Source of the DNA: Acidithiobacillus caldus ATCC 51756
GTDB lineage: Bacteria; Pseudomonadota; Gammaproteobacteria; Acidithiobacillales; Acidithiobacillaceae
Reading direction: 5' to 3'
DNA: 64,000 nucleotides
Assembly (NCBI RefSeq): GCF_000175575.2
Contig: NZ_CP005986.1
Location: 751,549-815,548 of the forward strand
Shown in pieces: positions 1 through 64,000 of the stretch (within the stretch, counting starts at the first letter, position 1; every line of letters starts with the position of its first letter). A model generated the notes under the pieces. The model saw nothing but the letters and a program-made list of their open reading frames with translations. It ran no database searches and was not told where the DNA came from. Made by a program: the position numbers and the translations under genes.

Positions 1-1477
<1,477 letters not shown>

Positions 1478-1481
<4 letters not shown>

Positions 1482-2365
1482 GCCTCTCTTCCTGGATTGG
1501 GGTTGGCTTCGGCTTCGGCCACATCGGGATGCAGGGCCTGATCGAATCCCTCGTGCAGGACCTGCTGCAGGATATTGGGCAGGCTATCCTGCAATTCTTT
1601 GCTGATGCTCTCGCGCAGACGTATGCCCTCCAGGGAAAGGGCGCGCAGCACGGCAATGCTGACCTGCTCTTTCCAGACCTTTTGCAGGTGTTGGGTAAGG
1701 CGTTCCTCGAGTTCGCTCAGTACCCGCCGTTCCACTTCCTGGAACAAAAGGGTCTCGAATTCCTGGAGGAAGTCCATGTCCAGTGCTGGGCCAGCGGCTT
1801 CGGCTTCGGCGGCTGGGGTTCGGGCGCCGGCTGCCTCGTCCGCCGGGGTGGCGCTGTAATGAAAGGAGAGATTGCGGATGCGCTCCAGGGCCTCGGCCAG
1901 GTCCGCCTCTTCCATGCTGGTGGCTGGCTGCGCATCGCCGGCGGATGCGGTCACTTCGGATGTGCTGGCGCCAACGTTCACCGGGCTGGCGATGGCCTGC
2001 TCAGCTGCCACCCTGGGCACACGGTCAACGGGGTGGTATTGGTCCGCATCCTCGGGATCGACGACCGATGTCCCCGCGCTTGCGGGTACGGCCGGAGTCT
2101 CCAGGGTTGGCGCTGTCTGCGCTGGCGCCGTGGGCTCGTGCAGTTCGTCCCCCGCGGCCGGGTCTGGCGCCAAAATGGGCTCTGGATCGGGTAGCGGCCC
2201 CCGTTCGTCGGTGTCTGGCGCCTTGGGTTCCACCGTACTGCGTGAGCCGTGCCACAGGGGTGGCGGTAGTCCTTCGCGGACCAGATTGGTGAGCAGGAGC
2301 GGCTCCACGTCCTCGGGGAGCTCTTCTACGGCGAGAATGGGTTCTTGGCGCGAAGGGGATGACAT
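1478..2365 (-). CDS. Hypothetical protein between holC and valS
   Basis: A 295-residue protein with no catalytic motif I recognise. Residues about 1-165 are low-complexity and rich in Pro, Ala, Glu and Asp, so probably disordered. Residues about 195-285 form a predicted amphipathic helical segment rich in Glu, Leu and Gln, containing [20 protein letters not shown]. There is no signal peptide or membrane segment. A GGAG box lies upstream of the ATG and the stop overlaps the valS start. Some betaproteobacteria also carry an uncharacterised gene between holC and valS, so a positional equivalent is possible; I cannot confirm homology. The position suggests a cytoplasmic housekeeping role, but function is unknown. 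Confidence 0.8.
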
Positions 2366-2377
2366 GGCTGAGCTCCG

Positions 2378-2809
2378 TCAGGCTTCCAAAGTGTAGGTCT
2401 GTATAGTGTAGCCTGCCTCGCGCAGGATTCGGTACCGCTGGCGGGCGTCCGCCACACCGGACTCGTCCGGAGGGATGAAATCGAGCAGGCGCGCTGCATC
2501 CGGCAAGTTTCCGGGGAGTTCGCGCAGTCCCACCAGAGCCAAGGCTGGCGCCGGCCGCAGCACCGAAGCGTCGGTGCCGGCATAGAGGCAGACGGGTTCC
2601 TGCGGGTCGCGTCCGTGGGGCGTGAAGGCGCCGGCCTGATAGGTCCAGAGGAGATCGTCCATGCTTTCGGCCAACTCCTCATCCCGGCAGAGGATGTTGA
2701 CCTGACCCAGTACCTGCCAGGCCTTGGCAACGACTCGGCAGACGGCACGGTGCTGCTCCGTTGCCGTGAGCAGATTCGCAGGCAGGCGGTAAAAGCTGGC
2801 GCTGGGCAA
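2378..2809 (-). CDS. holC: DNA polymerase III chi subunit
   Basis: Chi is a clamp-loader accessory subunit that connects psi and the polymerase to single-strand binding protein. The 143-residue product matches the family in length and pattern: an N-terminal FYRLPANLLTATEQHRAVCRVVAKAW segment (split here only by spacing), LWTYQAGAFTPHGR in the middle, and the C-terminal RYRILREAGY segment. The predicted start is a TTG 10 bases after the pepA stop and has no strong ribosome-binding site, so translation is probably coupled to pepA. The pepA-holC-valS order is common in proteobacteria and supports the assignment. Confidence 0.88.
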   Translation of the reverse strand: MPSASFYRLPANLLTATEQHRAVCRVVAKAWQVLGQVNILCRDEELAESMDDLLWTYQAGAFTPHGRDPQEPVCLYAGTDASVLRPAPALALVGLRELPGNLPDAARLLDFIPPDESGVADARQRYRILREAGYTIQTYTLEA

Positions 2810-2819
2810 GGGCTAAGTC

Positions 2820-4322
2820 TCAGCGCGGTTTGCTGGCACGCCGCCTGAGGTATTCCACCAGAAGCGGCACAGGCCGGCCCGTCGCTCCCTTGTGCTCGCC
2901 GCTTTTCCAGGCGACTCCGGCGATGTCCAGGTGCGCCCAGGGGATATCTTCCACGAACCGCGAGAGGAAACAGGCAGCGGTGATGGTACCGGCTGGGCGG
3001 CCGCCGACATTGCTGAGATCGGCAAAGGGGCTTTTCAACTGTTCGTGGTAGACCTCGAAGAGCGGCAGTTCCCAGGCGCGATCGAGGCTTTGGCGACCCG
3101 CCTCCAGCAGATCCTGGACCAGCGTCGCGTCGGTGCCGAGCACCGCGGCCGTCTGGTGCCCCAGGGCAATGATGCAGGCCCCCGTGAGGGTCGCCATGTC
3201 GATGATGGCCGCCGGCTTGAAGCGGCGGGCGTAGGTGAGGGCATCGGCGAGAATGAGCCGCCCCTCGGCATCGGTATTGAGGATTTCAACGGTCAGGCCA
3301 CTCATGCTCTTGTGGATGTCTCCGGGCTTCGTGGCCTTGCCATCGGGGAGATTTTCCGATGCGGGAACGACGACGCTGAGGTTCAGCGGCAGACGGAGGT
3401 CGGCGGCGGCACGGATGGCGGCCAGGGCCGTTGCCCCACCGCACATATCGTATTTCATCTCGTCCATCTTGTCGGCGGGTTTCAGGGAGATACCGCCGGC
3501 ATCGAAGGTGAGCCCCTTGCCCACCAATACCAGCGGGGCGGCAGCGCTGTCGGCACCACGGTAATGCAGGACGATGAGGCGCGGTTCCTGGCGCGAGCCC
3601 TGGGCCACGCCCAACAGGAGCTGCATGCCAAGCTCCTCCATCTGCGCCGGGCCGAGGATTTCGGCCTCGATCCCGCGGCTGGACGCCATGGCCTCGGCCT
3701 GCTCGGCGAGCCAGGTGGGGGTGCAGACGTTGCCCGGCTCATTGGCGAGATCTCGCGCCCACGCCGCAGCCTCGCTGGTGATACGGGCGGCGTCGGCGGC
3801 GGCGAAGATAGCCTCGCTTTGCGGGGCGAGGTGATCGTCCACGGCCAGGGTTAAGGTCTGCAATTCCCGGCGCGCAGTCTCGGCGGGCGCTTTGTGATGA
3901 TCGAAGCGATACTGTCCATCGGCGATGGCCTGTACGGCGATCTCGGCCAGCGCCGCCGGCTCGCGCGTGGGGACGTCGAGATCCAGGCCGAGGAGGGTGG
4001 CATGGACCACGCCCTTGTCGGCCAGTGCGCGACCCGCCGCGAGCATGGCTTTCTGGTAATTCAGGGCGGAGATCTTGTCGGACTTGCCGACACCCACCAG
4101 CAGGAGGCGGGCGGCCTGGATACCCGGGACATCGTAGAGGGTCAGAGTTTGACCGCATTCGCCGCGGAAATCCCCCTGCTCCACGCGCTTCTTCAGCGCG
4201 CCGGAACCCGCCTCATTCACGGCCGCCGCTGCCTTGGGCAGGTCGCCGTCGGCAAAGAGGGGGACGATGAGGCAGTCCAGAGGGTCACGGCAGGGATCGA
4301 CGGTGCGGACTACTATCTCCAA
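2820..4322 (-). CDS. pepA: Leucyl aminopeptidase (M17 family)
   Basis: Cytosolic dinuclear-metal aminopeptidase of the M17 family, which in some bacteria also binds DNA. The C-terminal half carries the signature NTDAEGRL and the metal-binding segment GKGLTFDAGGISLKP with its Lys and Asp ligands. The open frame extends upstream to 4532, but I chose the TTG at 4322. It gives 500 residues, close to the 503 of E. coli PepA, is preceded at short distance by AGGAGA, and its product starts EIVVRTVDP, whereas the upstream extension is basic and has no family resemblance. It is divergent from lptF, as in many proteobacteria; the 124-base gap must hold both promoters. Confidence 0.93.
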   Translation of the reverse strand: MEIVVRTVDPCRDPLDCLIVPLFADGDLPKAAAAVNEAGSGALKKRVEQGDFRGECGQTLTLYDVPGIQAARLLLVGVGKSDKISALNYQKAMLAAGRALADKGVVHATLLGLDLDVPTREPAALAEIAVQAIADGQYRFDHHKAPAETARRELQTLTLAVDDHLAPQSEAIFAAADAARITSEAAAWARDLANEPGNVCTPTWLAEQAEAMASSRGIEAEILGPAQMEELGMQLLLGVAQGSRQEPRLIVLHYRGADSAAAPLVLVGKGLTFDAGGISLKPADKMDEMKYDMCGGATALAAIRAAADLRLPLNLSVVVPASENLPDGKATKPGDIHKSMSGLTVEILNTDAEGRLILADALTYARRFKPAAIIDMATLTGACIIALGHQTAAVLGTDATLVQDLLEAGRQSLDRAWELPLFEVYHEQLKSPFADLSNVGGRPAGTITAACFLSRFVEDIPWAHLDIAGVAWKSGEHKGATGRPVPLLVEYLRRRASKPR

Positions 4323-4446
4323 GGCTTCTCTCCTGTGGTAATCTTTGCCGTAAGGTGACGGCGAGGGGACAGCAATATGGGCAAACATAAGCCGTGAGAC
4401 GCAGCGGATCAAGTTTGCAAGGCGGCTGCCTCCGTGGAGTCTGGCC

Positions 4447-5565
4447 TTGAGCCGTATCCACGCGCGGATCCTGCGTGACCTTTTGCGGGTCTTCGTCTTT
4501 GGCTGTCTGCTGGTGCTGGGAATCCTGGCCATTGGTCAGCTGAGTCAGCTTCTGAGTCAAGTGGCGTCGGGACAACTGCCCCTGGGGGTTACTTTGCAAC
4601 TTCTGGGACTGGCGACCCCGACCTTGCTGGTGACGGTGCTGCCACTGGCCTTTTTCTTTGCTCTGTATCTGGTTTTTTCCAATCTCTACCGCAGCAACGA
4701 GATGATGGCCATCCGCAGTGCTGGGCTGAGTCTCCTGGATTTGCTGCGTGCCTTGGCTTTGCCCATCCTGGTCATCGCCCTTCTCGAAGCGTTGCTGTCC
4801 TTGTCCTGGTCGCCCGCCGCCCAGCGGCAACTGCAGGCGGAAAGTCTGCGGCTGGCCAATGCCGCCGCCGAGGCCCTGATCCAGCCCGGCAGTTTTGCCC
4901 GCATTGCCGGCGGACACATCCTCTATGTGGGTCAGTCGGCGCCCGGTTCGGAGCACCGCTATCGGGAGATCTTCGTGGATCTGGGTGGCAAGGGTGAGCC
5001 GGATATTGCCACCGCTGCCTTTGGTGAAATTCGCAAGGACCAGGATGGTGGCATCGCTTTGGTGCTGATCCAGGGGCACCGCTATCTGGGACAACCCGGT
5101 ACCGCCGGCTTCAAGATCCTGAGTTTTGTTCACTATCGCATAGCGCTGGCGGCCCCTCAGGGAAGCTCGGATCAGGGTATCCATTGGGCGGCTCTGGATC
5201 TTCCGCAGGTGCTCCAGGCCCTGCGGGAACCACGATACGCCCGCCATGCCCTCGCCGAACTGGAATGGCGGCTCATCTGGCCCCTCCTGATCCCCGTTCT
5301 CGCCCTGCTCGCCATACCCTTGGCCTTCGGCGGGCCGCGCGGCGCGGGACGGGCCTCGGGTGCCTTGCTGGGGATCCTGACCTTGCTCGCGGCCAATAAC
5401 CTGCTGGTTTTCCTGAAGGAGGGCATCATCCAGGGGCGTATCGGAGGATTTCCCGGCCTCTTCTGGGTGCTGCTCCTGTTGGGCGCGCTGGCGGCCTATG
5501 CCTTCTGGCGGCGTCAGGGGGATCGCCCCGTGCTGCCCTCCTGGTTGGGGCTGTTACGCCCATGA
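4447..5565 (+). CDS. lptF: LPS export ABC transporter permease LptF
   Basis: Inner-membrane permease of the LptB2FG complex that extracts lipopolysaccharide and passes it to the periplasmic Lpt bridge. The 372-residue protein has the family layout: three hydrophobic segments at about 12-130 (with FFFALYLVFSNLYRSNEMMA), a soluble periplasmic domain at about 135-265, and three further membrane segments at about 275-355. The start is a TTG with GGAG ten bases upstream. The last codons overlap lptG by ATGA, so the two permeases are translationally coupled. LptB is not in the window. Confidence 0.92.
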   Translation: MSRIHARILRDLLRVFVFGCLLVLGILAIGQLSQLLSQVASGQLPLGVTLQLLGLATPTLLVTVLPLAFFFALYLVFSNLYRSNEMMAIRSAGLSLLDLLRALALPILVIALLEALLSLSWSPAAQRQLQAESLRLANAAAEALIQPGSFARIAGGHILYVGQSAPGSEHRYREIFVDLGGKGEPDIATAAFGEIRKDQDGGIALVLIQGHRYLGQPGTAGFKILSFVHYRIALAAPQGSSDQGIHWAALDLPQVLQALREPRYARHALAELEWRLIWPLLIPVLALLAIPLAFGGPRGAGRASGALLGILTLLAANNLLVFLKEGIIQGRIGGFPGLFWVLLLLGALAAYAFWRRQGDRPVLPSWLGLLRP

Positions 5566-6635
5566 AACGTGCCGATCGCCTGCTCTTTCGCGGTATGTTG
5601 GGCTACAGCACACTGGTGCTGTTCGTTCTGCTCGCACTGATGTTTGTGGCCAACCTCATCGCCAAGTCCGGTGGACCCGGCCACGGCAGCTGGGACATGG
5701 GCAAGCTCGTGACCTATATTTCCCTGCAATTACCGGACCTTGCCTACAATCTCATTCCCCTTGCGCTGCTGCTTGGTGCCTTGATCTGGGTCAGCCTGCT
5801 CAACAGCCACTCGGAGCTCGTCGCTTTGCGCATGTCCGGATGGTCTTTGTGGCGCCTGCAGCGGCCCCTGCTCTGGGTTGGACTATGGGGAGCGCTGCTG
5901 ACCTTTGCCCTGGGTGAGTGGGTAGTCCCCTACACGGCTCCCGCAGCGGAGGCCATCTGGGCCAATGGTGGGCAGGGTAGTGGTTTTCAGGCCCTTCCCG
6001 ACGGCGGAGTCTGGCTGCGCCAGGGGGACCAATTGATCCAGATCCGCGCCATAGCTGCCGACGGGAGACGCCTGGAGGGCCTGCGCATCGTCATCACCAC
6101 GCCGAGTCTCGATGCGGTCACGCGCATGCTCGATGCCAGGGAAGCGTTGTATCGCGACGGCGCCTGGCAGCTGCAAGGGGTACAGAGTCACGTCCTGGGG
6201 GCGCAGCGCATCGTCTCCACGACGCTCGTCCAGCAGCCCTGGGATGTGCGTCTGGACCCCGGTACCTTGCGCAGCTTTTCCCATCCGACGCGCACCATGA
6301 CGCTGCCGGCGCTCTGGGAAAGCTACCAGAATCTCCAGGGTAGCGTGCTGAGCATGAACCGCTTTGCGCTGGCTTTCTGGAAGCGGGTGACCTATCCCTG
6401 GGTTGGGCTCGTCATGATCTGGCTGGTCGTTCCCCTGGTCACTCGCAATCCACGGGGTGGCGGTCTGGCTGGGCGCATATTGATGGGTCTCGTTCTCGGC
6501 TTGGCCTTCCATTTTCTGACGGAGATGTCTGGGTTTATCAGTATCTCCGGAGGCATCCCTCCGGTTTTTGCCACGGTCTTCCCCTTGGCCCTGTTTGCGA
6601 GCATTGCCTGGGGATTGCAGCGTTATTACCGCTGA
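5562..6635 (+). CDS. lptG: LPS export ABC transporter permease LptG
   Basis: Partner permease of LptF in lipopolysaccharide export. The 357 residues show the same architecture as LptF: membrane segments around residues 12-125, a periplasmic beta-rich domain around 130-265, and C-terminal membrane segments ending in a TVFPLALFASIAWGL stretch. The start ATG overlaps the lptF stop. No clear terminator follows; the next 162 bases carry no gene and lead to the GTPase gene. Confidence 0.92.
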   Translation: MKRADRLLFRGMLGYSTLVLFVLLALMFVANLIAKSGGPGHGSWDMGKLVTYISLQLPDLAYNLIPLALLLGALIWVSLLNSHSELVALRMSGWSLWRLQRPLLWVGLWGALLTFALGEWVVPYTAPAAEAIWANGGQGSGFQALPDGGVWLRQGDQLIQIRAIAADGRRLEGLRIVITTPSLDAVTRMLDAREALYRDGAWQLQGVQSHVLGAQRIVSTTLVQQPWDVRLDPGTLRSFSHPTRTMTLPALWESYQNLQGSVLSMNRFALAFWKRVTYPWVGLVMIWLVVPLVTRNPRGGGLAGRILMGLVLGLAFHFLTEMSGFISISGGIPPVFATVFPLALFASIAWGLQRYYR

Positions 6636-6797
6636 GGGAACCGGTCCTGTGGATCGTCAGGGTGTTTTTTGGCGTTTTGCGTCTAATTAGGTGCAAGTCC
6701 CGGAGACGGAAGACGGAATGCGCAACGTGCGGCGTCGAACGCCAGACCGCAGTGGTGCGATACACGGCCTACATGGGACGTTTTATGGGAGAGTGCG

Positions 6798-8774
6798 ATG
6801 GAAAAGCCGCTGTTGATCCATAGATTGCAGGAATATCACCAATGGCGGCACCACATTGCTGCGGCCGTTCAGGAAATGGCGCGATTCAGTCTGAGTCTGG
6901 AGCTGCTTCCCAGCGGTACCCTCCTGCGGATGGAGAGTTTGGCCCAGGAAATACTGGACGATCAACTCAAGATATCGTTTTACGGTGAATTTGCCCGGGG
7001 CAAGTCGGAGCTCATCAACGCGCTGTTTTTTCACGATTACGGTGCCCGGCTGCTGCCTTCGGGGCCGGGTCAGACGACCATGTGCCCCGTGGAAATCCGG
7101 GCTACCTCCGGCCAGGCTGCCCATATGGAGCTCCTGCCCATACGGTCCCGAAGTCTGCGCGGCTCCGTAGAACAGCTCAAGCGTTCCCGTGAACTCTGGA
7201 CGGTGTTGCCTCTGGATAGCGATACGGCGCAAGCCGCGGCCATGGCACAACTGACCGAGACCCTTTGTGTGGGACTCAGTGAGGCCAGGCGTTGGGGGCT
7301 CTGTCCGCCCCTGGATGGTGCCAAACCCGAGCAGAGCCAGTGCCCATCTTGCGGTGACGGCAAGGTCCGCATACCGCGGTGGCGCTACGCGCTTCTGCGT
7401 CTGGACCATTCGGTTTTGCAAGCGGGCCTGGTCATCCTGGATACCCCCGGTCTCAATGCCTTGGGTAGCGAGGGTGACCTGGGCCTGGAGCTGGCGCGCG
7501 ATGCCGATGCCGTGATTTTCGTGCTGGGTGCCGATACCGGCGTGACGCAGAGCGATCTGGAAATCTGGGAGCAGGCTCTGGGACGCAGCCCACTGCTCAA
7601 CCAATTGGTGGTGCTCAACAAGATCGATACCCTGTGGGACGAGCTCAAGCCCGAGGCGGAAATCGATGCCATGGTGGAGCAGCAACGCCAGGTCGTGGCG
7701 CAGCGCCTGAATCTTCGTCCCGATCAGATCGTCGCGGTATCCGCCCAGAAGGGGCTCGTGGGGCGCATTCGCAAGGACGAAACCCTGCTGCACCGGAGCG
7801 GACTCGAGGGTCTCGAGCGCGCCATTGCCGAGGTGCTGTTGCCGGGCAAGCGCAAGGCCATCGAGGAGAATACGGGTCGACTGTTGCGGCGGGTGCTGGT
7901 GGACCAGCAGGTCTTGTTGGACGAACAGATCCAGAATCTGCGCACGGAAATGGAGAGCATGCGGCGTCTGCAGGCCCAGACCGGAGAGCAATTGCCGCGC
8001 CTTTTGGAGCGGCAGCGTAAATTGCTGGAGAGCTTTGCCCGCGATCGCAGCAGCTTCCTGCGCAAACAGCAGGAGTTTCTGGAGTTGTCCCGCACCTGGT
8101 CGCTGGAGTCCCTGGCCATGGACGGTCTGGACGGTCTGATCGAGGAGGCGCGGGCGGAGTTGCTAGCGGCCTGGACCACCGTCGGCATCTACGATCGGTT
8201 CACACGCTTTTTTGCAGAGACCATCGCCCAGTTTGACCAGGCTCTGGAGCGCGCCAATCGCTTGTCGGCCATGATGCTGGAGGCCTATCAGGGACTCGAG
8301 CAGCAGTATCTGCTCCCGCGTCTGGATACCGTCCCCTACGCGCTCTTGCCGCGGCGCGCCGAGCTCCTGTCCTTGGCCGACAGTTACGAGCGTTTTGGCA
8401 AACGTCTGGAAATCGCCGCCAAGCCCCAGGGCGTGGTGGTGCGCAAGGCCTTTCTCAGCCTCGCGGCGCAGATTCGCCGTTTTGTCGAGGCCACACGCCG
8501 GGATCTCACGAGCTGGGTGGATGAGGCCCTCGAACTGATGAACCGGCAGCTGGTCCTGTATGCCGAGCAGTCCGACGAGAAACTCCGTGCTCTGGAGTCC
8601 ATTGTCGAATCTTCCGTGAACATCCAGCCCCGCATCGAGGCCCTCATGGGCAAGGAGCAGGTATTGCAGCGCCAGGCCCAGGAACTTCAGGCCCTGCGTG
8701 ACCGGCTCCAGAACCTGTTCCGCTGGACCGAGGAGGATTCGCAGGGGTTCCACACCCTGCGCCTGTCCTCTTGA
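6798..8774 (+). CDS. Dynamin-family GTPase with a Cys-rich insert
   Basis: A 658-residue large GTPase of the dynamin type. G1 is GEFARGKSELIN (about 63-74), G3 is DTPGLNALG (about 214-222) and G4 is NKID (about 274-277). The C-terminal half is long and helical, with heptad-like stretches such as DEQIQNLRTEMESMRRLQA and a second helical block up to the C-terminus, as expected for the middle and effector helices. Between G1 and G3 lies an insert with CPSCGDGK (about 184), a single CxxC that could be a metal-binding knuckle. Bacterial dynamin-like proteins remodel or protect membranes; the exact role here is not predictable. It stands alone, with a GGGAG box before the ATG, and converges on the next leftward gene. 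Confidence 0.82.
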   Translation: MEKPLLIHRLQEYHQWRHHIAAAVQEMARFSLSLELLPSGTLLRMESLAQEILDDQLKISFYGEFARGKSELINALFFHDYGARLLPSGPGQTTMCPVEIRATSGQAAHMELLPIRSRSLRGSVEQLKRSRELWTVLPLDSDTAQAAAMAQLTETLCVGLSEARRWGLCPPLDGAKPEQSQCPSCGDGKVRIPRWRYALLRLDHSVLQAGLVILDTPGLNALGSEGDLGLELARDADAVIFVLGADTGVTQSDLEIWEQALGRSPLLNQLVVLNKIDTLWDELKPEAEIDAMVEQQRQVVAQRLNLRPDQIVAVSAQKGLVGRIRKDETLLHRSGLEGLERAIAEVLLPGKRKAIEENTGRLLRRVLVDQQVLLDEQIQNLRTEMESMRRLQAQTGEQLPRLLERQRKLLESFARDRSSFLRKQQEFLELSRTWSLESLAMDGLDGLIEEARAELLAAWTTVGIYDRFTRFFAETIAQFDQALERANRLSAMMLEAYQGLEQQYLLPRLDTVPYALLPRRAELLSLADSYERFGKRLEIAAKPQGVVVRKAFLSLAAQIRRFVEATRRDLTSWVDEALELMNRQLVLYAEQSDEKLRALESIVESSVNIQPRIEALMGKEQVLQRQAQELQALRDRLQNLFRWTEEDSQGFHTLRLSS

Positions 8775-8811
8775 CGGGAGATGCGCGGGCTCTCGGTGAG
8801 CGGCGCCGGAG

Positions 8812-9156
8812 TCAGTGCGTTTGCGCTGCCTTTTGGCGGATGACTTCCTCGTCGAAGGCGCGATCCAGGGTTTCCGATAGCTTCAGTACCTTGCGGAACA
8901 GGGCTGGATCGGAGTCATCCGCCTGACTGCGCAGACGCAGGGCGGCCAGGCCGTCGAAGCTGCGGGCGCGATCCACGGGCGCGGCGATACCGTCGCAGGC
9001 ATTGCCGGAATAGATGGCCACCAGGATCTCCTGCGCCAGGGGGTCTTCCATTTTCCCCGCCTTGGCCTCGGCAAGGAGAGCGTCGAGATCCCGTCCCGAG
9101 GTGAGGGTATAGCCCAGATGGGTGTCGAGAAACTGGATCAGTTCGGCGTAGGTCAT
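8812..9156 (-). CDS. Conserved-looking small hypothetical protein
   Basis: The open frame begins further upstream, but the ATG at 9156 is preceded by TTAGGAGA and gives a 114-residue protein starting MTYAELIQFLDTHLGY. It is acidic, soluble and predicted to be mostly helical, with no Cys, signal peptide or membrane segment. It contains GNACDGIAAP and ends in a charged helix (FRKVLKLSETLDRAFDEEVI). It is the last gene of a leftward run that includes the GST-like, EVE-domain and cyaY genes. I do not recognise the family. Confidence 0.7.
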   Translation of the reverse strand: MTYAELIQFLDTHLGYTLTSGRDLDALLAEAKAGKMEDPLAQEILVAIYSGNACDGIAAPVDRARSFDGLAALRLRSQADDSDPALFRKVLKLSETLDRAFDEEVIRQKAAQTH

Positions 9157-9193
9157 GTCGGTTCTCCTAAAACGGACGGCTAAAAATCGGTAC

Positions 9194-9886
9194 TCAGGAA
9201 AGCTCGCGGGTGCTTCGGGCTGCCTCCAGTCCGCTGTCCAGGGACAGGCCACACTGACCGGCTACCCGTTGGAAATAATAGAGAAGGTCGATGGGTACGG
9301 TCACCCCGTCGAGAAACCGCAGGGCGTGGAAATCGGCGGTGAGGACGATATCCACGAGGCTCATCTCCTCGAGGTAGAACTTTTTTTGCGCCAGAATGCG
9401 GGCAAGTTGGCGCAACCGACCCCGGCGCTCCAACTGTTGATAGGCGCCGTAGCGATCGTTGGCCAGGGCCTCTGGTCCTTGACCGAAACGCCGCTCGCAC
9501 TCCTGCCGATACCAAGCGAAGTCCTCGGGATCCGCAGAAATCTCTGGATAGAGGGGGAGGATCGGCGCCAACAAGCGTTGACGCAGCGGCTCCAGTTCGG
9601 CGCGCCAGGCCACGAAGGCCGGCCACTCTGCCATAAGCGCCGGATTTGCAGGGGTTCTCCCCAGTTGCGCGTCCAGTTCCGGCAGGGATTCCACCGCCCC
9701 CGTCCAGCGGCGACCGTCGCCATCCACGAGCACCGGTAGATCGGCGAAACCCAGGTCGAAAGCCGTTTCCAGATCCCGAAGCGGGCGCGGTTCCAGGCGC
9801 AGGTTCAGGCCGCGCCAGGCACAGAGGAGGCGCAGACGCAGGCCCGCTGCGTCCGCGTGGCGAAAGTAGAGCACCGCTTCAGACAA
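9194..9886 (-). CDS. GST-like protein (thioredoxin-fold N-terminus, helical C-terminus)
   Basis: A 230-residue soluble protein that resembles the glutathione S-transferase fold. The N-terminal 75 residues alternate strands and helices (AVLYFRHADAAGLRLRLL, then LPVLVDGDGRRWTGAVE with the usual Pro before the third strand and an S/E pair where GSTs bind glutathione). The rest is helical. A region with KKFYLEEMSLVDIVLTADF resembles the SLADI-type helix N-cap box seen in GST and SspA proteins. Its start overlaps the end of the EVE-domain gene. Substrate and true enzymatic activity are unknown; a stringent-starvation-protein-like role is equally possible. Confidence 0.68.
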   Translation of the reverse strand: MSEAVLYFRHADAAGLRLRLLCAWRGLNLRLEPRPLRDLETAFDLGFADLPVLVDGDGRRWTGAVESLPELDAQLGRTPANPALMAEWPAFVAWRAELEPLRQRLLAPILPLYPEISADPEDFAWYRQECERRFGQGPEALANDRYGAYQQLERRGRLRQLARILAQKKFYLEEMSLVDIVLTADFHALRFLDGVTVPIDLLYYFQRVAGQCGLSLDSGLEAARSTRELS

Positions 9887-10337
9887 GGGTCACTCGCGCC
9901 AGTACCGCCTGCCACTGGCTCTCGCTGATGGGGACGATGGACAGGCGATTACCCTTGCGCACCAGCGGGTTGTCGGCGAATTCGGGCATCTCGCGCAGGG
10001 ACTCGAGGGAGACGGCTGGCACACAGTGGGCAAGGTAGGCGATATCCACCAGATCCCACCGGGGGTCCGCAGGGCTTGAACCGGCATCGTAATAGGGGCT
10101 CTGGGGGTCGAACTGCGTGGGATCGGGATGGGCCTCCGTGACGATCCGAGCGATGCCGACGATTCCGGGAACCGGTACGCGCGAGTGATAGATGAAGACC
10201 TCGTCACCCACCCGCATCTGCCGCAGAAAATTGCGGGCCTGGTAGTTACGGATCCCATCCCAGGGCTCCTGTCCTCGGGCCTTGAGATCGTCGAGAGAGA
10301 AGGCTTCGGGCTCGGTTTTCAGCAACCAGTGGGCCAT
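9879..10337 (-). CDS. EVE-domain protein
   Basis: A 152-residue protein that consists almost entirely of an EVE (PUA-like) domain. It starts MAHWLLKTEPEAFSLDDL and continues with WDGIRNYQARNFLRQM, VGDEVFIYHS and PGIVGIARIV, the ordered landmarks of the family. EVE domains bind modified bases in DNA or RNA; stand-alone bacterial versions are widespread and their ligand is usually unknown. It overlaps the GST-like gene downstream and lies 3 bases from cyaY, so it is in the same transcription unit. Confidence 0.86.
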   Translation of the reverse strand: MAHWLLKTEPEAFSLDDLKARGQEPWDGIRNYQARNFLRQMRVGDEVFIYHSRVPVPGIVGIARIVTEAHPDPTQFDPQSPYYDAGSSPADPRWDLVDIAYLAHCVPAVSLESLREMPEFADNPLVRKGNRLSIVPISESQWQAVLARVTLV

Positions 10338-10340
10338 GGC

Positions 10341-10658
10341 TCACAACCGAATCTGCAGCGTGCGGCCAAGGCGCCGGCCAATGAGCGTACCGAGAACCTC
10401 CCCCAGTTCCTGGTCAGTCTGGGTATCGCGCCAGCCCCGATCCGTGTGCTGAAAGCGCGCCGGACCATCGCTGCAGGCGAGCCAGATCTGCTCCACGGCC
10501 TCCTGGCGATTGAGGACGATGGTGCTGGAGTCTGGTAATTCCAAGGTCAGGACACTGTCCACCAGATCTGCCTCCACCTCGGGGGCGTTGCCCTCCAACT
10601 GGCCGAGAATCTGCTCCAGGGTGCGTTCTGCCGAAAGCGCAAAGGTTTCGTCGGACAT
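10341..10658 (-). CDS. cyaY: Iron-binding frataxin homologue CyaY
   Basis: Bacterial frataxin that binds iron and tunes IscS activity in Fe-S cluster assembly. The 105 residues follow the CyaY pattern: an acidic N-terminal helix (ERTLEQILGQLEG), then VEADLVDSVLTLEL, IVLNRQEAVEQIWLA, and the terminal DTQTDQELGEVLGTLI helix. The conserved QIW motif of the beta sheet is present. It lies far from the isc cluster at 56.6-62.2 kb, which is usual. It is transcribed leftward 39 bases after recQ. Confidence 0.9.
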   Translation of the reverse strand: MSDETFALSAERTLEQILGQLEGNAPEVEADLVDSVLTLELPDSSTIVLNRQEAVEQIWLACSDGPARFQHTDRGWRDTQTDQELGEVLGTLIGRRLGRTLQIRL

Positions 10659-10697
10659 GCGGTTCTCCCATGACGGATCGGCACATGATGGCCTGTG

Positions 10698-12533
10698 CTA
10701 CCCATCGTCGCAAGCGGCAGGCCCGGATCCGCCACCCCGTTGGCGCAAGAGGCGCAGGAAAGCGTCACCGAAATTCTCCAGCTTGCGTTCGCCAACCCCG
10801 GGGATGGCGGCGAGGGTGGCGCGATCGCGGGGTTGGCGTCGGCGGATTTCCTGCAGGGTGATATCGTGAAAGATCACGTAAGGCTGTACTCCCCGCGCGC
10901 GCGCTAGCTCCAGCCGCAGTGCCCTGAGCGCCTCCCACAGCTCGTCTTGGGGAGCGCTGCCCGGCGATGCAGTGGCGTGCTTTGGGCGATCTTCTTCTGC
11001 CGGTGCGCGAATCCAAACCTCCTCCTCGCCGCGCAGGACGGGGCGTGCGCGCGGCCCGAGGCAAAAGCCGCCGTGCCCCTCCGGGTGGGGCAGCACCTGA
11101 CCGCGCAGGGCAAGGTGGCGAAACAGGCTACGCCAGGTGTTGGCGGGGAGGTCGCGACCGATGCCGAAGACCGACAGCTCGTGGTGCCCGAAGGAGCGCA
11201 GCCGGGGATGATCGCGTCCCAGGAGTACGTCGATGAGGTGCTGGACACCGAAGCGCTGACCGGTGCGGTGTACGGTGGACAGAGCCTTTTGCGCCGCCTC
11301 GCTGGCATTCCACACCGCTGGTGGCGCAACGCAGTTGTCGCAGTTGCCGCAGGGCCGATCCAGATGCTCACCGAAATACGCGAGCAGCTCGCGGCGGCGG
11401 CAGCCCACGGTTTCGCACAGCCCGAGCATGGCTTCCAAGCGCTCCAGCTCCAGGGCCTTGTGGGCGGCGTCGGCTTCCGATTGCTGGATCATCTGCCGCA
11501 ACTGCACGACGTCCTGCAGACCGTAGTGCAGCCAGGCATCGGCGGGCAGACCATCCCGCCCGGCGCGGCCCGTCTCCTGATAGTAGGATTCGAGGCTTTT
11601 GGGCAGATTGAGGTGGGCGACGAAGCGTACGTCGGGTTTATCGATGCCCATGCCGAAGGCGATGGTAGCCACGACGATGCGTACCTCATCGTTTTGGAAC
11701 ATGGCCTGATGCCGGCGACGGGTGGCGGCATCGAGCCCCGCATGGTAGGGCAGGGCCGACAATCCCTGCTCCTTCAGCCATTGCGCCGTCTCCTCCACCC
11801 GTTTGCGCGACAAACAATAGACGATGCCCGAATCCTTTGCATGGTATTGATGGATGAAGTGCAGGAGTTGCTGGCGGCCACTCTCACCGCCACTTTGCAG
11901 GCGATAGTGGATATTGGGTCGATCGAAGGAGCGCTGGAATACCGGCGCCTGCAGTAGACCGAGACGGCTGCGGATTTCCTCGCGGGTGCGGGGGTCTGCC
12001 GTAGCGGTCAGGGCAACCCGTGGAACGCTTGGAAAGCGCTCGTGCAGCAACTGCAGGCGCAGATATTCCGGACGGAAATCGTGTCCCCACTGGGACACAC
12101 AATGGGCCTCATCGATGGCAAAGAGGCTGATGTCGAGACGGGCCAGCAGGCGCAGACTGCGCTCCTGTAGGAGTCGCTCCGGTGCAACGTAGAGGAGTTT
12201 TATCTCTCCCCGGCTCAGTGCTTCCTCGATGCGTTGGGTCTCGTCCACCCCGAGGCCCGAATGCAGGGCATGAGCGCTGACACCATACTGTTGCAGCGCC
12301 TGAACCTGATCCTCCATCAGGGCGATGAGGGGGGACACGACCACGGCCGTGCCCGGCAAGGTCAGGGCCGGTACCTGATAGCACAGGGATTTTCCGCCAC
12401 CCGTGGGCATCAGCACCAGGGCATCCCCGCCTCCCAGGAGCCTGGCGATCACCGCATCCTGAGGCGGACGAAAATCGCTGAATCCAAAAACGTGCTGCAG
12501 TATGACGCGCGCAGGCTCGAGGATGTCGGTCAT
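10698..12533 (-). CDS. recQ: ATP-dependent DNA helicase RecQ
   Basis: 3'-5' superfamily 2 DNA helicase that acts in recombination and fork repair. The 611-residue protein has the complete domain order: helicase core with Walker [17 protein letters not shown] (about 40-55), DEAH box ([18 protein letters not shown], about 140-155), motif [11 protein letters not shown] (about 325), the zinc-binding region with [12 protein letters not shown] and CGNCDNC (about 370-400), a winged-helix part and a C-terminal HRDC domain (about 525-595, ending [17 protein letters not shown]). Length agrees with E. coli RecQ. The stop is 39 bases from cyaY. Confidence 0.95.
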
Positions 12534-12541
12534 GGCCGGAT

Positions 12542-13369
12542 TCAGGGCCTAAACTCCCCCGCCGCGGGAGCGCGTGGAAGGTCCGTTGCCGCCACGATCA
12601 AGGATGCGGTCATGAAGACCATCGCCGCACTCAGGAAAAGGGCGAGGAAAAGCGCGATGAGTATCGCCGTCAAGGCCTTGCTCAGTGCCACCAGCCCCAT
12701 GAGATGCAAAAGCGCCCCCAGGAGTCCGGCCACCAGTGCCAGGGCAATCCCAGATACCACCAGGGCGAGGAGAACGACCAGGCCGAGGACCAGGGGAAAA
12801 AACAACCAGCGCAGGCGATCACCGTAGATACGCAGGGCGAGGCGATACGCCTGGACAGGGGCAAAGCTACCGGTACCGTACAGAGCAAAGGCGTACTGAT
12901 ACCAGGGCGAGACGAGAACCCCAAGGAGCACGATCAAAAGGTAGTTGGGGCTCAGGAAGAAATGGATCACCGCCGCCGCCGGCGCACCCGGGGGTGGAGA
13001 GGGATAGATCTGCTGGACCACAGAACCATACAATGCCGGGAGGAGGGCGATGAGCCAGGTATCGGAGCGCAACAGCCAGCCCGTGAAGGCAGCGAAATCG
13101 GCTTTCGAGCCCGCCAGGGCCAGACCGATGGAGCGAAAGATGGCAACGATGAAGGCATTGACCACCAGCAGGAGGATCAGTTGCCAAAGGAGTGCCAAGC
13201 GAGCCACGAAGTGCTGTAGGAGCCCGACGGCTACGAGGGGTAGCAGTGCCAACAGTCCAGCGAGGACAAAGAGCCAGACGAAAGACCAGAAGCGCTGGCG
13301 CAGCAGGCGCCAGGCCAGACGCATCGCTTCACCATAGCCTTGGGCGGTGGGAAGATTCACGGTTTCCAT
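12542..13369 (-). CDS. Multi-pass inner-membrane protein of unknown function
   Basis: A 275-residue hydrophobic protein with six or seven predicted membrane segments, at roughly 27-51, 58-85, 105-120, 133-165, 185-215 and 220-260, and a short cytoplasmic start ([20 protein letters not shown]). There are no charged catalytic clusters, Cys pairs or known transporter signatures. It sits 8 bases upstream of recQ and downstream of apaH in the same direction, probably co-transcribed. Proteins of this general shape are common in proteobacteria and uncharacterised. Confidence 0.75.
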
Positions 13370-13403
13370 GGGTACGCATCCTTTGTGGTGGACGGGCTCG
13401 ATA

Positions 13404-14258
13404 TCATTCGCTGGCCTCCGGCTGGGCGTAGGCGGGACAGCTCACCTGAACCACCTCGACGGGAAGAGGTGAAATGCGCGCCGCACTCAACTGCCGGCCC
13501 CAGACACAGCCACTATCCAGGGCGAGCAAGTGCGGTTGCTGCAATAGCCCTTGTGTCGCCCAGTGCCCGCAGACGACGGCCATGTCCGGCTGGCGCTCGT
13601 GCAGGAGCACGTGCCAAGGTTGGTAGGCGCTGTCCGCCGGCGTCTTGCTGGGCCAGAAGAAGCGTCCGTCGGCGCGGACCCGCCGCGCGCGGGTGAAGAC
13701 CGCCACGCGAAAGCGTTGCGCGTCCATCTCCGTGCGGCAATCCTGCCAACGCTCCGGCGCCGGAGCTTCCCACAGGTCGCGGAGAAAGCTGCGCCATCGC
13801 CGGCCCTGTAGGGCCTGTGCCACCGCCTCGGCATGCCCCAGGGCGTCGTCTACGGACCAGTCCGGGTGGATGGCGGCGTGTACCAGAAGCCAGGGTCGCT
13901 CGGGAAGCTCTAGCAGCAAGGGTGCGTGGCGCAGCCAATCCATCCAGGCTTCCGCCTCCTTGTCGGCAAGGAGGCTGGCCAGGGTGTCGCTCTTTTTGGC
14001 GGGCACGATGCCGGCCCAGCGCGAGAGGGCGTAGAGGTCGTGGTTGCCCAACACGAAGGAGACGTGCTCGCGCATGTCCCACAGGCGCCGCATGACCCCA
14101 GCGCTGTCGGGGCCGCGGTTGACGAGGTCGCCCGCCGGATAAAGGCGATCCCGCCTGGGGTCGAAACCCGTCGCATCCAGCAGGCGCTCCAGAGCATCGC
14201 GGCAACCCTGGATATCGCCCACGGCATAGGACGCGCGCAGCTCCGTCGCTGGTGCCAT
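13404..14258 (-). CDS. apaH: Symmetrical bis(5'-nucleosyl)-tetraphosphatase (diadenosine tetraphosphatase)
   Basis: Hydrolyses Ap4A to two ADP; in gammaproteobacteria ApaH also removes Np4 caps from RNA. I chose the ATG at 14258, giving 284 residues against 280 in E. coli. Calcineurin-type metallophosphatase motifs are intact: YAVGDIQGC (D and its partner, near residue 12), GDLVNRGPDS, GNHDLYAL and LLVHAAIHP. The ATG overlaps the stop of the DsrE-like gene by one base (TGATG), indicating coupling. The longer open frame upstream reads through that gene in another frame and is not needed. Confidence 0.93.
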   Translation of the reverse strand: MAPATELRASYAVGDIQGCRDALERLLDATGFDPRRDRLYPAGDLVNRGPDSAGVMRRLWDMREHVSFVLGNHDLYALSRWAGIVPAKKSDTLASLLADKEAEAWMDWLRHAPLLLELPERPWLLVHAAIHPDWSVDDALGHAEAVAQALQGRRWRSFLRDLWEAPAPERWQDCRTEMDAQRFRVAVFTRARRVRADGRFFWPSKTPADSAYQPWHVLLHERQPDMAVVCGHWATQGLLQQPHLLALDSGCVWGRQLSAARISPLPVEVVQVSCPAYAQPEASE

Positions 14259-14608
14259 CAGTAGGTGATGACCTGATCGCTCATCTTGCTGATGCGCACG
14301 AGCTCCTTCATTCCCGCCGAGACGACCCCCTCCAGCAGTGGCCGGGGGGGCGTTTGCGGCAGCCACTCCAGGCCCACGGCGCGAATCTCACCGCCCAGTT
14401 CGCGGATTTCCGCCAGGAGGTCGCGCTGGATGGTGTGTCGTGCCGTGTGGTCATCGGCGTCGGCCAGAGCCAGGGAAAGGGCATCCTGAGTCAGGAAGAT
14501 GCTGATACCGATCTCGTCCGCCAGGGCGCTGGCGGCCATGCGCAGGGCCTGAAGCACCGGATTGCCGTCGGCATCGGGATGGGATTTGATGATGAAGGTC
14601 CAGTGCAT
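14258..14608 (-). CDS. DsrE/DsrF-like small protein
   Basis: A 116-residue alpha/beta protein of the DsrE-like family: strand-loop start MHWTFIIKSHPDADGNPV, then helix ALRMAASALADEIG and strand ISIFLTQDAL. Family members take part in sulfur relay or sulfur-trafficking complexes (for example TusCD or DsrEFH), but this one shows no obvious conserved Cys, so sulfur transfer by itself is doubtful. The ATG at 14608 has AGGAAA at proper distance; an ATG nine codons upstream is the alternative. It heads the apaH transcription unit. Confidence 0.7.
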   Translation of the reverse strand: MHWTFIIKSHPDADGNPVLQALRMAASALADEIGISIFLTQDALSLALADADDHTARHTIQRDLLAEIRELGGEIRAVGLEWLPQTPPRPLLEGVVSAGMKELVRISKMSDQVITY

Positions 14609-14877
14609 CCGAGTTTCCTGCGTGGTGATGTCCAATCCTGCCCGTCGTCAGGAGCAGACGGCGCGCGGTCCAAGACGATATGGGCCACGGCGATATGGTA
14701 AAGATTAGCATAATCGCCGCGTTCCTGAAGGGTTCAAGGTGCTCGGCCGGTGGTCGCTGCTTCCGTGCCAGACTCGGCAGAGGGGTCGATGCGGCCTCCC
14801 GGCGCATCCCCCATGGTCGCGAATCCGCTTCTCGGTTACACTGGAGGCGACCTTTTGGATAGGAAGCAGGAAACGGC

Positions 14878-15327
14878 ATGGCTGAGCAAGAACCCACCTT
14901 CATGATCGAACGCATCTACGTCAAAGATCTGTCCTTCGAGTCTCCCAACGCCCCTGCGGCCTTTACCATGACCGAAGCGCCCAGCGTCGACGTTGGCCTC
15001 AACACCAGCACGCAGACGGTGGACCCGGCCAACGGCTTGACGGAGGTCACCCTGACTGTGACGGTCTCCGCCAAGGGTGGCAGCACCACCTACTTTGCCG
15101 TGGAAGTGCAGCAGGGAGGCCTGTTCCGCCTGCAGAACATCCCCGAGGAGCACATGCCCATCCTGCTGGCCGTGCACTGCCCCACCATACTCTTCCCCTA
15201 CGCGCGGGAGGTGGTGGCGGATCTCGTCAGTCGTGGCGGTTTCCAACCTTTGCACCTGCACCCCGTCAATTTTGAAGCCCTGTATCAGCAGGCACAGCAG
15301 GAGCAGGGGCAGCACACCACCCAGTAA
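14878..15327 (+). CDS. secB: Protein-export chaperone SecB
   Basis: Tetrameric cytosolic chaperone that keeps preproteins unfolded and delivers them to SecA. The 149 residues match the family throughout: FMIERIYVKDLSFESPNAP (about 8-26), the VEVQQGGLFRLQNI segment, and LFPYAREVVADLVSRGGF followed by the HPVNFEALYQQ C-terminus. An AGGAAGCAGGAA stretch precedes the ATG and a TACACT element lies about 40 bases upstream. It abuts gpsA directly, an order found in many proteobacteria. Confidence 0.96.
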   Translation: MAEQEPTFMIERIYVKDLSFESPNAPAAFTMTEAPSVDVGLNTSTQTVDPANGLTEVTLTVTVSAKGGSTTYFAVEVQQGGLFRLQNIPEEHMPILLAVHCPTILFPYAREVVADLVSRGGFQPLHLHPVNFEALYQQAQQEQGQHTTQ

Positions 15328-16344
15328 ATGTCGCACTGGCTCGTCTGCGGAGCTGGGCACTGGGGCACGGCCCTCGCCGTTTACCTGGCGGGTCGTGCCA
15401 TACCGACGCAGCTCTGGGGGCATCGACGTGAACATCTGCCCGGCATGGGCGGAGACCTTGCACCCATCTTCCCCGGTGTGCCGCTGCCAGCAAGCCTGCA
15501 GATCACGGCAGAGCTCGAGCCGGCCCTGACGGATGCCGAGGTCTGGCTCATCGCCGTCCCCAGCCACGCGCTGCGCGGGCTCCTGCGCCGCTTGCGTGGG
15601 TCGATGGTGCCATCCCCCCTTGCCCTGGTCTTGGCCAGCAAGGGGCTGGAGCTGGATACGGGAGCTCGCCTCGATGAAGTCGTGGCCGAGGAGTTTCCAG
15701 GCGTGCCACTGCTGGTGCTTTCCGGGCCGAGCTTTGCCCAGGACATGCTGGCGGGAAGGCCCCTGGCCATGACCCTGGCCGGTCGTGACGACGACATCCG
15801 CGAAGCGATACGCCAGCGTTTACGCAGCGCCCAGCTGCGGCTTTATCCCAGCGCCGACGTTGCCGGTGTTTGCCTCGCCGGCGCCATCAAGAACGTCCTC
15901 GCCATTGCCGCCGGGATCTGCGATGGTCTGGGCCTTGGCGAAAGCGCCCGTGCCGCCCTCATCACCCGGGGACTGGCGGAACTCCAGCGCATTGGCACCG
16001 CTCTTGGGGGCCAGCCCGAGACCTTTACGGGGCTGGCTGGAGCCGGTGACCTGATTCTCACGGCCAGCAGCAACCTGTCCCGCAATCGCCGACTGGGGGT
16101 GGCCTTGGGCCAGGGTCTCGGTCTGGAGGCCGCGCGTGCGCAAATCGGAGAGGAGGTGGAAGGTGTGCGCAGCAGCCGTGCCCTGTATGGGCTGGCTCTG
16201 CGTCTGGGCGTGGAGGCGCCCATCAGCGAACAGGTCTATCGCGTCCTCTACCAAGGAGAATCGCCGCAACGGGCCAGTGTGGCGCTGATGCAGCGGGGGC
16301 TGGAGGGGGCGGCGCCGATAATGCCGCACCGGGATATGGGCTGA
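15328..16344 (+). CDS. gpsA: NAD(P)-dependent glycerol-3-phosphate dehydrogenase
   Basis: Makes sn-glycerol 3-phosphate from dihydroxyacetone phosphate for phospholipid synthesis. The 338-residue protein opens with the dinucleotide-binding motif GAGHWGTALA, followed by LWGHRREH, the IAVPSHALRG and LASKGLE segments, LSGPSFAQDM and the catalytic-Lys region AGAIKNVLAIAAG, then the GLAGAGDLILT loop. The ATG is the codon right after the secB stop, so the two are coupled. The C-terminal segment is regular for the family. Confidence 0.95.
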   Translation: MSHWLVCGAGHWGTALAVYLAGRAIPTQLWGHRREHLPGMGGDLAPIFPGVPLPASLQITAELEPALTDAEVWLIAVPSHALRGLLRRLRGSMVPSPLALVLASKGLELDTGARLDEVVAEEFPGVPLLVLSGPSFAQDMLAGRPLAMTLAGRDDDIREAIRQRLRSAQLRLYPSADVAGVCLAGAIKNVLAIAAGICDGLGLGESARAALITRGLAELQRIGTALGGQPETFTGLAGAGDLILTASSNLSRNRRLGVALGQGLGLEAARAQIGEEVEGVRSSRALYGLALRLGVEAPISEQVYRVLYQGESPQRASVALMQRGLEGAAPIMPHRDMG

Positions 16345-16346
16345 CC

Positions 16347-17801
16347 ATGGCCATATTCCGTCTGCCGGGCGCTACGGGCACGAGCAAGCGCGTTCCCTTT
16401 GCGCCCTTTCGCACCATTGGCTTTTTGCTGGTGCAGTTTGTCGTGCTCGCCCTCCTGCTTTTGGGCGTGTTGCTGGTACACACCAATCAAGATCTGGCAA
16501 CACTCGATGCCTATACGGCCTACATGACCCAATTGGCCCAGATCGATGCCGAGGCAAGCCAGACCTGGGTTACGTCTGGCAGTACCCAGGCGCTGGAGCA
16601 GCTGCGGCAGGGTCTCGCGCGCATGCCGCCGCAGCTGCTGCGCCACCAGGGCGACGCGCAGGCCCTGGAACACCTGCGCGATCTGGCAGCGCGGGCCTCC
16701 CCTCGCGAGTTTCCCGAGGTGATGTCGGCTCTGGCAGATCTCAGCCTCAGCGAGCATCGTCGTGGATGGCACCTGGTGTTGGCCGCCGGTCGGGACGCTC
16801 GCTATACCCTCATCGGCACGGGTGTCGCTCTCCTGGCCTTCATGATCTTCGTCCTGGTCACTCTCGCATTTTTCCGTTTGCGTATCCTGCGGCCCTTGCG
16901 CCGGCTTCAGGAGGCCATGCACTCCCTCGAAGTGGGAGCCTTCGCGCGGGTTGCAGAGGGTCAGGCCGATCCGGGCATCAGTCCTCTGCTGCATTACTAC
17001 AATCAGATGGTCGGGCGCCTGGAAGAGCTGGAGCGCCAGCGCCGACAGTATCTCCAGGATCTGCAGCGCGAGGTGCATCAGGCGGCACACACCCTCATCG
17101 CCCAGCAGGCGGCCATGGCGCGCTCCGAACGTCTGGCAGCAGTGGGAGAGGCAGCCGCCGCCTTGGCGCATGAACTGCGCAATCCTCTGGCAGGGCTGCA
17201 GGTGGGTTGTGCCAATATCCGTCGCGAGATAGCGGACGCGGACATCAACGAGCGTCTCGGCCTCATGGAAGATGAGCTGCGCCGGGTCAGCCGTCTGCTG
17301 GATCATCAGCTGCGCGGTGCCCGTCAGGCGCAGGAGGCTGGCCAGTGGGTAAACCCGGCGGAGACCCTGGAATCCCTCATCAATCTGCTGCGCTACCAGG
17401 TGCCCGGAAATATCCGGCTGACCTTCCAGGCCGAAGCCACGGGCCGCTGCCTGCTGCCTCTGGATCACTTTCGCCAAGCGGTGTTGAATCTGCTGCTCAA
17501 TGCCATCCAGGCCCTGGGAAGCGAGGGCGGCGAGATTCGGGTCCAGCTGTCGCGCCGCGATCCGGATCTCGAGCTTGCCGTCTGCGACAATGGCCCGGGT
17601 TTTCCCGAGACGCTGTTGCGCGAGGGCATTCGGCCCTTTGCCAGTACCCGGGAGCAGGGCACGGGCCTCGGCCTCTCCATGGTACGTCGTTTTGCCCGCA
17701 GTCTCGGCGGTAGTATCCAGCTTGCCAATGCCGAACCCCAGGGCGCCGTGGTGGTCTTACGTCTGCCCTGTCCTGAAAACACCGCAAAGGAACCTTCCTG
17801 A
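16347..17801 (+). CDS. Membrane sensor histidine kinase
   Basis: A 484-residue sensor kinase. Membrane segments at about 25-48 and 152-175 enclose a ~100-residue, mostly helical sensor loop rich in Gln and Leu. A HAMP-like linker (about 176-230) and coiled region lead to the dimerisation box LAHELRNPLAGLQ, with the phospho-accepting His near residue 274, then the ATPase boxes N (LNLLLNAIQAL), G1 (VCDNGPGF) and G2 (GTGLGLSMV). It starts 3 bases after gpsA and is followed immediately by a sigma-54 response regulator, so they form a pair. The signal is unknown; the helical periplasmic loop resembles sensors of small ligands. Confidence 0.9.
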   Translation: MAIFRLPGATGTSKRVPFAPFRTIGFLLVQFVVLALLLLGVLLVHTNQDLATLDAYTAYMTQLAQIDAEASQTWVTSGSTQALEQLRQGLARMPPQLLRHQGDAQALEHLRDLAARASPREFPEVMSALADLSLSEHRRGWHLVLAAGRDARYTLIGTGVALLAFMIFVLVTLAFFRLRILRPLRRLQEAMHSLEVGAFARVAEGQADPGISPLLHYYNQMVGRLEELERQRRQYLQDLQREVHQAAHTLIAQQAAMARSERLAAVGEAAAALAHELRNPLAGLQVGCANIRREIADADINERLGLMEDELRRVSRLLDHQLRGARQAQEAGQWVNPAETLESLINLLRYQVPGNIRLTFQAEATGRCLLPLDHFRQAVLNLLLNAIQALGSEGGEIRVQLSRRDPDLELAVCDNGPGFPETLLREGIRPFASTREQGTGLGLSMVRRFARSLGGSIQLANAEPQGAVVVLRLPCPENTAKEPS

Positions 17802-19208
<1,407 letters not shown>

Positions 19209-19210
19209 CT

Positions 19211-19240
19211 TTGACGTCACCCGGGCGGGCGCGCTACACT
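19211..19240 (+). promoter_or_regulatory. Sigma-70 promoter of tRNA-Ser
   Basis: TTGACG at 19211-19216 and TACACT at 19235-19240, separated by 18 bases, end ten bases before the mature tRNA 5' end. Good match in sequence and position; not experimentally supported. Confidence 0.7.
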
Positions 19241-19249
19241 CCGCGACAC

Positions 19250-19342
19250 GGAGAGATGGCCGAGAGGCTGAAGGCGCTCCCCTGCTAAGGGAGTATGGGG
19301 CTAAACACTCCATCGAGGGTTCGAATCCCTCTCTCTCCGCCA
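19250..19342 (+). tRNA. tRNA-Ser(GCU)
   Basis: A 93-base class II tRNA with encoded CCA. The acceptor stem pairs GGAGAGA with TCTCTCC, followed by discriminator G and CCA. The anticodon loop is CUGCUAA, giving GCU, which reads AGC/AGU serine codons. A long variable arm (GGGGCUAAACACUCC region) and the T-loop GGTTCGAATCC are present. Directly downstream lies a decayed gene fragment. Confidence 0.95.
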
Positions 19343-19351
19343 GCATTTCGA

Positions 19352-19532
19352 GGAACCCTGGCGCGCTTACTCATCGACGGTGCCAGGGTGGTCCGTCTTT
19401 TTGGCGACCAAAGCCTCATTCACGAGCGGCTGCACACACCGATGGCTTTTCTGCCCACGCCGATCAGCGCGAGTCGCTCGCCTGGCAGTAGGCGCTGCGC
19501 CCGACGCAGGTCATTATAGTGCACGGCGATCA
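19352..19532 (+). pseudogene. Decayed 3' fragment of a beta-CASP metallo-beta-lactamase gene
   Basis: This stretch is very similar to 34542-34722, inside the intact metallo-beta-lactamase gene at 33423-34805. It translates in part as GTLARLLIDGARVVRLFGD, against GTLARLLIDGARTVRLFGD in the intact gene. A one-base deletion in the region matching CTGCACACCATC shifts the frame, and a CAG codon has become TAG further on, so it cannot encode the domain. Similarity starts ten bases after the tRNA-Ser CCA and stops near 19532. Either an ancient duplication or a recombined remnant of a mobile passenger gene. Confidence 0.85.
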
Positions 19533-19662
19533 CGAACCTGGTCGGTGAGAGCGAAAACGGCATAGGCACGAGGGAAGACGGCGGCGAGGATTCAGGTAAC
19601 TGCCATCCGAGTACGTCGCCGTGCCTGTGTAGCAAACGCCATGGTGTGCGCTGAATCGGTCC

Positions 19663-21018
19663 TCAAACCTCGCTCACGTTACTCAGGCCCAGGCGGGTCA
19701 TGCGTCGCCACAAGGTAACTCGATCGATACCAAGCTCTCGGGCTACGGCACTGCGGTTATTGGCATGTTTCTGAAGCAGATTGATCAAGGCGTCGCGCTC
19801 CTCGTCCAAGGGTCCCGCCGAGGCTTGACCCTGACCGATCTGGTTTTTCTGTACTCGCTCGACAAAATCCTGCGGTAAATCGGCCAGTTCGACCTCGTTG
19901 CCCGTGGCGCAGATGCTGGTGTACTCCATGATATTGCGAAGCTCGCGCACATTGCCCGGCCAAGGGTAGTCGAGGAGCAGGTGCTTGACCTGGGAACCGA
20001 GTTTACGCGCGTTGCGTCCGCCAAACTTGGCAAGAAAATACTCGGCAAGCAGGATGATATCCGAACGCCGCTCCCGCAGCGGTGGGACGTGCACGGGTAT
20101 GACGTTGAGTCGATAGAAGAGATCGGCACGAAAATCACCGCGCTCTACCGCCGCCTTCAGCCCCTGGTTGGTTGCGGCTACCACTCGCACATCCACCTTG
20201 CGAGTTTTCATCGAGCCAATGGGCTCAAAGGACTGTTCCTCCAGAACCTTCAGCAATTTTGCCTGATGCGGTTTGCTCAGTTCGCTGATCTCATCCAGAA
20301 ACAGCGTGCCGCCATCGGCCGCGGCAAATCGTCCGATGCGATCGCCGACTGCGCCCGTGTACGCACCTTTGGCAGCACCGAAAAATTCCGCCTCCCAGAG
20401 ATTCTCGGGAATGGCGGCGCAGTTGACCTCGACCAAAGGTTTGCGGGCGCGCAGGCTGCTGTCGTGGAGCAGACGGGCGAGCATTCCCTTTCCGGTCCCT
20501 GACTCGCCTTGGATGAGGACGCTGGCGTCGCTTTGCGCCACTTGTTCGATCAACTCGATGGCGCGCAACATCTGCGGGTCGCGACTGTGGATGCCCGCGC
20601 GTGACTCGCCGGAGAGGCTGCGTTCAGCCTGCCGCAGGGTCGTTACGTCTTCGATGAAAAAGACCCGATACTTTCGATCCCGTTGTCGTACCATGCGGGT
20701 GCGCAAGGCGAGGATCCGGGTTTCGTTGTCGTTGGTCACCACGCGATCCCAACTGACGCAACTTTCCGCAGGACGACTTACCGCATCCCCATGACCAGCG
20801 GAAATGGACGCCCGCACGATCTCCTTCTGCAATTGTAAATGTGGAATCTCACGTAAATGGGTGGCCCGATTGATCCCCAAGAACTGATCCGCAACGGAAT
20901 TGAAATACAGAATGTTTCCCTGTTGATCGGCAATCATCATGCCGAACGGGATATTGTCTATCAGTTGCGGCATGACGGCCAACAGGACGTCCCGAGTCTT
21001 GCTATCGAGGTCAGTCAT
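19663..21018 (-). CDS. PAS-domain sigma-54-dependent transcriptional activator
   Basis: A 451-residue enhancer-binding protein without a receiver domain. Residues about 12-125 form a PAS domain (IPFGMMIADQQGNILYFNSV, then the VFFIEDVT end strand), so it is likely controlled by a bound ligand or redox state. Residues 140-375 are the AAA+ domain: Walker A GESGTGKG (171-178), the sigma-54 loop as GAYTGA (218-223, Tyr instead of the usual Phe), Walker B LFLDEISELS. The last 45 residues are a Fis-type DNA-binding helix-turn-helix (NRSAVARELGIDRVTLWRRM). Its ATG overlaps the preceding stop (ATGA). It is the last gene of the nine-gene leftward array and the best candidate activator of the four sigma-54 promoters at 29-32 kb. 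Confidence 0.92.
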   Translation of the reverse strand: MTDLDSKTRDVLLAVMPQLIDNIPFGMMIADQQGNILYFNSVADQFLGINRATHLREIPHLQLQKEIVRASISAGHGDAVSRPAESCVSWDRVVTNDNETRILALRTRMVRQRDRKYRVFFIEDVTTLRQAERSLSGESRAGIHSRDPQMLRAIELIEQVAQSDASVLIQGESGTGKGMLARLLHDSSLRARKPLVEVNCAAIPENLWEAEFFGAAKGAYTGAVGDRIGRFAAADGGTLFLDEISELSKPHQAKLLKVLEEQSFEPIGSMKTRKVDVRVVAATNQGLKAAVERGDFRADLFYRLNVIPVHVPPLRERRSDIILLAEYFLAKFGGRNARKLGSQVKHLLLDYPWPGNVRELRNIMEYTSICATGNEVELADLPQDFVERVQKNQIGQGQASAGPLDEERDALINLLQKHANNRSAVARELGIDRVTLWRRMTRLGLSNVSEV

Positions 21019-21533
21019 TGGTTCTCCTGCGGCGGAGGGCCGTAGCCCCCCGGATAGCCATATGGCCCATAATCCGGCCCAGGATAGGGAGGCGGATATC
21101 CAATCTCGCCAGCATAGCCTCGGCTGGGCGGTAATGGCAAAGGACGTGGAGGTCCAGAATATATGCTATTCTCGTTTGCCCAAGGAACCATACTGGCGAA
21201 GAAGGAGAACGGTGGCGACACGTTCTTGTTGAGACTCCAAAAATCCGCCTGCATTTGCCCCGTTGCCTGGGCCATGTAGTTGGTGGATGCCGTCATCCTG
21301 CGCATGTCGCTGGCCATGCTGTCCATATTCCGTTGGACATTGGGGCTGAGGGCTTGCACCTGCTTGGTCATGGCGCGTAGGTCGCGGCTCATTTCTACGG
21401 CCAGATAGAATTCGTAGGCTGCCAGCACCATGAAAGCGGTCAGGCCAGCAAAGACGATCAGACGAAGCTGGCGATCCGAGAGTCCTGCGAGGTTGTGATG
21501 ATCCGCAGAAGACGGTTGAGAATCTTGGGTCAT
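21015..21533 (-). CDS. Membrane-anchored protein with Pro/Gly/Tyr-rich tail
   Basis: A 172-residue protein with one membrane segment at about 24-47 (QLRLIVFAGLTAFMVLAAYE), a following helical region (about 48-110, MSRDLRAMTKQVQALSPNVQ and MRRMTASTNYMAQATGQM) that could form a coiled coil, and a C-terminal tail from about 125 rich in Pro, Gly and Tyr (YPPPYPGPDYGPYGYPGGYG). With the single N-terminal anchor the tail should face the periplasm. The tail composition resembles the secreted proteins of the same array. Both ends overlap neighbours by ATGA. No known family recognised. Confidence 0.75.
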   Translation of the reverse strand: MTQDSQPSSADHHNLAGLSDRQLRLIVFAGLTAFMVLAAYEFYLAVEMSRDLRAMTKQVQALSPNVQRNMDSMASDMRRMTASTNYMAQATGQMQADFWSLNKNVSPPFSFFASMVPWANENSIYSGPPRPLPLPPSRGYAGEIGYPPPYPGPDYGPYGYPGGYGPPPQENQ

Positions 21534-22045
21534 TTACGCTTTTCCTTGGTTCGTGTCTGCTGCGCGAGCAGTTCCTGTGCAAGAGGAGGGTCGAGGCGCT
21601 GCAAGATCGGTAGCAGAGCACCGGCTTCGAGAGGACGACCCTCGGCGATTAGAGATTTTGCTGCCAGATAGTAGTTTTTTGCCGCGAGCTGCGGACGTCC
21701 GGTCTGATAATAGATATTGCCGAGTTCACCATACCAGCGTGGCTGAGGATGTTCCTTGATAAGTTTCTCATACGCCGTTATGGCACCATTTATATTCCCA
21801 TGCCAATAGTCTGCTCGTGCCTGAATGGCAAGACGGTCCAGCTGCGCGTTCTGTTCCTTGGAAGACGATTTCCCTGGCGCCTTCTTTGCGATGTTCTGGG
21901 CTTGTTTTGCTTTGTTTTCAGAGCGCTCGGTCTTGGTTTTTGCCGGCTCTACCTTCACGGCATCTGCCGCGATTGCGGGAGGGAAATTGCTCAAGACAAA
22001 AACAACGACCATGGTGACTATGGAAATCTGCCCAATTTTTCCCAT
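21530..22045 (-). CDS. Exported TPR-repeat protein
   Basis: A 171-residue protein starting at the ATG at 22045, which has AGGAG seven bases upstream; an ATG seven codons earlier lacks such a site. A signal peptide (about 1-27, ending PPAIAADA) precedes a Lys-rich linker and a TPR-like helical region (about 75-165) containing RADYWHGNINGAITAYEKLI, WYGELGNIYYQTGRPQLAAK and ALLPILQRLDPPLAQELL. The same block recurs in the products of 22063-22653 and 30397-31278. Probably periplasmic, acting as a protein-protein scaffold; function unknown. Confidence 0.78.
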   Translation of the reverse strand: MGKIGQISIVTMVVVFVLSNFPPAIAADAVKVEPAKTKTERSENKAKQAQNIAKKAPGKSSSKEQNAQLDRLAIQARADYWHGNINGAITAYEKLIKEHPQPRWYGELGNIYYQTGRPQLAAKNYYLAAKSLIAEGRPLEAGALLPILQRLDPPLAQELLAQQTRTKEKRK

Positions 22046-22062
22046 TGATAAACTCCTTGCAG

Positions 22063-22653
22063 TCATTTTGCCAGCTCTGCCTGCAGCTGCATGGCCGCCT
22101 CGGGATTCAATCGGGTGAGGATAGGAATCAGTGCTGCAGCCTGCGCGTAGCGCCCCTGCGCCAATAACAACCGCCCGGCATGGCCGTAGGCGTTGCCAGC
22201 AGCAATTCTTTGCCCAGCAGCCCAGAGCACATTGCCGAGCTCACCGTAGAGTGCAGCGCGATCGGGATCTGCTTCGATCAACGCACGGTAATCGCCAATG
22301 GCCACCGCATAGTCGCGCAGCCAATACGCCTGTCGTGCCGCCATGAGCAGGGTGAGTTGACGATCGCTGAGACGATTTTCCGAACTCGTGGTGGTCGTCG
22401 GCGCATGGCCTGGTATCTCAGCCTCGTGCGTTGGCAGGGGGGCAGTTGCCGCCGGCGTTGGCGCAGGGGCCGGGTGGACCGCGGCGGGCTCGACTGTTTT
22501 ACCGCGCCAGTCTGCCCAATGGCGTGCAAGGTAGGCGCGTACGCTTTGCCAGTCCTGTTGCCAGGTGCCGGGATGTTGGGCGATGGCAATGCCAATGAGC
22601 ACGATCGCCACCAAAAGTATAAGAAAGAGCAATCGTGCCAGAAAAGCTCGCAT
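22063..22653 (-). CDS. Membrane-anchored TPR-repeat protein
   Basis: A 196-residue protein with an N-terminal hydrophobic anchor (about 5-26, LARLLFLILLVAIVLIGIAI), a Pro/Ala/Thr-rich linker (about 50-90) and a C-terminal TPR-like region: MAARQAYWLRDYAVAIGDYR, ALYGELGNVLWAAGQRIAA and ALIPILTRLNPEAAMQLQ. This region aligns with the downstream exported TPR protein and with the protein at 30397-31278, so the three are paralogues. AGGAG precedes the ATG. Likely periplasmic domain tethered to the inner membrane. Confidence 0.78.
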   Translation of the reverse strand: MRAFLARLLFLILLVAIVLIGIAIAQHPGTWQQDWQSVRAYLARHWADWRGKTVEPAAVHPAPAPTPAATAPLPTHEAEIPGHAPTTTTSSENRLSDRQLTLLMAARQAYWLRDYAVAIGDYRALIEADPDRAALYGELGNVLWAAGQRIAAGNAYGHAGRLLLAQGRYAQAAALIPILTRLNPEAAMQLQAELAK

Positions 22654-22686
22654 ATCAGGACTCCTGCCGAGGTGGTGATTTCATCG

Positions 22687-23151
22687 TCATGGTACGAAGG
22701 GTCCCGGAGGCGGGGGCACATCCATGGAGGAACTGGCGGCGGGCGGCGGCAGGGTACCTGTAGCCATTTGTGGGGTAGCCGACGCGTCGTTGGGATAGCC
22801 ATAGTAGGCACCCTCAGGCGGGTATGCAGGCTCCGGTGCTGGATAAGCGGGAGCAGGATATCCACTGGGACCCATATAGGCGCCGCCGTAGTAGGCCGCA
22901 TATGGACCATCGTAGGCACCATAGCTGCCGGTGCTAAAGGTCATGGGACCACCCCTTGGCCGCTGAATATGCATGCTGCCCATACTCCAGGGACCCATGC
23001 TGCCGGAAAACGGTCCACCCCAGCCCGAGAATGGGCCGGCAAAATTCTCCATGGGTCCCCACCCTCCCCAAGGCCCCCAGGCAAGAGCAGAGCTGCTGGT
23101 CAGCACAGTCATCGCTGCCAGCGTGAGGGCAGCGGCGCGACGCGATTTCAT
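22687..23151 (-). CDS. Secreted Gly/Trp/Pro/Tyr-rich protein (family copy 1)
   Basis: A 154-residue protein with a clear signal peptide (about 1-24, ending SSSALA) and a mature part that begins WGPWGGWGPMENFAGPFSGW. It contains the block GPWSMGSMHIQRPRGGPMTF that recurs in the proteins of 23176-23610 and 29751-30299, then a Tyr/Gly/Pro/Ala-rich tail. The composition recalls sulfur-globule envelope proteins and other structural secreted proteins, but no enzymatic motif is present. I start it at the ATG at 23151; a GTG three codons upstream sits at better distance from a GGAGGAG box and may be the true start. Confidence 0.75.
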   Translation of the reverse strand: MKSRRAAALTLAAMTVLTSSSALAWGPWGGWGPMENFAGPFSGWGGPFSGSMGPWSMGSMHIQRPRGGPMTFSTGSYGAYDGPYAAYYGGAYMGPSGYPAPAYPAPEPAYPPEGAYYGYPNDASATPQMATGTLPPPAASSSMDVPPPPGPFVP

Positions 23152-23175
23152 CCGTAACACGATTCGCTCCTCCAC

Positions 23176-23610
23176 TCACCACCAACCCATGGGAGACATC
23201 GGTCCCCAGGGTGACATCGGACTGCCCCAACCCGACCATGGACTCCCGCCCCATGGTATTCCGCCACCCCAGGGTCTGCCCCAACCGGACCAGGGCGTGC
23301 CGCTACCCCAGCCGGACCAAGGCTGTCCCCAGCCGTCCCATGGGCCACCGGAAAAGCTCATGGGACCACCGTGGGGAAACTGCATGCTGAAGCTGCCCAT
23401 ATTCCACGGGCCGAAACTGCCGTTTCCCGGTCCCCCGTAGCCACCCCAAGGTCCGGCATAACCATCCCAAGGGCTGCCGTACCAGCCTCCGCCCCAAGGC
23501 ATCCCTCCGCCCCAGGGCATTCCTCCACCATCCCAAGATCCCCAAGCAAGAGCAGAAGCGGGTAGGGCCAAGATCAACAACGTAGCAACGGCTAATGGTA
23601 CTTTTTTCAT
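23176..23610 (-). CDS. Secreted Gly/Trp/Pro-rich protein (family copy 2)
   Basis: A 144-residue protein: signal peptide (about 1-22, MKKVPLAVATLLILALPASA) followed by a mature part made almost wholly of Gly, Trp, Pro, Ser and Met, with repeats such as MPWGGGMPWGGGW and PWSGWGSGTPWSGWGRPWGG. The family block GPWNMGSFSMQFPHGGPMSF is present. It lacks the Tyr-rich tail of the other two copies and ends SPMGWW. The ATG at 23610 was chosen because the open frame upstream has no signal-peptide character. Probably a structural, exported protein. Confidence 0.76.
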   Translation of the reverse strand: MKKVPLAVATLLILALPASALAWGSWDGGGMPWGGGMPWGGGWYGSPWDGYAGPWGGYGGPGNGSFGPWNMGSFSMQFPHGGPMSFSGGPWDGWGQPWSGWGSGTPWSGWGRPWGGGIPWGGSPWSGWGSPMSPWGPMSPMGWW

Positions 23611-23679
23611 GACGATGCACCTCTCGAATCGACGGGACGATGAGCGTCCCAGCACAAAATCACCGCGATCCCCGGGGAT

Positions 23680-24606
23680 CTACTGCCAAGGCGGCGGCGC
23701 ATATGGGCCAGGACCCACGGGTGGACGGCCAGGGCCGTAGCCGGACGGGGGCCCATAGGGCATGGGTGGGGGCGGTGGCGCCATCGGTCCTTGCCATCCA
23801 CCGGCTGGGTGCCCGCCCATCTCCGGCAGGGGTGGATAGGGCCCCTGGGGTGGTGGACCGTAGGCCTCTGCCTGTGGGCCGTAGGCCGGTGGCATCGCGT
23901 AGGGCTCGGGGTAGGGACTGGGACCCATGGGTGGACGGCCAGGGCCGTAGCCGGGCGGAGCCCCATAAGGCATGGGTGGAGGCGGTGGCGCCATCGGCCC
24001 CTGCCATCCCCCGGCCCATCCCCCAGCGGGACTCGCATGCGTAGCGGACAGTGGAGGGTATGGCCCCTGTGGCGGCGGACCGTAAGCGGGCGTCCTTGGT
24101 CCGTAGGCTGGCTGGGGATAGGTACGTGGGGGCATCGGCGGATAGCCTTGTGCTCCGGGCGCCGTCCAGTACGGCTGTGCCATGGCGGGGTAGGGGGCAC
24201 CCTGGGATGCGGCGGGATAACCGCCCATGGAGCCGTTACCACCAGATTGCGGACTGCTGTTGCCGGCACTCAATTCTTCTGGAGATACGGGGTAGGGCCC
24301 GGGAGGTGGCGGCACGTAGGCAACGGCTTCGGCTCGTGGGGCCAGGGGCGCTTGAGCGATACCGTTCCACTCCGGTGCGGTGCCATCGCTCTGCACCCCC
24401 CCACGCGACGGTATGGAGTCGTCGCTGGGAGCGGGCATTGCGGACGGACCAGTATCGCCTTGCCAGGGAATCATCCCGGAAGTACTGCCGCTGCCCACGG
24501 TGGTGTAATTCCCATCGTAGGGCGCGGCGACAGCGCCACTGCCGACGAGGAGACCGGCGAGCGCCATCAGGGCTCGGAGGCGATTGGTGGAAGGTTTAGG
24601 GTACAT
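23680..24606 (-). CDS. Secreted Pro/Gly/Tyr-rich repeat protein
   Basis: A 308-residue protein, started at the ATG at 24606 behind GAGGAGA. A signal peptide (about 1-28, LRALMALAGLLVGSGAVAA) is followed by a low-complexity chain of Pro, Gly, Tyr, Ala and Met. The C-terminal half has two similar copies of a block with YGPPPQGPYPPL, GGWQGPMAPPPPPMPYG and GYGPGRPPMGP or GYGPGRPPVGP. No Cys and no catalytic motif. It begins 20 bases after the RND pump gene and precedes the Gly/Trp-rich genes, so it belongs to the same array. Confidence 0.76.
   Translation of the reverse strand: MYPKPSTNRLRALMALAGLLVGSGAVAAPYDGNYTTVGSGSTSGMIPWQGDTGPSAMPAPSDDSIPSRGGVQSDGTAPEWNGIAQAPLAPRAEAVAYVPPPPGPYPVSPEELSAGNSSPQSGGNGSMGGYPAASQGAPYPAMAQPYWTAPGAQGYPPMPPRTYPQPAYGPRTPAYGPPPQGPYPPLSATHASPAGGWAGGWQGPMAPPPPPMPYGAPPGYGPGRPPMGPSPYPEPYAMPPAYGPQAEAYGPPPQGPYPPLPEMGGHPAGGWQGPMAPPPPPMPYGPPSGYGPGRPPVGPGPYAPPPWQ
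23685..24100 (-). repeat. Two-copy internal repeat in the Pro/Gly/Tyr-rich gene
   Basis: The DNA from about 23690 to 23870 and from about 23920 to 24100 is similar at nucleotide level, with long shared runs around the segments that encode PMAPPPPPMPYG and YGPPPQGPYPPL. It records a tandem duplication inside the gene; the copies differ by scattered substitutions and small length changes. Confidence 0.75.
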
Positions 24607-24626
24607 ACGGATTCTCCTCGAGGCAG

Positions 24627-27600
24627 TTACTTCGTGAACAGGCGCGTAAGAAAACGGCGCCACGCGGTGACAAAAGCCCGGAGATCCTCCCAAAGGCTAT
24701 GCCAGATCAATGACAGCAGGGCAAAACCATTGCCGCCGCGATGCTTCGTCCGCTGCGGACGGGTGCCGCTGTCCACCTTTTCGCTACGGGTAAGGGGCAT
24801 CTCCCCAGGATGGACGACGATCCAGTTGCGGCGACTCATGGGAAATGGTGGCTTCCCCCTCATCGTGCCGTTATCCAGGTCGATACTGGCCGGACAAAAA
24901 GCGCGGCGACCACTGACGCAACCCATGGGAATGACCAGCAGGGTGAGAATGGTCGACACCATCACCCCAAAGAGCAGGGAGATACCCATGCCGCGGAAAA
25001 TGGGTGAGGTGATGATCTCCGCCGAGCCCAGCATCAGTGCCAGAGCGGTAATGACGATGGGACGGGTACGGGTGGCACAGGCTTCGATCAGCGCATCGAG
25101 CACGGGATAGCCCTCGGCGACCCGCTGCTGGGAGTAATCCACCAAGAGGATCGAATTGCGCACGATGATACCGGCCAACGCGATGAAGCCGATCATCGAA
25201 GTAGCGGTAAAACTGGCGCCAAAGAGCCAGTGTCCCGGCAAAATCCCGATCAAGGTCAATGGAATGGGGACCATGATGATGGCAGGAATGATGAAATTGC
25301 CGAACTCCCAGACCACCAGCATGTAGATCAGCACCAGGGCGACCAGGAAAGCCGCGCCCATATCGCGGAAGGTGGTATACGTCACCGTCCATGCCCCCCC
25401 CCATTTGATGGCGGCACGGTCCCCACTCGGCTGACTGATCCAGTCGATTCCCAGAGCCTTGCCCGTGGGCGCTAGGTAGTGACGTAGGGCGGACTGGACT
25501 TCGAGCATGCCGTACAGAGGGGCATCGAGACGTCCCTGGGTATCCGCCATGACGTATTGCACCGGGCGAAGATCCTGCTGGTATATGGGCGCCTCTGCGG
25601 GGACGCGCTGGAAATTGCCCAGACTGTACAGTGGCACCACCCCGTAGTGCGGCGAAGGAATCGGCAGGTTGGCCAGATTCTGTACATTGCTGCGTAGATA
25701 CAGAGGTGCCTGCAGGAAAATCGGTACCGCCAGAGTCTGTCCGTAGGGATGGAAATCCCCCAGCTCGTAGCCGCCCATGACCAGGGCCAGGGTATCGTTG
25801 ACCGTGGCGTTGCTGATTCCTGCCATGCCGGCGCGGGTGGCATCCACACGGAAGGCAAGCAGGTCGTGGGGCGCCATCAGGGTGTTATTGACGTCCGTCA
25901 GGTTCCTGCTGTGTTCAAAGACCGTGGTCAGATGTTTGGCCACCGCATCCCGAACCGCTGCTGATGGACCGTAGACCTCGGCCACCACGGGCGCCAACAC
26001 CGGAGGACCCGGCGGCGTCTGCACCACCTGAAGCCGTGCTCCCCAGCTCTGCGCCACGGCTTCGATACGCCGTCGCGCCTCCTTGGCCAAAGTCGAACTG
26101 GAAGCAGAGCGATCGCCGCTGTCCACCAACTGCACGTGGATCATGGCCTGCCAAGGCTGGTTACGCAGGTAGTAGTGGCGAACCATCCCATTGAAATCGT
26201 AGGGTTCCGGCGTGCCCACGTAGCTTTGCAGGGCAACGACATCGCGCATGCCCCGTAGCCTTTCCTCAATGGCGTAGGTCGCGTTGGCGGTATCGGCCAG
26301 TGCAGTGCCCGCGGGCATGTTCACCACCACATCGAATTCATCGGAATTATCGTGGGGGAGCATGGTGAAAGGCACCCATTCCACCACGAACAAGGCTAAG
26401 CTCCCGAAGAAGGCGACGACGATACCGGCGAGAAACAATCGGCCGTAGAGCTTGCGCCGTACCAGCGGAATCAGGGTCTGGGCGAAGAATTTGCGCAACC
26501 AGGCCGCTTGCCGTGCCTCGCGATGGTGCATCTTTTCGAGCACCCGCAGATTGGGCTTGAAGCGCACGATCAACCACGGCGCCAGAGCAAAGGCGATGAG
26601 TAAGGAAGAGAGCATGGCCACGGATCCCAGCACCGGAATCGGAGCCATGTACGGACCCATCATGCCGCCCACGAAGCCCATGGGCAGCAGGGCTGCAATG
26701 ACCGTGAAGGTAGCCAGGATGGTGGGATTCCCCACTTCGCGTACGGCGTCGATGAGGGTTTCCGTCGAAGTGTTGTTCTCTTGTAGCCAACGACGATAGA
26801 CGTTTTCGACGATGACGATGGAGTCGTCGACCAGAATACCGATGGAGAAGATGAGTCCAAAAAGGCTGACGCGATTGATGGTGATGCCCAAAAGCCACGC
26901 CGCGAACACCGTAATCAACAAGATCAGCGGAATGGTGATGACGACAACGGCGGCAGCGCGCCAGCCCAGGGTGAGAAAAATGAGTGCGCTGACGGCAGCA
27001 GTGGCCACCAACAGCTTGAAGAGGAGTGAGTTGACCTTGTCGTTGGCGGTCTTGCCGTCATCCCGAGTGATGCTGACGTGGACATTCTCTGGAATGACAG
27101 ACCCCTCCAGGGAATGGATCCGCGCAATCAGCGCCTCGGCAACGCTCACGGCATTGCTGCCGGCCGTCTTGGCCAGGGCAATGGTCACCGCTGGAGCGTT
27201 GTGAATCGGCTCGCCCCTGTGCGCTGCACCGGTGCTGTAGGTAACGAGGCTGTGGGGAGCGATGGGACCGTAGTGCACGCTCGCCACCTGGGAGAGGTAC
27301 ACCGGTGCCCCATGGAAGACGCCGACGACGAGATTCTCAACCTGCCGTGGGCTGCGCAGGAAACCACCGCTCAGAATCGCCAAATGCTGGTTGTTACCCT
27401 CGGCGCTGCCACTTTGCGACTCCTGATTGGCGGAGCGCACCACCTCGGCAACGGCCTGGGGCGGCAGGTCATAGGCCGCCAAACGGCTTGGCTGCACATC
27501 GATATTCAGCGCGTCGGTAGCGCCGTGAACGATAAAGCTCTCGCCAGTGTCGGGAACCTCCTTCAAGCGCTTCAATACGCTCTGGGCGATTTCATCGAGG

Positions 27601-28115
27601 GTTCCCGGGCCCACACTCTCGGACCAGAGCGTAAAGGTCATGAAGGGGACGCTGTTGATACCCTTGGCGCGCACCAGGGGCTTGCCCGCCCCGACGGGGA
27701 TACGATCCATGTTTGCGGCGAGTTTGTTGTACACCGCCACCAGAGCCGGGGCCATGTGTTCGCCCACCTCAAAGCGCACCGTGACCATGGCCTCGCCCTG
27801 ATTGGAAACCGAATACACGTGGCGCACGCCCGGCAGTTCGCTCATCAGCTGCTGCAGGGGGTCTGCGACCATGCGTGCGACTTCTCCGGGCGAATGCCCA
27901 GGGTAGGGCACGAAGATGTCCACCATGGGCACGGATATCTGCGGATTGGATGCCCGCGGTGTGGAAACCAAGCCCAGAATACCGGCGGCGAGCAGCACCA
28001 CGAGCGAGAGCGGCGCCAAAGGCGAGTTGATGAAAATACGGGCAATGCTGCCTGCGAGACCAAGGCTTTTCTTCTCCGGCGCTTGCGGAGTGGGACTGCC
28101 GTTGCAGGTGCTCAT
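24627..28115 (-). CDS. RND-family inner-membrane transporter
   Basis: A 1162-residue transporter of the AcrB/hydrophobe-amphiphile RND type. Membrane helix 1 is near residue 35, the two large periplasmic loops follow helices 1 and 7, and the proton-relay Asp pair in helix 4 is kept (GILVDDSIVIVENV). In helix 10 the segment is AGIIVRNSILLVDY, with Arg or Asn where AcrB has its relay Lys. About 95 residues after the last helix (from CVSGRRAFCPASIDL to the end) form a basic, Trp-containing C-terminal extension that AcrB lacks. It overlaps the adaptor gene by ATGA. No outer-membrane channel gene lies nearby. Substrate unknown; the company it keeps suggests a hydrophobic or envelope-destined compound. 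Confidence 0.9.
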   Translation of the reverse strand: MSTCNGSPTPQAPEKKSLGLAGSIARIFINSPLAPLSLVVLLAAGILGLVSTPRASNPQISVPMVDIFVPYPGHSPGEVARMVADPLQQLMSELPGVRHVYSVSNQGEAMVTVRFEVGEHMAPALVAVYNKLAANMDRIPVGAGKPLVRAKGINSVPFMTFTLWSESVGPGTLDEIAQSVLKRLKEVPDTGESFIVHGATDALNIDVQPSRLAAYDLPPQAVAEVVRSANQESQSGSAEGNNQHLAILSGGFLRSPRQVENLVVGVFHGAPVYLSQVASVHYGPIAPHSLVTYSTGAAHRGEPIHNAPAVTIALAKTAGSNAVSVAEALIARIHSLEGSVIPENVHVSITRDDGKTANDKVNSLLFKLLVATAAVSALIFLTLGWRAAAVVVITIPLILLITVFAAWLLGITINRVSLFGLIFSIGILVDDSIVIVENVYRRWLQENNTSTETLIDAVREVGNPTILATFTVIAALLPMGFVGGMMGPYMAPIPVLGSVAMLSSLLIAFALAPWLIVRFKPNLRVLEKMHHREARQAAWLRKFFAQTLIPLVRRKLYGRLFLAGIVVAFFGSLALFVVEWVPFTMLPHDNSDEFDVVVNMPAGTALADTANATYAIEERLRGMRDVVALQSYVGTPEPYDFNGMVRHYYLRNQPWQAMIHVQLVDSGDRSASSSTLAKEARRRIEAVAQSWGARLQVVQTPPGPPVLAPVVAEVYGPSAAVRDAVAKHLTTVFEHSRNLTDVNNTLMAPHDLLAFRVDATRAGMAGISNATVNDTLALVMGGYELGDFHPYGQTLAVPIFLQAPLYLRSNVQNLANLPIPSPHYGVVPLYSLGNFQRVPAEAPIYQQDLRPVQYVMADTQGRLDAPLYGMLEVQSALRHYLAPTGKALGIDWISQPSGDRAAIKWGGAWTVTYTTFRDMGAAFLVALVLIYMLVVWEFGNFIIPAIIMVPIPLTLIGILPGHWLFGASFTATSMIGFIALAGIIVRNSILLVDYSQQRVAEGYPVLDALIEACATRTRPIVITALALMLGSAEIITSPIFRGMGISLLFGVMVSTILTLLVIPMGCVSGRRAFCPASIDLDNGTMRGKPPFPMSRRNWIVVHPGEMPLTRSEKVDSGTRPQRTKHRGGNGFALLSLIWHSLWEDLRAFVTAWRRFLTRLFTK

Positions 28116-29236
28116 GCATCCGCTCCCGAAGCAGTGCGCAGCCGATAGCCGGAGCCAATCCCGGCGGGCGGATCGTTGACCACGATCTCTCCAGGTCGTA
28201 ATCCCGACAGCACTTGCACCATGCCGTTACCCAGGGGTTCGCCCAAGCGCAAGACGCGCAGTTGCGTGACGCCGCGCACGTCCACCAGTACCGAGGGCAG
28301 ACTACGGCCGGGCAGCAAGGCCGACTTCGGGATGGCCACACCAAGGGAGGTCGACCGTGCAGCGGGCAGATGCACCGTCACATAATCACCGGCACGAATA
28401 CCGGTGTCCGGCGGTAGAGCGAGCTTGACGGCTATGGTATGGGTCTGCGCATCGGCCTGGGGCGCGATCTGTATCACCCGCGCGTCCACGGAACGCCCAT
28501 TGCTGGCGACTTCCAATGCCTCCCCAAGCCGCAGGCCCGCGCTCATGCTGGTGGGAACCTGAACCAGGACCTGCGCTGGTCCAGCCCCGCCCAAGACCAG
28601 AAGCGACTGGCCGGGCTGTACCACATCGCCCGGGTTCACATCCTTCTGCAAAATGACCCCGTAGAAAGGAGAGACGCCGTACGCGTTGCGGATCTCGGCG
28701 TCGATTTCGCGAATGCGATAGGCCGCCGATTGCAGCTGGGCCTGCGCCTGCAAGGCGGCGGCGCGGCGATTGTCCAGGGCTGCAAGATAATTGGCCCAGG
28801 GATTTTGCTGGTTGCCCATCATGGCAGCGAAGGCCTGACCAAACCAGGCGAAGGGATTCCAGGGATTGGCGCCGCCGTAGTTGTAGAGCTGCACCTGATA
28901 CTGGGAGTAACCATTGTCCACTGCCACCTGTGCGGCCGCATAGGCAGCCTCCGCCTGTGCCCGTTGTGCCAGCAGACCGGCGGTATCCAGCGCAACGACC
29001 ACCTCGTCGCCGCGAACCGGCGTGCCCGCAGGACCGGCAACGTACTGTACGCGACCGCCCGTCTGCGCCCGCAACACCACAACCTGCCCAGGAATGGCAC
29101 GGGCACCCAGGACCGGACCCAAAGCCGGCGCTTGGTGTACCTCGATCAAGGTCGGTGCGGCAAAGGCAAGGGTCGGCACAAGGCCGAGCGCCAGCATGGG
29201 CAACCAGCGAATTACGGTAAAGCTTCGAGAGGTCAT
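28112..29236 (-). CDS. Periplasmic adaptor (membrane-fusion) protein of the RND pump
   Basis: A 374-residue adaptor linking the RND pump to the outer membrane. A signal peptide (about 1-26, ending LAFAA) is followed by a biotinyl-lipoyl half-motif (GGRVQYVAGPAGTPVRGDEVVVAL), a helical hairpin at about 85-185, the second lipoyl half (YGVILQKDVNPGDVVQPGQSL) and beta-barrel and membrane-proximal domains. The hairpin is interrupted at about 118-150 by a Trp/Asn/Phe-rich insert (NPWNPFAWFGQAFAAMMGNQ), unlike the usual tip. I use the ATG at 29236; longer starts would precede the predicted sigma-54 transcription start. First gene of the nine-gene array. Confidence 0.88.
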   Translation of the reverse strand: MTSRSFTVIRWLPMLALGLVPTLAFAAPTLIEVHQAPALGPVLGARAIPGQVVVLRAQTGGRVQYVAGPAGTPVRGDEVVVALDTAGLLAQRAQAEAAYAAAQVAVDNGYSQYQVQLYNYGGANPWNPFAWFGQAFAAMMGNQQNPWANYLAALDNRRAAALQAQAQLQSAAYRIREIDAEIRNAYGVSPFYGVILQKDVNPGDVVQPGQSLLVLGGAGPAQVLVQVPTSMSAGLRLGEALEVASNGRSVDARVIQIAPQADAQTHTIAVKLALPPDTGIRAGDYVTVHLPAARSTSLGVAIPKSALLPGRSLPSVLVDVRGVTQLRVLRLGEPLGNGMVQVLSGLRPGEIVVNDPPAGIGSGYRLRTASGADA

Positions 29237-29273
29237 TTTGTCTACGTTCCTGAAGAATGTTCGCCATTGGGTT

Positions 29274-29289
29274 AGCATAGTTCGTGCCT
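29274..29289 (-). promoter_or_regulatory. Sigma-54 promoter of the RND/secreted-protein array
   Basis: On the minus strand the sequence reads AGGCACGAACTATGCT, against the sigma-54 consensus TGGCACGNNNNTTGCW. The invariant GG (-24) and GC (-12) are present with correct spacing. Transcription would start near 29263, giving a short leader before the ATG at 29236. Prediction from sequence only. Confidence 0.75.
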
Positions 29290-29334
29290 AATAGTAACGT
29301 ATTGTTTTCTATGCAATAATAAAATATCGATCGG

Positions 29335-29570
29335 TGATCTGTTGCACGACGGAAGGGTGTTTATAATGAAAAACAAAGAGATGATCTGTTGCAGGGGGAG
29401 CGTTGCGTTGCAGCACTCTTGGTCATCGATAGCGTGTGAGTCCAATTATCATCGTGGATTCAGACGGTTTTACGCGCTCGCGGAAATCGTCTGCTGCACA
29501 TGCAACGGCTGCAACAGGCGTAATATCGCAAGTGCATAATAAAAACAATGCGATATGTAATACCGTTGCA
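29335..29570. promoter_or_regulatory. Candidate activator-binding region between divergent sigma-54 promoters
   Basis: The 514-base gene-free stretch 29237-29750 is markedly more A+T-rich than its surroundings and holds six copies of GTTGCA or its complement TGCAAC: 29341, 29388, 29407, 29501, 29510 and 29565 (first base of each). Two lie in an exact 12-base direct repeat TGATCTGTTGCA (29335-29346 and 29382-29393). At 29493-29506 there is a near palindrome GCTGCACATGCAAC. The positions, 45 to 300 bases upstream of two opposed sigma-54 promoters, are what is expected of enhancer sites for an NtrC-type activator. Confidence 0.65.
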
Positions 29571-29624
29571 AAAAGAAAGAAGTCCGACCTCTAATATATA
29601 ATGAAAAAACATTGGGTTATAATT

Positions 29625-29640
29625 TGGCACGGACTGTGCT
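29625..29640 (+). promoter_or_regulatory. Sigma-54 promoter of the rightward secreted-protein/TPR pair
   Basis: TGGCACGGACTGTGCT matches the sigma-54 consensus TGGCACGNNNNTTGCW at every conserved base except one (G for the first T of TTGC). Transcription would start near 29651, about 100 bases before the ATG at 29751; the leader contains a hairpin GGGGCGC-AAAAG-GCGCTCC. Confidence 0.82.
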
Positions 29641-29750
29641 TGCCGTCATCTCAGTAATTCTGGAATGGGATTGCCGGGTGTCGAAAGGGGCGCAAAAGGC
29701 GCTCCGGACAACGACAGAAGATGGCGACTATGCGCAGGAGTACACCAATC

Positions 29751-30299
29751 ATGAAGATGAAGAAAAGGTGGATGTTTGGTTCGGCCGCGGTTCTGGGGGT
29801 GTCTGCCCTATTGGCCGCGGCGCCGGCCTTTGCCTGGGGTCCGTGGGGTGGTATGCCCTGGGGAGGCGGCATGCCCTGGGGCGGGGTGAGCAATCCCTTT
29901 ACCGGCAGTAGCGGCCCTTTCAGCGGCTACGGCGGCCCCTTTACTGGCAGCAGCGGACCCTGGGACATGGGCAGCATGAGCTTCAACGGGCCCCATGGTG
30001 GCCCGATGAATTTCAACAGCGGTCGTTATGGCAGCTACGGGCAAGGATTCAATGGCTACTACGGCGGTGCCTATGGCGATGGCTATGGTCAAGCCTATGG
30101 CCCGAGTGCTCCTTATCCCGCCTATCCGGGTTACGGACCTCAAGGGGCTTATGGGGCTTATCCTCAGCCAGCACCCGGTTACGCCCCGGCCTACCCACCG
30201 GCGCCAAACTATGCGCCGCCCGCTGGTCCCTATGGTTACGGCCAGCCCTATCCCGGTTACGCGCCCAGCTACAACCCCTATGGTTACGGGTATCGCTGA
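29751..30299 (+). CDS. Secreted Gly/Trp/Tyr-rich protein (family copy 3)
   Basis: A 182-residue protein with a signal peptide (about 1-26, ending AAAPAFA) and mature N-terminus WGPWGGMPWGGGMPWGG. It carries the family block GPWDMGSMSFNGPHGGPMNF and then a Tyr/Gly region (GQGFNGYYGGAYGDGYGQAY) and a Pro/Tyr-rich tail ending NPYGYGYR. The order matches copy 1, with a shared GSYG or GAYDG-type segment. AGGAG lies ten bases before the ATG at 29751; ATGs further upstream lack signal-peptide fit. A sigma-54 promoter is about 110 bases upstream. Probably a structural exported protein. Confidence 0.78.
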   Translation: MKMKKRWMFGSAAVLGVSALLAAAPAFAWGPWGGMPWGGGMPWGGVSNPFTGSSGPFSGYGGPFTGSSGPWDMGSMSFNGPHGGPMNFNSGRYGSYGQGFNGYYGGAYGDGYGQAYGPSAPYPAYPGYGPQGAYGAYPQPAPGYAPAYPPAPNYAPPAGPYGYGQPYPGYAPSYNPYGYGYR

Positions 30300-30396
30300 G
30301 CCGCAGAGACAGAGTGGGCAGACCAGGATGTTACCCGCCAGGGGACCCCGTCCGTCGGCTCGGGCCCCCATTCGATCGTCACGATAGGAGTGAAGC

Positions 30397-31278
30397 ATGA
30401 CAAGCAATGAGAAGGACCTGCACGCCAGCGAGGACGAGACGCCGTCCGTTGGCGAAGGACCCGACGCCGAGCGCAGCGTGCACGAGCACGGCGATGCCGT
30501 GTCCGAGACGGCGGCGTCCGAGGCCACCCGTCTGGCTGCGGGGAAGGAATCGGAGGGCGAGGCCGTGCCATCCGGGACGCAAGCGCCGCAGGTGACTCCC
30601 ACGACGGGAACCACGGCACCCAGTTTTGCGTCCCAGAGTTCGGGCACGACGGCACCCTCCCTTGGCTCTGCGGGGGGTGGTACGACTCCGCCCGGAGGCA
30701 CCACGAGCTATCCGCCGCTGCCGCCTCGGCAACCCAAAAAAAGCGCGGTCAGCCGGCTGCTCTCATGGCCCGCCCTGGTTGCCCTCCTGATCATCCTAAT
30801 CATTGCGCTGTTCATCTGGGGGATTAGCGCCCACCAGAAAAGCAGTGCCCCGAAAGTCGCCGAAAAGACCCTTACCGTTGCTCCCATTGCTGCACCTGGC
30901 ATGGCGGCAGGCTCGCAGGCGGCACCTAGGCTCAGTGCCGAGCAGCGTCAGGAGCTCATGGCGGCACGTGCCGCCTATTGGCAGCACGACATTCCCGCTG
31001 CCATCGCGAAGTATCGGGCACTGATCCGACAGGTCCCCAATGCAGCCTTTGCCTACGGTGAATTGGGCAATGTCTATTATATGGACGGTGAGCGGCACAA
31101 GGCGGCGGAAAATTTTTCCCGCGCAGCCATGCTGTTGATTCGGCAGGGTCAGGAACAGAGGGCCGCGAGTCTGGTTCCGGTGCTTGGGACCCTGGATCCT
31201 GCCTTGGCACAAAAAGTTCAGGAAGCGCTGGCGCACAGTCCTGAAGATCGGGGCTACGGCAGCGAGGATAGATATTAG
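30397..31278 (+). CDS. Single-pass membrane protein with C-terminal TPR region
   Basis: A 293-residue protein: an acidic, Ser/Thr/Gly/Pro-rich cytoplasmic N-terminus (about 1-118), one membrane segment (about 125-147, WPALVALLIILIIALFIWGI) and a periplasmic TPR-like region (about 180-280) with MAARAAYWQHDIPAAIAKYR, FAYGELGNVYYMDGERHKAA and SLVPVLGTLDPALAQKVQ. That region aligns with the two TPR proteins of the leftward array. GATAGGAG precedes the ATG. It follows copy 3 of the secreted family by 97 bases and ends at a strong terminator, so the two make up one transcript. Confidence 0.8.
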   Translation: MTSNEKDLHASEDETPSVGEGPDAERSVHEHGDAVSETAASEATRLAAGKESEGEAVPSGTQAPQVTPTTGTTAPSFASQSSGTTAPSLGSAGGGTTPPGGTTSYPPLPPRQPKKSAVSRLLSWPALVALLIILIIALFIWGISAHQKSSAPKVAEKTLTVAPIAAPGMAAGSQAAPRLSAEQRQELMAARAAYWQHDIPAAIAKYRALIRQVPNAAFAYGELGNVYYMDGERHKAAENFSRAAMLLIRQGQEQRAASLVPVLGTLDPALAQKVQEALAHSPEDRGYGSEDRY

Positions 31279-31297
31279 CGGAATGGGTCCCCTTTTC

Positions 31298-31324
31298 CGG
31301 GCAGAGTCATCTCTGCCCGTTTTT
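31298..31324 (+). terminator. Rho-independent terminator
   Basis: A perfect nine-base-pair stem, CGGGCAGAG and CTCTGCCCG, around a TCAT loop, followed by TTTTT at 31320-31324. It closes the rightward pair 29751-31278. On the other strand there is no T-run, so it is not an obvious terminator for the SCP2-type gene. Confidence 0.92.
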
Positions 31325-31332
31325 CAGCGGCA

Positions 31333-31728
31333 CTAGACCCGGGCCATCACCGAAAAGCTTTTGACGAAAGGTGTGGCCATGCGTGGATCTTTCAACATGC
31401 TCTTGTAGTCCCCCACCTTGAACTTGATCTTGCCGGTAGTGAAGGCCATACCTAGGCCCGTCATGCCGGGCGGGCTCGATATCCACTTCATCCACTGATC
31501 GACGCTGGCACGAATGTCCCAGTTCAGCGCTTGCCCTTGATAGGCGCCGGCACTGGCCACCTGCCCCTTGAGTACCTGAAGAAATCCGCGAGGCGCTTCC
31601 TCCTCCACGAAGCCGTAGGCGATGTTGGAGGCAAAGTCGATTTGTCCCAAGGCCTGGGCCAGGTCGGGTTCTCGGTTCCACTCAGCGGCAAATCGTTCCA
31701 TCCATGCGGGCGAAAATAGTTCTGCCAT
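31333..31728 (-). CDS. SCP2 (sterol carrier) domain protein
   Basis: A 131-residue soluble protein; the ATG at 31728 has AAGGAGAG in place. It opens MAELFSPAWMERFAAEWNRE and contains VASAGAYQGQALNWDIRAS, MTGLGMAFTTGKIKFKVGDY and FVKSFSVMARV, an order and pattern I associate with stand-alone bacterial SCP2-type lipid-binding proteins. Such proteins bind hydrophobic ligands in a cavity; the ligand here is unknown. It has its own predicted sigma-54 promoter and appears to belong to the same regulon as the pump and secreted proteins. Confidence 0.75.
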   Translation of the reverse strand: MAELFSPAWMERFAAEWNREPDLAQALGQIDFASNIAYGFVEEEAPRGFLQVLKGQVASAGAYQGQALNWDIRASVDQWMKWISSPPGMTGLGMAFTTGKIKFKVGDYKSMLKDPRMATPFVKSFSVMARV

Positions 31729-31785
31729 GCGTTGACTCTCCTTGTATCTGTCAGACGGGGCACGATGCCCCGTGCGCATGGCTCA

Positions 31786-31801
31786 AGCAGCTTTCGTTCC
31801 C
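31786..31801 (-). promoter_or_regulatory. Probable sigma-54 promoter of the SCP2-type gene
   Basis: On the minus strand: GGGAACGAAAGCTGCT. The GG and GC pairs have the correct ten-base spacing; three of the other consensus bases differ (first T, the C of GGC, first T of TTGC), so it is the weakest of the four. Transcription would start near 31775. Confidence 0.55.
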
Positions 31802-31875
31802 ACGCTAGGGATATCGTATTAAGCATAAAAAAACAATAGGATAGTAATCGGGTTGCGATAGGATTGGCGAGAAGC

Positions 31876-31912
31876 CGTTGCAGGTGCAACGCGGTATCCG
31901 TAGCTTGCAACA
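31876..31912. promoter_or_regulatory. Palindromic candidate activator site CGTTGCA-GG-TGCAACG
   Basis: A perfect 16-base palindrome at 31876-31891 plus a further TGCAACA at 31906-31912. The same GTTGCA/TGCAAC half-sites are clustered between the first pair of sigma-54 promoters. It lies about 75-90 bases upstream of the SCP2-type promoter and about 280 bases upstream of the rightward promoter at 32172. Confidence 0.7.
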
Positions 31913-31924
31913 CCCCCCCCCCCC
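31913..31924. repeat. Homopolymeric C12 tract
   Basis: Twelve C residues directly after the TGCAACA half-site. Mononucleotide tracts of this length can change length by slippage. It lies in the gene-free region 31729-32225, whose remaining sequence, apart from the sites listed, shows no gene. Confidence 0.8.
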
Positions 31925-32171
31925 GAATGGATCCAAGCCGGCGTTGACGGGATCCAGCCAGGGTCCTGAAGTTAGCCGAATTGGGTTGGCAGATTGGCGG
32001 ATCTCGTACCGGGTTCTCCGCCTCCCTGGGCTGTGGTCGCTTGACAGCCGGTGCTTGTCGGTAGGGGGTAGGGATGGATGTTCGCGATGGTGCGCATCGC
32101 CAATTCACCCTTGTCGCTCCCAGGAAACACCTGCGAGCCACCCGGGGGGCTCAAAGCCCGATAATTACAGT

Positions 32172-32187
32172 AGGCACATACCTTGCT
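32172..32187 (+). promoter_or_regulatory. Sigma-54 promoter of the basic secreted protein and lipoprotein
   Basis: AGGCACATACCTTGCT: the GGCAC and TTGCT parts are exact and the spacing is correct. Transcription would start near 32198, 28 bases before the ATG at 32226. Confidence 0.75.
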
Positions 32188-32225
32188 TGTAACGCTGTGT
32201 ACTTGGGTGACAAGGAGATCCACGC

Positions 32226-32573
32226 ATGTCGGTTGGCAACTCCAGACGGCTGATTCTGGCGGTGGTGGCGGGGGCTCTGCTGAGCACGAGCGCGGCACTG
32301 GTGGAGGGCGGAACCCGGTATACGCAGCTTGCAGGCCCGAACACGGTGTCCCCGACTTACCGCGTCAGTGATGCCGATTACCTACGCCCCTACCCGTATC
32401 CCTATCCCTACGGCTACAGCCGCAAGGCCTTGCGCATCTACGGGCGTTGGAAACGGCATCTGGAAAGGAAGGAGGAGAGGGCCGATCGCCGCTACTGGAA
32501 GGCACGGAGAAAATACGACGACCGAGTATATCGAGCGGAGCGGAAGTACGACCGCTCCGTATATGGGTACTGA
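32226..32573 (+). CDS. Small secreted basic Tyr/Arg-rich protein
   Basis: A 115-residue protein with AAGGAG before the ATG. A signal peptide (about 1-28, RRLILAVVAGALLSTSAALV) precedes a Pro/Tyr segment (LRPYPYPYPYGYSRKALRIY) and a strongly basic, helical C-terminal half in which K/R/E/Y recur (RKYDDRVYRAERKYDRSVYG). No Cys and no known domain. Highly charged exported proteins of this type may bind polyanions such as LPS or extracellular DNA. It is followed 16 bases later by a lipoprotein gene and is driven by its own sigma-54 promoter. Confidence 0.72.
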   Translation: MSVGNSRRLILAVVAGALLSTSAALVEGGTRYTQLAGPNTVSPTYRVSDADYLRPYPYPYPYGYSRKALRIYGRWKRHLERKEERADRRYWKARRKYDDRVYRAERKYDRSVYGY

Positions 32574-32589
32574 AAAGAGGATATTGACC

Positions 32590-32814
32590 ATGCATTTACC
32601 TTCAATGCGCCCCCCTGTGGGCTTGCGCTACCGTGGTCTGCGCTTTGGACTACTGCTTGGCCTGGGTCTGATCCTGTCCGGCTGCTATGCGGCAGTCCAG
32701 CCAGGCCCCGGAGGCTACTACAATGCTCCTCCCCCGCCACCACCGCCGGGCGGTCCGGGAGCGCCACCCCCGCCGCCACCGGGACCACCTCCGCCACCGC
32801 CTCCCGGCTGGTAA
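32590..32814 (+). CDS. Small poly-proline lipoprotein
   Basis: A 74-residue protein. After a basic start, a hydrophobic segment (FGLLLGLGLILSGC) ends in the lipobox LSGC with the lipidated Cys near residue 32. The mature part is AAVQPGPGGYYN followed by a run of Pro and Gly almost to the end (GAPPPPPPGPPPPPPPGW). AGAGGA lies before the ATG. The composition is unusual but signal and lipobox are convincing. It might tether or bridge the Gly/Pro/Trp-rich secreted proteins of the same region; no function can be assigned. Confidence 0.72.
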   Translation: MHLPSMRPPVGLRYRGLRFGLLLGLGLILSGCYAAVQPGPGGYYNAPPPPPPPGGPGAPPPPPPGPPPPPPPGW

Positions 32815-33043
32815 AGGGTCGGGTGCGGCCCCCGACAGGGTGTGTGTCTATTCTGCCGGGTGTCCATGACCTTCAGGCTCGTTCGAGCGCTTCTCGGGCT
32901 CAGGATCGAGGTCACGGCCTGAGTAGCGCCGGCGGTCACGCCCCCTTCGGGGGGCCGCAGAACGCTCTCCGTTGGAAAAAGCCCTTCCAGGAGGACGGCG
33001 GCAGTCCGGCGACATGGACGGCCAAATCCTCTGCTCGCGCTCT

Positions 33044-33342
33044 GGTTCCGAATTCGAGGCGAGCTTCGCCCAAACCCTCACGGAACGGCAGAACCCGCCT
33101 TGGTAAACCTAGCCCCAGACGCCGACAATGAACGTCCCTGCCGAACGCTACCGTGGCACCATCCACGAATCCTTCGTCGACGACCACGAAGACCTGCTCT
33201 TTACCGACCTCGCCCGTTTCAAGCAAAAGCTCGCCGATTGGCTCGTCTTCGACTACGCCGAACGACCACACCATCGATTTAGCCAACGACCACCGCTATC
33301 CTTCCTCCGGCAAGATTACCACGAGTACCAAAAGTGGTGGAC
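33044..33342 (+). pseudogene. Transposase C-terminal fragment (IS481-like remnant)
   Basis: Clearly similar to the last third of the transposase gene at 43277-44323, beginning at the equivalent of GSEFEA and continuing through ESFVDDHEDLLFTDLARF and WLVFDYAERPHHR to the equivalent of the WWT near its end. Stops and frame changes (for example a TAA in the segment matching RWYTYP) make it non-functional, and the first two thirds are missing. The 230 bases between the lipoprotein gene and this fragment hold a hairpin-forming stretch (CCCCTTCGGGGGG) and no gene. Confidence 0.9.
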
Positions 33343-33422
33343 TCGAGCACCACGAGACGCGCGTGTCGGAAGGTCTGTTATACTCCTCGCGGGAAGGCCC
33401 ACGACAGCGAAAGGACAATACC

Positions 33423-34805
33423 ATGAAACTCTCCTTCCACGGCGCTGACCGTAACGTTACCGGCTCTTGTCACTTGCTCGAGGCTCGGGGCAAGCGTGTA
33501 CTCATCGACTGCGGCATGTTTCAGGGCGGTCGCGAGCTGGACGAGGAAAATGCCGACGATTTTGGCTTCGATCCTCGCTCCATCGACCTGCTTTTGCTCA
33601 CCCATGCCCACCTCGACCATTGTGGTCGGATCCCGTTGCTTGCCAAGCGTGGATTTCGCGGCGAGATCATTACCACTGCCGCTACTCGCGAACTCACTCG
33701 TGTGGTTTTGCTCGACTCGGCCCACCTGCAGGAGGAAGATGCAGAACGTCGCCAACGCCATGCCAATCGCCACGGGGAAGCGAGCGCTCAGCCTTTGTAT
33801 ACCACCCTCGATGCCCTCAACGCGCTGGAATTCTTTGGTCGGACTGCGGAGTATGGTCAGAGCCTGGAACTTGCCCCGGGGTTGACAGCTACCTTCTACG
33901 ATGCCGGACATATCCTCGGATCGGCGAGTATTCGCATCGAAGCGCATGGTACGGGTGCGCCCAAGTCCATCATTTTTTCCGGAGACCTTGGCAATGCCGG
34001 GCGCGCCCTTCTGCGTGACCCCCAACTCCCGCCGCGAGCCGACAGCGTGGTCATGGAAACCACCTATGGAGATCGCCTCCACAAGCCCATCGAGCCCTCT
34101 ATTGCCGAGCTCTTTGCGGCGATCCGCGATACCCTGCAGCGAGGGGGTAATGTCATTATTCCCACCTTTGCCCTGGAGCGTGCGCAGGAACTCTTGTTTT
34201 ACCTGCGCAGAGGTATCGAGGAGGGAGAATTACCGCAACGCCTGCCGGTCTTCCTGGACTCTCCCATGGCCATTTCGGCTACGGAAATCTTCCGACATCA
34301 TCCCGAGTGTTACGGTGAGGAGGTGGATGCACTCTTTCGAAAAGGCCAAGACCCTTTCGCTTTGCCTGGGCTGCGCTTCGTGCGCGAGACGGCCGATTCC
34401 ATTGCGCTCAACCGCTTGGTTGGCGGGGCGGTGATCATGGCCGGTTCGGGCATGGCAACCGGGGGGAGGGTGCGCCATCATCTGCGCCACAACCTCTGGC
34501 GAAGCGATTCGAGTGTGGTTTTTGTCGGCTATGCAGCCCGCGGAACCCTGGCGCGCTTGCTCATCGACGGTGCCAGGACGGTCCGTCTTTTTGGCGACGA
34601 AATCCCCGTTCACGCGCAGCTGCACACCATCAACGGCTTTTCTGCCCACGCCGATCAGCGCGAGTTGCTCGCTTGGCAGCAGGCGCTGCGCCCGACGCGG
34701 ACCATTCTCGTGCACGGCGATCCCGACAGTATGGATACCTTCGCCGCATTGCTGAAGGATACGGAGGTCAATCGGCCGGCTCAGGGGGAGGTCATCGAGC
34801 TCTGA
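33423..34805 (+). CDS. Beta-CASP metallo-beta-lactamase-fold protein (RNA-processing type)
   Basis: A 460-residue protein of the MBL-fold, beta-CASP group, whose members are usually RNases of CPSF/RNase J-like type. The zinc site THAHLDHCGR (HxHxDH) is at about 59-68, other MBL landmarks are DAGHILGSAS and FSGDLG, and the beta-CASP region includes METTYGDR, IPTFALERAQELL and MAGSGMATGGRVRHHL; INGFSAHADQRELLAW closes the fold. A TATACT element sits near 33379 and AAGGA before the ATG. It is flanked by remnants of the same IS element, and a dead copy of its 3' end lies next to tRNA-Ser. Confidence 0.9.
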   Translation: MKLSFHGADRNVTGSCHLLEARGKRVLIDCGMFQGGRELDEENADDFGFDPRSIDLLLLTHAHLDHCGRIPLLAKRGFRGEIITTAATRELTRVVLLDSAHLQEEDAERRQRHANRHGEASAQPLYTTLDALNALEFFGRTAEYGQSLELAPGLTATFYDAGHILGSASIRIEAHGTGAPKSIIFSGDLGNAGRALLRDPQLPPRADSVVMETTYGDRLHKPIEPSIAELFAAIRDTLQRGGNVIIPTFALERAQELLFYLRRGIEEGELPQRLPVFLDSPMAISATEIFRHHPECYGEEVDALFRKGQDPFALPGLRFVRETADSIALNRLVGGAVIMAGSGMATGGRVRHHLRHNLWRSDSSVVFVGYAARGTLARLLIDGARTVRLFGDEIPVHAQLHTINGFSAHADQRELLAWQQALRPTRTILVHGDPDSMDTFAALLKDTEVNRPAQGEVIEL

Positions 34806-34839
34806 GGCACCGACCGCCGCCCCTGCTTCTTGCGAGATT

Positions 34840-34879
34840 GCCCCAGCAGCAAAGGTGATGGACGCATACAGATCCTTGA
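34840..34879 (+). repeat. Remnant of the right end of the IS481-like element
   Basis: This 40-base stretch, beginning GCCCCAGCAGCAAAGG, is nearly identical to 44284-44323, the last codons and right end of the intact element (GCCCCAGTGCCAAAGG), through to CCTTGA. Similarity ends right after it. With the fragment at 33044-33342 it brackets the metallo-beta-lactamase gene. Confidence 0.85.
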
Positions 34880-34958
34880 CACTGGGGCGACAGCGGCCGA
34901 CAATGCCGAGCTTCATCCGCCCACGTGGGCGTTGCTTAATGATTCGGGAGTTGGTTCC

Positions 34959-35234
34959 GTGGCAAATAGTGCTCAAGCGCGCAAGCGCGTTCTGCAAAAT
35001 GAAAACCGTCGGCGGCACAATGCCAGCCTGCGGTCGCGTATGCGTACCTACGTCAAGTCGGTGCTGAAGGCGGTGCGTGAGGGCGACCAGGAGCAGGCGC
35101 GCCGTGCTCTGCATCAGGCTGAATCCATCATCGACAAGACGGCCAGCAAGGGTATCGTCCACGCCAATACCGCAGCGCGGACCAAGAGCCGGCTTTCGGC
35201 CCGCGTCAAGGCTCTGGGCACCGCGCAGTCCTGA
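34959..35234 (+). CDS. rpsT: 30S ribosomal protein S20
   Basis: Primary 16S rRNA-binding protein of the small subunit. I start it at the GTG at 34959, behind GGGAG, giving a 91-residue product that begins MANSAQARKRVLQNENRRRH and contains YVKSVLKAVREGDQEQARRA and DKTASKGIVHANTAARTKSR, the S20 pattern. The non-ATG start is common in rpsT and may support autogenous control. It is monocistronic, between IS debris and the convergent rep gene. Confidence 0.95.
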   Translation: MANSAQARKRVLQNENRRRHNASLRSRMRTYVKSVLKAVREGDQEQARRALHQAESIIDKTASKGIVHANTAARTKSRLSARVKALGTAQS

Positions 35235-35298
35235 CAATCCCGATGGGCGCCCCTTGCTGCCGTTTGCGGGGCGGGGGGCTCTGGCCAGTTTTGGCGCC

Positions 35299-37290
35299 TC
35301 AGTCGTCCAGCAAGGCGCGCAGGCGGGAACAGGCCGCCGTCGCGCTCAGGGCTTCCTGCTCTTCCGCACCGCTCGCCCAGTCCAGCAGTTCACGCGGTAA
35401 TTCCTGCAGAAAGCGAGAGGGTTCGGGCGCCTGCGCCTCACCATAGCGCTTGCGTCGGCGGCAATAGCTGAGACTCAGTTTGTGTCGTGCCCGCGTCACA
35501 CCGACATAGAAAAGACGGCGTTCTTCCTCGATCTGGGCTGGCGTCTCGCTGTTGCGGTGCGGCAAGAGTTCCTCTTCCACACCCACCAGAAACACGCGGG
35601 AAAACTCCAGTCCCTTGGCTCCGTGCAGGGTAGACAGACGCAGTACGTCGCGCTCCTCGTCGTCCTCGTCGCGCTCCAGGATGTGGATGACGCTGAGGCG
35701 ATTGAGTAGCTCCGCCAGGTTTTTCGGGCCGTCTTCCTGCTCCAGCAGCCGTGCCATCCAAGCCAGCAGTTCTTCCAGATTCTCCCACTTGCGCCGAGCC
35801 TCGCGCTCATCGCCCTCGTTTTCCAGATAGCGACGATAGCCGATCTCTTCCAGGAGATCGCGTAGCGTTGGCATGAGCTCGCTTCTGGCGCAGGCTTCGG
35901 CGGTCCGGTTCAGCCAATCGCCAAAACTGCGCAGGGCGAGCAGCGGGCGTTCGGCGAGATCCAGATCCTCTTCCCAGAGTGCGGCAAAGAGCGACATCTG
36001 CCGCGCTTTGGCATGTTCTCCCAGGGTTTCCAGGGTTGCACTGCCGATGCCTCTGCGGGGGGTGTTGACCGCCCGCAAAAAGGCCGCATCGTCATCGGGG
36101 TTGGCCAAGAGACGGCAGTAGGCCAAAAAATCCCGGATCTCACTGCGCTCGAAGAAGGATATGCCGCCGGATAGTTGATAGGGGATACGCGCATTGCGTA
36201 AAGCCGTCTCGAAGGGGCGGGACTGATGATTACTGCGGTAGAGTATGGCGTAATCGCGATACTCGCCCTGCCGCTGGAAGCGATCGCGCAGGATGGCATT
36301 GACGACCTGTTCCGCTTCATCGGTTTCGTCTCTGGCGACGATGACCTGAATGCGGTCGCCCTCACCCAGACTGCTCCAGAGTTTTTTCTCAAAGAGATGG
36401 GGATTGTGGGCGATGAGGTGGTTGGCTGCCTGGAGAATGCGTCCGGTGGAACGGTAGTTCTGTTCCAGTTTGATGAGTCTCAGGTCGGGAAAATCCTGGG
36501 CCAGTCGCTGGAGGTTGTCGGCGGCGGCGCCGCGCCACGAGTAGATGCTCTGATCGTCGTCCCCCACGGCCGTCAGATTCTGTCTTTTTTTCAGTAGGTT
36601 TTGCAAAAGTCGGTATTGCGCGCCGTTACTGTCCTGATACTCGTCCACCAGGAGGTACCGGATCCGCTCCTGCCAGCGTTCCTGCGCTTCGGCAAAGCGG
36701 CTCAAGAGCTCTGTAGGCAAGAGGATGAGATCGTCGAGATCCACGGAGTTGCAGGCCTTCAGGGCGCGCTGGTAGGGACGATAGACGCGCTGGGCCAGTT
36801 CATCGAGACGGTCCCGTATGGGCATATCCTCGGGCCCATGACCGTCGTTCTTGGCTTTGGAGATGCGCGCCTGAATGCTCTCGGCCAGATCACTGGGCCC
36901 CTGCATCTCACGCAGGAGATTGCGTACCAGGGTGAGGCTATCGCCGGGATCGACGACGCTGAAGTTCTCGCGATAGCCCAGCTGCGTGATGTCTTGGCGC
37001 AGGATCTCGAGCCCCAGGCGATGAAAGGTGGAAATGGTCAGCCCGCGGGCAGAGCGCCCTTCCAGGGACTGCTGCACGCGCCCCTTCATCTCCCGCGCGG
37101 CCTTGTTGGTGAAGGTCACGGCGGCGATATGGCGAGGCTCGACCCCGTGATCTTGAATGAGGTGGACGATCTTGCGGGTGATGACGCGGGTCTTGCCGGA
37201 GCCGGCGCCGGCCAAAACCAGGACGGGCCCGTGCACCCGGGCTACGGCTTCCCGCTGGGGACCGTTGAGGTCAGCGAGGGCCGCGCTCAT
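35299..37290 (-). CDS. rep: ATP-dependent DNA helicase Rep
   Basis: UvrD-like 3'-5' helicase that clears proteins ahead of the replication fork. The start is the ATG at 37290, which overlaps the lgt stop (ATGA); the 663 residues are close to E. coli Rep (673). Walker A is LAGAGSGKTRVIT (about 28-40), followed by AAVTFTNKAAREMK, LLVDEYQDSNGAQYRLLQ, VGDDDQSIYSWRGA and, near the end, LHGAKGLEFSRVFLVGVEE and YVGVTRARHKLSLSYC. The RYGEAQAPEPSRFLQELP end matches Rep better than UvrD or PcrA. Confidence 0.94.
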   Translation of the reverse strand: MSAALADLNGPQREAVARVHGPVLVLAGAGSGKTRVITRKIVHLIQDHGVEPRHIAAVTFTNKAAREMKGRVQQSLEGRSARGLTISTFHRLGLEILRQDITQLGYRENFSVVDPGDSLTLVRNLLREMQGPSDLAESIQARISKAKNDGHGPEDMPIRDRLDELAQRVYRPYQRALKACNSVDLDDLILLPTELLSRFAEAQERWQERIRYLLVDEYQDSNGAQYRLLQNLLKKRQNLTAVGDDDQSIYSWRGAAADNLQRLAQDFPDLRLIKLEQNYRSTGRILQAANHLIAHNPHLFEKKLWSSLGEGDRIQVIVARDETDEAEQVVNAILRDRFQRQGEYRDYAILYRSNHQSRPFETALRNARIPYQLSGGISFFERSEIRDFLAYCRLLANPDDDAAFLRAVNTPRRGIGSATLETLGEHAKARQMSLFAALWEEDLDLAERPLLALRSFGDWLNRTAEACARSELMPTLRDLLEEIGYRRYLENEGDEREARRKWENLEELLAWMARLLEQEDGPKNLAELLNRLSVIHILERDEDDEERDVLRLSTLHGAKGLEFSRVFLVGVEEELLPHRNSETPAQIEEERRLFYVGVTRARHKLSLSYCRRRKRYGEAQAPEPSRFLQELPRELLDWASGAEEQEALSATAACSRLRALLDD

Positions 37291-38126
37291 ACCCCTTCGC
37301 GGGCGGCGGAAGCGGCAGCCGAGTCGGCGGCGGGCGGGCTGCTGGCGAAACCGCCGCGGTACGCCCACCAGATGATGACGGGCCCCAGGACGATCATGGG
37401 GACAGACAGGAATTGCCCCATGGTAAAGGGTCCCCAGACAAAGCCCAGCTGGATGTCCGGTTGCCGGGCAAACTCCGCCAGGAAGCGAAAGATGCCGTAG
37501 AAGAGAACGAACATGCCACCGACGGCACCGGCGGGTCGGGCCCGCCTGCTGTAGACGGCCAGGATGATGAAGAGCAGTACGCCTTCCAGTAGGAATTCAT
37601 AGAGCTGCGAGGGTTGCCGGGGCTGTGGCCCACCCGCCGGGAAGACCATCGCCCAGGGCAGGTGAGAGACACGCCCAAAGAGCTGGTCGTTGATGAAGTT
37701 GGCCAAGCGGCCAAGACCCAGGCCGATGGGCACGGCGGGCGCGATGAAATCCAAGGTCGGAAGGAAGGCGTGCCGGTGGTTTCCCAGAGAAAAGATCCAG
37801 CAGGCCAGCACCACTCCCAGGAGGCCGCCGTGAAAGGACATGCCACCGTCCCATATGGCCAGGGCCTTGAGGGGATGGTCCAGGTAAAAGGGCAGGTTGT
37901 ACCAGAGCACATAGCCTACCCGTCCACCAAGGATGGCGCCCAGGGCAACGTAGAACTCCAGATCCACCACCTCGCCCTTGTGCCAGCGCCAGTGGTCCTG
38001 GCGACCGCGACGGATCAGCCAGAAGGTGGCGATGACAAAGCTGATGATTTCCAGTAGGCCATACCAGTGGATGGTCAGGGGCCCCAGCTGGAAGCCCACG
38101 GGATTGATGTCGGGATAGTGCAGCAT
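37287..38126 (-). CDS. lgt: Prolipoprotein diacylglyceryl transferase
   Basis: Inner-membrane enzyme that attaches diacylglycerol to the lipobox Cys of prolipoproteins. The 279 residues have seven predicted membrane segments and the family signatures HWYGLLEIISFVIA, GGRVGYVLWYN, the MSFHGGLLG motif and GRLANFINDQLFGR, with HLPWAMVFP and PSQLYEFLLEG behind it. The His, Arg and Asn residues of the active region are all present. It is upstream of rep and overlaps it. Confidence 0.96.
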   Translation of the reverse strand: MLHYPDINPVGFQLGPLTIHWYGLLEIISFVIATFWLIRRGRQDHWRWHKGEVVDLEFYVALGAILGGRVGYVLWYNLPFYLDHPLKALAIWDGGMSFHGGLLGVVLACWIFSLGNHRHAFLPTLDFIAPAVPIGLGLGRLANFINDQLFGRVSHLPWAMVFPAGGPQPRQPSQLYEFLLEGVLLFIILAVYSRRARPAGAVGGMFVLFYGIFRFLAEFARQPDIQLGFVWGPFTMGQFLSVPMIVLGPVIIWWAYRGGFASSPPAADSAAASAAREGV

Positions 38127-38182
38127 GGTAGCCCCCTTACGCTGGCGCCAAGATGGCCGAGGCCCATGGCCCTGTCAAGCCA

Positions 38183-39208
38183 TCAGGATGGTATCTGCAT
38201 GGTCACGCAATGCAGACTGCCATGCTGCCGGGCGAGTTCGAGACAAAGGATGGGGACGACCTCGCGCTGTGGAAAAACCTCGGCCAACCGTTCCATGGCC
38301 ACGGCATCGGCAGCGTCGTCGTAGGTGGGGAGGAGCACAGCACCATTGATGATGAGGAAGTTGGCGTAACTCAGGGGCAAGCGCGTGCCCGCTTCGTCGT
38401 AGCGTGCCCTGGGCCAGGGCAGAGGCACGAGGTGGTAGGCCCCGCCATCGGCGCGTGGAAAGCCAGCCAGCTCCGCCGCCATTTGCTGCAAAGGCGCAAA
38501 GTGGTTGTCGTCCGGATCGTCGCAGGACTGGTAGGCGATGGTGTCGGTGCTGCAGAAGCGGGCCAGGGTGTCGATGTGGGCGTCGGTATCGTCGCCCTCC
38601 AGATAGCCGCTCTCCAGCCAGAGCACCCGCTCGGCCCCCAGATACTCGCACAGGCGTGCGCTGATCTCTTCCCGCGACCATTGCGGATTGCGATTGGGCG
38701 AGAGTAGGCAGGCACTGGTGGTGAGCAAGGTCCCGGCGCCGTCGCTGTCGATACTGCCGCCTTCGAGAATCATGCCCAGAGTACGCAAGGGAAGATCGCC
38801 ATAGGCACCGGCCTGGTGCAGGCGCCGTGTGAGCAGGTTGTCCCGGTCTGCTGCAAACTTGAGTCCCCAGGCATTGAAGCCGAAATCGAGCAAACGGCGG
38901 CGGCCATCCGGGGCACGCAGCGTCAACGGTCCGTGGTCACGGGCCCAGGAGTCGTTGCTCGGCGCCACGACGAAATGGCAGCGATCGGGACTGGCGCCGG
39001 CATCCAGCACCCGTGCGCGCGCCTCAGCCAGGCTCTCGGTATCGTGGCAGACCAGGAGTACGTCCTCGTGCTGGCTGATGGCCAAGGCAATCTGGGTGAA
39101 TACGGGCAAGACCAAGGGCAGCCGCTCTGCCCAGTCCGTGTCCCGGTGTGGCCAGGTAAGCTGCACCGCAGACTGCGGCGCCCACTCGGCGGGTAGCGTA
39201 AAGGTCAT
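38183..39208 (-). CDS. Agmatine deiminase / peptidyl-arginine deiminase-family protein
   Basis: A 341-residue enzyme of the guanidino-group modifying superfamily; members turn agmatine into N-carbamoylputrescine. The ATG at 39208 has GAGGAGA upstream. Catalytic landmarks are SWARDHGPL (Asp), EGGSIDSDGAGTLLTT, a GDDTDAHIDTLARF His segment and, at the end, GSLHCVTMQIPS carrying the nucleophilic Cys. No putrescine gene lies next to it, so the substrate may be agmatine or another arginine derivative. Confidence 0.85.
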   Translation of the reverse strand: MTFTLPAEWAPQSAVQLTWPHRDTDWAERLPLVLPVFTQIALAISQHEDVLLVCHDTESLAEARARVLDAGASPDRCHFVVAPSNDSWARDHGPLTLRAPDGRRRLLDFGFNAWGLKFAADRDNLLTRRLHQAGAYGDLPLRTLGMILEGGSIDSDGAGTLLTTSACLLSPNRNPQWSREEISARLCEYLGAERVLWLESGYLEGDDTDAHIDTLARFCSTDTIAYQSCDDPDDNHFAPLQQMAAELAGFPRADGGAYHLVPLPWPRARYDEAGTRLPLSYANFLIINGAVLLPTYDDAADAVAMERLAEVFPQREVVPILCLELARQHGSLHCVTMQIPS

Positions 39209-39286
39209 GGTAATCTCCTCTGGGGATCCCATGATACGGCCTTCGCTGGCTTTTCGACAGAGCCGGCGGCGCGCTAGACTAGGGCC

Positions 39287-39991
39287 ATGGCAGCCCCACA
39301 GGAACGTCTGGATCGACTCTTCTCTCGCCTGGGATATGGCAGTCGCTCGGAGCTGCGCGAATGGTTGCGGGCGGGACGGGTTTCGGTGGGGTCGCGGCCC
39401 GTTGGCTCGCCAAGTCTGCGTGTGGACCCCAAGTTGGTGCAGATCGACGGCCAGCCCCTGGACCACCCCGAGGGCCTCTACCTGCTCTACCACAAGCCCC
39501 GGGGCAAGGTCTGTGCCCACGGCGAGCCACGCAGTGTCTATGGCGATTTTCCCGCAGCCTGGAGTGTGCGGCGTCCGGCCATCAACACGGTGGGACGCCT
39601 GGATGCCGACACCAGCGGCGTTTTGCTGGTCACCGACGATGGCGGCTGGCTGCATCGTTGGACCCACCCCCGTCGGGCGGTACCGCGCACCTATCGCGTC
39701 GGCCTGGCGGAGCCCATCACCGACGGGGCGCTGGCGCAGTTGCGGTCGGGCAAGCTGCTGTTGGCTGGCGAGACCAGTCCGTGTCTGCCCGCCGACGTGG
39801 AGGTCCTCGCGCCACGACATCTGCGTCTGACCCTGCGCGAGGGGCGTTATCACGAGGTCCGGCGCATGCTGGCGGCCCTCGGCAATCGCGTCGACACCCT
39901 GCACCGCGAGGCCTTCGGTCCCTTCCGGGTGGACGATCTGCCGTCCGGCAGCTGGCGTCTGCTCGATCCCCACGAGGCCTCGCTGCCATGA
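39287..39991 (+). CDS. rsuA: rRNA pseudouridine synthase of the RsuA family
   Basis: A 234-residue enzyme: an N-terminal S4 RNA-binding domain (about 5-50, LDRLFSRLGYGSRSELREWL) and a TruA/RsuA-type catalytic domain with GRLDADTSGVLLVTDDG, whose Asp is catalytic, LYHKPRGKVCA before it and GRYHEVRRMLAALGN after it. The most likely product is the 16S rRNA pseudouridine-516 synthase; the closely related RluE or RluB paralogues are the alternatives. It overlaps the following Nudix gene by ATGA. Confidence 0.85.
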   Translation: MAAPQERLDRLFSRLGYGSRSELREWLRAGRVSVGSRPVGSPSLRVDPKLVQIDGQPLDHPEGLYLLYHKPRGKVCAHGEPRSVYGDFPAAWSVRRPAINTVGRLDADTSGVLLVTDDGGWLHRWTHPRRAVPRTYRVGLAEPITDGALAQLRSGKLLLAGETSPCLPADVEVLAPRHLRLTLREGRYHEVRRMLAALGNRVDTLHREAFGPFRVDDLPSGSWRLLDPHEASLP

Positions 39992-40452
39992 ATCCGATCT
40001 GGTCGCCGCACGTCACCGTTGCCGCCATCGCCGTCGATGATCGCGGTCGTTTTTTGTTGGTGGAAGAAGTCGTCGACGGCCGCCGCTGTCTGAACCAGCC
40101 CGCCGGCCATTGGGATCCCGGCGAAACGCTGCTGCAGGCGGTGGTGCGGGAGACCCTGGAAGAGACCGGTTACGCCTTCGCGCCCGAGTACCTGGTCGGA
40201 ATCTATCACTGGGAGCATCCCCACAAGGATCTGACCTATCTGCGTTTTTGCTTTGCCGGCCGGGCCGACTCGCGGGACGAGTCGCGACCTCTGGACGTCG
40301 GCATCATCGGTCCACTCTGGCTCAGCCCCGCGGAACTGGAGGCGCGCCGCGACCAGTGGCGCAGCGGCATGGTCGGTCGCTGCATTGCCGACTACTGCGC
40401 GGGAGAGCGCTATCCCCTGGAACTCCTGCACTGCCTTGCCGCTGACGCCTGA
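39988..40452 (+). CDS. Nudix hydrolase, NudJ type
   Basis: A 154-residue Nudix protein. The Nudix box is complete: GHWDPGETLLQAVVRETLEETGY in which the REx2EE catalytic core (RETLEETG) is intact, at about 42-65. The following YLVGIYHW and the DLTYLRFCFAGR strand agree with NudJ/YmfB-type phosphatases that act on thiamine pyrophosphate and nucleoside phosphates. The start overlaps the rsuA stop, and a second Nudix gene (rppH) follows 52 bases later. Confidence 0.85.
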   Translation: MNPIWSPHVTVAAIAVDDRGRFLLVEEVVDGRRCLNQPAGHWDPGETLLQAVVRETLEETGYAFAPEYLVGIYHWEHPHKDLTYLRFCFAGRADSRDESRPLDVGIIGPLWLSPAELEARRDQWRSGMVGRCIADYCAGERYPLELLHCLAADA

Positions 40453-40504
40453 CGGCGACGCGCATTTTTGGTATATTCGGAAAAAATCTCATTGAGATAC
40501 CCAG

Positions 40505-41053
40505 ATGATTGACGCAGATGGCTATCGTCCCAATGTCGGGATGATCGTATGTAACGACCACAATCAGGTGCTCTGGGCCAAGCGCGTGGGCGAGAATGCC
40601 TGGCAGTTTCCCCAGGGCGGCATCGACGGCAACGAGACCCCGGAGCAGGCCATGTTCCGCGAGCTTCAGGAAGAAGTGGGTACCAGCAAGGTAGTCATTC
40701 TTGGGCGGACACGGGGCTGGCTACGTTATGAGGTCCCCTGCACACGGCAGCGTGCTGCGCGACGGCGCTACCGCGGTCAGAAGCAGATCTGGTTTCTGCT
40801 GCGTTTTCAGGGTAGTGAGGAGGACATCAACCTCGCTACGGCACACCCGGAGTTCGAGGATTGGAAGTGGGTGGACTATTGGCGGCCGGTGCACGAGATC
40901 ATCGCCTTCAAGCGCCGCGTGTACTGGCAGGCCTTGCAGGAGTTGGCTCCACTCATCGGCACGGGACCGGCACCCATGCCGGCCCCGCGTTGTCCCGAGC
41001 CCGCCAGAGTGGGGTCGCGGGGACGCCTGAGAACGGCCACGAGAGCCGGCTGA
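40505..41053 (+). CDS. rppH: RNA pyrophosphohydrolase
   Basis: Removes pyrophosphate from the 5' end of mRNAs and so starts their decay. The 182 residues begin [17 protein letters not shown], the RppH N-terminus, followed by [20 protein letters not shown] and the Nudix core FRELQEEVG, then RGWLRYEVP and [13 protein letters not shown]. The C-terminal 30 residues are Pro/Arg-rich and not conserved. A TATATT element precedes it by about 30 bases and a hairpin with a T-rich tail follows. Confidence 0.95.
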
Positions 41054-41060
41054 GGCAGCA

Positions 41061-41093
41061 GCCGGACCCCAGAGTTCCGGCTTACTTCTTTTT
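41061..41093 (+). terminator. Probable terminator after rppH
   Basis: Stem GCCGGA/TCCGGC around a nine-base loop (41061-41081), followed by TTACTTCTTTTT. It overlaps the last codons of the convergent psiF-like gene. Short stem, so moderate confidence. Confidence 0.55.
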
Positions 41094-41348
41094 GGACAGG
41101 CAGGAACGCATGAAGGCCTTGCGCTCCTCACCTTTCTTGCCCTTGGCCTGCTGATTGCACATGCGCATCTTTTCTTGCTGCGCCGTGAGCTTATGGGGTT
41201 CTTTCGCCTTTTCCTTGGCGGGCATCTGCGTCATGGGCATGTTCCCCATGGCGCCACCGTGGGTAGCGGCGTTGGGTTCGGCCGCGACGGCGGCACCGGC
41301 CAGCAGGAAGCTCAGGGACAGCAGGCTCGCACTGATCTGTTTCAACAT
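41082..41348 (-). CDS. PsiF-repeat exported protein
   Basis: An 88-residue protein; the ATG at 41348 has GGAGAAG upstream. A signal peptide (about 1-22, SLLSLSFLLAGAAVA) precedes a Met/His-containing linker and the PsiF-type repeat LTAQQEKMRMCNQQAKGKKG followed by ERKAFMRSCLSKKK, with its two conserved Cys. PsiF is phosphate-starvation-induced in E. coli; role unknown. A TACAAT element on the minus strand near 41387-41392 may be its -10 box. Confidence 0.8.
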   Translation of the reverse strand: MLKQISASLLSLSFLLAGAAVAAEPNAATHGGAMGNMPMTQMPAKEKAKEPHKLTAQQEKMRMCNQQAKGKKGEERKAFMRSCLSKKK

Positions 41349-41611
41349 GGTTTCTTCTCCGTCGTGTGGTGGGTACCGCGACCGGGATTGTAGCGTTTGG
41401 CCGAGAGTGCCAGCTAGGTGTAAGGCTTTGTATACACGAATTATGATGCTTGGAACGTTGCGGTCACATCGCCTGTCCATCCAGCGCCTGGGTGCGGTCC
41501 ATGCAGACGCCGGAGTGCTCGAGGTTCGGTACGCACCGACCCGGGTCTCGCCGCGATGCTGCGGCGTGTGGCCTCCCAGCGCTACTGTCGCAGCCACAGA
41601 AGGGCAGGATT

Positions 41612-43234
41612 TTGGCTGAATCGGGCGGGCGCGTGAGCCGGATCGACGCCGGCCGCCGGCGGATCGAGGCGATCGCTGCAGACCTGCCTCCCGGTCGATT
41701 TCTACTGCTCAATCTGGCCATCGGTCTTGCCCATTTTCTGGTGCTCTTCAATGCGGGCGCCTACCTCGCCATGATTCCCGAGGTGGCCGGGGCCTTGGGC
41801 GTCAATGCGAACTTTGCCATCTGGCCACAGACGGATTTTTTTGTCGGCATGGCGTTGGCCGCGCCGCTGTCCCTGTGGCTTGCGGCACGGCAGGGGGAGT
41901 CGCGCAGCTTCCTCCTGATCTTTGCTGGCTTTGGTATCAGCGCCCTGGGCTGTGCCGAGACGACGGAGTTTTGGTCTTTCATCCTGGCCCGCTTCGCCAT
42001 GGGTTTTTTTGGCGGTTTGAGCATTCCCCTGTCTCTCGCGATATTGCGGCATCGCTACCGCCCTGGCCACGAAAGACTGGTCAGGTCCCTTTGGGGCGTG
42101 GCGGCCCTGACCCCCTTCACCCTGGCGCCTGCCGTGGGCGGATGGCTCTGTACCTATTGGGGCTGGCGCAGCCTCTTCTATCTGGACGGACCGCTGGCCT
42201 TGGCGCTGACGGGCTTCGTCTTCCTTGCCCTGCGGGGTTTGCCGTCCCTGCCTGTGCGGGTGCGTTCGATGGACTGGCCGGGGCTCATGCTCTTGGCAGC
42301 GGCTCTCGCCACGACCCAAGTCACCCTGGACCTTGGGACCTACCTGGACTGGTGGCACAGCGCACACTTTTGGATCCTCACGGTCATCGTTGCGATCCTC
42401 TGGGTGACCCTGTGGCTCTGGGAGTGGCAGCATCCGCAACCGCTGGTGGCGTATCGACTCTTTCGCCATGGGAATTTTTTCCTTGGAGTGGTGGGTGTGT
42501 TTGCTGGTACCCTGCTTTTTCAGGGGATGATGGCGCTGCTCGTGGTGCAGGCGCAGTTGGTCTGGGGCTACACGGCCTTCCTTGCGGGAGTCCTGGTCTT
42601 GCCCATGGCCGTTACCGCCAAGCCCGCTTCCCTGATCAGCCAATGGGCGCTGAGGCACTGGGATGCCGGGCTATTGGCCGCCGTCGACCTGGCTGGGCTG
42701 GCCTTGAGTTGTTTTCTCATCGCTACTTACGACCGCGACGCCTCCTACACCGCCTTGCTCTGGCCACAGTTTGTCTTGGGTTTTTTTCTTGGCGGACTTT
42801 TTCTGCCTTTGACCCGGCTGGCGCTGGGTGCTCTGCCGGAAAGTGAGGCCGAACGGGGTCTTGGCGTATTCAACCTGTTCCGGGTTGCCGCCCAGGGCTA
42901 CGGCATTCCCATTCTGGTGGGCTGGCTGGCGCGCGTGGAGCAGGAGGTCCACCATTTCCTGGTGGAGCCGGGTGTCGCATCGGCCCGCCCGTGGCAGGCG
43001 GCGACGCGTGCACTGTTGGCGCGGGGACTGTCGCCCCCCGCTGCCAAGCTACAATTGGCCAGAGAACTCAGTCGGCACGCGAGTTTTCTCGCCTTCAATG
43101 CCCTCTTTTACGCCTGTGCCTGGGCATTTCTGGCACTTTCTGCGTTACTTCTGATCTTTGCTCGACCGACGACCACAGCCGTGACACCGTCACCGGCCGA
43201 ATGGATGCGTGAGAAAATGGCAGAGCCTGCATAA
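41612..43234 (+). CDS. Major facilitator superfamily transporter (DHA2-like)
   Basis: A large multi-pass transporter with about twelve to fourteen hydrophobic segments. Landmarks include the AFLAGVLVLPMAV helix, the FNLFRVAAQGYGIP segment, and a first membrane segment FLLLNLAIGLAHFLVLFNAG. DHA2 drug/proton antiporters of the EmrB kind have this length and an extra helix pair. The reading frame is open from 41450, but the first 55 residues of that version are basic and unlike the family; the TTG at 41612 or the GTG at 41633 are likelier starts, neither with a strong ribosome-binding site. Its 3' end is directly next to the IS insertion. Substrate unknown. Confidence 0.8.
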   Translation: MAESGGRVSRIDAGRRRIEAIAADLPPGRFLLLNLAIGLAHFLVLFNAGAYLAMIPEVAGALGVNANFAIWPQTDFFVGMALAAPLSLWLAARQGESRSFLLIFAGFGISALGCAETTEFWSFILARFAMGFFGGLSIPLSLAILRHRYRPGHERLVRSLWGVAALTPFTLAPAVGGWLCTYWGWRSLFYLDGPLALALTGFVFLALRGLPSLPVRVRSMDWPGLMLLAAALATTQVTLDLGTYLDWWHSAHFWILTVIVAILWVTLWLWEWQHPQPLVAYRLFRHGNFFLGVVGVFAGTLLFQGMMALLVVQAQLVWGYTAFLAGVLVLPMAVTAKPASLISQWALRHWDAGLLAAVDLAGLALSCFLIATYDRDASYTALLWPQFVLGFFLGGLFLPLTRLALGALPESEAERGLGVFNLFRVAAQGYGIPILVGWLARVEQEVHHFLVEPGVASARPWQAATRALLARGLSPPAAKLQLARELSRHASFLAFNALFYACAWAFLALSALLLIFARPTTTAVTPSPAEWMREKMAEPA

Positions 43235-44323
43235 GTTCACAAACCTTTGGCACTTCTTTGGCGAGGGAGGAGTGCCATGCAGGTTCAACATGTCGGGTAC
43301 CGGATCCGAGGGTTTTACCGGGTAGCGGGCTTGGGGCATCGTTGGGAGATGACTCCGAAAGATGCACAAGAGCGACTCAGAATTGTACAGTTCTGGGACA
43401 AACACGGTTTGGTGGCCGCCTGCGATGCCTTTGGGGTGTCCCGAAGGACGCTCTATCGGTGGCGAGCGGCCTTGAAGGCCGAAGGCGGCAATCCCGCCGC
43501 CCTGGCCAGCCAGTCCAGCGCGCCCAAACGCCGACGCAGCCCCAAGACCGACCCCAGGCTGGTAGCGGAAATCCGGCGGCTACGTATCCTTCACCCCAAT
43601 CTCGGCAAGGACAAGCTGCACGTCCTGCTGCGCCCCTGGTGTGCGGAGAAGGGTATCGCGCTGCCATCGGTGTCCACCCTCGGCAGAATCATCGCCCGTG
43701 CACCGGATAAAATGCGCCACAGCCCCGCGCGCCTCGATGCCCGTGGTCGCCCCAAGCCTATGCAGCGTTCTCGCAAGCCGCGCAAGCCCAAGGGGGTGGC
43801 CACCACTGCCTTGCAGTGCCTGGCGGTGGACACTATCGAGCGGGTTCGCGACGGGCTGAAACGCTACCTCGTCACCTTCATCGACCCAGCCAGCGCCTTT
43901 GCCTTGGCCGTCGCTTTACCCAGCAAAGCCACACGCCACACCCAGGCGGCCCTCGCCGCCGTCCTGGATCTGCTCCCGCAAAAGCCCCAGGTGCTGCTCT
44001 CCGACAACGGCTCCGAGTTTGAGGCGGGCTTCGCCCAAACCCTCACGGAACAGCAGATCGCCCGTTGGTATACCTACCCCAAGACCCCAAAAATGAATGC
44101 CCATGCCGAACGCTTCAATCGCACCATCCAGGAATCCTTCGTCGACTACCACGAAGACCTGCTCTTCACCGACCTCGCCCGCTTCAACCAAAAACTCGCC
44201 GAGTGGCTCGTCTTCTACAACGCCGAACGACCACACCATCGACTCGGCCAACAACCACCGCTATCCTTCCTCCTGCAACATCAGCCCCAGTGCCAAAGGT
44301 GGTGGACGCATACAGAGCCTTGA
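43228..44323 (+). mobile_element. IS481-like insertion sequence
   Basis: A complete insertion sequence with one transposase gene. The ends share an imperfect inverted repeat whose inner part is exact: CCTTTGGCACT at 43244-43254 against AGTGCCAAAGG at 44289-44299, with weaker similarity outward to TGCATAAG on the left and CGCATACA on the right. CAGAGCC occurs at both 43221-43227 and 44313-44319, which could be a target duplication, but the shared sequence in the remnant at 34840-34879 runs on to 44323, so the exact right end is uncertain. It sits at the very end of the transporter gene. Confidence 0.85.
43277..44323 (+). CDS. Transposase (IS481-like, DDE integrase core)
   Basis: A 348-residue transposase, apparently intact; the ATG at 43277 has GGGAGGAG upstream. 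N-terminal helix-turn-helix: LVAACDAFGVSRRTLYRWRA (about 35-60). The integrase core has the three acidic residues in CLAVDTIERV, LLSDNGSEFEA and NAHAERFNRTIQESFVDYHE, spaced as expected for DDE enzymes. The C-terminus (AERPHHRLGQQPPLSFLLQ) is characteristic of IS3/IS481 groups. Its coding sequence runs through the right inverted repeat. Two degraded partial copies are at 33044-33342 and 34840-34879. Confidence 0.92.
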   Translation: MQVQHVGYRIRGFYRVAGLGHRWEMTPKDAQERLRIVQFWDKHGLVAACDAFGVSRRTLYRWRAALKAEGGNPAALASQSSAPKRRRSPKTDPRLVAEIRRLRILHPNLGKDKLHVLLRPWCAEKGIALPSVSTLGRIIARAPDKMRHSPARLDARGRPKPMQRSRKPRKPKGVATTALQCLAVDTIERVRDGLKRYLVTFIDPASAFALAVALPSKATRHTQAALAAVLDLLPQKPQVLLSDNGSEFEAGFAQTLTEQQIARWYTYPKTPKMNAHAERFNRTIQESFVDYHEDLLFTDLARFNQKLAEWLVFYNAERPHHRLGQQPPLSFLLQHQPQCQRWWTHTEP

Positions 44324-44364
44324 ACCGGTCGGGCGGCTGAGGTAATCTCGCGTTCATAATCTTA

Positions 44365-44393
44365 TTGAAACGCGTTACTGCACCGTCTATCCT
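44365..44393 (+). promoter_or_regulatory. Sigma-70 promoter upstream of trxA
   Basis: TTGAAA (44365-44370) and TATCCT (44388-44393) separated by 17 bases, about 97 bases before the trxA ATG. The rest of the 166-base gap after the IS holds nothing else I recognise. Confidence 0.6.
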
Positions 44394-44489
44394 CAAATCC
44401 AGCGGTATTGGCCCACATGCCACCCATATCCATCTTTTCTTCGGCGATACCAGCATCGCCCTCCAGTGATATCCGAGGAGTTTTCTCCC

Positions 44490-44816
44490 ATGAGTGACGC
44501 CATCCTATACGTCTCCGACGACAGCTTTGAGAACGATGTCCTCAAATCCAGCAAGCCTGTACTCGTGGATTTCTGGGCGGAGTGGTGCGGACCCTGCAAG
44601 ATGATCGCGCCGATCCTCGAAGAGGTGGCCAAGGAATATGCCGATCGGGTTACGGTGGCTAAGTTCAACATCGATGAAAACCCCGCCACGCCGCCGCAGT
44701 ACGGCATCCGCGGCATTCCCACGCTCCTGCTGTTCAAGAACGGCAAGCTCGAGGCCACCAAGGTGGGGGCGCTGAGCAAAGCGCAGTTGCAGGCCTTTCT
44801 GGATAGTCAACTTTGA
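44490..44816 (+). CDS. trxA: Thioredoxin 1
   Basis: Cytosolic disulfide reductase. The 108 residues contain the active site [13 protein letters not shown] (CxxC at about 32-35), the buried Asp region VLVDFWAEW and the cis-Pro segment [14 protein letters not shown]. The ATG at 44490 follows GAGGAG. It is directly upstream of rho, the gene order found in E. coli and many others; the rho open frame overlaps its stop. Confidence 0.95.
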
Positions 44817-44926
44817 ATACGCCGCGTCCCCGCCGCAAGGCGCCCCGTGCGCCCAAGTCCTTTCCCAATGAAGATATCCTCGTAGAAGAAGAGGAAGCCT
44901 TTCTCCCCGCCCCCGGGGCCAAGACC

Positions 44927-46183
44927 ATGAATCTGAGCGAGCTCAAGCGGAAGTCTGCGGCCGAGCTCGCGGTGATCTGTCAGGACATGGGTCTGGATGG
45001 CACCTCGAGGCTCAAGAAGCAAGAGATCATCTTCAATATCCTCAAGGCCCACGCCCGCAATGGCGACGCCATCTACGGCGATGGGGTGCTGGAGATACTC
45101 CAGGACGGTTTCGGCTTCCTGCGCGCGGCGTCCGGCTCCTACATGGCCGGGCCCGATGACATCTACGTATCACCTTCCCAGGTGCGGCGTTTCCATCTGC
45201 AGACGGGCGATACGGTGTCGGGACAGATCCGCCCGCCCAAGGAGGGCGAGCGGTATTTTGCCCTCCTGAAGGTGGAGAGCATCAACTTCGAGGGCCCCGA
45301 TGCCACCCGCAACAAGGTCAATTTCGATGACCTGACGCCGCTCTTTCCAGAGGAGCGGCTGCGCCTGGAGTCCGACAACATTCCCTATGGCGAGGTGGCG
45401 CCGCGCATCATCGATCTCGTCTCGCCCATCGGTAAAGGGCAGCGCGGTCTCATCGTCGCTCCACCCAAGACCGGCAAGACCGTGCTCCTGCAGCAGGTGG
45501 CGCACGCCATCACCGCCAATCATCCGGAGTGCTACCTTATCGTTCTGCTCATCGACGAGCGGCCCGAGGAGGTCACCGAGATGCAGCGCTCCGTCAAGGG
45601 TGAGGTCGTCTCCTCCACCTTCGACGAGCCAGCCACCCGCCACGTCCAGGTGGCGGAGATCGTCCTCGAAAAGGCCAAGCGTCTGGTCGAGCACAAGCAC
45701 GATGTGGTCATTCTGCTGGATTCCATCACCCGCCTTGCGCGGGCGTACAACACCGTCGTGCCGTCCTCGGGCAAGGTCCTCACGGGCGGCGTGGATGCCA
45801 ACGCCTTGCAAAAGCCCAAGCGCTTTTTTGGGGCGGCGCGCAACATCGAGGAGGGTGGTAGCCTGACCATCATCGCGACGGCCCTGGTGGAGACGGGCTC
45901 GAAGATGGATGAGGTGATCTTCGAGGAATTCAAGGGCACCGGCAACATGGAGGTGCATCTGGATCGGCGTCTGGCCGAGAAGCGCACCTATCCGGCCATC
46001 AATATCAACAAATCCGGAACCCGCCGCGAAGAGCTGCTGGTCCCCGCCGACATCCTCAGCAAGATGTGGATCTTGCGCAAACTCCTGGCACCCATGGATC
46101 CTCTGGAGTCTATGGAGTTTCTGCTGGACAAGGTCAAGGCGACCAAGAACAATGCCGAGTTTTACGACTCCATGAATCGCTGA
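44927..46183 (+). CDS. rho: Transcription termination factor Rho
   Basis: Hexameric RNA-dependent ATPase that ends transcription. From the ATG at 44927 it has 418 residues, one less than E. coli Rho, and starts [16 protein letters not shown]. Landmarks: the cold-shock-like RNA-binding domain with [17 protein letters not shown] (about 50-65), Walker [13 protein letters not shown] (about 175-186), Walker [14 protein letters not shown], and the secondary RNA site region. The frame is open upstream to a TTG at 44813 overlapping the trxA stop, which would add a charged 38-residue leader; neither start has a convincing ribosome site. Confidence 0.95.
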
Positions 46184-46207
46184 GGTCCCCGGCGGTGGCC
46201 CTCACGC

Positions 46208-46236
46208 TGGACGCACCGGTGCTCGGGGGCTATACT
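46208..46236 (+). promoter_or_regulatory. Sigma-70 promoter of rpmE
   Basis: TGGACG (46208-46213) and TATACT (46231-46236) with a 17-base spacer, 32 bases before the rpmE ATG, in the 85-base gap after rho. The -10 box is strong and the -35 weaker. Confidence 0.6.
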
Positions 46237-46268
46237 TTTCAGCTTGCAAAATTCACGAGCGCTATGCC

Positions 46269-46478
46269 ATGAAAGCCGATATCCATCCCCGATACGCAGA
46301 AATCACCGTGACCTGCAGTTGCGGAAACAGCTTCAAGACGCGGTCCACCGCTGGGCGTGACCTGCACATCGATCTGTGTTCCGAGTGTCATCCCTTCTAT
46401 ACGGGCAAGCAGCGGGCCGTTTCCGCCGCCGGCCAGGTGGAAAAGTTCCGCAAGCGTTACGCCAACGCGGGCAAGTAA
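46269..46478 (+). CDS. rpmE: 50S ribosomal protein L31 (zinc-binding form)
   Basis: A 69-residue large-subunit protein. It opens [19 protein letters not shown] and keeps the four zinc-ligand Cys: C16 and C18 in TCSCGN and C37 and C40 in [14 protein letters not shown]. The presence of these identifies the primary, zinc-containing type rather than the zinc-free RpmE2. It lies between rho and the malic enzyme gene. Confidence 0.96.
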
Positions 46479-46481
46479 GCC

Positions 46482-47762
46482 GTGGCGGATGCGAAGTCCG
46501 CTCGGTCCCCGGATATCGGGGGTGGAGCGGCCGACGCGCAGCGGGCGGAAGCACTGCGCTCCAGGGCCCTTGCCTACCACGCCGCGGCTCCTGCGGGCAA
46601 ACTCGCCATCGAGGTGACCAAGCCGTGTACGACCCAGGCGCAGTTGTCTTTGGCCTACACCCCCGGGGTCGCAGCGCCGGTGCGGGAGATTGCGCGGGAT
46701 CCTGAGTTTGCCTACGACTACACGGCCAAAGGTAATCTCGTCGCCGTGGTAACCAATGGCACCGCGGTTTTGGGGCTGGGGCGGGTAGGCCCGCTGGCGG
46801 GCAAGCCCGTCATGGAAGGCAAGGCGGTGCTCTTCAAGCACTTTGCCGGTATCGATGCCTTCGATATCGAGGTGGAAGCACGGGATGCCGATCACCTCAT
46901 CGACGTCGTCACCGCCATCGCGCCTGGCTTAGGTGGCATCAATCTCGAGGACATCGCCGCCCCGGACTGCTTCCGCGTGGAGCGCGAACTGCAGGAGCGC
47001 CTGGATATCCCGGTGTTCCACGACGATCAGCACGGCACGGCCGTCATCGTCGCGGCCGCCCTGCGCAATGCCCTGATCGTTCAGGAAAAGAACCTAGAGT
47101 CGGTAAAAGTGGCCATTGTCGGTGCGGGAGCTGCGGGCGTGGCCATTGCGCGCATGCTGCAATCCATGGGGGTTCAGCGTTGTTTCCTGAGCGACGTGCA
47201 TGGGGTATTGCATCGCGGTCGAAAGGATCTAAGCCCCTGGCACGACGACCTCGCGGTGGCGCCCGAGGACTGGACGCTCGCCGAGATGCTCGCGGATGCA
47301 GACGTCGTCATCGGCGTGGCGGTGCGGGGCGCGATTCCCGAGGCTGCACTCCCAACCCTGGCGCCGCGTCCCGTGGTGTTTGCCCTCGCCAATCCAGACC
47401 CCGAAATCGACCCACGTCGGGTCCGGCAACTGCGTCCCGACGCGGTCATTGCCACCGGTCGTTCGGATCTGCCCAATCAGGTCAATAACGCTCTCGGTTT
47501 CCCGTACCTCTTTCGCGGTGCCTTGGACTGTCGAGCGCGCCGCATCGACACCGGGATGTTGCTGGCTGCCGTGGATGCCCTTGCCGACCTGGCTCGTGAG
47601 CCCGTGAGCGACGCGGTGCTCGCCGCCTACGATCTGGCTCCGGACAGTCTGCGCTTCGGGCCGGAGTACATCATCCCCAAGGCTCTGGACCCGCGCCTGC
47701 GCGAGCGCGTGGCCGCGGCCGTTGCGGCGGCGGCTCGTCGCAGCGGCCAAGCGCGCCGCTGA
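46482..47762 (+). CDS. Malic enzyme (oxaloacetate-decarboxylating, short form)
   Basis: Converts malate to pyruvate and CO2 with reduction of NAD(P). The 426-residue product, with a GTG start 3 bases after rpmE, has the order of the family: [13 protein letters not shown], the [13 protein letters not shown] segment with its Lys, metal-binding [18 protein letters not shown], the dinucleotide fold [14 protein letters not shown], and the late [16 protein letters not shown]. It lacks the phosphotransacetylase-like C-terminal domain of long MaeB proteins. Cofactor preference cannot be read from the sequence. In an autotroph it would supply pyruvate or NADPH from the partial TCA cycle. Confidence 0.9.
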
Positions 47763-47784
47763 GACGGCCTCCGGGTCACGCTTT

Positions 47785-47813
47785 TTGCGGTGACTCGGAG
47801 CCCTCGCTACAAT
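47785..47813 (+). promoter_or_regulatory. Sigma-70 promoter of ilvD
   Basis: TTGCGG (47785-47790) and TACAAT (47808-47813) with a 17-base spacer, 58 bases before the ilvD ATG. Good -10 and reasonable -35. Confidence 0.68.
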
Positions 47814-47871
47814 CCAACACCGTGCTGTTTTTCTGGCGGGCCTCGGGCCCGCAGTCCGTCGCGAGGTACCC

Positions 47872-49548
47872 ATGCGTTCCGATACCATCAAAAAAGGTTT
47901 TGAAAGGACTCCCCATCGCTCCCTGCTGAAGGCCTGTGGGGTGACCGACGCCGATATGGATAAGCCCTTCATTGGCGTGGCCAACTCCTACATCGACATC
48001 ATCCCGGGCCATGTCCATCTGCAGGAGTTTGGACGCATCGTCAAGGAGGCGATTCGCGCGGCAGGCGGGGTTCCCTTCGAATTCAACACCATTGGTGTGG
48101 ACGACGGTATCATCATGGGACACGATGGGATGCGCTACTCCCTGCCCAGCCGCGAGCTCATCGCCGATGCCATCGAGACGGTGGTTCAGGCCCACCACCT
48201 GGACGCCCTGATTTGCATCCCCAACTGCGACAAGATCGTCCCCGGCATGCTCATGGGCGCGATCCGTTGCGATGTGCCCACGGTCTTCGTCTCGGGCGGG
48301 CCCATGGAGGCGGGGCATCTGGCGGACGGTACGCCCATCGATCTGGTGACGGCCTTCGAGGCCGTCGGTCAATTCAAGCGCGGTCAGATCGACGCCCAGC
48401 GACTCAAGGAGATCGAGGACAAGGCCTGTCCCACCTGCGGTTCCTGTTCCGGCATGTTCACGGCCAACAGTATGAACTGCCTCATGGAGGTGCTGGGGGT
48501 GGCACTGCCGGGCAACGGCACCATTCTGGCGACGGCCAGCGCGCGGCGGGATCTGGTGCGTCGGGCAGCCGAGCGGGTGGTTGCCCTGGCCATGGCGGGT
48601 GGGCCCACCATGCGGCAGATGGTGGACTTCGAGGCCATCGACAATGCCTTCATCCTCGACATGGCCATGGGCGGATCCACCAATACGGTGCTGCACACCC
48701 TGGCCCTGGCGCGGGAGGCGGGCGTCGACTATCCCTTGGCTCGTCTCAACGAACTGGCTCAGCAGGTTGCCTATCTGGCCAAGGTCTCGCCGGCGTTGTC
48801 TACGGTGCACATCGAGGATATCGGCCGCGCCGGGGGTATCCCGGCCATCCTCCACGAGGTGCACACCCGCAACCCGCGGGTCCTGCACCTGGACAAGCCC
48901 ACCGTGAGTGGCCAAAGCCTGCGCGAGATCGTCGAGGCGGCGCGGGTCAAGGACAGCAAGATCATCCGTCTGGCGACGGAGCCCTTCTCGCCCACGGGTG
49001 GTTTGCGGGTGCTCTTTGGTAATCTGGCGCCGCAGGGCAGCATCGTCAAGGTGGGAGCAGTCTTGCCGGCAATGCGCCAGTTCAGTGGCCCGGCCCGCAT
49101 CTTCGAGAGCATGGAGTCCGCTTCGGAGGGGATTCTCGCGGGGCAGGTGCAGCCTGGCGATGTGGTGGTCATCCGCTATGAGGGACCCAAGGGTGGCCCA
49201 GGCATGCCGGAGATGCTGACGCCGACGGCCAACATCATGGGCATGGGCCTGGGCGAGTCCGTGGCCCTCATCACCGATGGCCGCTTCAGCGGCGCCACCC
49301 GCGGTGCCTGTATCGGTCATATCTCGCCGGAAGCCGCAGAGGGCGGACCCATCGCCCTCATCGAAAACGGCGATATCATCGATCTGGACCTCGATGCGGG
49401 CAAGATCGACGTGCGTCTGAGCGAGGCGGAACTGGCCCGGCGGCGCAGTCAGTGGCAACCCCTGGAAAAACCCCTTACCTCACCCTGGCTGCGTCGCTAT
49501 CGCAAGCTCGTCACCAATGCCGCCATGGGCGCCGTGCTGGAGTCTTGA
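47872..49548 (+). CDS. ilvD: Dihydroxy-acid dehydratase
   Basis: Fe-S enzyme that makes the 2-keto acid precursors of valine and isoleucine. The 558 residues are normal in length. Cluster-binding Cys are in [14 protein letters not shown] and [19 protein letters not shown]; other landmarks are [32 protein letters not shown], and near the end [22 protein letters not shown]. An Fe-S supply from the isc cluster is needed. The sequence 4 bases beyond the stop leads into a NYN-domain gene. Confidence 0.96.
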
Positions 49549-49553
49549 GGCCG

Positions 49554-50564
49554 ATGGGTGCTGCGTCGCGACAGGGCATTGGTGTCTATGTGGACGCCGA
49601 AAACATCCGCTACAACGGCGGCTACGCCATGCGCTACGATGTACTGCGGCGCTTTGCGGGGCGCGGTGACGATGCACGCCTGTTGCGTCTGAACACCTAC
49701 ATGGCCATCGATGAGGAGCGTCTGCGTCGGGATCCGGACTATCGCGATGGTATCCGCGGCTATCAGCAGGCGGTGCGTGACCTGGGCTGGAAGATCATCG
49801 AGAAGCCGGTGCGCTGGTTCACGGACGAAGAGGGGAATCGTCTGTCCAAGGCCAATGCCGATCTGGACCTTGCGGTGGATGTCATGCTGCAGTCCGAGCG
49901 CCTCGACCAGGTACTCCTGGTCACTGGCGATGGGGACTTTCTGCAGGTGGTGCGCGCCCTGCAGAACCGCGGTTGCCGCGTCGAGGTGCTGGCCTTTCGC
50001 AACGTCTCCCGGGACTTGCAGCACGAGGCGGATGCCTTCTACTCCGGTTTCCTGATCCCGGGCCTCTTGCCTGTGCGCGGCGACACGCGGGTGGCCTGGG
50101 GCGAATTCGGCTCGCGCATCCGCGGTATCTGCACGCGCTGGGAGGAAGAACGCGGTTTTGGTTTCGTGCGCTTCCTGCGCCAGATTTCCGATCGCCTGTG
50201 GGTGACGGATACGCGCCAGGAGGAATCGCCCTACGCCTCTGCCTTTCTGCATATCTCCGATTTGCCTCGCGATCTGGACGTGTCGGATCTGCCCAGCCGC
50301 GATATCGTCCTGGAGTTCGATCTCGAGCCCAGCGAGATGGAGCGCGGTGGATTCGTCGCCAAGCGCTGCTCCGTGCCCTATCGCTACGACGGCCGTCCAC
50401 TGCCCACAGGACAGGCCGGACGCAATGCCGCCGAGACGACCACACTCCAGCAGACGGCGTCGGAACCGGTCGGTGAAGCGGCGACGGGGACTTCGTCGGG
50501 GGTTGCCCATGGCGAGGTTTCCGGGCCAGCGGAGGCCGTACTGGATGCCGGTGCAGAGGACTGA
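49554..50564 (+). CDS. NYN-domain putative RNase with cold-shock-like domain
   Basis: A 336-residue protein, starting at the ATG at 49554 just after ilvD. Residues about 1-165 are a NYN (PIN-like) nuclease domain with the acidic residues in IGVYVDAENIRYN, NADLDLAVDVML and VLLVTGDGDFLQVV. Residues about 180-265 look like an OB/cold-shock domain (RGICTRWEEERGFGFVRFL, then SAFLHISDLP in place of the FVHxS part). The C-terminal 70 residues are Ala/Thr/Glu-rich and probably disordered. NYN proteins with an RNA-binding OB fold are thought to cut or sequester RNA; the target is unknown. Confidence 0.8.
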   Translation: MGAASRQGIGVYVDAENIRYNGGYAMRYDVLRRFAGRGDDARLLRLNTYMAIDEERLRRDPDYRDGIRGYQQAVRDLGWKIIEKPVRWFTDEEGNRLSKANADLDLAVDVMLQSERLDQVLLVTGDGDFLQVVRALQNRGCRVEVLAFRNVSRDLQHEADAFYSGFLIPGLLPVRGDTRVAWGEFGSRIRGICTRWEEERGFGFVRFLRQISDRLWVTDTRQEESPYASAFLHISDLPRDLDVSDLPSRDIVLEFDLEPSEMERGGFVAKRCSVPYRYDGRPLPTGQAGRNAAETTTLQQTASEPVGEAATGTSSGVAHGEVSGPAEAVLDAGAED

Positions 50565-50570
50565 TCCAAA

Positions 50571-50584
50571 GTCCCTTTCGGGAC
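50571..50584. terminator. Short hairpin between convergent genes
   Basis: GTCCC-TTTC-GGGAC, with a GAAA tetraloop on the minus strand, lies in the 33-base gap between the NYN gene and argA. No T-run of length, so only a possible bidirectional terminator. Confidence 0.4.
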
Positions 50585-50597
50585 GGCACCCCTTTCC

Positions 50598-51914
50598 TCA
50601 GGTTTCGTCCACGGAGCGGATGAACACGGCGCTGCGCCGTTGCAGGTTGTACAAGGCCTGACGCGGCATGGGCAGGTCGCTGATGTCGGCCCGTTGAAAG
50701 GCCCGCTCAAGAAACCAGTGACTGCTCTGGGTGCTGAGGACGAAAAGGCGGCGAAGTCCCTGTTGTCGCGCCTGTAGCAGGCAGTACTCCAGCAGGGCCT
50801 CGCCGCGTCCCTGGCGGCGATAGGCATCGTCCACCGCAAGACAGGCCATTTCCGCCATGCTGAATTCCGGGTAGGGGTAAAGGGCGACGCAGGCGATGAT
50901 CTTGCCGTCGCGTTCCATGACGATGAAACGGTCTATCTCTTGCTCGAGGCGCTCGCGACTGCGGCGTACGAGGATGCCCGCCGCTTCCATGGGACGGATG
51001 AGGGCGAGAATGCCCGGAATATCCTCGAGCCGAGCGCCTCGTAGGTGCTCGAAGGGATCTCGGGAAATCATGGTGCCCAGGCCATCGCGGGTGAAGAGTT
51101 CGCGCAGCAGGGCGCCATCCACCCGCCGCGGGATGAGGTGGACCCGATCCACACCGGCGCTGCAGACGCGGCGCGCGCTGTGCAGATGCTCGAGGACGGC
51201 GGGATCGGCCTGGGGAATATCCAGGAAGCCATCGATCTCCGAGAGGGTGATCTGCCGGGTGAGCTGTCCCGCCGCATCCACCACGCCGGGAGCGTCGGTA
51301 TAAAAAATGAGTTTGGCGGCCCCCAGGGCAGAGGCGGCAGCCACGGCGACGTCCTCGGCGCGGATGTTGAACAGTGTCCCCGTCGGCGACACGCCCACGG
51401 GGGAGAGCAGGATGACCTCGTCCGCGTCCAGGTGCCGACGCATGGTCTCGACGGCGACGCGGCGCACGGCTCCGGTATATTGGTAGTCCACACCGTCGAG
51501 AATGCCCAGGGGGCGGGCGATGATGAAGTTGCCGCCGATGACCTCGAGACCGGCGTGGGCCATGGGCGAGTCCAGACGGCCCTCGGAGAGGATGGCTTCC
51601 ACCTCCAGGCGCGCCCCGCCCACCGCTTCCCGTAGTGCGGCCATGATGGCCGCCGTCGTAATCCTTTGGCCGCCGACCCGCTGCGATTCCAGACCGTGGC
51701 GAGCGAGCGCAGCATCGATCTGGGGCCCGGCGCCGTGCACCAGGACCAGGCTCACCCCCAGGCTATTGAGCAGGGCGAGATCTTGGGCAATGCCGGCGAC
51801 GCTGCCGTCGGCAATGGCGTCACCGCCGAAGTTGATGACGAAGATCTGGCCGCGAAAGCGGTGGATATAGGGTGAGGATTCCCGAAAATGGCGGACGAAG
51901 CTCTCACCGGCCAT
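50598..51914 (-). CDS. argA: N-acetylglutamate synthase
   Basis: First step of arginine synthesis. The 438-residue protein has the classical two-domain form: an amino-acid-kinase-like N-terminus (about 25-285, VINFGGDAIADG, LVHGAGPQIDAAL, LSPVGVSPTGTLFNI) and a C-terminal GNAT acetyltransferase domain (about 290-430, with IRPMEAAGILVRRSRE, MAEMACLAVDDAYRRQGRGE). The kinase-like domain should serve arginine feedback. Length and end sequence match ArgA of gammaproteobacteria. Convergent with the NYN gene. Confidence 0.93.
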   Translation of the reverse strand: MAGESFVRHFRESSPYIHRFRGQIFVINFGGDAIADGSVAGIAQDLALLNSLGVSLVLVHGAGPQIDAALARHGLESQRVGGQRITTAAIMAALREAVGGARLEVEAILSEGRLDSPMAHAGLEVIGGNFIIARPLGILDGVDYQYTGAVRRVAVETMRRHLDADEVILLSPVGVSPTGTLFNIRAEDVAVAAASALGAAKLIFYTDAPGVVDAAGQLTRQITLSEIDGFLDIPQADPAVLEHLHSARRVCSAGVDRVHLIPRRVDGALLRELFTRDGLGTMISRDPFEHLRGARLEDIPGILALIRPMEAAGILVRRSRERLEQEIDRFIVMERDGKIIACVALYPYPEFSMAEMACLAVDDAYRRQGRGEALLEYCLLQARQQGLRRLFVLSTQSSHWFLERAFQRADISDLPMPRQALYNLQRRSAVFIRSVDET

Positions 51915-51938
51915 GTTTAGCGGACGGCAGGGCGCTGC

Positions 51939-52244
51939 CTAGAGTACCACCGGACGGCTACGCCCGGTGCTGCGCCGGGCCGCGCGTTGCGCGTGCTCGT
52001 CGGGGGTCCAGGCGCGAATGGCCAAGGCATGGATGTGCGGGATACGGGCGCTGACATCGTACACCAGGCGATGGCGGTCCAGGGCCGACAAGCCCTCAAA
52101 ACGACGACTGACGACGGTCAGCTCGTAGTGCCCACCTTCACTGGCACCGCTGTGACCGGCGTGTGCTTCGGTGCGGTCGCGGACTTCCAGGAGCTCGGGC
52201 GTCAGCGCTTCGCGCAGGGCTTTTTCCAGCAGGGTTTTGCTCAT
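51939..52244 (-). CDS. BolA-family protein
   Basis: A 101-residue protein; the ATG at 52244 overlaps the yciI stop (ATGA) and follows AAGGTGG. It contains the BolA pattern: [40 protein letters not shown] and [20 protein letters not shown]. BolA proteins work with monothiol glutaredoxins in Fe-S trafficking and regulation. The order yciB-yciI-bolA is recurrent in proteobacteria. The Arg-rich tail is not conserved. Confidence 0.88.
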
Positions 52245-52540
52245 GGGAATACCACCTTGTAGGGACGTACACTGACGTCGGCATAGACACCGGCAGCAAG
52301 GTACGGTTCCGCCGCAGCCCAATGCTGGGCCTCTTCCAGGGACTCGAAGCGAGCAACGATGAGACTGCCCAGATAACCGGCGCTGCCGGGATCGTCACGG
52401 TCCACCGCCGGGAAAGGGCCCGCCGTCAACAGGCGACCTTCGGCCTGAAGTTGATGGAGCCGGGCCAGGTGATCGGCGCGGGCAGCAGCCCTCTTGGTCA
52501 GGGAGTCGGGATTGTCGATGCCGATGATGCAATAGTACAT
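52241..52540 (-). CDS. yciI: YciI-family protein
   Basis: A 99-residue alpha/beta-barrel dimer-type protein. It starts [17 protein letters not shown], continues [23 protein letters not shown]-type with the conserved His, and closes with [19 protein letters not shown], the YciI pattern. The His-Asp pair (RADH) found in the family is present; the reaction is unknown for most members. It lies between yciB and bolA, overlapping the latter. Confidence 0.88.
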
Positions 52541-52615
52541 GGTCGGTTCCAGCGCGATGCGATGATGGTTCTATGGTAGCACAGGGAGGGACGGGACGAC
52601 CCCGTTCGGGCGCGC

Positions 52616-53170
52616 CTAGGACTTGCCACCGTCGCTGCTTTCCGCGGGCAAGGCGCGGGAGATGAGTACGGCCTGAAAGACGACGAAGATCACCGTCAGG
52701 GCCAGCAGACCAAAGAGTTTGAAATCCACCCAGAGGCTGGTGGGCAGTGTGTAGGCAACGACCAAGTTCAGCACGGCACCGAAGAGGAAAAAGGCGATCC
52801 AGTAGGCATTGAGGCGGCGCCAGAATGCCCCCGGCAGGGTGGCCGGCAGCTGTGCGCCCATCAAGCGCTGCAACAAGGGCTCGTCACGCCAGTGGGTGAA
52901 CAGCAAGGCAGCCGCGAAAAGGAGATACAGGATGCTGGGTTTCCACTTGATGAAGAGATCGTTGTGCAGATAGATGGTCAGACCGCCGAATATCAGGATC
53001 AGCAAGGTCGACACCCAGGTCATGGTTTCCACCCTTCCCTGACGGCGCCACTGCCACAGCATGAGCAAAACGGAAGCGACGATGAGTACCTCCGTTGCCG
53101 TGTAGATGCCGTGGAGCTTGTAGACCACGAAAAAAAGCAGGATGGGCAGAAAGTCGACCAGGAGTTTCAT
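52616..53170 (-). CDS. yciB: Inner-membrane septation protein A (YciB/IspZ)
   Basis: A 184-residue membrane protein with about five hydrophobic segments. It starts MKLLVDFLPILLFFVVYKLHGIY... (key part: LVDFLPILLFFVVYK), with the family landmarks ATEVLIVASVLLM, FGGLTIYLHNDLFIKWKP and LNAYWIAFFLFGAVLNL. YciB is linked to envelope maintenance and cell-division machinery in enterobacteria. The ATG at 53170 is preceded by AGCG/GCGTC sequence of low ribosome-site quality. Start of the yciB-yciI-bolA run. Confidence 0.92.
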   Translation of the reverse strand: MKLLVDFLPILLFFVVYKLHGIYTATEVLIVASVLLMLWQWRRQGRVETMTWVSTLLILIFGGLTIYLHNDLFIKWKPSILYLLFAAALLFTHWRDEPLLQRLMGAQLPATLPGAFWRRLNAYWIAFFLFGAVLNLVVAYTLPTSLWVDFKLFGLLALTVIFVVFQAVLISRALPAESSDGGKS

Positions 53171-53232
53171 GACGCCGCGATTCGCTGTAGGGTTAAGGTC
53201 CGTATTTGAGCATAGCGGGGAGGATTTGCCCA

Positions 53233-54111
53233 GTGGAAGGTCGGGAGTTCCTGGAATGGCTTGCGCACAGTATGGAGGGGCAGGGATCCGCTGCGGGTCC
53301 CGATTTTGCCGACAGCATCGCCGCACGCTGGCGCCATCGCCCCTGGGGCGGGCACCTGGAGGCGGTGCGACGTGCCGATCTGCCCGACCTGGACAGTCTC
53401 TTGGGCATCGATGAAGCCAAGGCGACCTTGTTGGAGAACACCCGCCAGTTCGTAGCCGGATTGCCTGCCAACGACGCCCTGCTCTGGGGTGGGCGTGGCA
53501 CCGGCAAATCCTCTTTGGTCAAGGCCCTCCTGGGAGCTTTCCACCCGAATGGTCTGCGTCTGGTAGAACTGGATGCCGCCGGCATTCTCGATCTGCCCGA
53601 GATCCTGGCCGCTTTGGCGGTAGCCGACCCAGAGGCACGCTATCGCTTCATCCTCTTCTGCGACGATCTGTCCTTTGGCAGTGAAGATCCCGCCTACAAG
53701 GCCCTCAAGTCCCTGCTGGATGGTGGGGTGGAGGCGCGGCCGGAAAACGTCCTGCTCTACGCCACCAGCAACCGACGGCACCTGCTGCCGCGCCACTTTG
53801 CCGACAACGAGGAATACCATCGCCACGGTGAGGAGATCATCCCCGGGGAGACGGCCGAGGAAAAAATCAGCCTGTCGGAGCGCTTTGGCCTGTGGCTGGG
53901 TTTCTACCCCTTCGATCAGGAACAGTATCTGCGTATCGTCGCCGAGCACTTACGCCTTTTGGGGAGCAACGCCGACAGCGCGCTGTGGCGCGACGAGGCC
54001 CTGTGCTGGTCGTTGCAGCGCGGCTCACGCAGTGGCCGGGTGGCGCGGCAGTTTGCACGCCACTGGGTCGGATCCCGGGCCTTGGCCGGGGGCCAGGGTT
54101 TTGGGTCTTAG
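53233..54111 (+). CDS. DUF815-family AAA+ ATPase
   Basis: A 292-residue ATPase. I chose the GTG at 53233, nine bases after GGGGAGG, over a TTG further upstream. Walker A is LLWGGRGTGKSSLVKALL (about 88-105), Walker B RFILFCDDLSF (about 140-150), followed by sensor-1 LLYATSNRRHLLPRH, and the AAA+ lid. This order and the spacing match the DUF815 group. Function is unknown; no partner gene is next to it. It ends 4 bases into the suhB 3' end, so the two genes converge and overlap. Confidence 0.86.
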   Translation: MEGREFLEWLAHSMEGQGSAAGPDFADSIAARWRHRPWGGHLEAVRRADLPDLDSLLGIDEAKATLLENTRQFVAGLPANDALLWGGRGTGKSSLVKALLGAFHPNGLRLVELDAAGILDLPEILAALAVADPEARYRFILFCDDLSFGSEDPAYKALKSLLDGGVEARPENVLLYATSNRRHLLPRHFADNEEYHRHGEEIIPGETAEEKISLSERFGLWLGFYPFDQEQYLRIVAEHLRLLGSNADSALWRDEALCWSLQRGSRSGRVARQFARHWVGSRALAGGQGFGS

Positions 54112-54911
54112 GCCGGGGCGCGGGAACGATCGAGATGCTTTTGGATGGTGCCCAGCAGCTGGGCGTGAATCTTGATGTTGCCGGCGACGATGTTTCCCGA
54201 CTCCAGATAGCTTTGCTCGCCGTGAAAGTCCGTCGCAACACCGCCGGCCTCCTGAACCAGCAGAGCACCCGCCGCCATGTCCCAGGGTTTGAGATTGAAC
54301 TCAAAAAAACCGTCGTAGCGCCCGGCGGCGACGTAGGCCAGATCCAGGGCCGCAGAGCCGGCCCGGCGCAGTCCGGCGGTGTGCTGCATCAGGTCCTTGA
54401 AAATGGCCAGGTAGTCGTCCAGATAGCTGAAATCGCGAAAGGGAAAACCGGTGGCGATGAGACTCGGATCCAGGTCGCGCACCGCCGACACGCGCATACG
54501 GCGATCGTTGAGGTGCGCACCGCTGCCACGACTGGCCGTAAAGAGTTCATTGCGCAGAGGATCGAAGATGACGGCGTGTTCGAGGCGGTCGAAGTGGCGT
54601 ACCCCGATGGAAACGCAGAGGGTTGGTACGGCGTGGATGAAGTTGGTAGTGCCGTCCAGAGGGTCGATGATCCACTCGTAGTCGCGATTGGCGATACGGC
54701 TACCCTCCTCGCCGAGGATACCGTGATCGGGGTAGGCGCGCTGGATGGTCTCGACGATGACGGCCTCGCAACGCTGGTCGATTTCGGTAACGAAGTCGTT
54801 GTGCCCTTTGCTGGATACCTGCAGTTCGTTGACCCGATCGATGGCCCGGTTGATGATGTCGCCCGCCTTGCGCGCAGCGCGCACGGCCGTAACGAGAATG
54901 GGGTGTTGCAT
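54108..54911 (-). CDS. suhB: Inositol-1-monophosphatase / Nus factor SuhB
   Basis: A 267-residue Mg-dependent phosphatase, starting at the ATG at 54911. Metal-binding signatures are present in order: ILGEEGSR, WIIDPLDGTTNFIHA (DPxDGT) and KPWDMAAGALLVQEAGG. It opens MQHPILVTAVRAARKAGDII, typical of SuhB, which in E. coli also joins the rRNA antitermination complex. It diverges from trmJ across 31 bases, an arrangement also seen in E. coli and others. Confidence 0.94.
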   Translation of the reverse strand: MQHPILVTAVRAARKAGDIINRAIDRVNELQVSSKGHNDFVTEIDQRCEAVIVETIQRAYPDHGILGEEGSRIANRDYEWIIDPLDGTTNFIHAVPTLCVSIGVRHFDRLEHAVIFDPLRNELFTASRGSGAHLNDRRMRVSAVRDLDPSLIATGFPFRDFSYLDDYLAIFKDLMQHTAGLRRAGSAALDLAYVAAGRYDGFFEFNLKPWDMAAGALLVQEAGGVATDFHGEQSYLESGNIVAGNIKIHAQLLGTIQKHLDRSRAPA

Positions 54912-54942
54912 GACAACTCCGCTGGCTGGGAATGGAGAGTAG

Positions 54943-55734
54943 ATGGCTGAGTATAGGGAAGAAGACGGATCCCTGCACGGAAAAGCGCCACTGGCGCCGG
55001 ATCTGCGCATCGTCCTGGTGGAAACCAGTCACCCGGGCAATATCGGGTCCGCCGCCCGCGCCATGAAGGTCATGGGCCTGGAGCGCCTGGTCCTGGTGCG
55101 GCCGCACCGTTTCCCCGATGCCCAGGCGACGGCGCTGGCCTCGGGCGCCGAGGATCTTCTGGAGCGCGCCGAGGTGTACGACGATCTTGCCGCGGCGCTG
55201 GCAGACTGTCGGCGGGTCTATGGGACGACTGCTCGCGATCGGCACATCGCTTGGCCGCAGTTGACGGCACGCCCGGCGGCAGCGGAAATCGTGGCCTTGG
55301 GTGCTTCGGCACCGGTGGCCATTCTGTTTGGCAACGAGCGCGTCGGGCTCAGCAACCGCGAGTTGGACCTTTGCCAGTGCCTGATCCAGATTCCCACGGC
55401 CGAAGCCTACCGCTCCCTCAATCTCGCCCAGGCGGTACAGATCCTGGCCTATGAATTATTGCTGGCGCAGCGGGAGACACGGCACCCGGCGCCGAGTGTG
55501 CTGGAGACGGCGGCCCCTCGGGCCGCCATGGAGGGTTTCTATGGGCATCTGGCCCAGGTCCTGCGTCAGGCGGGATTTCTCCAGGCACCGCGTGAGACGC
55601 ACATGATGCGCCGTCTGCGCAGGCTCTTCGATCGCGCCCGGCCCGACCTCAACGAAGTGTATATCCTGCGGGGCATCCTCACCGAGGTGGAGCGCTGGGC
55701 GCAGATGGACAAGGGCGATGGGCATCGTCTCTAA
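54943..55734 (+). CDS. trmJ: tRNA (cytidine/uridine-2'-O-)-methyltransferase TrmJ
   Basis: SPOUT-family methyltransferase for position 32 of the anticodon loop. The 263 residues show the three SPOUT motifs: HPGNIGSAARAMKVMG (about 30-45), VAILFGNERVGLSNRELDLC (about 125-144) and IPTAEAYRSLNLAQAVQILA (about 148-167), the knot where S-adenosylmethionine binds. A C-terminal helical extension (LRRLRRLFDRARP... with key part DLNEVYILRGIL) is the TrmJ-specific part. It diverges from suhB and precedes cysE, an arrangement found upstream of isc clusters in E. coli-like genomes. Confidence 0.93.
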   Translation: MAEYREEDGSLHGKAPLAPDLRIVLVETSHPGNIGSAARAMKVMGLERLVLVRPHRFPDAQATALASGAEDLLERAEVYDDLAAALADCRRVYGTTARDRHIAWPQLTARPAAAEIVALGASAPVAILFGNERVGLSNRELDLCQCLIQIPTAEAYRSLNLAQAVQILAYELLLAQRETRHPAPSVLETAAPRAAMEGFYGHLAQVLRQAGFLQAPRETHMMRRLRRLFDRARPDLNEVYILRGILTEVERWAQMDKGDGHRL

Positions 55735-55783
55735 TGCTCCGATGACCGCGGATGGCAAGGGCAGGCTAAGGGAGTGAAAACGC

Positions 55784-56542
55784 ATGGCCGGTAGCTGGCG
55801 TGAGGAAATGGAAGCCATCTTTGCCCGCGATCCGGCGGCGCGCACGCGCCTGGAGATCCTGCTCACCTATCCTGGTGTGCACGCCCTGCTGATCTACCGG
55901 CTGGCACATCGGCTCTGGGTTCACGGCTGGCGCTTGCCGGCACGGCTGCTGTCGGCCTTTGGACGCTGGGCCACGGGCATCGAGATTCACCCTGGCGCAC
56001 GCATCGGCAAAGGCTTTTTCATCGATCACGGCATGGGGGTCGTCATCGGCGAGACGGCGGAGATCGGCGATGACTGCACCCTCTACCATGGGGTCACCCT
56101 GGGCGGTACCTCCTGGCAGCCGGGCAAGCGGCACCCGACCCTGGGCCGGGGGGTGATCGTCGGCGCCGGTGCCAAGGTGTTGGGGCCGATCCGGGTGGGT
56201 GACGGCGCCCGGATCGGCTCCAATGCCGTGGTGGTCAAGGACGTGCCCGACGGGGCTACCGTGGTGGGCGTACCGGGTCGGATCGTCAACAAGGGTGCGG
56301 GATCGGCACAGTTCGATGCCTATGGTCAACGCGGTCAGATGCCCGATCCGGTGGCGCGGGCGGTGGAGTGCATGCTGGAGCACATGCACCGGCAGGATGC
56401 CGAGATTGCCCAGCTGCGGGAGGCCTTGCGGCAGCTCCAGCCGGGAGCCGGCGAGATTGCCGTGGAGGAGTTGCACTGTAGCCTGGATGCCGAGGCGGCG
56501 GAGACGGATGTGCGGGAGGGAACCTCGGACCGGAATAGTTGA
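55784..56542 (+). CDS. cysE: Serine O-acetyltransferase
   Basis: Makes O-acetylserine, the carbon skeleton for cysteine. The 252-residue protein begins with a helical domain ([17 protein letters not shown]) followed by left-handed beta-helix hexapeptide repeats: [40 protein letters not shown] and [20 protein letters not shown], with the catalytic His in HPG and DHG. The last 60 residues are acidic and variable. It lies 48 bases before the iscR ATG, so cysteine supply and Fe-S assembly genes are adjacent. It may be the epsilon-proteobacterial-like short type; length is slightly below E. coli CysE (273). Confidence 0.93.
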
Positions 56543-56567
56543 CTAATTCGGTAGGAATTAGTAGGAT
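56539..56567 (+). promoter_or_regulatory. isc promoter with overlapping inverted repeat (probable IscR site)
   Basis: TTGACT (56539-56544) and TAGGAT (56562-56567) with a 17-base spacer, 23 bases before iscR. Inside the spacer lies a perfect inverted repeat ACTAATTC-GGTAG-GAATTAGT (56542-56562), overlapping the -35 and the start of the -10. E. coli IscR sites begin ATAGTTGACTA, and here ATAGTTGACTAATTC is found at the same point. This is a good candidate for autorepression by [2Fe-2S] IscR. Confidence 0.85.
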
Positions 56568-56590
56568 GCTCACCAGAGTGAGGTAAGGCA

Positions 56591-57076
56591 ATGAAACTGA
56601 CGACCAAAGGCCGCTACGCGGTCACTGCGATGCTCGACTTGGCCCTGCACCAGGATGGTGGGGTGGTGACCGTCGCCGACATCTCGCAGCGGCAACAGAT
56701 ATCGGTGGCTTACCTGGAGCAGCTTTTCGGTCGTCTGCGCCGGCGGGGTCTGGTGGAGAGTGTGCGGGGTCCCGGCGGTGGTTATCGCCTTGCCGATCCC
56801 ACGGCGCAGATTCCCTTGACGCAGATCGTCGAGGCGGTCAACGAGTCCATCCACACGACGCAGTGTGGTGGGGATCCGGTGCAGTGCTGCAAGGGCGAAG
56901 GCCAGCAGTGTCTGACCCACGATCTCTGGGAGGCCTTGGGACAGCAGATAGCGGCTTTTTTGGGTGGCATCACCCTGGCTCAGCTGGTGGCGGAGCAGCG
57001 GCGCAAGGAGGCGCAGGTCGCCGCACCCCTGCGCCTGGCAGCGCGAGCCCGACCCGGTGAGCCTCTACACGGTTGA
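56591..57076 (+). CDS. iscR: Fe-S cluster regulator IscR
   Basis: Rrf2-family regulator that carries a [2Fe-2S] cluster and represses the isc genes when the cell has enough clusters. The 161 residues begin [19 protein letters not shown], with the winged-helix recognition segment [19 protein letters not shown] and wing [10 protein letters not shown]. Cluster ligands lie in [16 protein letters not shown] (Cys at about 92, 98, 99 and 106). Directly downstream of a promoter with a matching operator, and first gene of the cluster. Confidence 0.95.
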
Positions 57077-57089
57077 GGAGAGTGTGACG

Positions 57090-58358
57090 ATGAATCAGGT
57101 CAAGTCCCTGTCGGAGGTAAAGACGCAGATGCTGCACAACGGCCAGCACCAGCGCCCCATCTATCTCGACTATCAGTCCACCACGCCGGTAGACCCCCTG
57201 GTGCTGGAGCAGATGCTGCCCTACCTGACCCAGGAATTCGGTAACCCGGCGAGCCGGTCGCACAGCTATGGCTGGGCGGCCGAGGAGGCGGTGGAGCGGG
57301 CGCGGGCGCAGGTGGCGGCAGCCATCCACGCCGATCCCAAGGAGATCGTCTGGACTTCGGGAGCGACGGAGGCGACCAACCTGGCCATCAAGGGTGCGGC
57401 GCATTTCTATTCCGGCAAGGGCAAGCACCTCATCACCCTGCGTACGGAACACAAGGCCACCCTGGACACCTGTCGGCAATTGGAGCGGGAGGGCTTCGAG
57501 GTAACCTACCTGGACGTTCAGGAAAACGGCCTGGTGGATCTCGACGCCTTCGTCGCTGCCCTGCGCCCGGACACCATACTGGCCTCCGTGCTCTTTGTGA
57601 ACAACGAGATCGGGGTCATCCAGCCCATGGAAGCGATCGGTCGCATCCTGCGCGAGCGCAAGATTCTTTTCCATGTGGACGCCGTACAGGCCCTGGGCAA
57701 GGTGCCCGTGGACGTGGAGGCCATTCACGCCGATCTCATGAGCCTGTCCGGTCACAAGATCTATGGCCCCAAGGGTATCGGTGCCCTCTATGTGCGGCGC
57801 AAACCGCGGGTCCGGGTCGAGGCGCAGATCCACGGTGGCGGCCACGAGCGCGGTATGCGCTCGGGCACCCTGCCGACGCATCAGATCGTCGGCATGGGAG
57901 CGGCAGCGGAGCTCGCCGTGCAGTCCATGGAGAGCGACTCGCGGCGTATCCGCCAGTTGCGCGACCGGCTCTGGCGCGGGATTCAGGAGCGGGTTGAAGA
58001 AGTCTACGTCAACGGCGACATGGAGCATCGGGTACCGCACAACCTCAATGTCAGCTTCGCCTTCGTCGAAGGCGAGTCGCTGCTCATGGCCCTCAAGGGC
58101 ATTGCGGTATCCAGTGGTTCTGCCTGTACTTCGGCAAGCCTCGAGCCCTCCTACGTGTTGCGCGCGCTGGGCAAGTCCGATGAATTGGCGCATAGCTCCA
58201 TCCGCTTCGGTATCGGTCGCTACACCACGGAGGAGGAGATCGATACCACCATCGAGCTCATCGCCGCCAAGGTGGGTAAGCTGCGTGAATTGTCTCCTCT
58301 GTGGGAGATGCATCAGGAAGGTATCGACCTCAACAGTATTCAGTGGGCGGCGCACTGA
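57090..58358 (+). CDS. iscS: Cysteine desulfurase IscS
   Basis: PLP enzyme that takes sulfur from cysteine for Fe-S clusters and tRNA thiolation. The product has 422 residues from the ATG at 57090 (GAGGAG upstream), about 18 more than E. coli IscS because of an N-terminal extension before [15 protein letters not shown]. The PLP Lys is in [14 protein letters not shown] (about 223) and the persulfide Cys in [17 protein letters not shown] (about 346). It supplies sulfur to IscU and, via relay, to the downstream MnmA. The ATG at 57090 is preferred over the earlier open frame, which overlaps iscR. Confidence 0.96.
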
Positions 58359-58405
58359 GTTTTTTGCCCGTCGCAAGATCGGAATCGAGAAAGGAGTGAA
58401 CTACC

Positions 58406-58831
58406 ATGGCCTACAGTGAAAAAGTCATCGATCATTACGAGAATCCCCGCAACGTCGGGAGTTTTGACAAGGGCGACGAGTCCGTCGGTACCGGCATGGT
58501 TGGCGCGCCCGCTTGCGGTGATGTCATGCGTCTGCAGATCCGGGTGAATGCGCAGGGCATCATCGAGGACGCCCGCTTCAAGACCTATGGCTGCGGTTCG
58601 GCCATTGCCTCCTCGTCGCTCGTGACGGAGTGGGTCAAGGGCAAGACCCTGGACGAAGCCATGACCATCAAGAACAGTCAGATTGCCGAGGAGTTGGAAC
58701 TACCCCCGGTAAAGATCCACTGCTCGGTGTTGGCCGAGGATGCCATCAAGGCGGCGGTGCAGGATTACCTGCAGAAGCACGGCAGTGCTGCCGGTGAAGC
58801 GAAGGTCGCAGCCGAAGCCGCGAGTCACTGA
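58406..58831 (+). CDS. iscU: Fe-S assembly scaffold IscU
   Basis: Scaffold on which clusters are first built. The 141 residues begin MAYSEKVIDHYENPRNVGSF and contain the three cluster Cys in VGAPACGDVMRLQI, KTYGCGSAIASSS and PPVKIHCSVLAEDAIK, where PPVKxHC is the LPPVK-type site recognised by HscA. The C-terminal 15 residues (Gly/Ala/Glu-rich) extend beyond E. coli IscU. AGGAGTG upstream of the ATG. Confidence 0.97.
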   Translation: MAYSEKVIDHYENPRNVGSFDKGDESVGTGMVGAPACGDVMRLQIRVNAQGIIEDARFKTYGCGSAIASSSLVTEWVKGKTLDEAMTIKNSQIAEELELPPVKIHCSVLAEDAIKAAVQDYLQKHGSAAGEAKVAAEAASH

Positions 58832-58840
58832 GGCGCCAGC

Positions 58841-59164
58841 ATGGCCATCGTCCTAACGGAACGGGCTGCCGAGCAGGTGCGTCGCAGCATCGCCAAGCGC
58901 GGCAAAGGGCAGGGCATCCGTATCGGGGTCAAGACCAGCGGTTGTTCGGGGCTTTCCTACGTGATGGAGTTCGTGGATGAGCCAAGACCCGAGGATCGGG
59001 TGTTCAGCCATGCCGATGTGCGCCTCTTCGTGGATCCCAAGAGCTTGATTTATCTGGACGGGATGGAAGTGGATTTCACCCGGGAGGGGCTGAACCAGGG
59101 CTTTCGCTTCAACAATCCCAACGTCAAGAACACCTGTGGTTGCGGCGAGAGCTTCACGACCTGA
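58841..59164 (+). CDS. iscA: A-type Fe-S carrier IscA
   Basis: A 107-residue A-type carrier. It begins [17 protein letters not shown], has the first Cys in [17 protein letters not shown] (about 35) and the C-terminal pair in NTCGCGESF (about 99 and 101), the three ligands of the family. It accepts clusters from IscU/HscA and delivers them to target proteins. Its stop overlaps the hscB ATG by one base. Confidence 0.95.
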
Positions 59165-59787
59165 TGGCCCCGCTGCGTTGTCCCCAGTGCGGGGCAGAAT
59201 GCGCTACCTGTTCGGTGCTCTGCCCTGCCTGCTCTGCCCTGCTGCCCTTCGATCCTTCCTGCAGCCTCTTTGCCAGTTTGGGGCTGCCGGAGTCCTACGC
59301 CTTGGATGCGGCAGATCTGCGCGAGCGCGCCCTGGATCTGCAACGGCATCTCCACCCCGATCGCTTTGCTCGGGCGTCCGCATCCCTGCAGCGGCGCTCC
59401 CTGGAGTGGAGTACGCGGATCAATGAGGCCGCAGCAGTGCTCGGGGACCCCCTGCGACGTGCAGACTATCTTTTTGCTCGACGTTTTGGGCATTCGGCTT
59501 TGGGTGAGGCGCAAGGCAGTATTCGCGATCCCGAGCTCCTCATGCGCCAGATGGAGTATCGCGAACAGCTGGAGTCCATTGCCAAGGCGCGGGATCAAGC
59601 GGCTCTGGATGACCTGCGCCGACAGATCGGGCAGGATGAACAGAGCCTGCAGCAGCGAGTCGCCGCAGCCTTCGCGCGGGAGGACAGCGACGGCGAGGCC
59701 TTGGCTGCGGCCCTTCAGGAATGGCAGTATCTGCGCAAACTGCGGGCAGAATTGGAGCGCAGGGAAGAGTCCTGGGATTTTGCCTAG
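59164..59787 (+). CDS. hscB: Co-chaperone HscB with N-terminal CxxC-type segment
   Basis: J-domain partner of HscA. The 207-residue protein is started at the ATG at 59164, overlapping the iscA stop. The first 35 residues hold two Cys pairs, [20 protein letters not shown] and CPACSALLPF, suggesting a zinc knuckle that E. coli HscB lacks but some eukaryotic HSC20 proteins possess. The J-domain follows (LGLPESYALDAADLRERALD, then HLHPDRFARAS with the HPD triad at about 62-64), and the C-terminal helical bundle that binds IscU (about 115-207) is intact. Confidence 0.92.
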   Translation: MAPLRCPQCGAECATCSVLCPACSALLPFDPSCSLFASLGLPESYALDAADLRERALDLQRHLHPDRFARASASLQRRSLEWSTRINEAAAVLGDPLRRADYLFARRFGHSALGEAQGSIRDPELLMRQMEYREQLESIAKARDQAALDDLRRQIGQDEQSLQQRVAAAFAREDSDGEALAAALQEWQYLRKLRAELERREESWDFA

Positions 59788-59819
59788 GGCAGTTGGGCGC
59801 ATAGCACGAGGAGGGACGT

Positions 59820-61685
59820 ATGGCGTTGATGCAGATTGCCGAACCGGGACAGAGCCAGGCTCCCCATGAGCGGCGTCTGGCCATCGGTATCGACCTCGGC
59901 ACCACCCATTCCCTGGTGGCAACGGTGCGCTCGGCCATACCCGAGACCATTCCCGATCTGGAGGGGCGGGTGTTGTTGCCCTCCGTGGTGCATTACGCTG
60001 CCGATGGGCGGGTCGAGGTGGGCTACGCGGCCCGCGCGGCTGCCGTGGAGGATCCCCACAATACCATTGCCTCGGTGAAACGTTTCATGGGCCGGGGGGC
60101 GGCGGATGTCGGCCGTCTTGCGGGGCATCTGCCCTTCGAGATCGTGCCGGGGGAGGGCATGGTGCGGATTCGCACCGTGGCCGGGGACAAGAGTCCCGTG
60201 GAGGTCTCGGCGGAGATCCTCAAGGCCCTCAAGGAGCGAGCCGTCGCCGCCCTGGGCGGGGAGCCCCAGGGGGCGGTCATCACGGTGCCGGCCTATTTCG
60301 ATGACGCCCAGCGGCAGGCCACCAAGGATGCGGCTGCCCTGGCCGGTCTCCCGGTTTTGCGTCTGCTGGCGGAACCGACGGCCGCAGCGGTGGCTTATGG
60401 TCTGGACAAGGGCTCCCGTGGTCTCTACGCCGTCTTTGATCTGGGCGGCGGGACCTTCGATTTTTCGCTGTTGCGCCTGCAGCAGGGCGTCTTCGAGGTG
60501 CTCGCCACCGCCGGCGATGCCGCTCTGGGTGGTGACGACATGGACCATGCCATAGCCGAGCATCTGCTGGAGGAGTTTCCGGATTTTGCCCGCGACCCGG
60601 GCTTTCGGCGCCAGAGTCTGCAGCTTGCGCGTGGTCTGAAAGAGCGTTTGAGCGAGGTGGATTCGGCCACCGCCCAGCTCGTCCTGCCCACGGGCGAGAG
60701 CCGTAGCTGGACCTTGCAACGCAGTGATCTCGAGTCCTGGATCGCGCCCATCTTGCAGCGAACCCTGGCGCCTTGCCGCCGGGCCCTGCGCGACGCGGGT
60801 GTGGAGCGCTCGGCCATCGACGGGGTGGTGCTGGTGGGCGGTGCCACCCGCGTTCCCCTGTTGCAGCGCATGGTTGCCGAATTCTTTGGCCGGGAGCCCC
60901 TGACGGACATCGATCCCGATCGCGTGGTCGCCCTGGGTGCAGCCATTCAGGCCGACGCCCTGGTGGGTAACCAGGGTGAGGACCTCCTGCTCATGGATGT
61001 GCTGCCCCTGTCGCTGGGCCTCGAGACCATGGGCGGGCTGGTGGAGAAGATCATTCCGCGCAATACGCCCATCCCGGTGTCGCGCGCCCAGGAGTTCACG
61101 ACCTTCAAGGATGGTCAGACGGCCATGTCCATCCATGTGCTGCAGGGTGAGCGGGATCGGGTGGAAGACAATCGTTCTCTGGCCCGCTTCACCTTGCGCG
61201 GTATCCCTCCCATGGTGGCCGGCCAGGCGCGCATTCGCGTGACCTTTCAGGTGGATGCCGATGGCCTGCTGGCCGTCCGCGCCGAAGAAACCAGCACGGG
61301 GGTGCGTGCCGAGGTGCAGGTGAAGCCCTCCTACGGCCTCGACGACGCCGCCATCACCCAGATGCTCCAGGATGCCCTGCAGAACGCCGCCGACGATGTC
61401 GCCCATCGCCGCCTGGCCGAGGCCAGGGTAGAGGGTGAGCGGGCGCGTGAGGCCCTGGCCAGCGCCCTGACCGCCGATGCGGCCCTGCTTGCGGACGCTG
61501 AGCGCCAGGCCATCGAGGCGGCCCGGGACGATCTCGACCGGGCCCTCGCCGGAAGCGATGCCGATACCATCACCGCCGCCATGGAAGCCTTGGAGAAGGC
61601 GGCGGAGGTTTTGGTGGAAAGGCGTATGAACCGTGCCGTGCGCAGTGCCATGGCCGGCCACTCCATCGACGAATGGAAGGATTGA
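59820..61685 (+). CDS. hscA: Hsp70-type chaperone HscA
   Basis: Specialised Hsp70 that remodels IscU for cluster release. The 621 residues have the ATPase domain with [68 protein letters not shown] and [15 protein letters not shown], then a linker [13 protein letters not shown] and the substrate-binding domain. Length is as in E. coli HscA (616), shorter than DnaK. It is between hscB and fdx. Confidence 0.96.
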
Positions 61686-62024
61686 ATGACCCACATCCGA
61701 GTCCTGCCGCACCACGAACTCTGTCCCGAGGGCGCCGAATTCGATGCCGAACCGGGGGAGAGCATCATCGAAGCGGCGCTGCGCAATGGCGTGCACATCG
61801 AGCACGCGTGCGAGATGTCCTGCGCATGTACCACCTGCCACGTGATCCTGCGCGAGGGCTTCGATAGCCTCGAACCCGCCGAAGAAAAGGAAGAGGACCT
61901 GCTGGACAAGGCCTGGGGCCTGGAACCGACCTCCCGATTGAGCTGCCAGGCCAAGGTGGGCGATGCCGACCTCGTCATCGAGATTCCCAAGTACACCATC
62001 AACCTGGAAAAGGAGCGGCACTGA
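61686..62024 (+). CDS. fdx: [2Fe-2S] ferredoxin of the isc cluster
   Basis: A 112-residue adrenodoxin-like ferredoxin that gives electrons to IscS/IscU for cluster assembly. Ligands are Cys 42, 48, 51 and 87 ([15 protein letters not shown] and RLSCQAK); Cys46 is also kept as in E. coli Fdx. It begins right after the hscA stop and its stop overlaps the iscX start by one base. Confidence 0.96.
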
Positions 62025-62218
62025 TGCGTTGGACGGACACCCAGGATATCGCCATCGCCCTGGATGAAGCCCATCCCGATGTGGATGTGGCCCACATCCG
62101 CTTCACGGACCTGCACCGCTGGGTGACGGAGTTGCCGGAGTTCGCGGACGACCCGGAGCGCTCCAACGAGGGTATCCTCGAGGCCATCCAGATGGCTTGG
62201 CTCGCCGAGCGGGACTAG
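62024..62218 (+). CDS. iscX: Fe-S assembly protein IscX
   Basis: A 64-residue acidic protein that binds iron and IscS and fine-tunes assembly. It contains [29 protein letters not shown]-type (VAHIRFTDLHRWVTELPEF) and ILEAIQMAWLAERD, matching the family end to end. The start overlaps the fdx stop. Confidence 0.95.
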   Translation: MRWTDTQDIAIALDEAHPDVDVAHIRFTDLHRWVTELPEFADDPERSNEGILEAIQMAWLAERD

Positions 62219-62227
62219 GCGCGGGGC

Positions 62228-63274
62228 GTGGCGAGAATCGTCGTCGCCCTGTCGGGTGGGGTAGACTCGGCGGTGGCAGCAGCGCTCCTCGCCGATGCGG
62301 GTCACGACTTGGTGGGAGTCACCCTGCGTTTGTGGCCTCAGAGTCGCTGCTGCGACGAGCGCGATATCGAAGATGCCGCGGACCTGTGTGCGCAGCTAGG
62401 GATCCCCTATCGGGTGTTGGACTATCGTCAGCGGTTTCGCGAGGCCATCGTCGAGCCCTTCGTTGCCGATTACCTGGCCGGACGTACCCCCAATCCCTGC
62501 GCGCGCTGCAATCAGCTTCTGAAATTCACTGCCCTGTGGCAGGAATCGGCGGCGCTCGGAGCCGATTTTCTGGCGACAGGGCATTACGTGCGCCTGCGCG
62601 AGGTGGGGGACGACTGGCAACTCCGGCGTGCCGTGGATGAGCGCAAGGATCAGTCCTACTTTTTGTTTGCCGTCCCCGGGGAGCTCTTGCCCCGGCTGCG
62701 GTTCCCCCTCGGGGAGTGGCGCAAGGAGGAGGTGCGCACCTGGGCACGGCAGCGCGGTTTGGCCATCGCCGCCAAGGGCGATTCACAGGATCTCTGCTTC
62801 ATCCCCGATGGCGACACCGGCGCCTTCATCAAATCGCAGACGCAGGTGGAGGTACGGCCAGGGGACATTGTCGATGCCACGGGAGCCGTGCTGGGACAGC
62901 ACGAGGGTCTCGTCCACTACACCGTCGGCCAGCGCCGCGGTCTGGGTGGAGGGGCAGCGGTGCCGCGCTATGTCCTTGCTCTCGATGCCAAGCACAACCG
63001 GCTGCAGGTGGGCCCTGAAGCCGCCCTGTTCCGCGGCGAGGCGCGCTTGCGCGACTGTAACTGGTTGACAACACAGAGCGTAGCACTGGACACTCCGGTC
63101 ACGGTCAAGCTGCGCTACGCAGCGTCCCCGGTCCCGGCGACGCTGCGGCTGCTGGATGGAGCGGCGGCACACCTGCGCTTTGCCACACCACAGCGGGCCA
63201 TTACCCCGGGGCAGGCTGCCGTGTGCTATGATGGCGATCGGCTGCTGGGCGGCGGTTGGATCGCGGACGGATGA
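62228..63274 (+). CDS. mnmA: tRNA-specific 2-thiouridylase MnmA
   Basis: Thiolates U34 of tRNAs for Lys, Glu and Gln. From the GTG at 62228 it has 348 residues. Motifs: PP-loop VVALSGGVDSAVAAALL (about 4-20), catalytic Cys in NPCARCNQLLKF (about 85-96) and the second Cys in SQDLCFIPDGD (about 180-190), GHYVRLRE, KDQSYFLFAVP, and the C-terminal GQRRGLGGG and VCYDGDRLLGGGWI. It is downstream of the isc cluster, so the IscS sulfur donor is close by. Uses sulfur from IscS through a relay not in this window. Confidence 0.95.
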   Translation: MARIVVALSGGVDSAVAAALLADAGHDLVGVTLRLWPQSRCCDERDIEDAADLCAQLGIPYRVLDYRQRFREAIVEPFVADYLAGRTPNPCARCNQLLKFTALWQESAALGADFLATGHYVRLREVGDDWQLRRAVDERKDQSYFLFAVPGELLPRLRFPLGEWRKEEVRTWARQRGLAIAAKGDSQDLCFIPDGDTGAFIKSQTQVEVRPGDIVDATGAVLGQHEGLVHYTVGQRRGLGGGAAVPRYVLALDAKHNRLQVGPEAALFRGEARLRDCNWLTTQSVALDTPVTVKLRYAASPVPATLRLLDGAAAHLRFATPQRAITPGQAAVCYDGDRLLGGGWIADG

Positions 63275-63316
63275 GGCATGCGTTGGAATTGGGTTCTGAA
63301 GGAGGGGCGGGAACCG

Positions 63317-64000
63317 GTGTCCGATCTCGAGCTAGGCAAGACCGTCTATCGCATCCTCGTGGTGGAGGATGAGGAAGGCATCCAGGAGCTTTTGCGTCTG
63401 AGCCTGCAGAAACAGGGCTTCGACGTGACCTGCGTGGCGAGTGTGGAACAGGCGGAGGAGCATCTTCGGGATCCCATGCCCCACCTCATCGTGCTCGACT
63501 GGATGCTGCCCGGTGAAAGTGGAGTTGCCTGGTGTCGCAGCCTGCGGCGGGCGGAGCGGACCCAGAGCCTGCCCATCATCGTGCTCACCGCCCGGGGCGA
63601 AGAGGGCGATCGGGTCCACGGACTGGAGTCCGGCGCCGACGACTATCTGTCCAAGCCCTTTTCGCCGCGGGAACTGGGCGCCCGGGTGCAGGCGCTGCTG
63701 CGCCGCAGCTACGGAGGGCTCACTCCAACCCACGTCCGCATTGGTGAACTGCTGGTGGACATCAAGGCCCACCGGGTCACCCTCGACGATGAACTGGTGG
63801 GTATGGGCCCCACGGAATTCCGCATGTTGCGCCTCTTTGCCACCAATCCCGACCGCGTCTATTCCCGGGAAGCCCTGCTGGACCACATCTGGGGTCGGCA
63901 GAGCTTCATCGAGGAGCGCACCGTGGATGTCCACATCCGCCGCCTGCGCCGTGCCCTGGCCAAGGTGGGCTACGCCAATATCATCGAGACGGTGCGCGGT
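63317..64000 (+). CDS. phoB: Phosphate-regulon-type response regulator PhoB (cut by right edge)
   Basis: OmpR/PhoB-family regulator, incomplete at the 3' end. The receiver domain begins TVYRILVVEDEEGIQELLRL and has the phospho-acceptor in LIVLDWMLPGESG, then TARGEEGDRVHGLESGADDY and SKPFSPREL. The winged helix includes MGPTEFRMLRLFATNPDRVY and RTVDVHIRRLRRAL, a close PhoB match. I prefer the GTG at 63317 (AAGGAGG about 11 bases upstream); an ATG at 63278 in the same frame would add 13 residues. A partner kinase is outside the window. Confidence 0.88.
   Translation, partial: MSDLELGKTVYRILVVEDEEGIQELLRLSLQKQGFDVTCVASVEQAEEHLRDPMPHLIVLDWMLPGESGVAWCRSLRRAERTQSLPIIVLTARGEEGDRVHGLESGADDYLSKPFSPRELGARVQALLRRSYGGLTPTHVRIGELLVDIKAHRVTLDDELVGMGPTEFRMLRLFATNPDRVYSREALLDHIWGRQSFIEERTVDVHIRRLRRALAKVGYANIIETVRG

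Follow-up and report, generated by a model that had tools for sequence, protein, structure and literature searches.

Divergent sigma-54-type promoters beside an SCP2-fold gene of Acidithiobacillus caldus: a predicted half-site regulon to the left and, probably, a separate regulon to the right

Introduction

An intergenic region of Acidithiobacillus caldus ATCC 51756 (positions 31729–32225 of the 64-kb stretch of DNA analysed here, hereafter the window) carries a palindrome and sigma-54-type promoter sequences pointing in both directions. The original prediction was that this gene-free region repeats the promoter and palindrome arrangement of a first region beside an RND pump array, and that a shared half-site joins the genes on both sides to the pump in one regulon. 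The question raised by the locus is whether the two promoters obey one regulator or two, and which proteins would act on them. Within 31729–32225 a convincing gene was indeed not found, and the region and its flanking genes contain the following features.

31333–31728, minus strand: SCP2-fold protein, 131 aa (AlphaFold pLDDT 93)
31784–31803, minus strand: leftward −24/−12 element GTGGGAACGAAAGCTGCTTG of the SCP2 gene, 11.4 bits
31876–31891, no strand: palindrome CGTTGCA-GG-TGCAACG, with half-sites at 31877–31882 and 31885–31890; proposed activator site of the SCP2 promoter
31906–31911, no strand: third half-site, TGCAAC
32112–32129, plus strand: TGTC-N10-AACA element TGTCGCTCCCAGGAAACA; proposed activator site of the rightward promoter
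32171–32188, plus strand: rightward −24/−12 element TAGGCACATACCTTGCTT, 16.6 bits
32226–32573, plus strand: basic, tyrosine-rich secreted protein, 115 aa
32590–32814, plus strand: proline-rich lipoprotein, 74 aa (lipobox LSGC, read by eye)

Results

Both strands of the 64 kb were scored with a sigma-54 weight matrix whose frequencies were approximated from the known consensus TGGCACG-N4-TTGCW. The expected matches facing left toward the SCP2 gene and right toward the secreted protein were found at 31801 (minus) and 32172 (plus), the leftward one being weak but kept in four relatives. In the window, 29625 (plus, 17.4 bits) ranked first, 32172 second and 29289 (minus, 14.0 bits) third, and 31801 was only tenth because GGGA replaces GGCA. 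A GG-N10-GC core with TGGCAYR-N4-TTGCW-like flanks is present in four promoters, namely the top three of the window and the weaker leftward one. Because chance alone yields scores of 11–12 bits several times (about ten) per window, the case for the leftward site is one of conservation. At the corresponding position ahead of the SCP2 start codon, G017 carries GCGGGAATGAAAGCTGCTTG, and canonical sites of the TGGCA type occur in G015, G007 and G004. A scan for sigma-70 promoters and terminators gave matches no commoner than in shuffles, and the only Rfam match was tRNA.

The SCP2-type label of the leftward gene holds as a fold. Pfam and PDB profile searches gave no match to SCP2 by sequence; the AlphaFold model aligned with sterol carrier protein 2 (2cx7) at Z 16.5 (Foldseek E 2e-7), well above the remaining matches. 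By its modelled structure, the protein is thus a member of the SCP2 superfamily at the level of fold. Its homologues, judged by record titles, come mostly from sulfur oxidisers.

The palindrome CGTTGCAGGTGCAACG and the TGCAACA beside it at 31906 are both present as predicted. The palindrome consists of two 7-bp arms with a 2-bp spacer between them, and a pattern search for CGTTGCA-NN-TGCAACG found this single copy in the 2.99-Mb genome, in the same intergenic region as −24/−12 sites pointing in both directions. The third half-site lies 21 bp, or two helical turns, from the second, and the 21-bp step is also seen in G017. Directly adjoining the third half-site is a run of 12 C (31913–31924), one of only two G/C runs of at least 11 in the genome; G017 has CCC there. 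Homopolymer C runs can vary in length.

The same half-sites occur in the first region, whose features are listed below.

24627–28115, minus strand: RND pump of the AcrB/AcrD/AcrF family (Pfam ACR_tran 3e-142), overlapping the adaptor gene by 4 bp
28112–29236, minus strand: RND periplasmic adaptor (MFP; HlyD_D23 / RND_mfp)
29275–29291, minus strand: sigma-54 element TTAGGCACGAACTATGC of the adaptor-pump operon; genome-wide pattern match with a half-site 51 bp away
29341–29570, no strand: six half-sites (29341, 29388, 29407, 29501, 29510, 29565)
29623–29642, plus strand: sigma-54 element TTTGGCACGGACTGTGCTTG of the glycine/tyrosine-rich protein gene, the window's best; genome-wide pattern match with a half-site 54 bp away
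29751–30299, plus strand: secreted Gly/Tyr/Pro-rich protein, rightward target of the first region
30397–31278, plus strand: membrane-anchored TPR-like protein, convergent with the SCP2 gene

Over the whole window, GTTGCA/TGCAAC is found 27 times against 29.7 in order-2 shuffles, which is the chance level. All nine intergenic occurrences (9/9) fall in the two regions, and neither the three half-sites within 40 bp at the SCP2 gene nor the six within 235 bp in the first region were reached in shuffled sequences (0/200 in each case).

The SCP2, adaptor, pump, TPR-like and glycine-rich genes co-recur in three genera of the Acidithiobacillaceae, a family of acidophiles that oxidise sulfur; among the close relatives are Candidatus Igneacidithiobacillus taiwanensis and a number of Acidithiobacillus species (gene calls beyond the Pfam matches came from a simple script). 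Half-site clusters flanked by sigma-54 sites were observed upstream of the SCP2, adaptor-pump and glycine-rich genes and, in g2 genomes, also of cydAB-SQR. The homologous intergenic DNA of 11 genomes, 6.0 kb in total, contained 67 half-sites against 2.9 expected, the regions having been picked by gene homology and their limits fixed after the sites were seen. The base preceding GTTGCA was T or C in 66 of the 67, which extends the half-site to YGTTGCA, and 19 of the 20 direct pairs within 40 bp were spaced by 9–13 or 19–24 bp, that is, one or two helical turns. Such conserved, repeated upstream sites at enhancer distance suggest a regulon dependent on a sigma-54 activator.

The half-sites recur in both direct and inverted orientation, and of four close relatives only G017 retains the exact dyad, with half-site pairs persisting at the same place in the others. 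The strict 16-bp palindrome was thus rejected as the conserved unit; as far as sequence comparison tells, what the promoters share is the half-site in variable arrangements, and what is conserved is the cluster rather than the exact palindrome. The predicted repetition of the arrangement is confirmed with this one correction. An identical palindrome in G018 (L034) was taken as chance, as a sigma-54 site is absent nearby and the genes are unrelated.

Several other arrangements were seen around SCP2 genes. Half-site pairs lie just upstream of SCP2 at L145 9878–9895 and L150 940–966, with no PAS activator within the stretch examined, and G029 has a further SCP2 gene with GTTGCAAC some 105 bp in front of it (L032 7553–7560). 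In g4 genomes, a PAS-GGDEF-EAL protein of about 912 aa (L027 4960–7698, also L028–L030) is divergent to SCP2 and replaces the window's secreted-protein gene.

The protein proposed to read the half-sites is encoded by the last gene of the same-strand array.

19663–21018, minus strand: PAS – sigma-54 AAA+ – Fis-type HTH activator, proposed regulator

Pfam finds PAS, Sigma54_activat and HTH_8 in this protein and no receiver domain, as in one-component PAS-type activators; a curated NCBIfam model was not reached at its cut-off. Of 19 family genomes, the same 9 encode orthologues of both the activator (E below 1e-100) and the SCP2 protein (E below 1e-50), and the other 10 encode neither (p 1e-5 with phylogeny ignored). 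Two diverged activators also neighbour SCP2, adaptor and pump genes, with half-sites between them: one in L134, from an Acidihalobacter MAG, and one in L033, from the more distant genome G029. Both retain the recognition helix G[IV]DR[VS]TLWR. Sedimenticola and Thioalkalivibrio have SCP2 loci too, in Sedimenticola often with adaptor and pump, and near most of these neither the activator nor half-site clusters were found. The gene position, the co-occurrence and the recognition helix make the PAS activator the best candidate for regulator of the YGTTGCA sites. A published survey of Acidithiobacillia activators covers those also holding a receiver domain, and the PAS activator with its YGTTGCA sites falls outside it (PMC12194929). 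Our literature search turned up nothing that deals directly with the motif, with SCP2 in sulfur oxidisers or with this activator.

Pump-type promoters have their nearest half-site 50–55 bp upstream of the −24 element. When genomes were searched with GTTGCA-N45..75-sigma54, all nine family genomes that have the activator gave matches with N=50–55, as did two of the ten that lack it (Fisher p 7e-4, optimistic because the genomes are related); these genome-wide tests are pattern searches only, and the reversed-pattern control gave 2 matches in 30 genomes. Of the matches in the two activator-less genomes, one precedes an unrelated gene (L062) and the second is rich in G+C. Searched as TGCAAC, the pattern gave, beyond the pump promoters, mostly chance-like matches. 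An IHF consensus was placed exactly 5 bp before the −24 element in 13 of 17 pump-type promoters (mean match 8.1/9; 0/1000 shuffles), which is consistent with a role of IHF there, whereas IHF-like matches at SCP2 promoters, the window's included, were weaker or reversed. Against the proposed leftward control stand the non-canonical GGGA of the sigma-54 element and the position of the half-sites of the window's SCP2 promoter, about 75 bp from the −24 element, not 50–55 bp; in relatives whose SCP2 promoter showed a half-site, the spacing is longer too (81–82 bp in G004 and G007).

The rightward promoter has no half-site at 50–55 bp. Instead it carries the TGTC-N10-AACA element, close to the QseF/GlrR consensus TGTC-N10-GACA (PMC8745638). 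G001, of the same genus, lacks orthologues of the activator and of SCP2, yet has an orthologue of the 32226 gene (67% identity), and the DNA upstream keeps the sigma-54 site together with TGTCGCCCAGAGGAAACA, the counterpart of TGTCGCTCCCAGGAAACA; both elements end in AACA, not in GACA. No palindrome was found there, only two isolated GTTGCA at non-equivalent places. Paralogues in several genomes bear TGTC-N10-GACA or GACG without GTTGCA clusters. With TGTC-N10-RACA-N35..65-sigma54, the rightward promoter was the sole match in this genome (G000); 16 genomes gave matches (control, 2 matches), and 15 of these belong to this family, whether or not they encode the PAS activator. GlrR/GlrK is reported to be conserved in Acidithiobacillia (PMC12194929).

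Because G001 keeps the sigma-54 and TGTC elements without activator, SCP2 and palindrome, and because the TGTC pattern is family-wide and independent of the PAS activator, the rightward gene pair probably belongs to a separate regulon with a GlrR-type candidate site. The same observations make it unlikely that transcription on the two sides belongs to a single regulon, with the PAS activator acting from the palindrome, even though both promoters are of the sigma-54 type and share one intergenic region and the palindrome is 280 bp from the rightward promoter, a distance from which sigma-54 activators can act. The proposal that the half-site unites all these genes with the pump array is accordingly divided: for SCP2 it is well supported by the shared sites here and in relatives and by the co-occurrence of the activator, and for the secreted-protein and lipoprotein genes, which have a TGTC element of their own, it is not supported. 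Loss of the palindrome in relatives that keep the genes, named beforehand as evidence against a common regulon, was seen for the rightward gene in G001 and only partially for SCP2.

Other features were noted around the rightward promoter. A second palindrome, GCGATG-GTGCG-CATCGC (window 32084–32100), lies 71 bp before the rightward −24 element and is not kept in G001. In G001 a recombinase-like gene (L118 1218–2543) stands upstream of the 32226 orthologue, whose chromosomal position may vary. Family-wide TGTC-N10-GACA sites with sigma-54 promoters (L186–L206) look like a GlrR-like regulon.

The half-sites could also serve another regulator, such as the receiver-type activator (17802–19208) of the two-component system at 16347–19208, a neighbouring sigma-54 activator. 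This protein, however, occurs at 76–97% identity in five family genomes that have neither SCP2 nor the PAS activator (97% in G001), and its recognition helix differs; we rejected it for the half-sites and consider a reading of this kind quite improbable. The G001 contig ends just past the gene of this receiver-type regulator, and in the window a tRNA-Ser is located at 19250–19342.

It is scarcely credible that the palindrome and the sigma-54 matches arose by chance: the half-site number in the window does equal expectation and a score like the leftward one is within reach of chance, but the clustering, the restriction to two intergenic regions, the in-place conservation, the fixed spacing and the co-occurrence all argue against it.

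A link to sulfide comes from the g2 genomes (L035, L036, L037, L042), in which the cydAB-SQR and adaptor-pump operons have the same half-sites and sigma-54 promoters. The SQR of the cydAB-SQR operon matches 3sz0 in the PDB (E 4e-193), and cytochrome bd was assigned by Pfam. This genome's own SQR was rejected as a regulon member because its upstream DNA lacks a half-site cluster, so that the sulfide theme comes from the relatives.

Discussion

We consider it likely that the region holds a divergent pair of sigma-54 promoters belonging to two regulons, with the PAS activator acting leftward and a GlrR/QseF-like regulator rightward. From the sites, spacing, conservation and co-occurrence observed, we infer that the PAS activator would bind the YGTTGCA half-sites at 31876–31911, some 110 bp ahead of the predicted transcription start of SCP2, and once bound would drive sigma-54 transcription of the SCP2-fold gene. 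It would also bind the array at 29341–29570 and, with the help of IHF, drive the adaptor-pump operon and the glycine-rich and TPR genes. Autoregulation is probable, because the adaptor-pump operon runs toward the activator gene. The GlrR/QseF-like response regulator would bind the TGTC-N10-AACA element and independently drive the secreted-protein and lipoprotein genes.

The physiological theme of the half-site regulon would likely be sulfide or sulfur oxidation, as the same sites precede cydAB-SQR in some relatives. One tentative, admittedly doubtful, extension is that the PAS activator senses sulfide, sulfane sulfur or quinone redox state, and that the YGTTGCA arrays switch on SQR and cytochrome bd (in some species), the RND exporter, the SCP2-fold carrier and the glycine-rich secreted proteins, which might jointly handle hydrophobic sulfur or its membrane damage.

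These predictions provide a concrete operator, a promoter geometry and a candidate regulator for accessory genes of sulfur-oxidising acidophiles, the biomining group, and through the relatives they connect sulfide oxidation with an uncharacterised pump and a protein resembling lipid carriers. They also illustrate that sigma-54 promoters lying together between two genes may answer to different regulators.

Judged by its sequence features, the half-site regulon is a new one of a known kind. The domain order PAS – Sigma54_activat – HTH_8 and the GAYTGA loop are common to one-component PAS/AAA+/Fis-HTH sigma-54 activators, and upstream half-sites, an IHF-like site and a −24/−12 promoter are found here as in those systems. 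The window's SCP2 protein matches 2cx7 over the whole domain in fold, with about 18% identity. An operon of Azospira suillum (Dsui_3440–3443) combines an RND adaptor and pump with sulfide:quinone reductase and is reported to be raised in expression during sulfide oxidation (PMC5358917); the likeness is one of gene content, and the passages on this operon name neither a regulator nor binding sites. The rightward promoter resembles the GlrR/QseF regulon in its TGTC-N10-AACA element and sigma-54 site. The known target of that regulon is the GlmY small RNA, whereas here the target would be a secreted protein and the last half-site is one base off.
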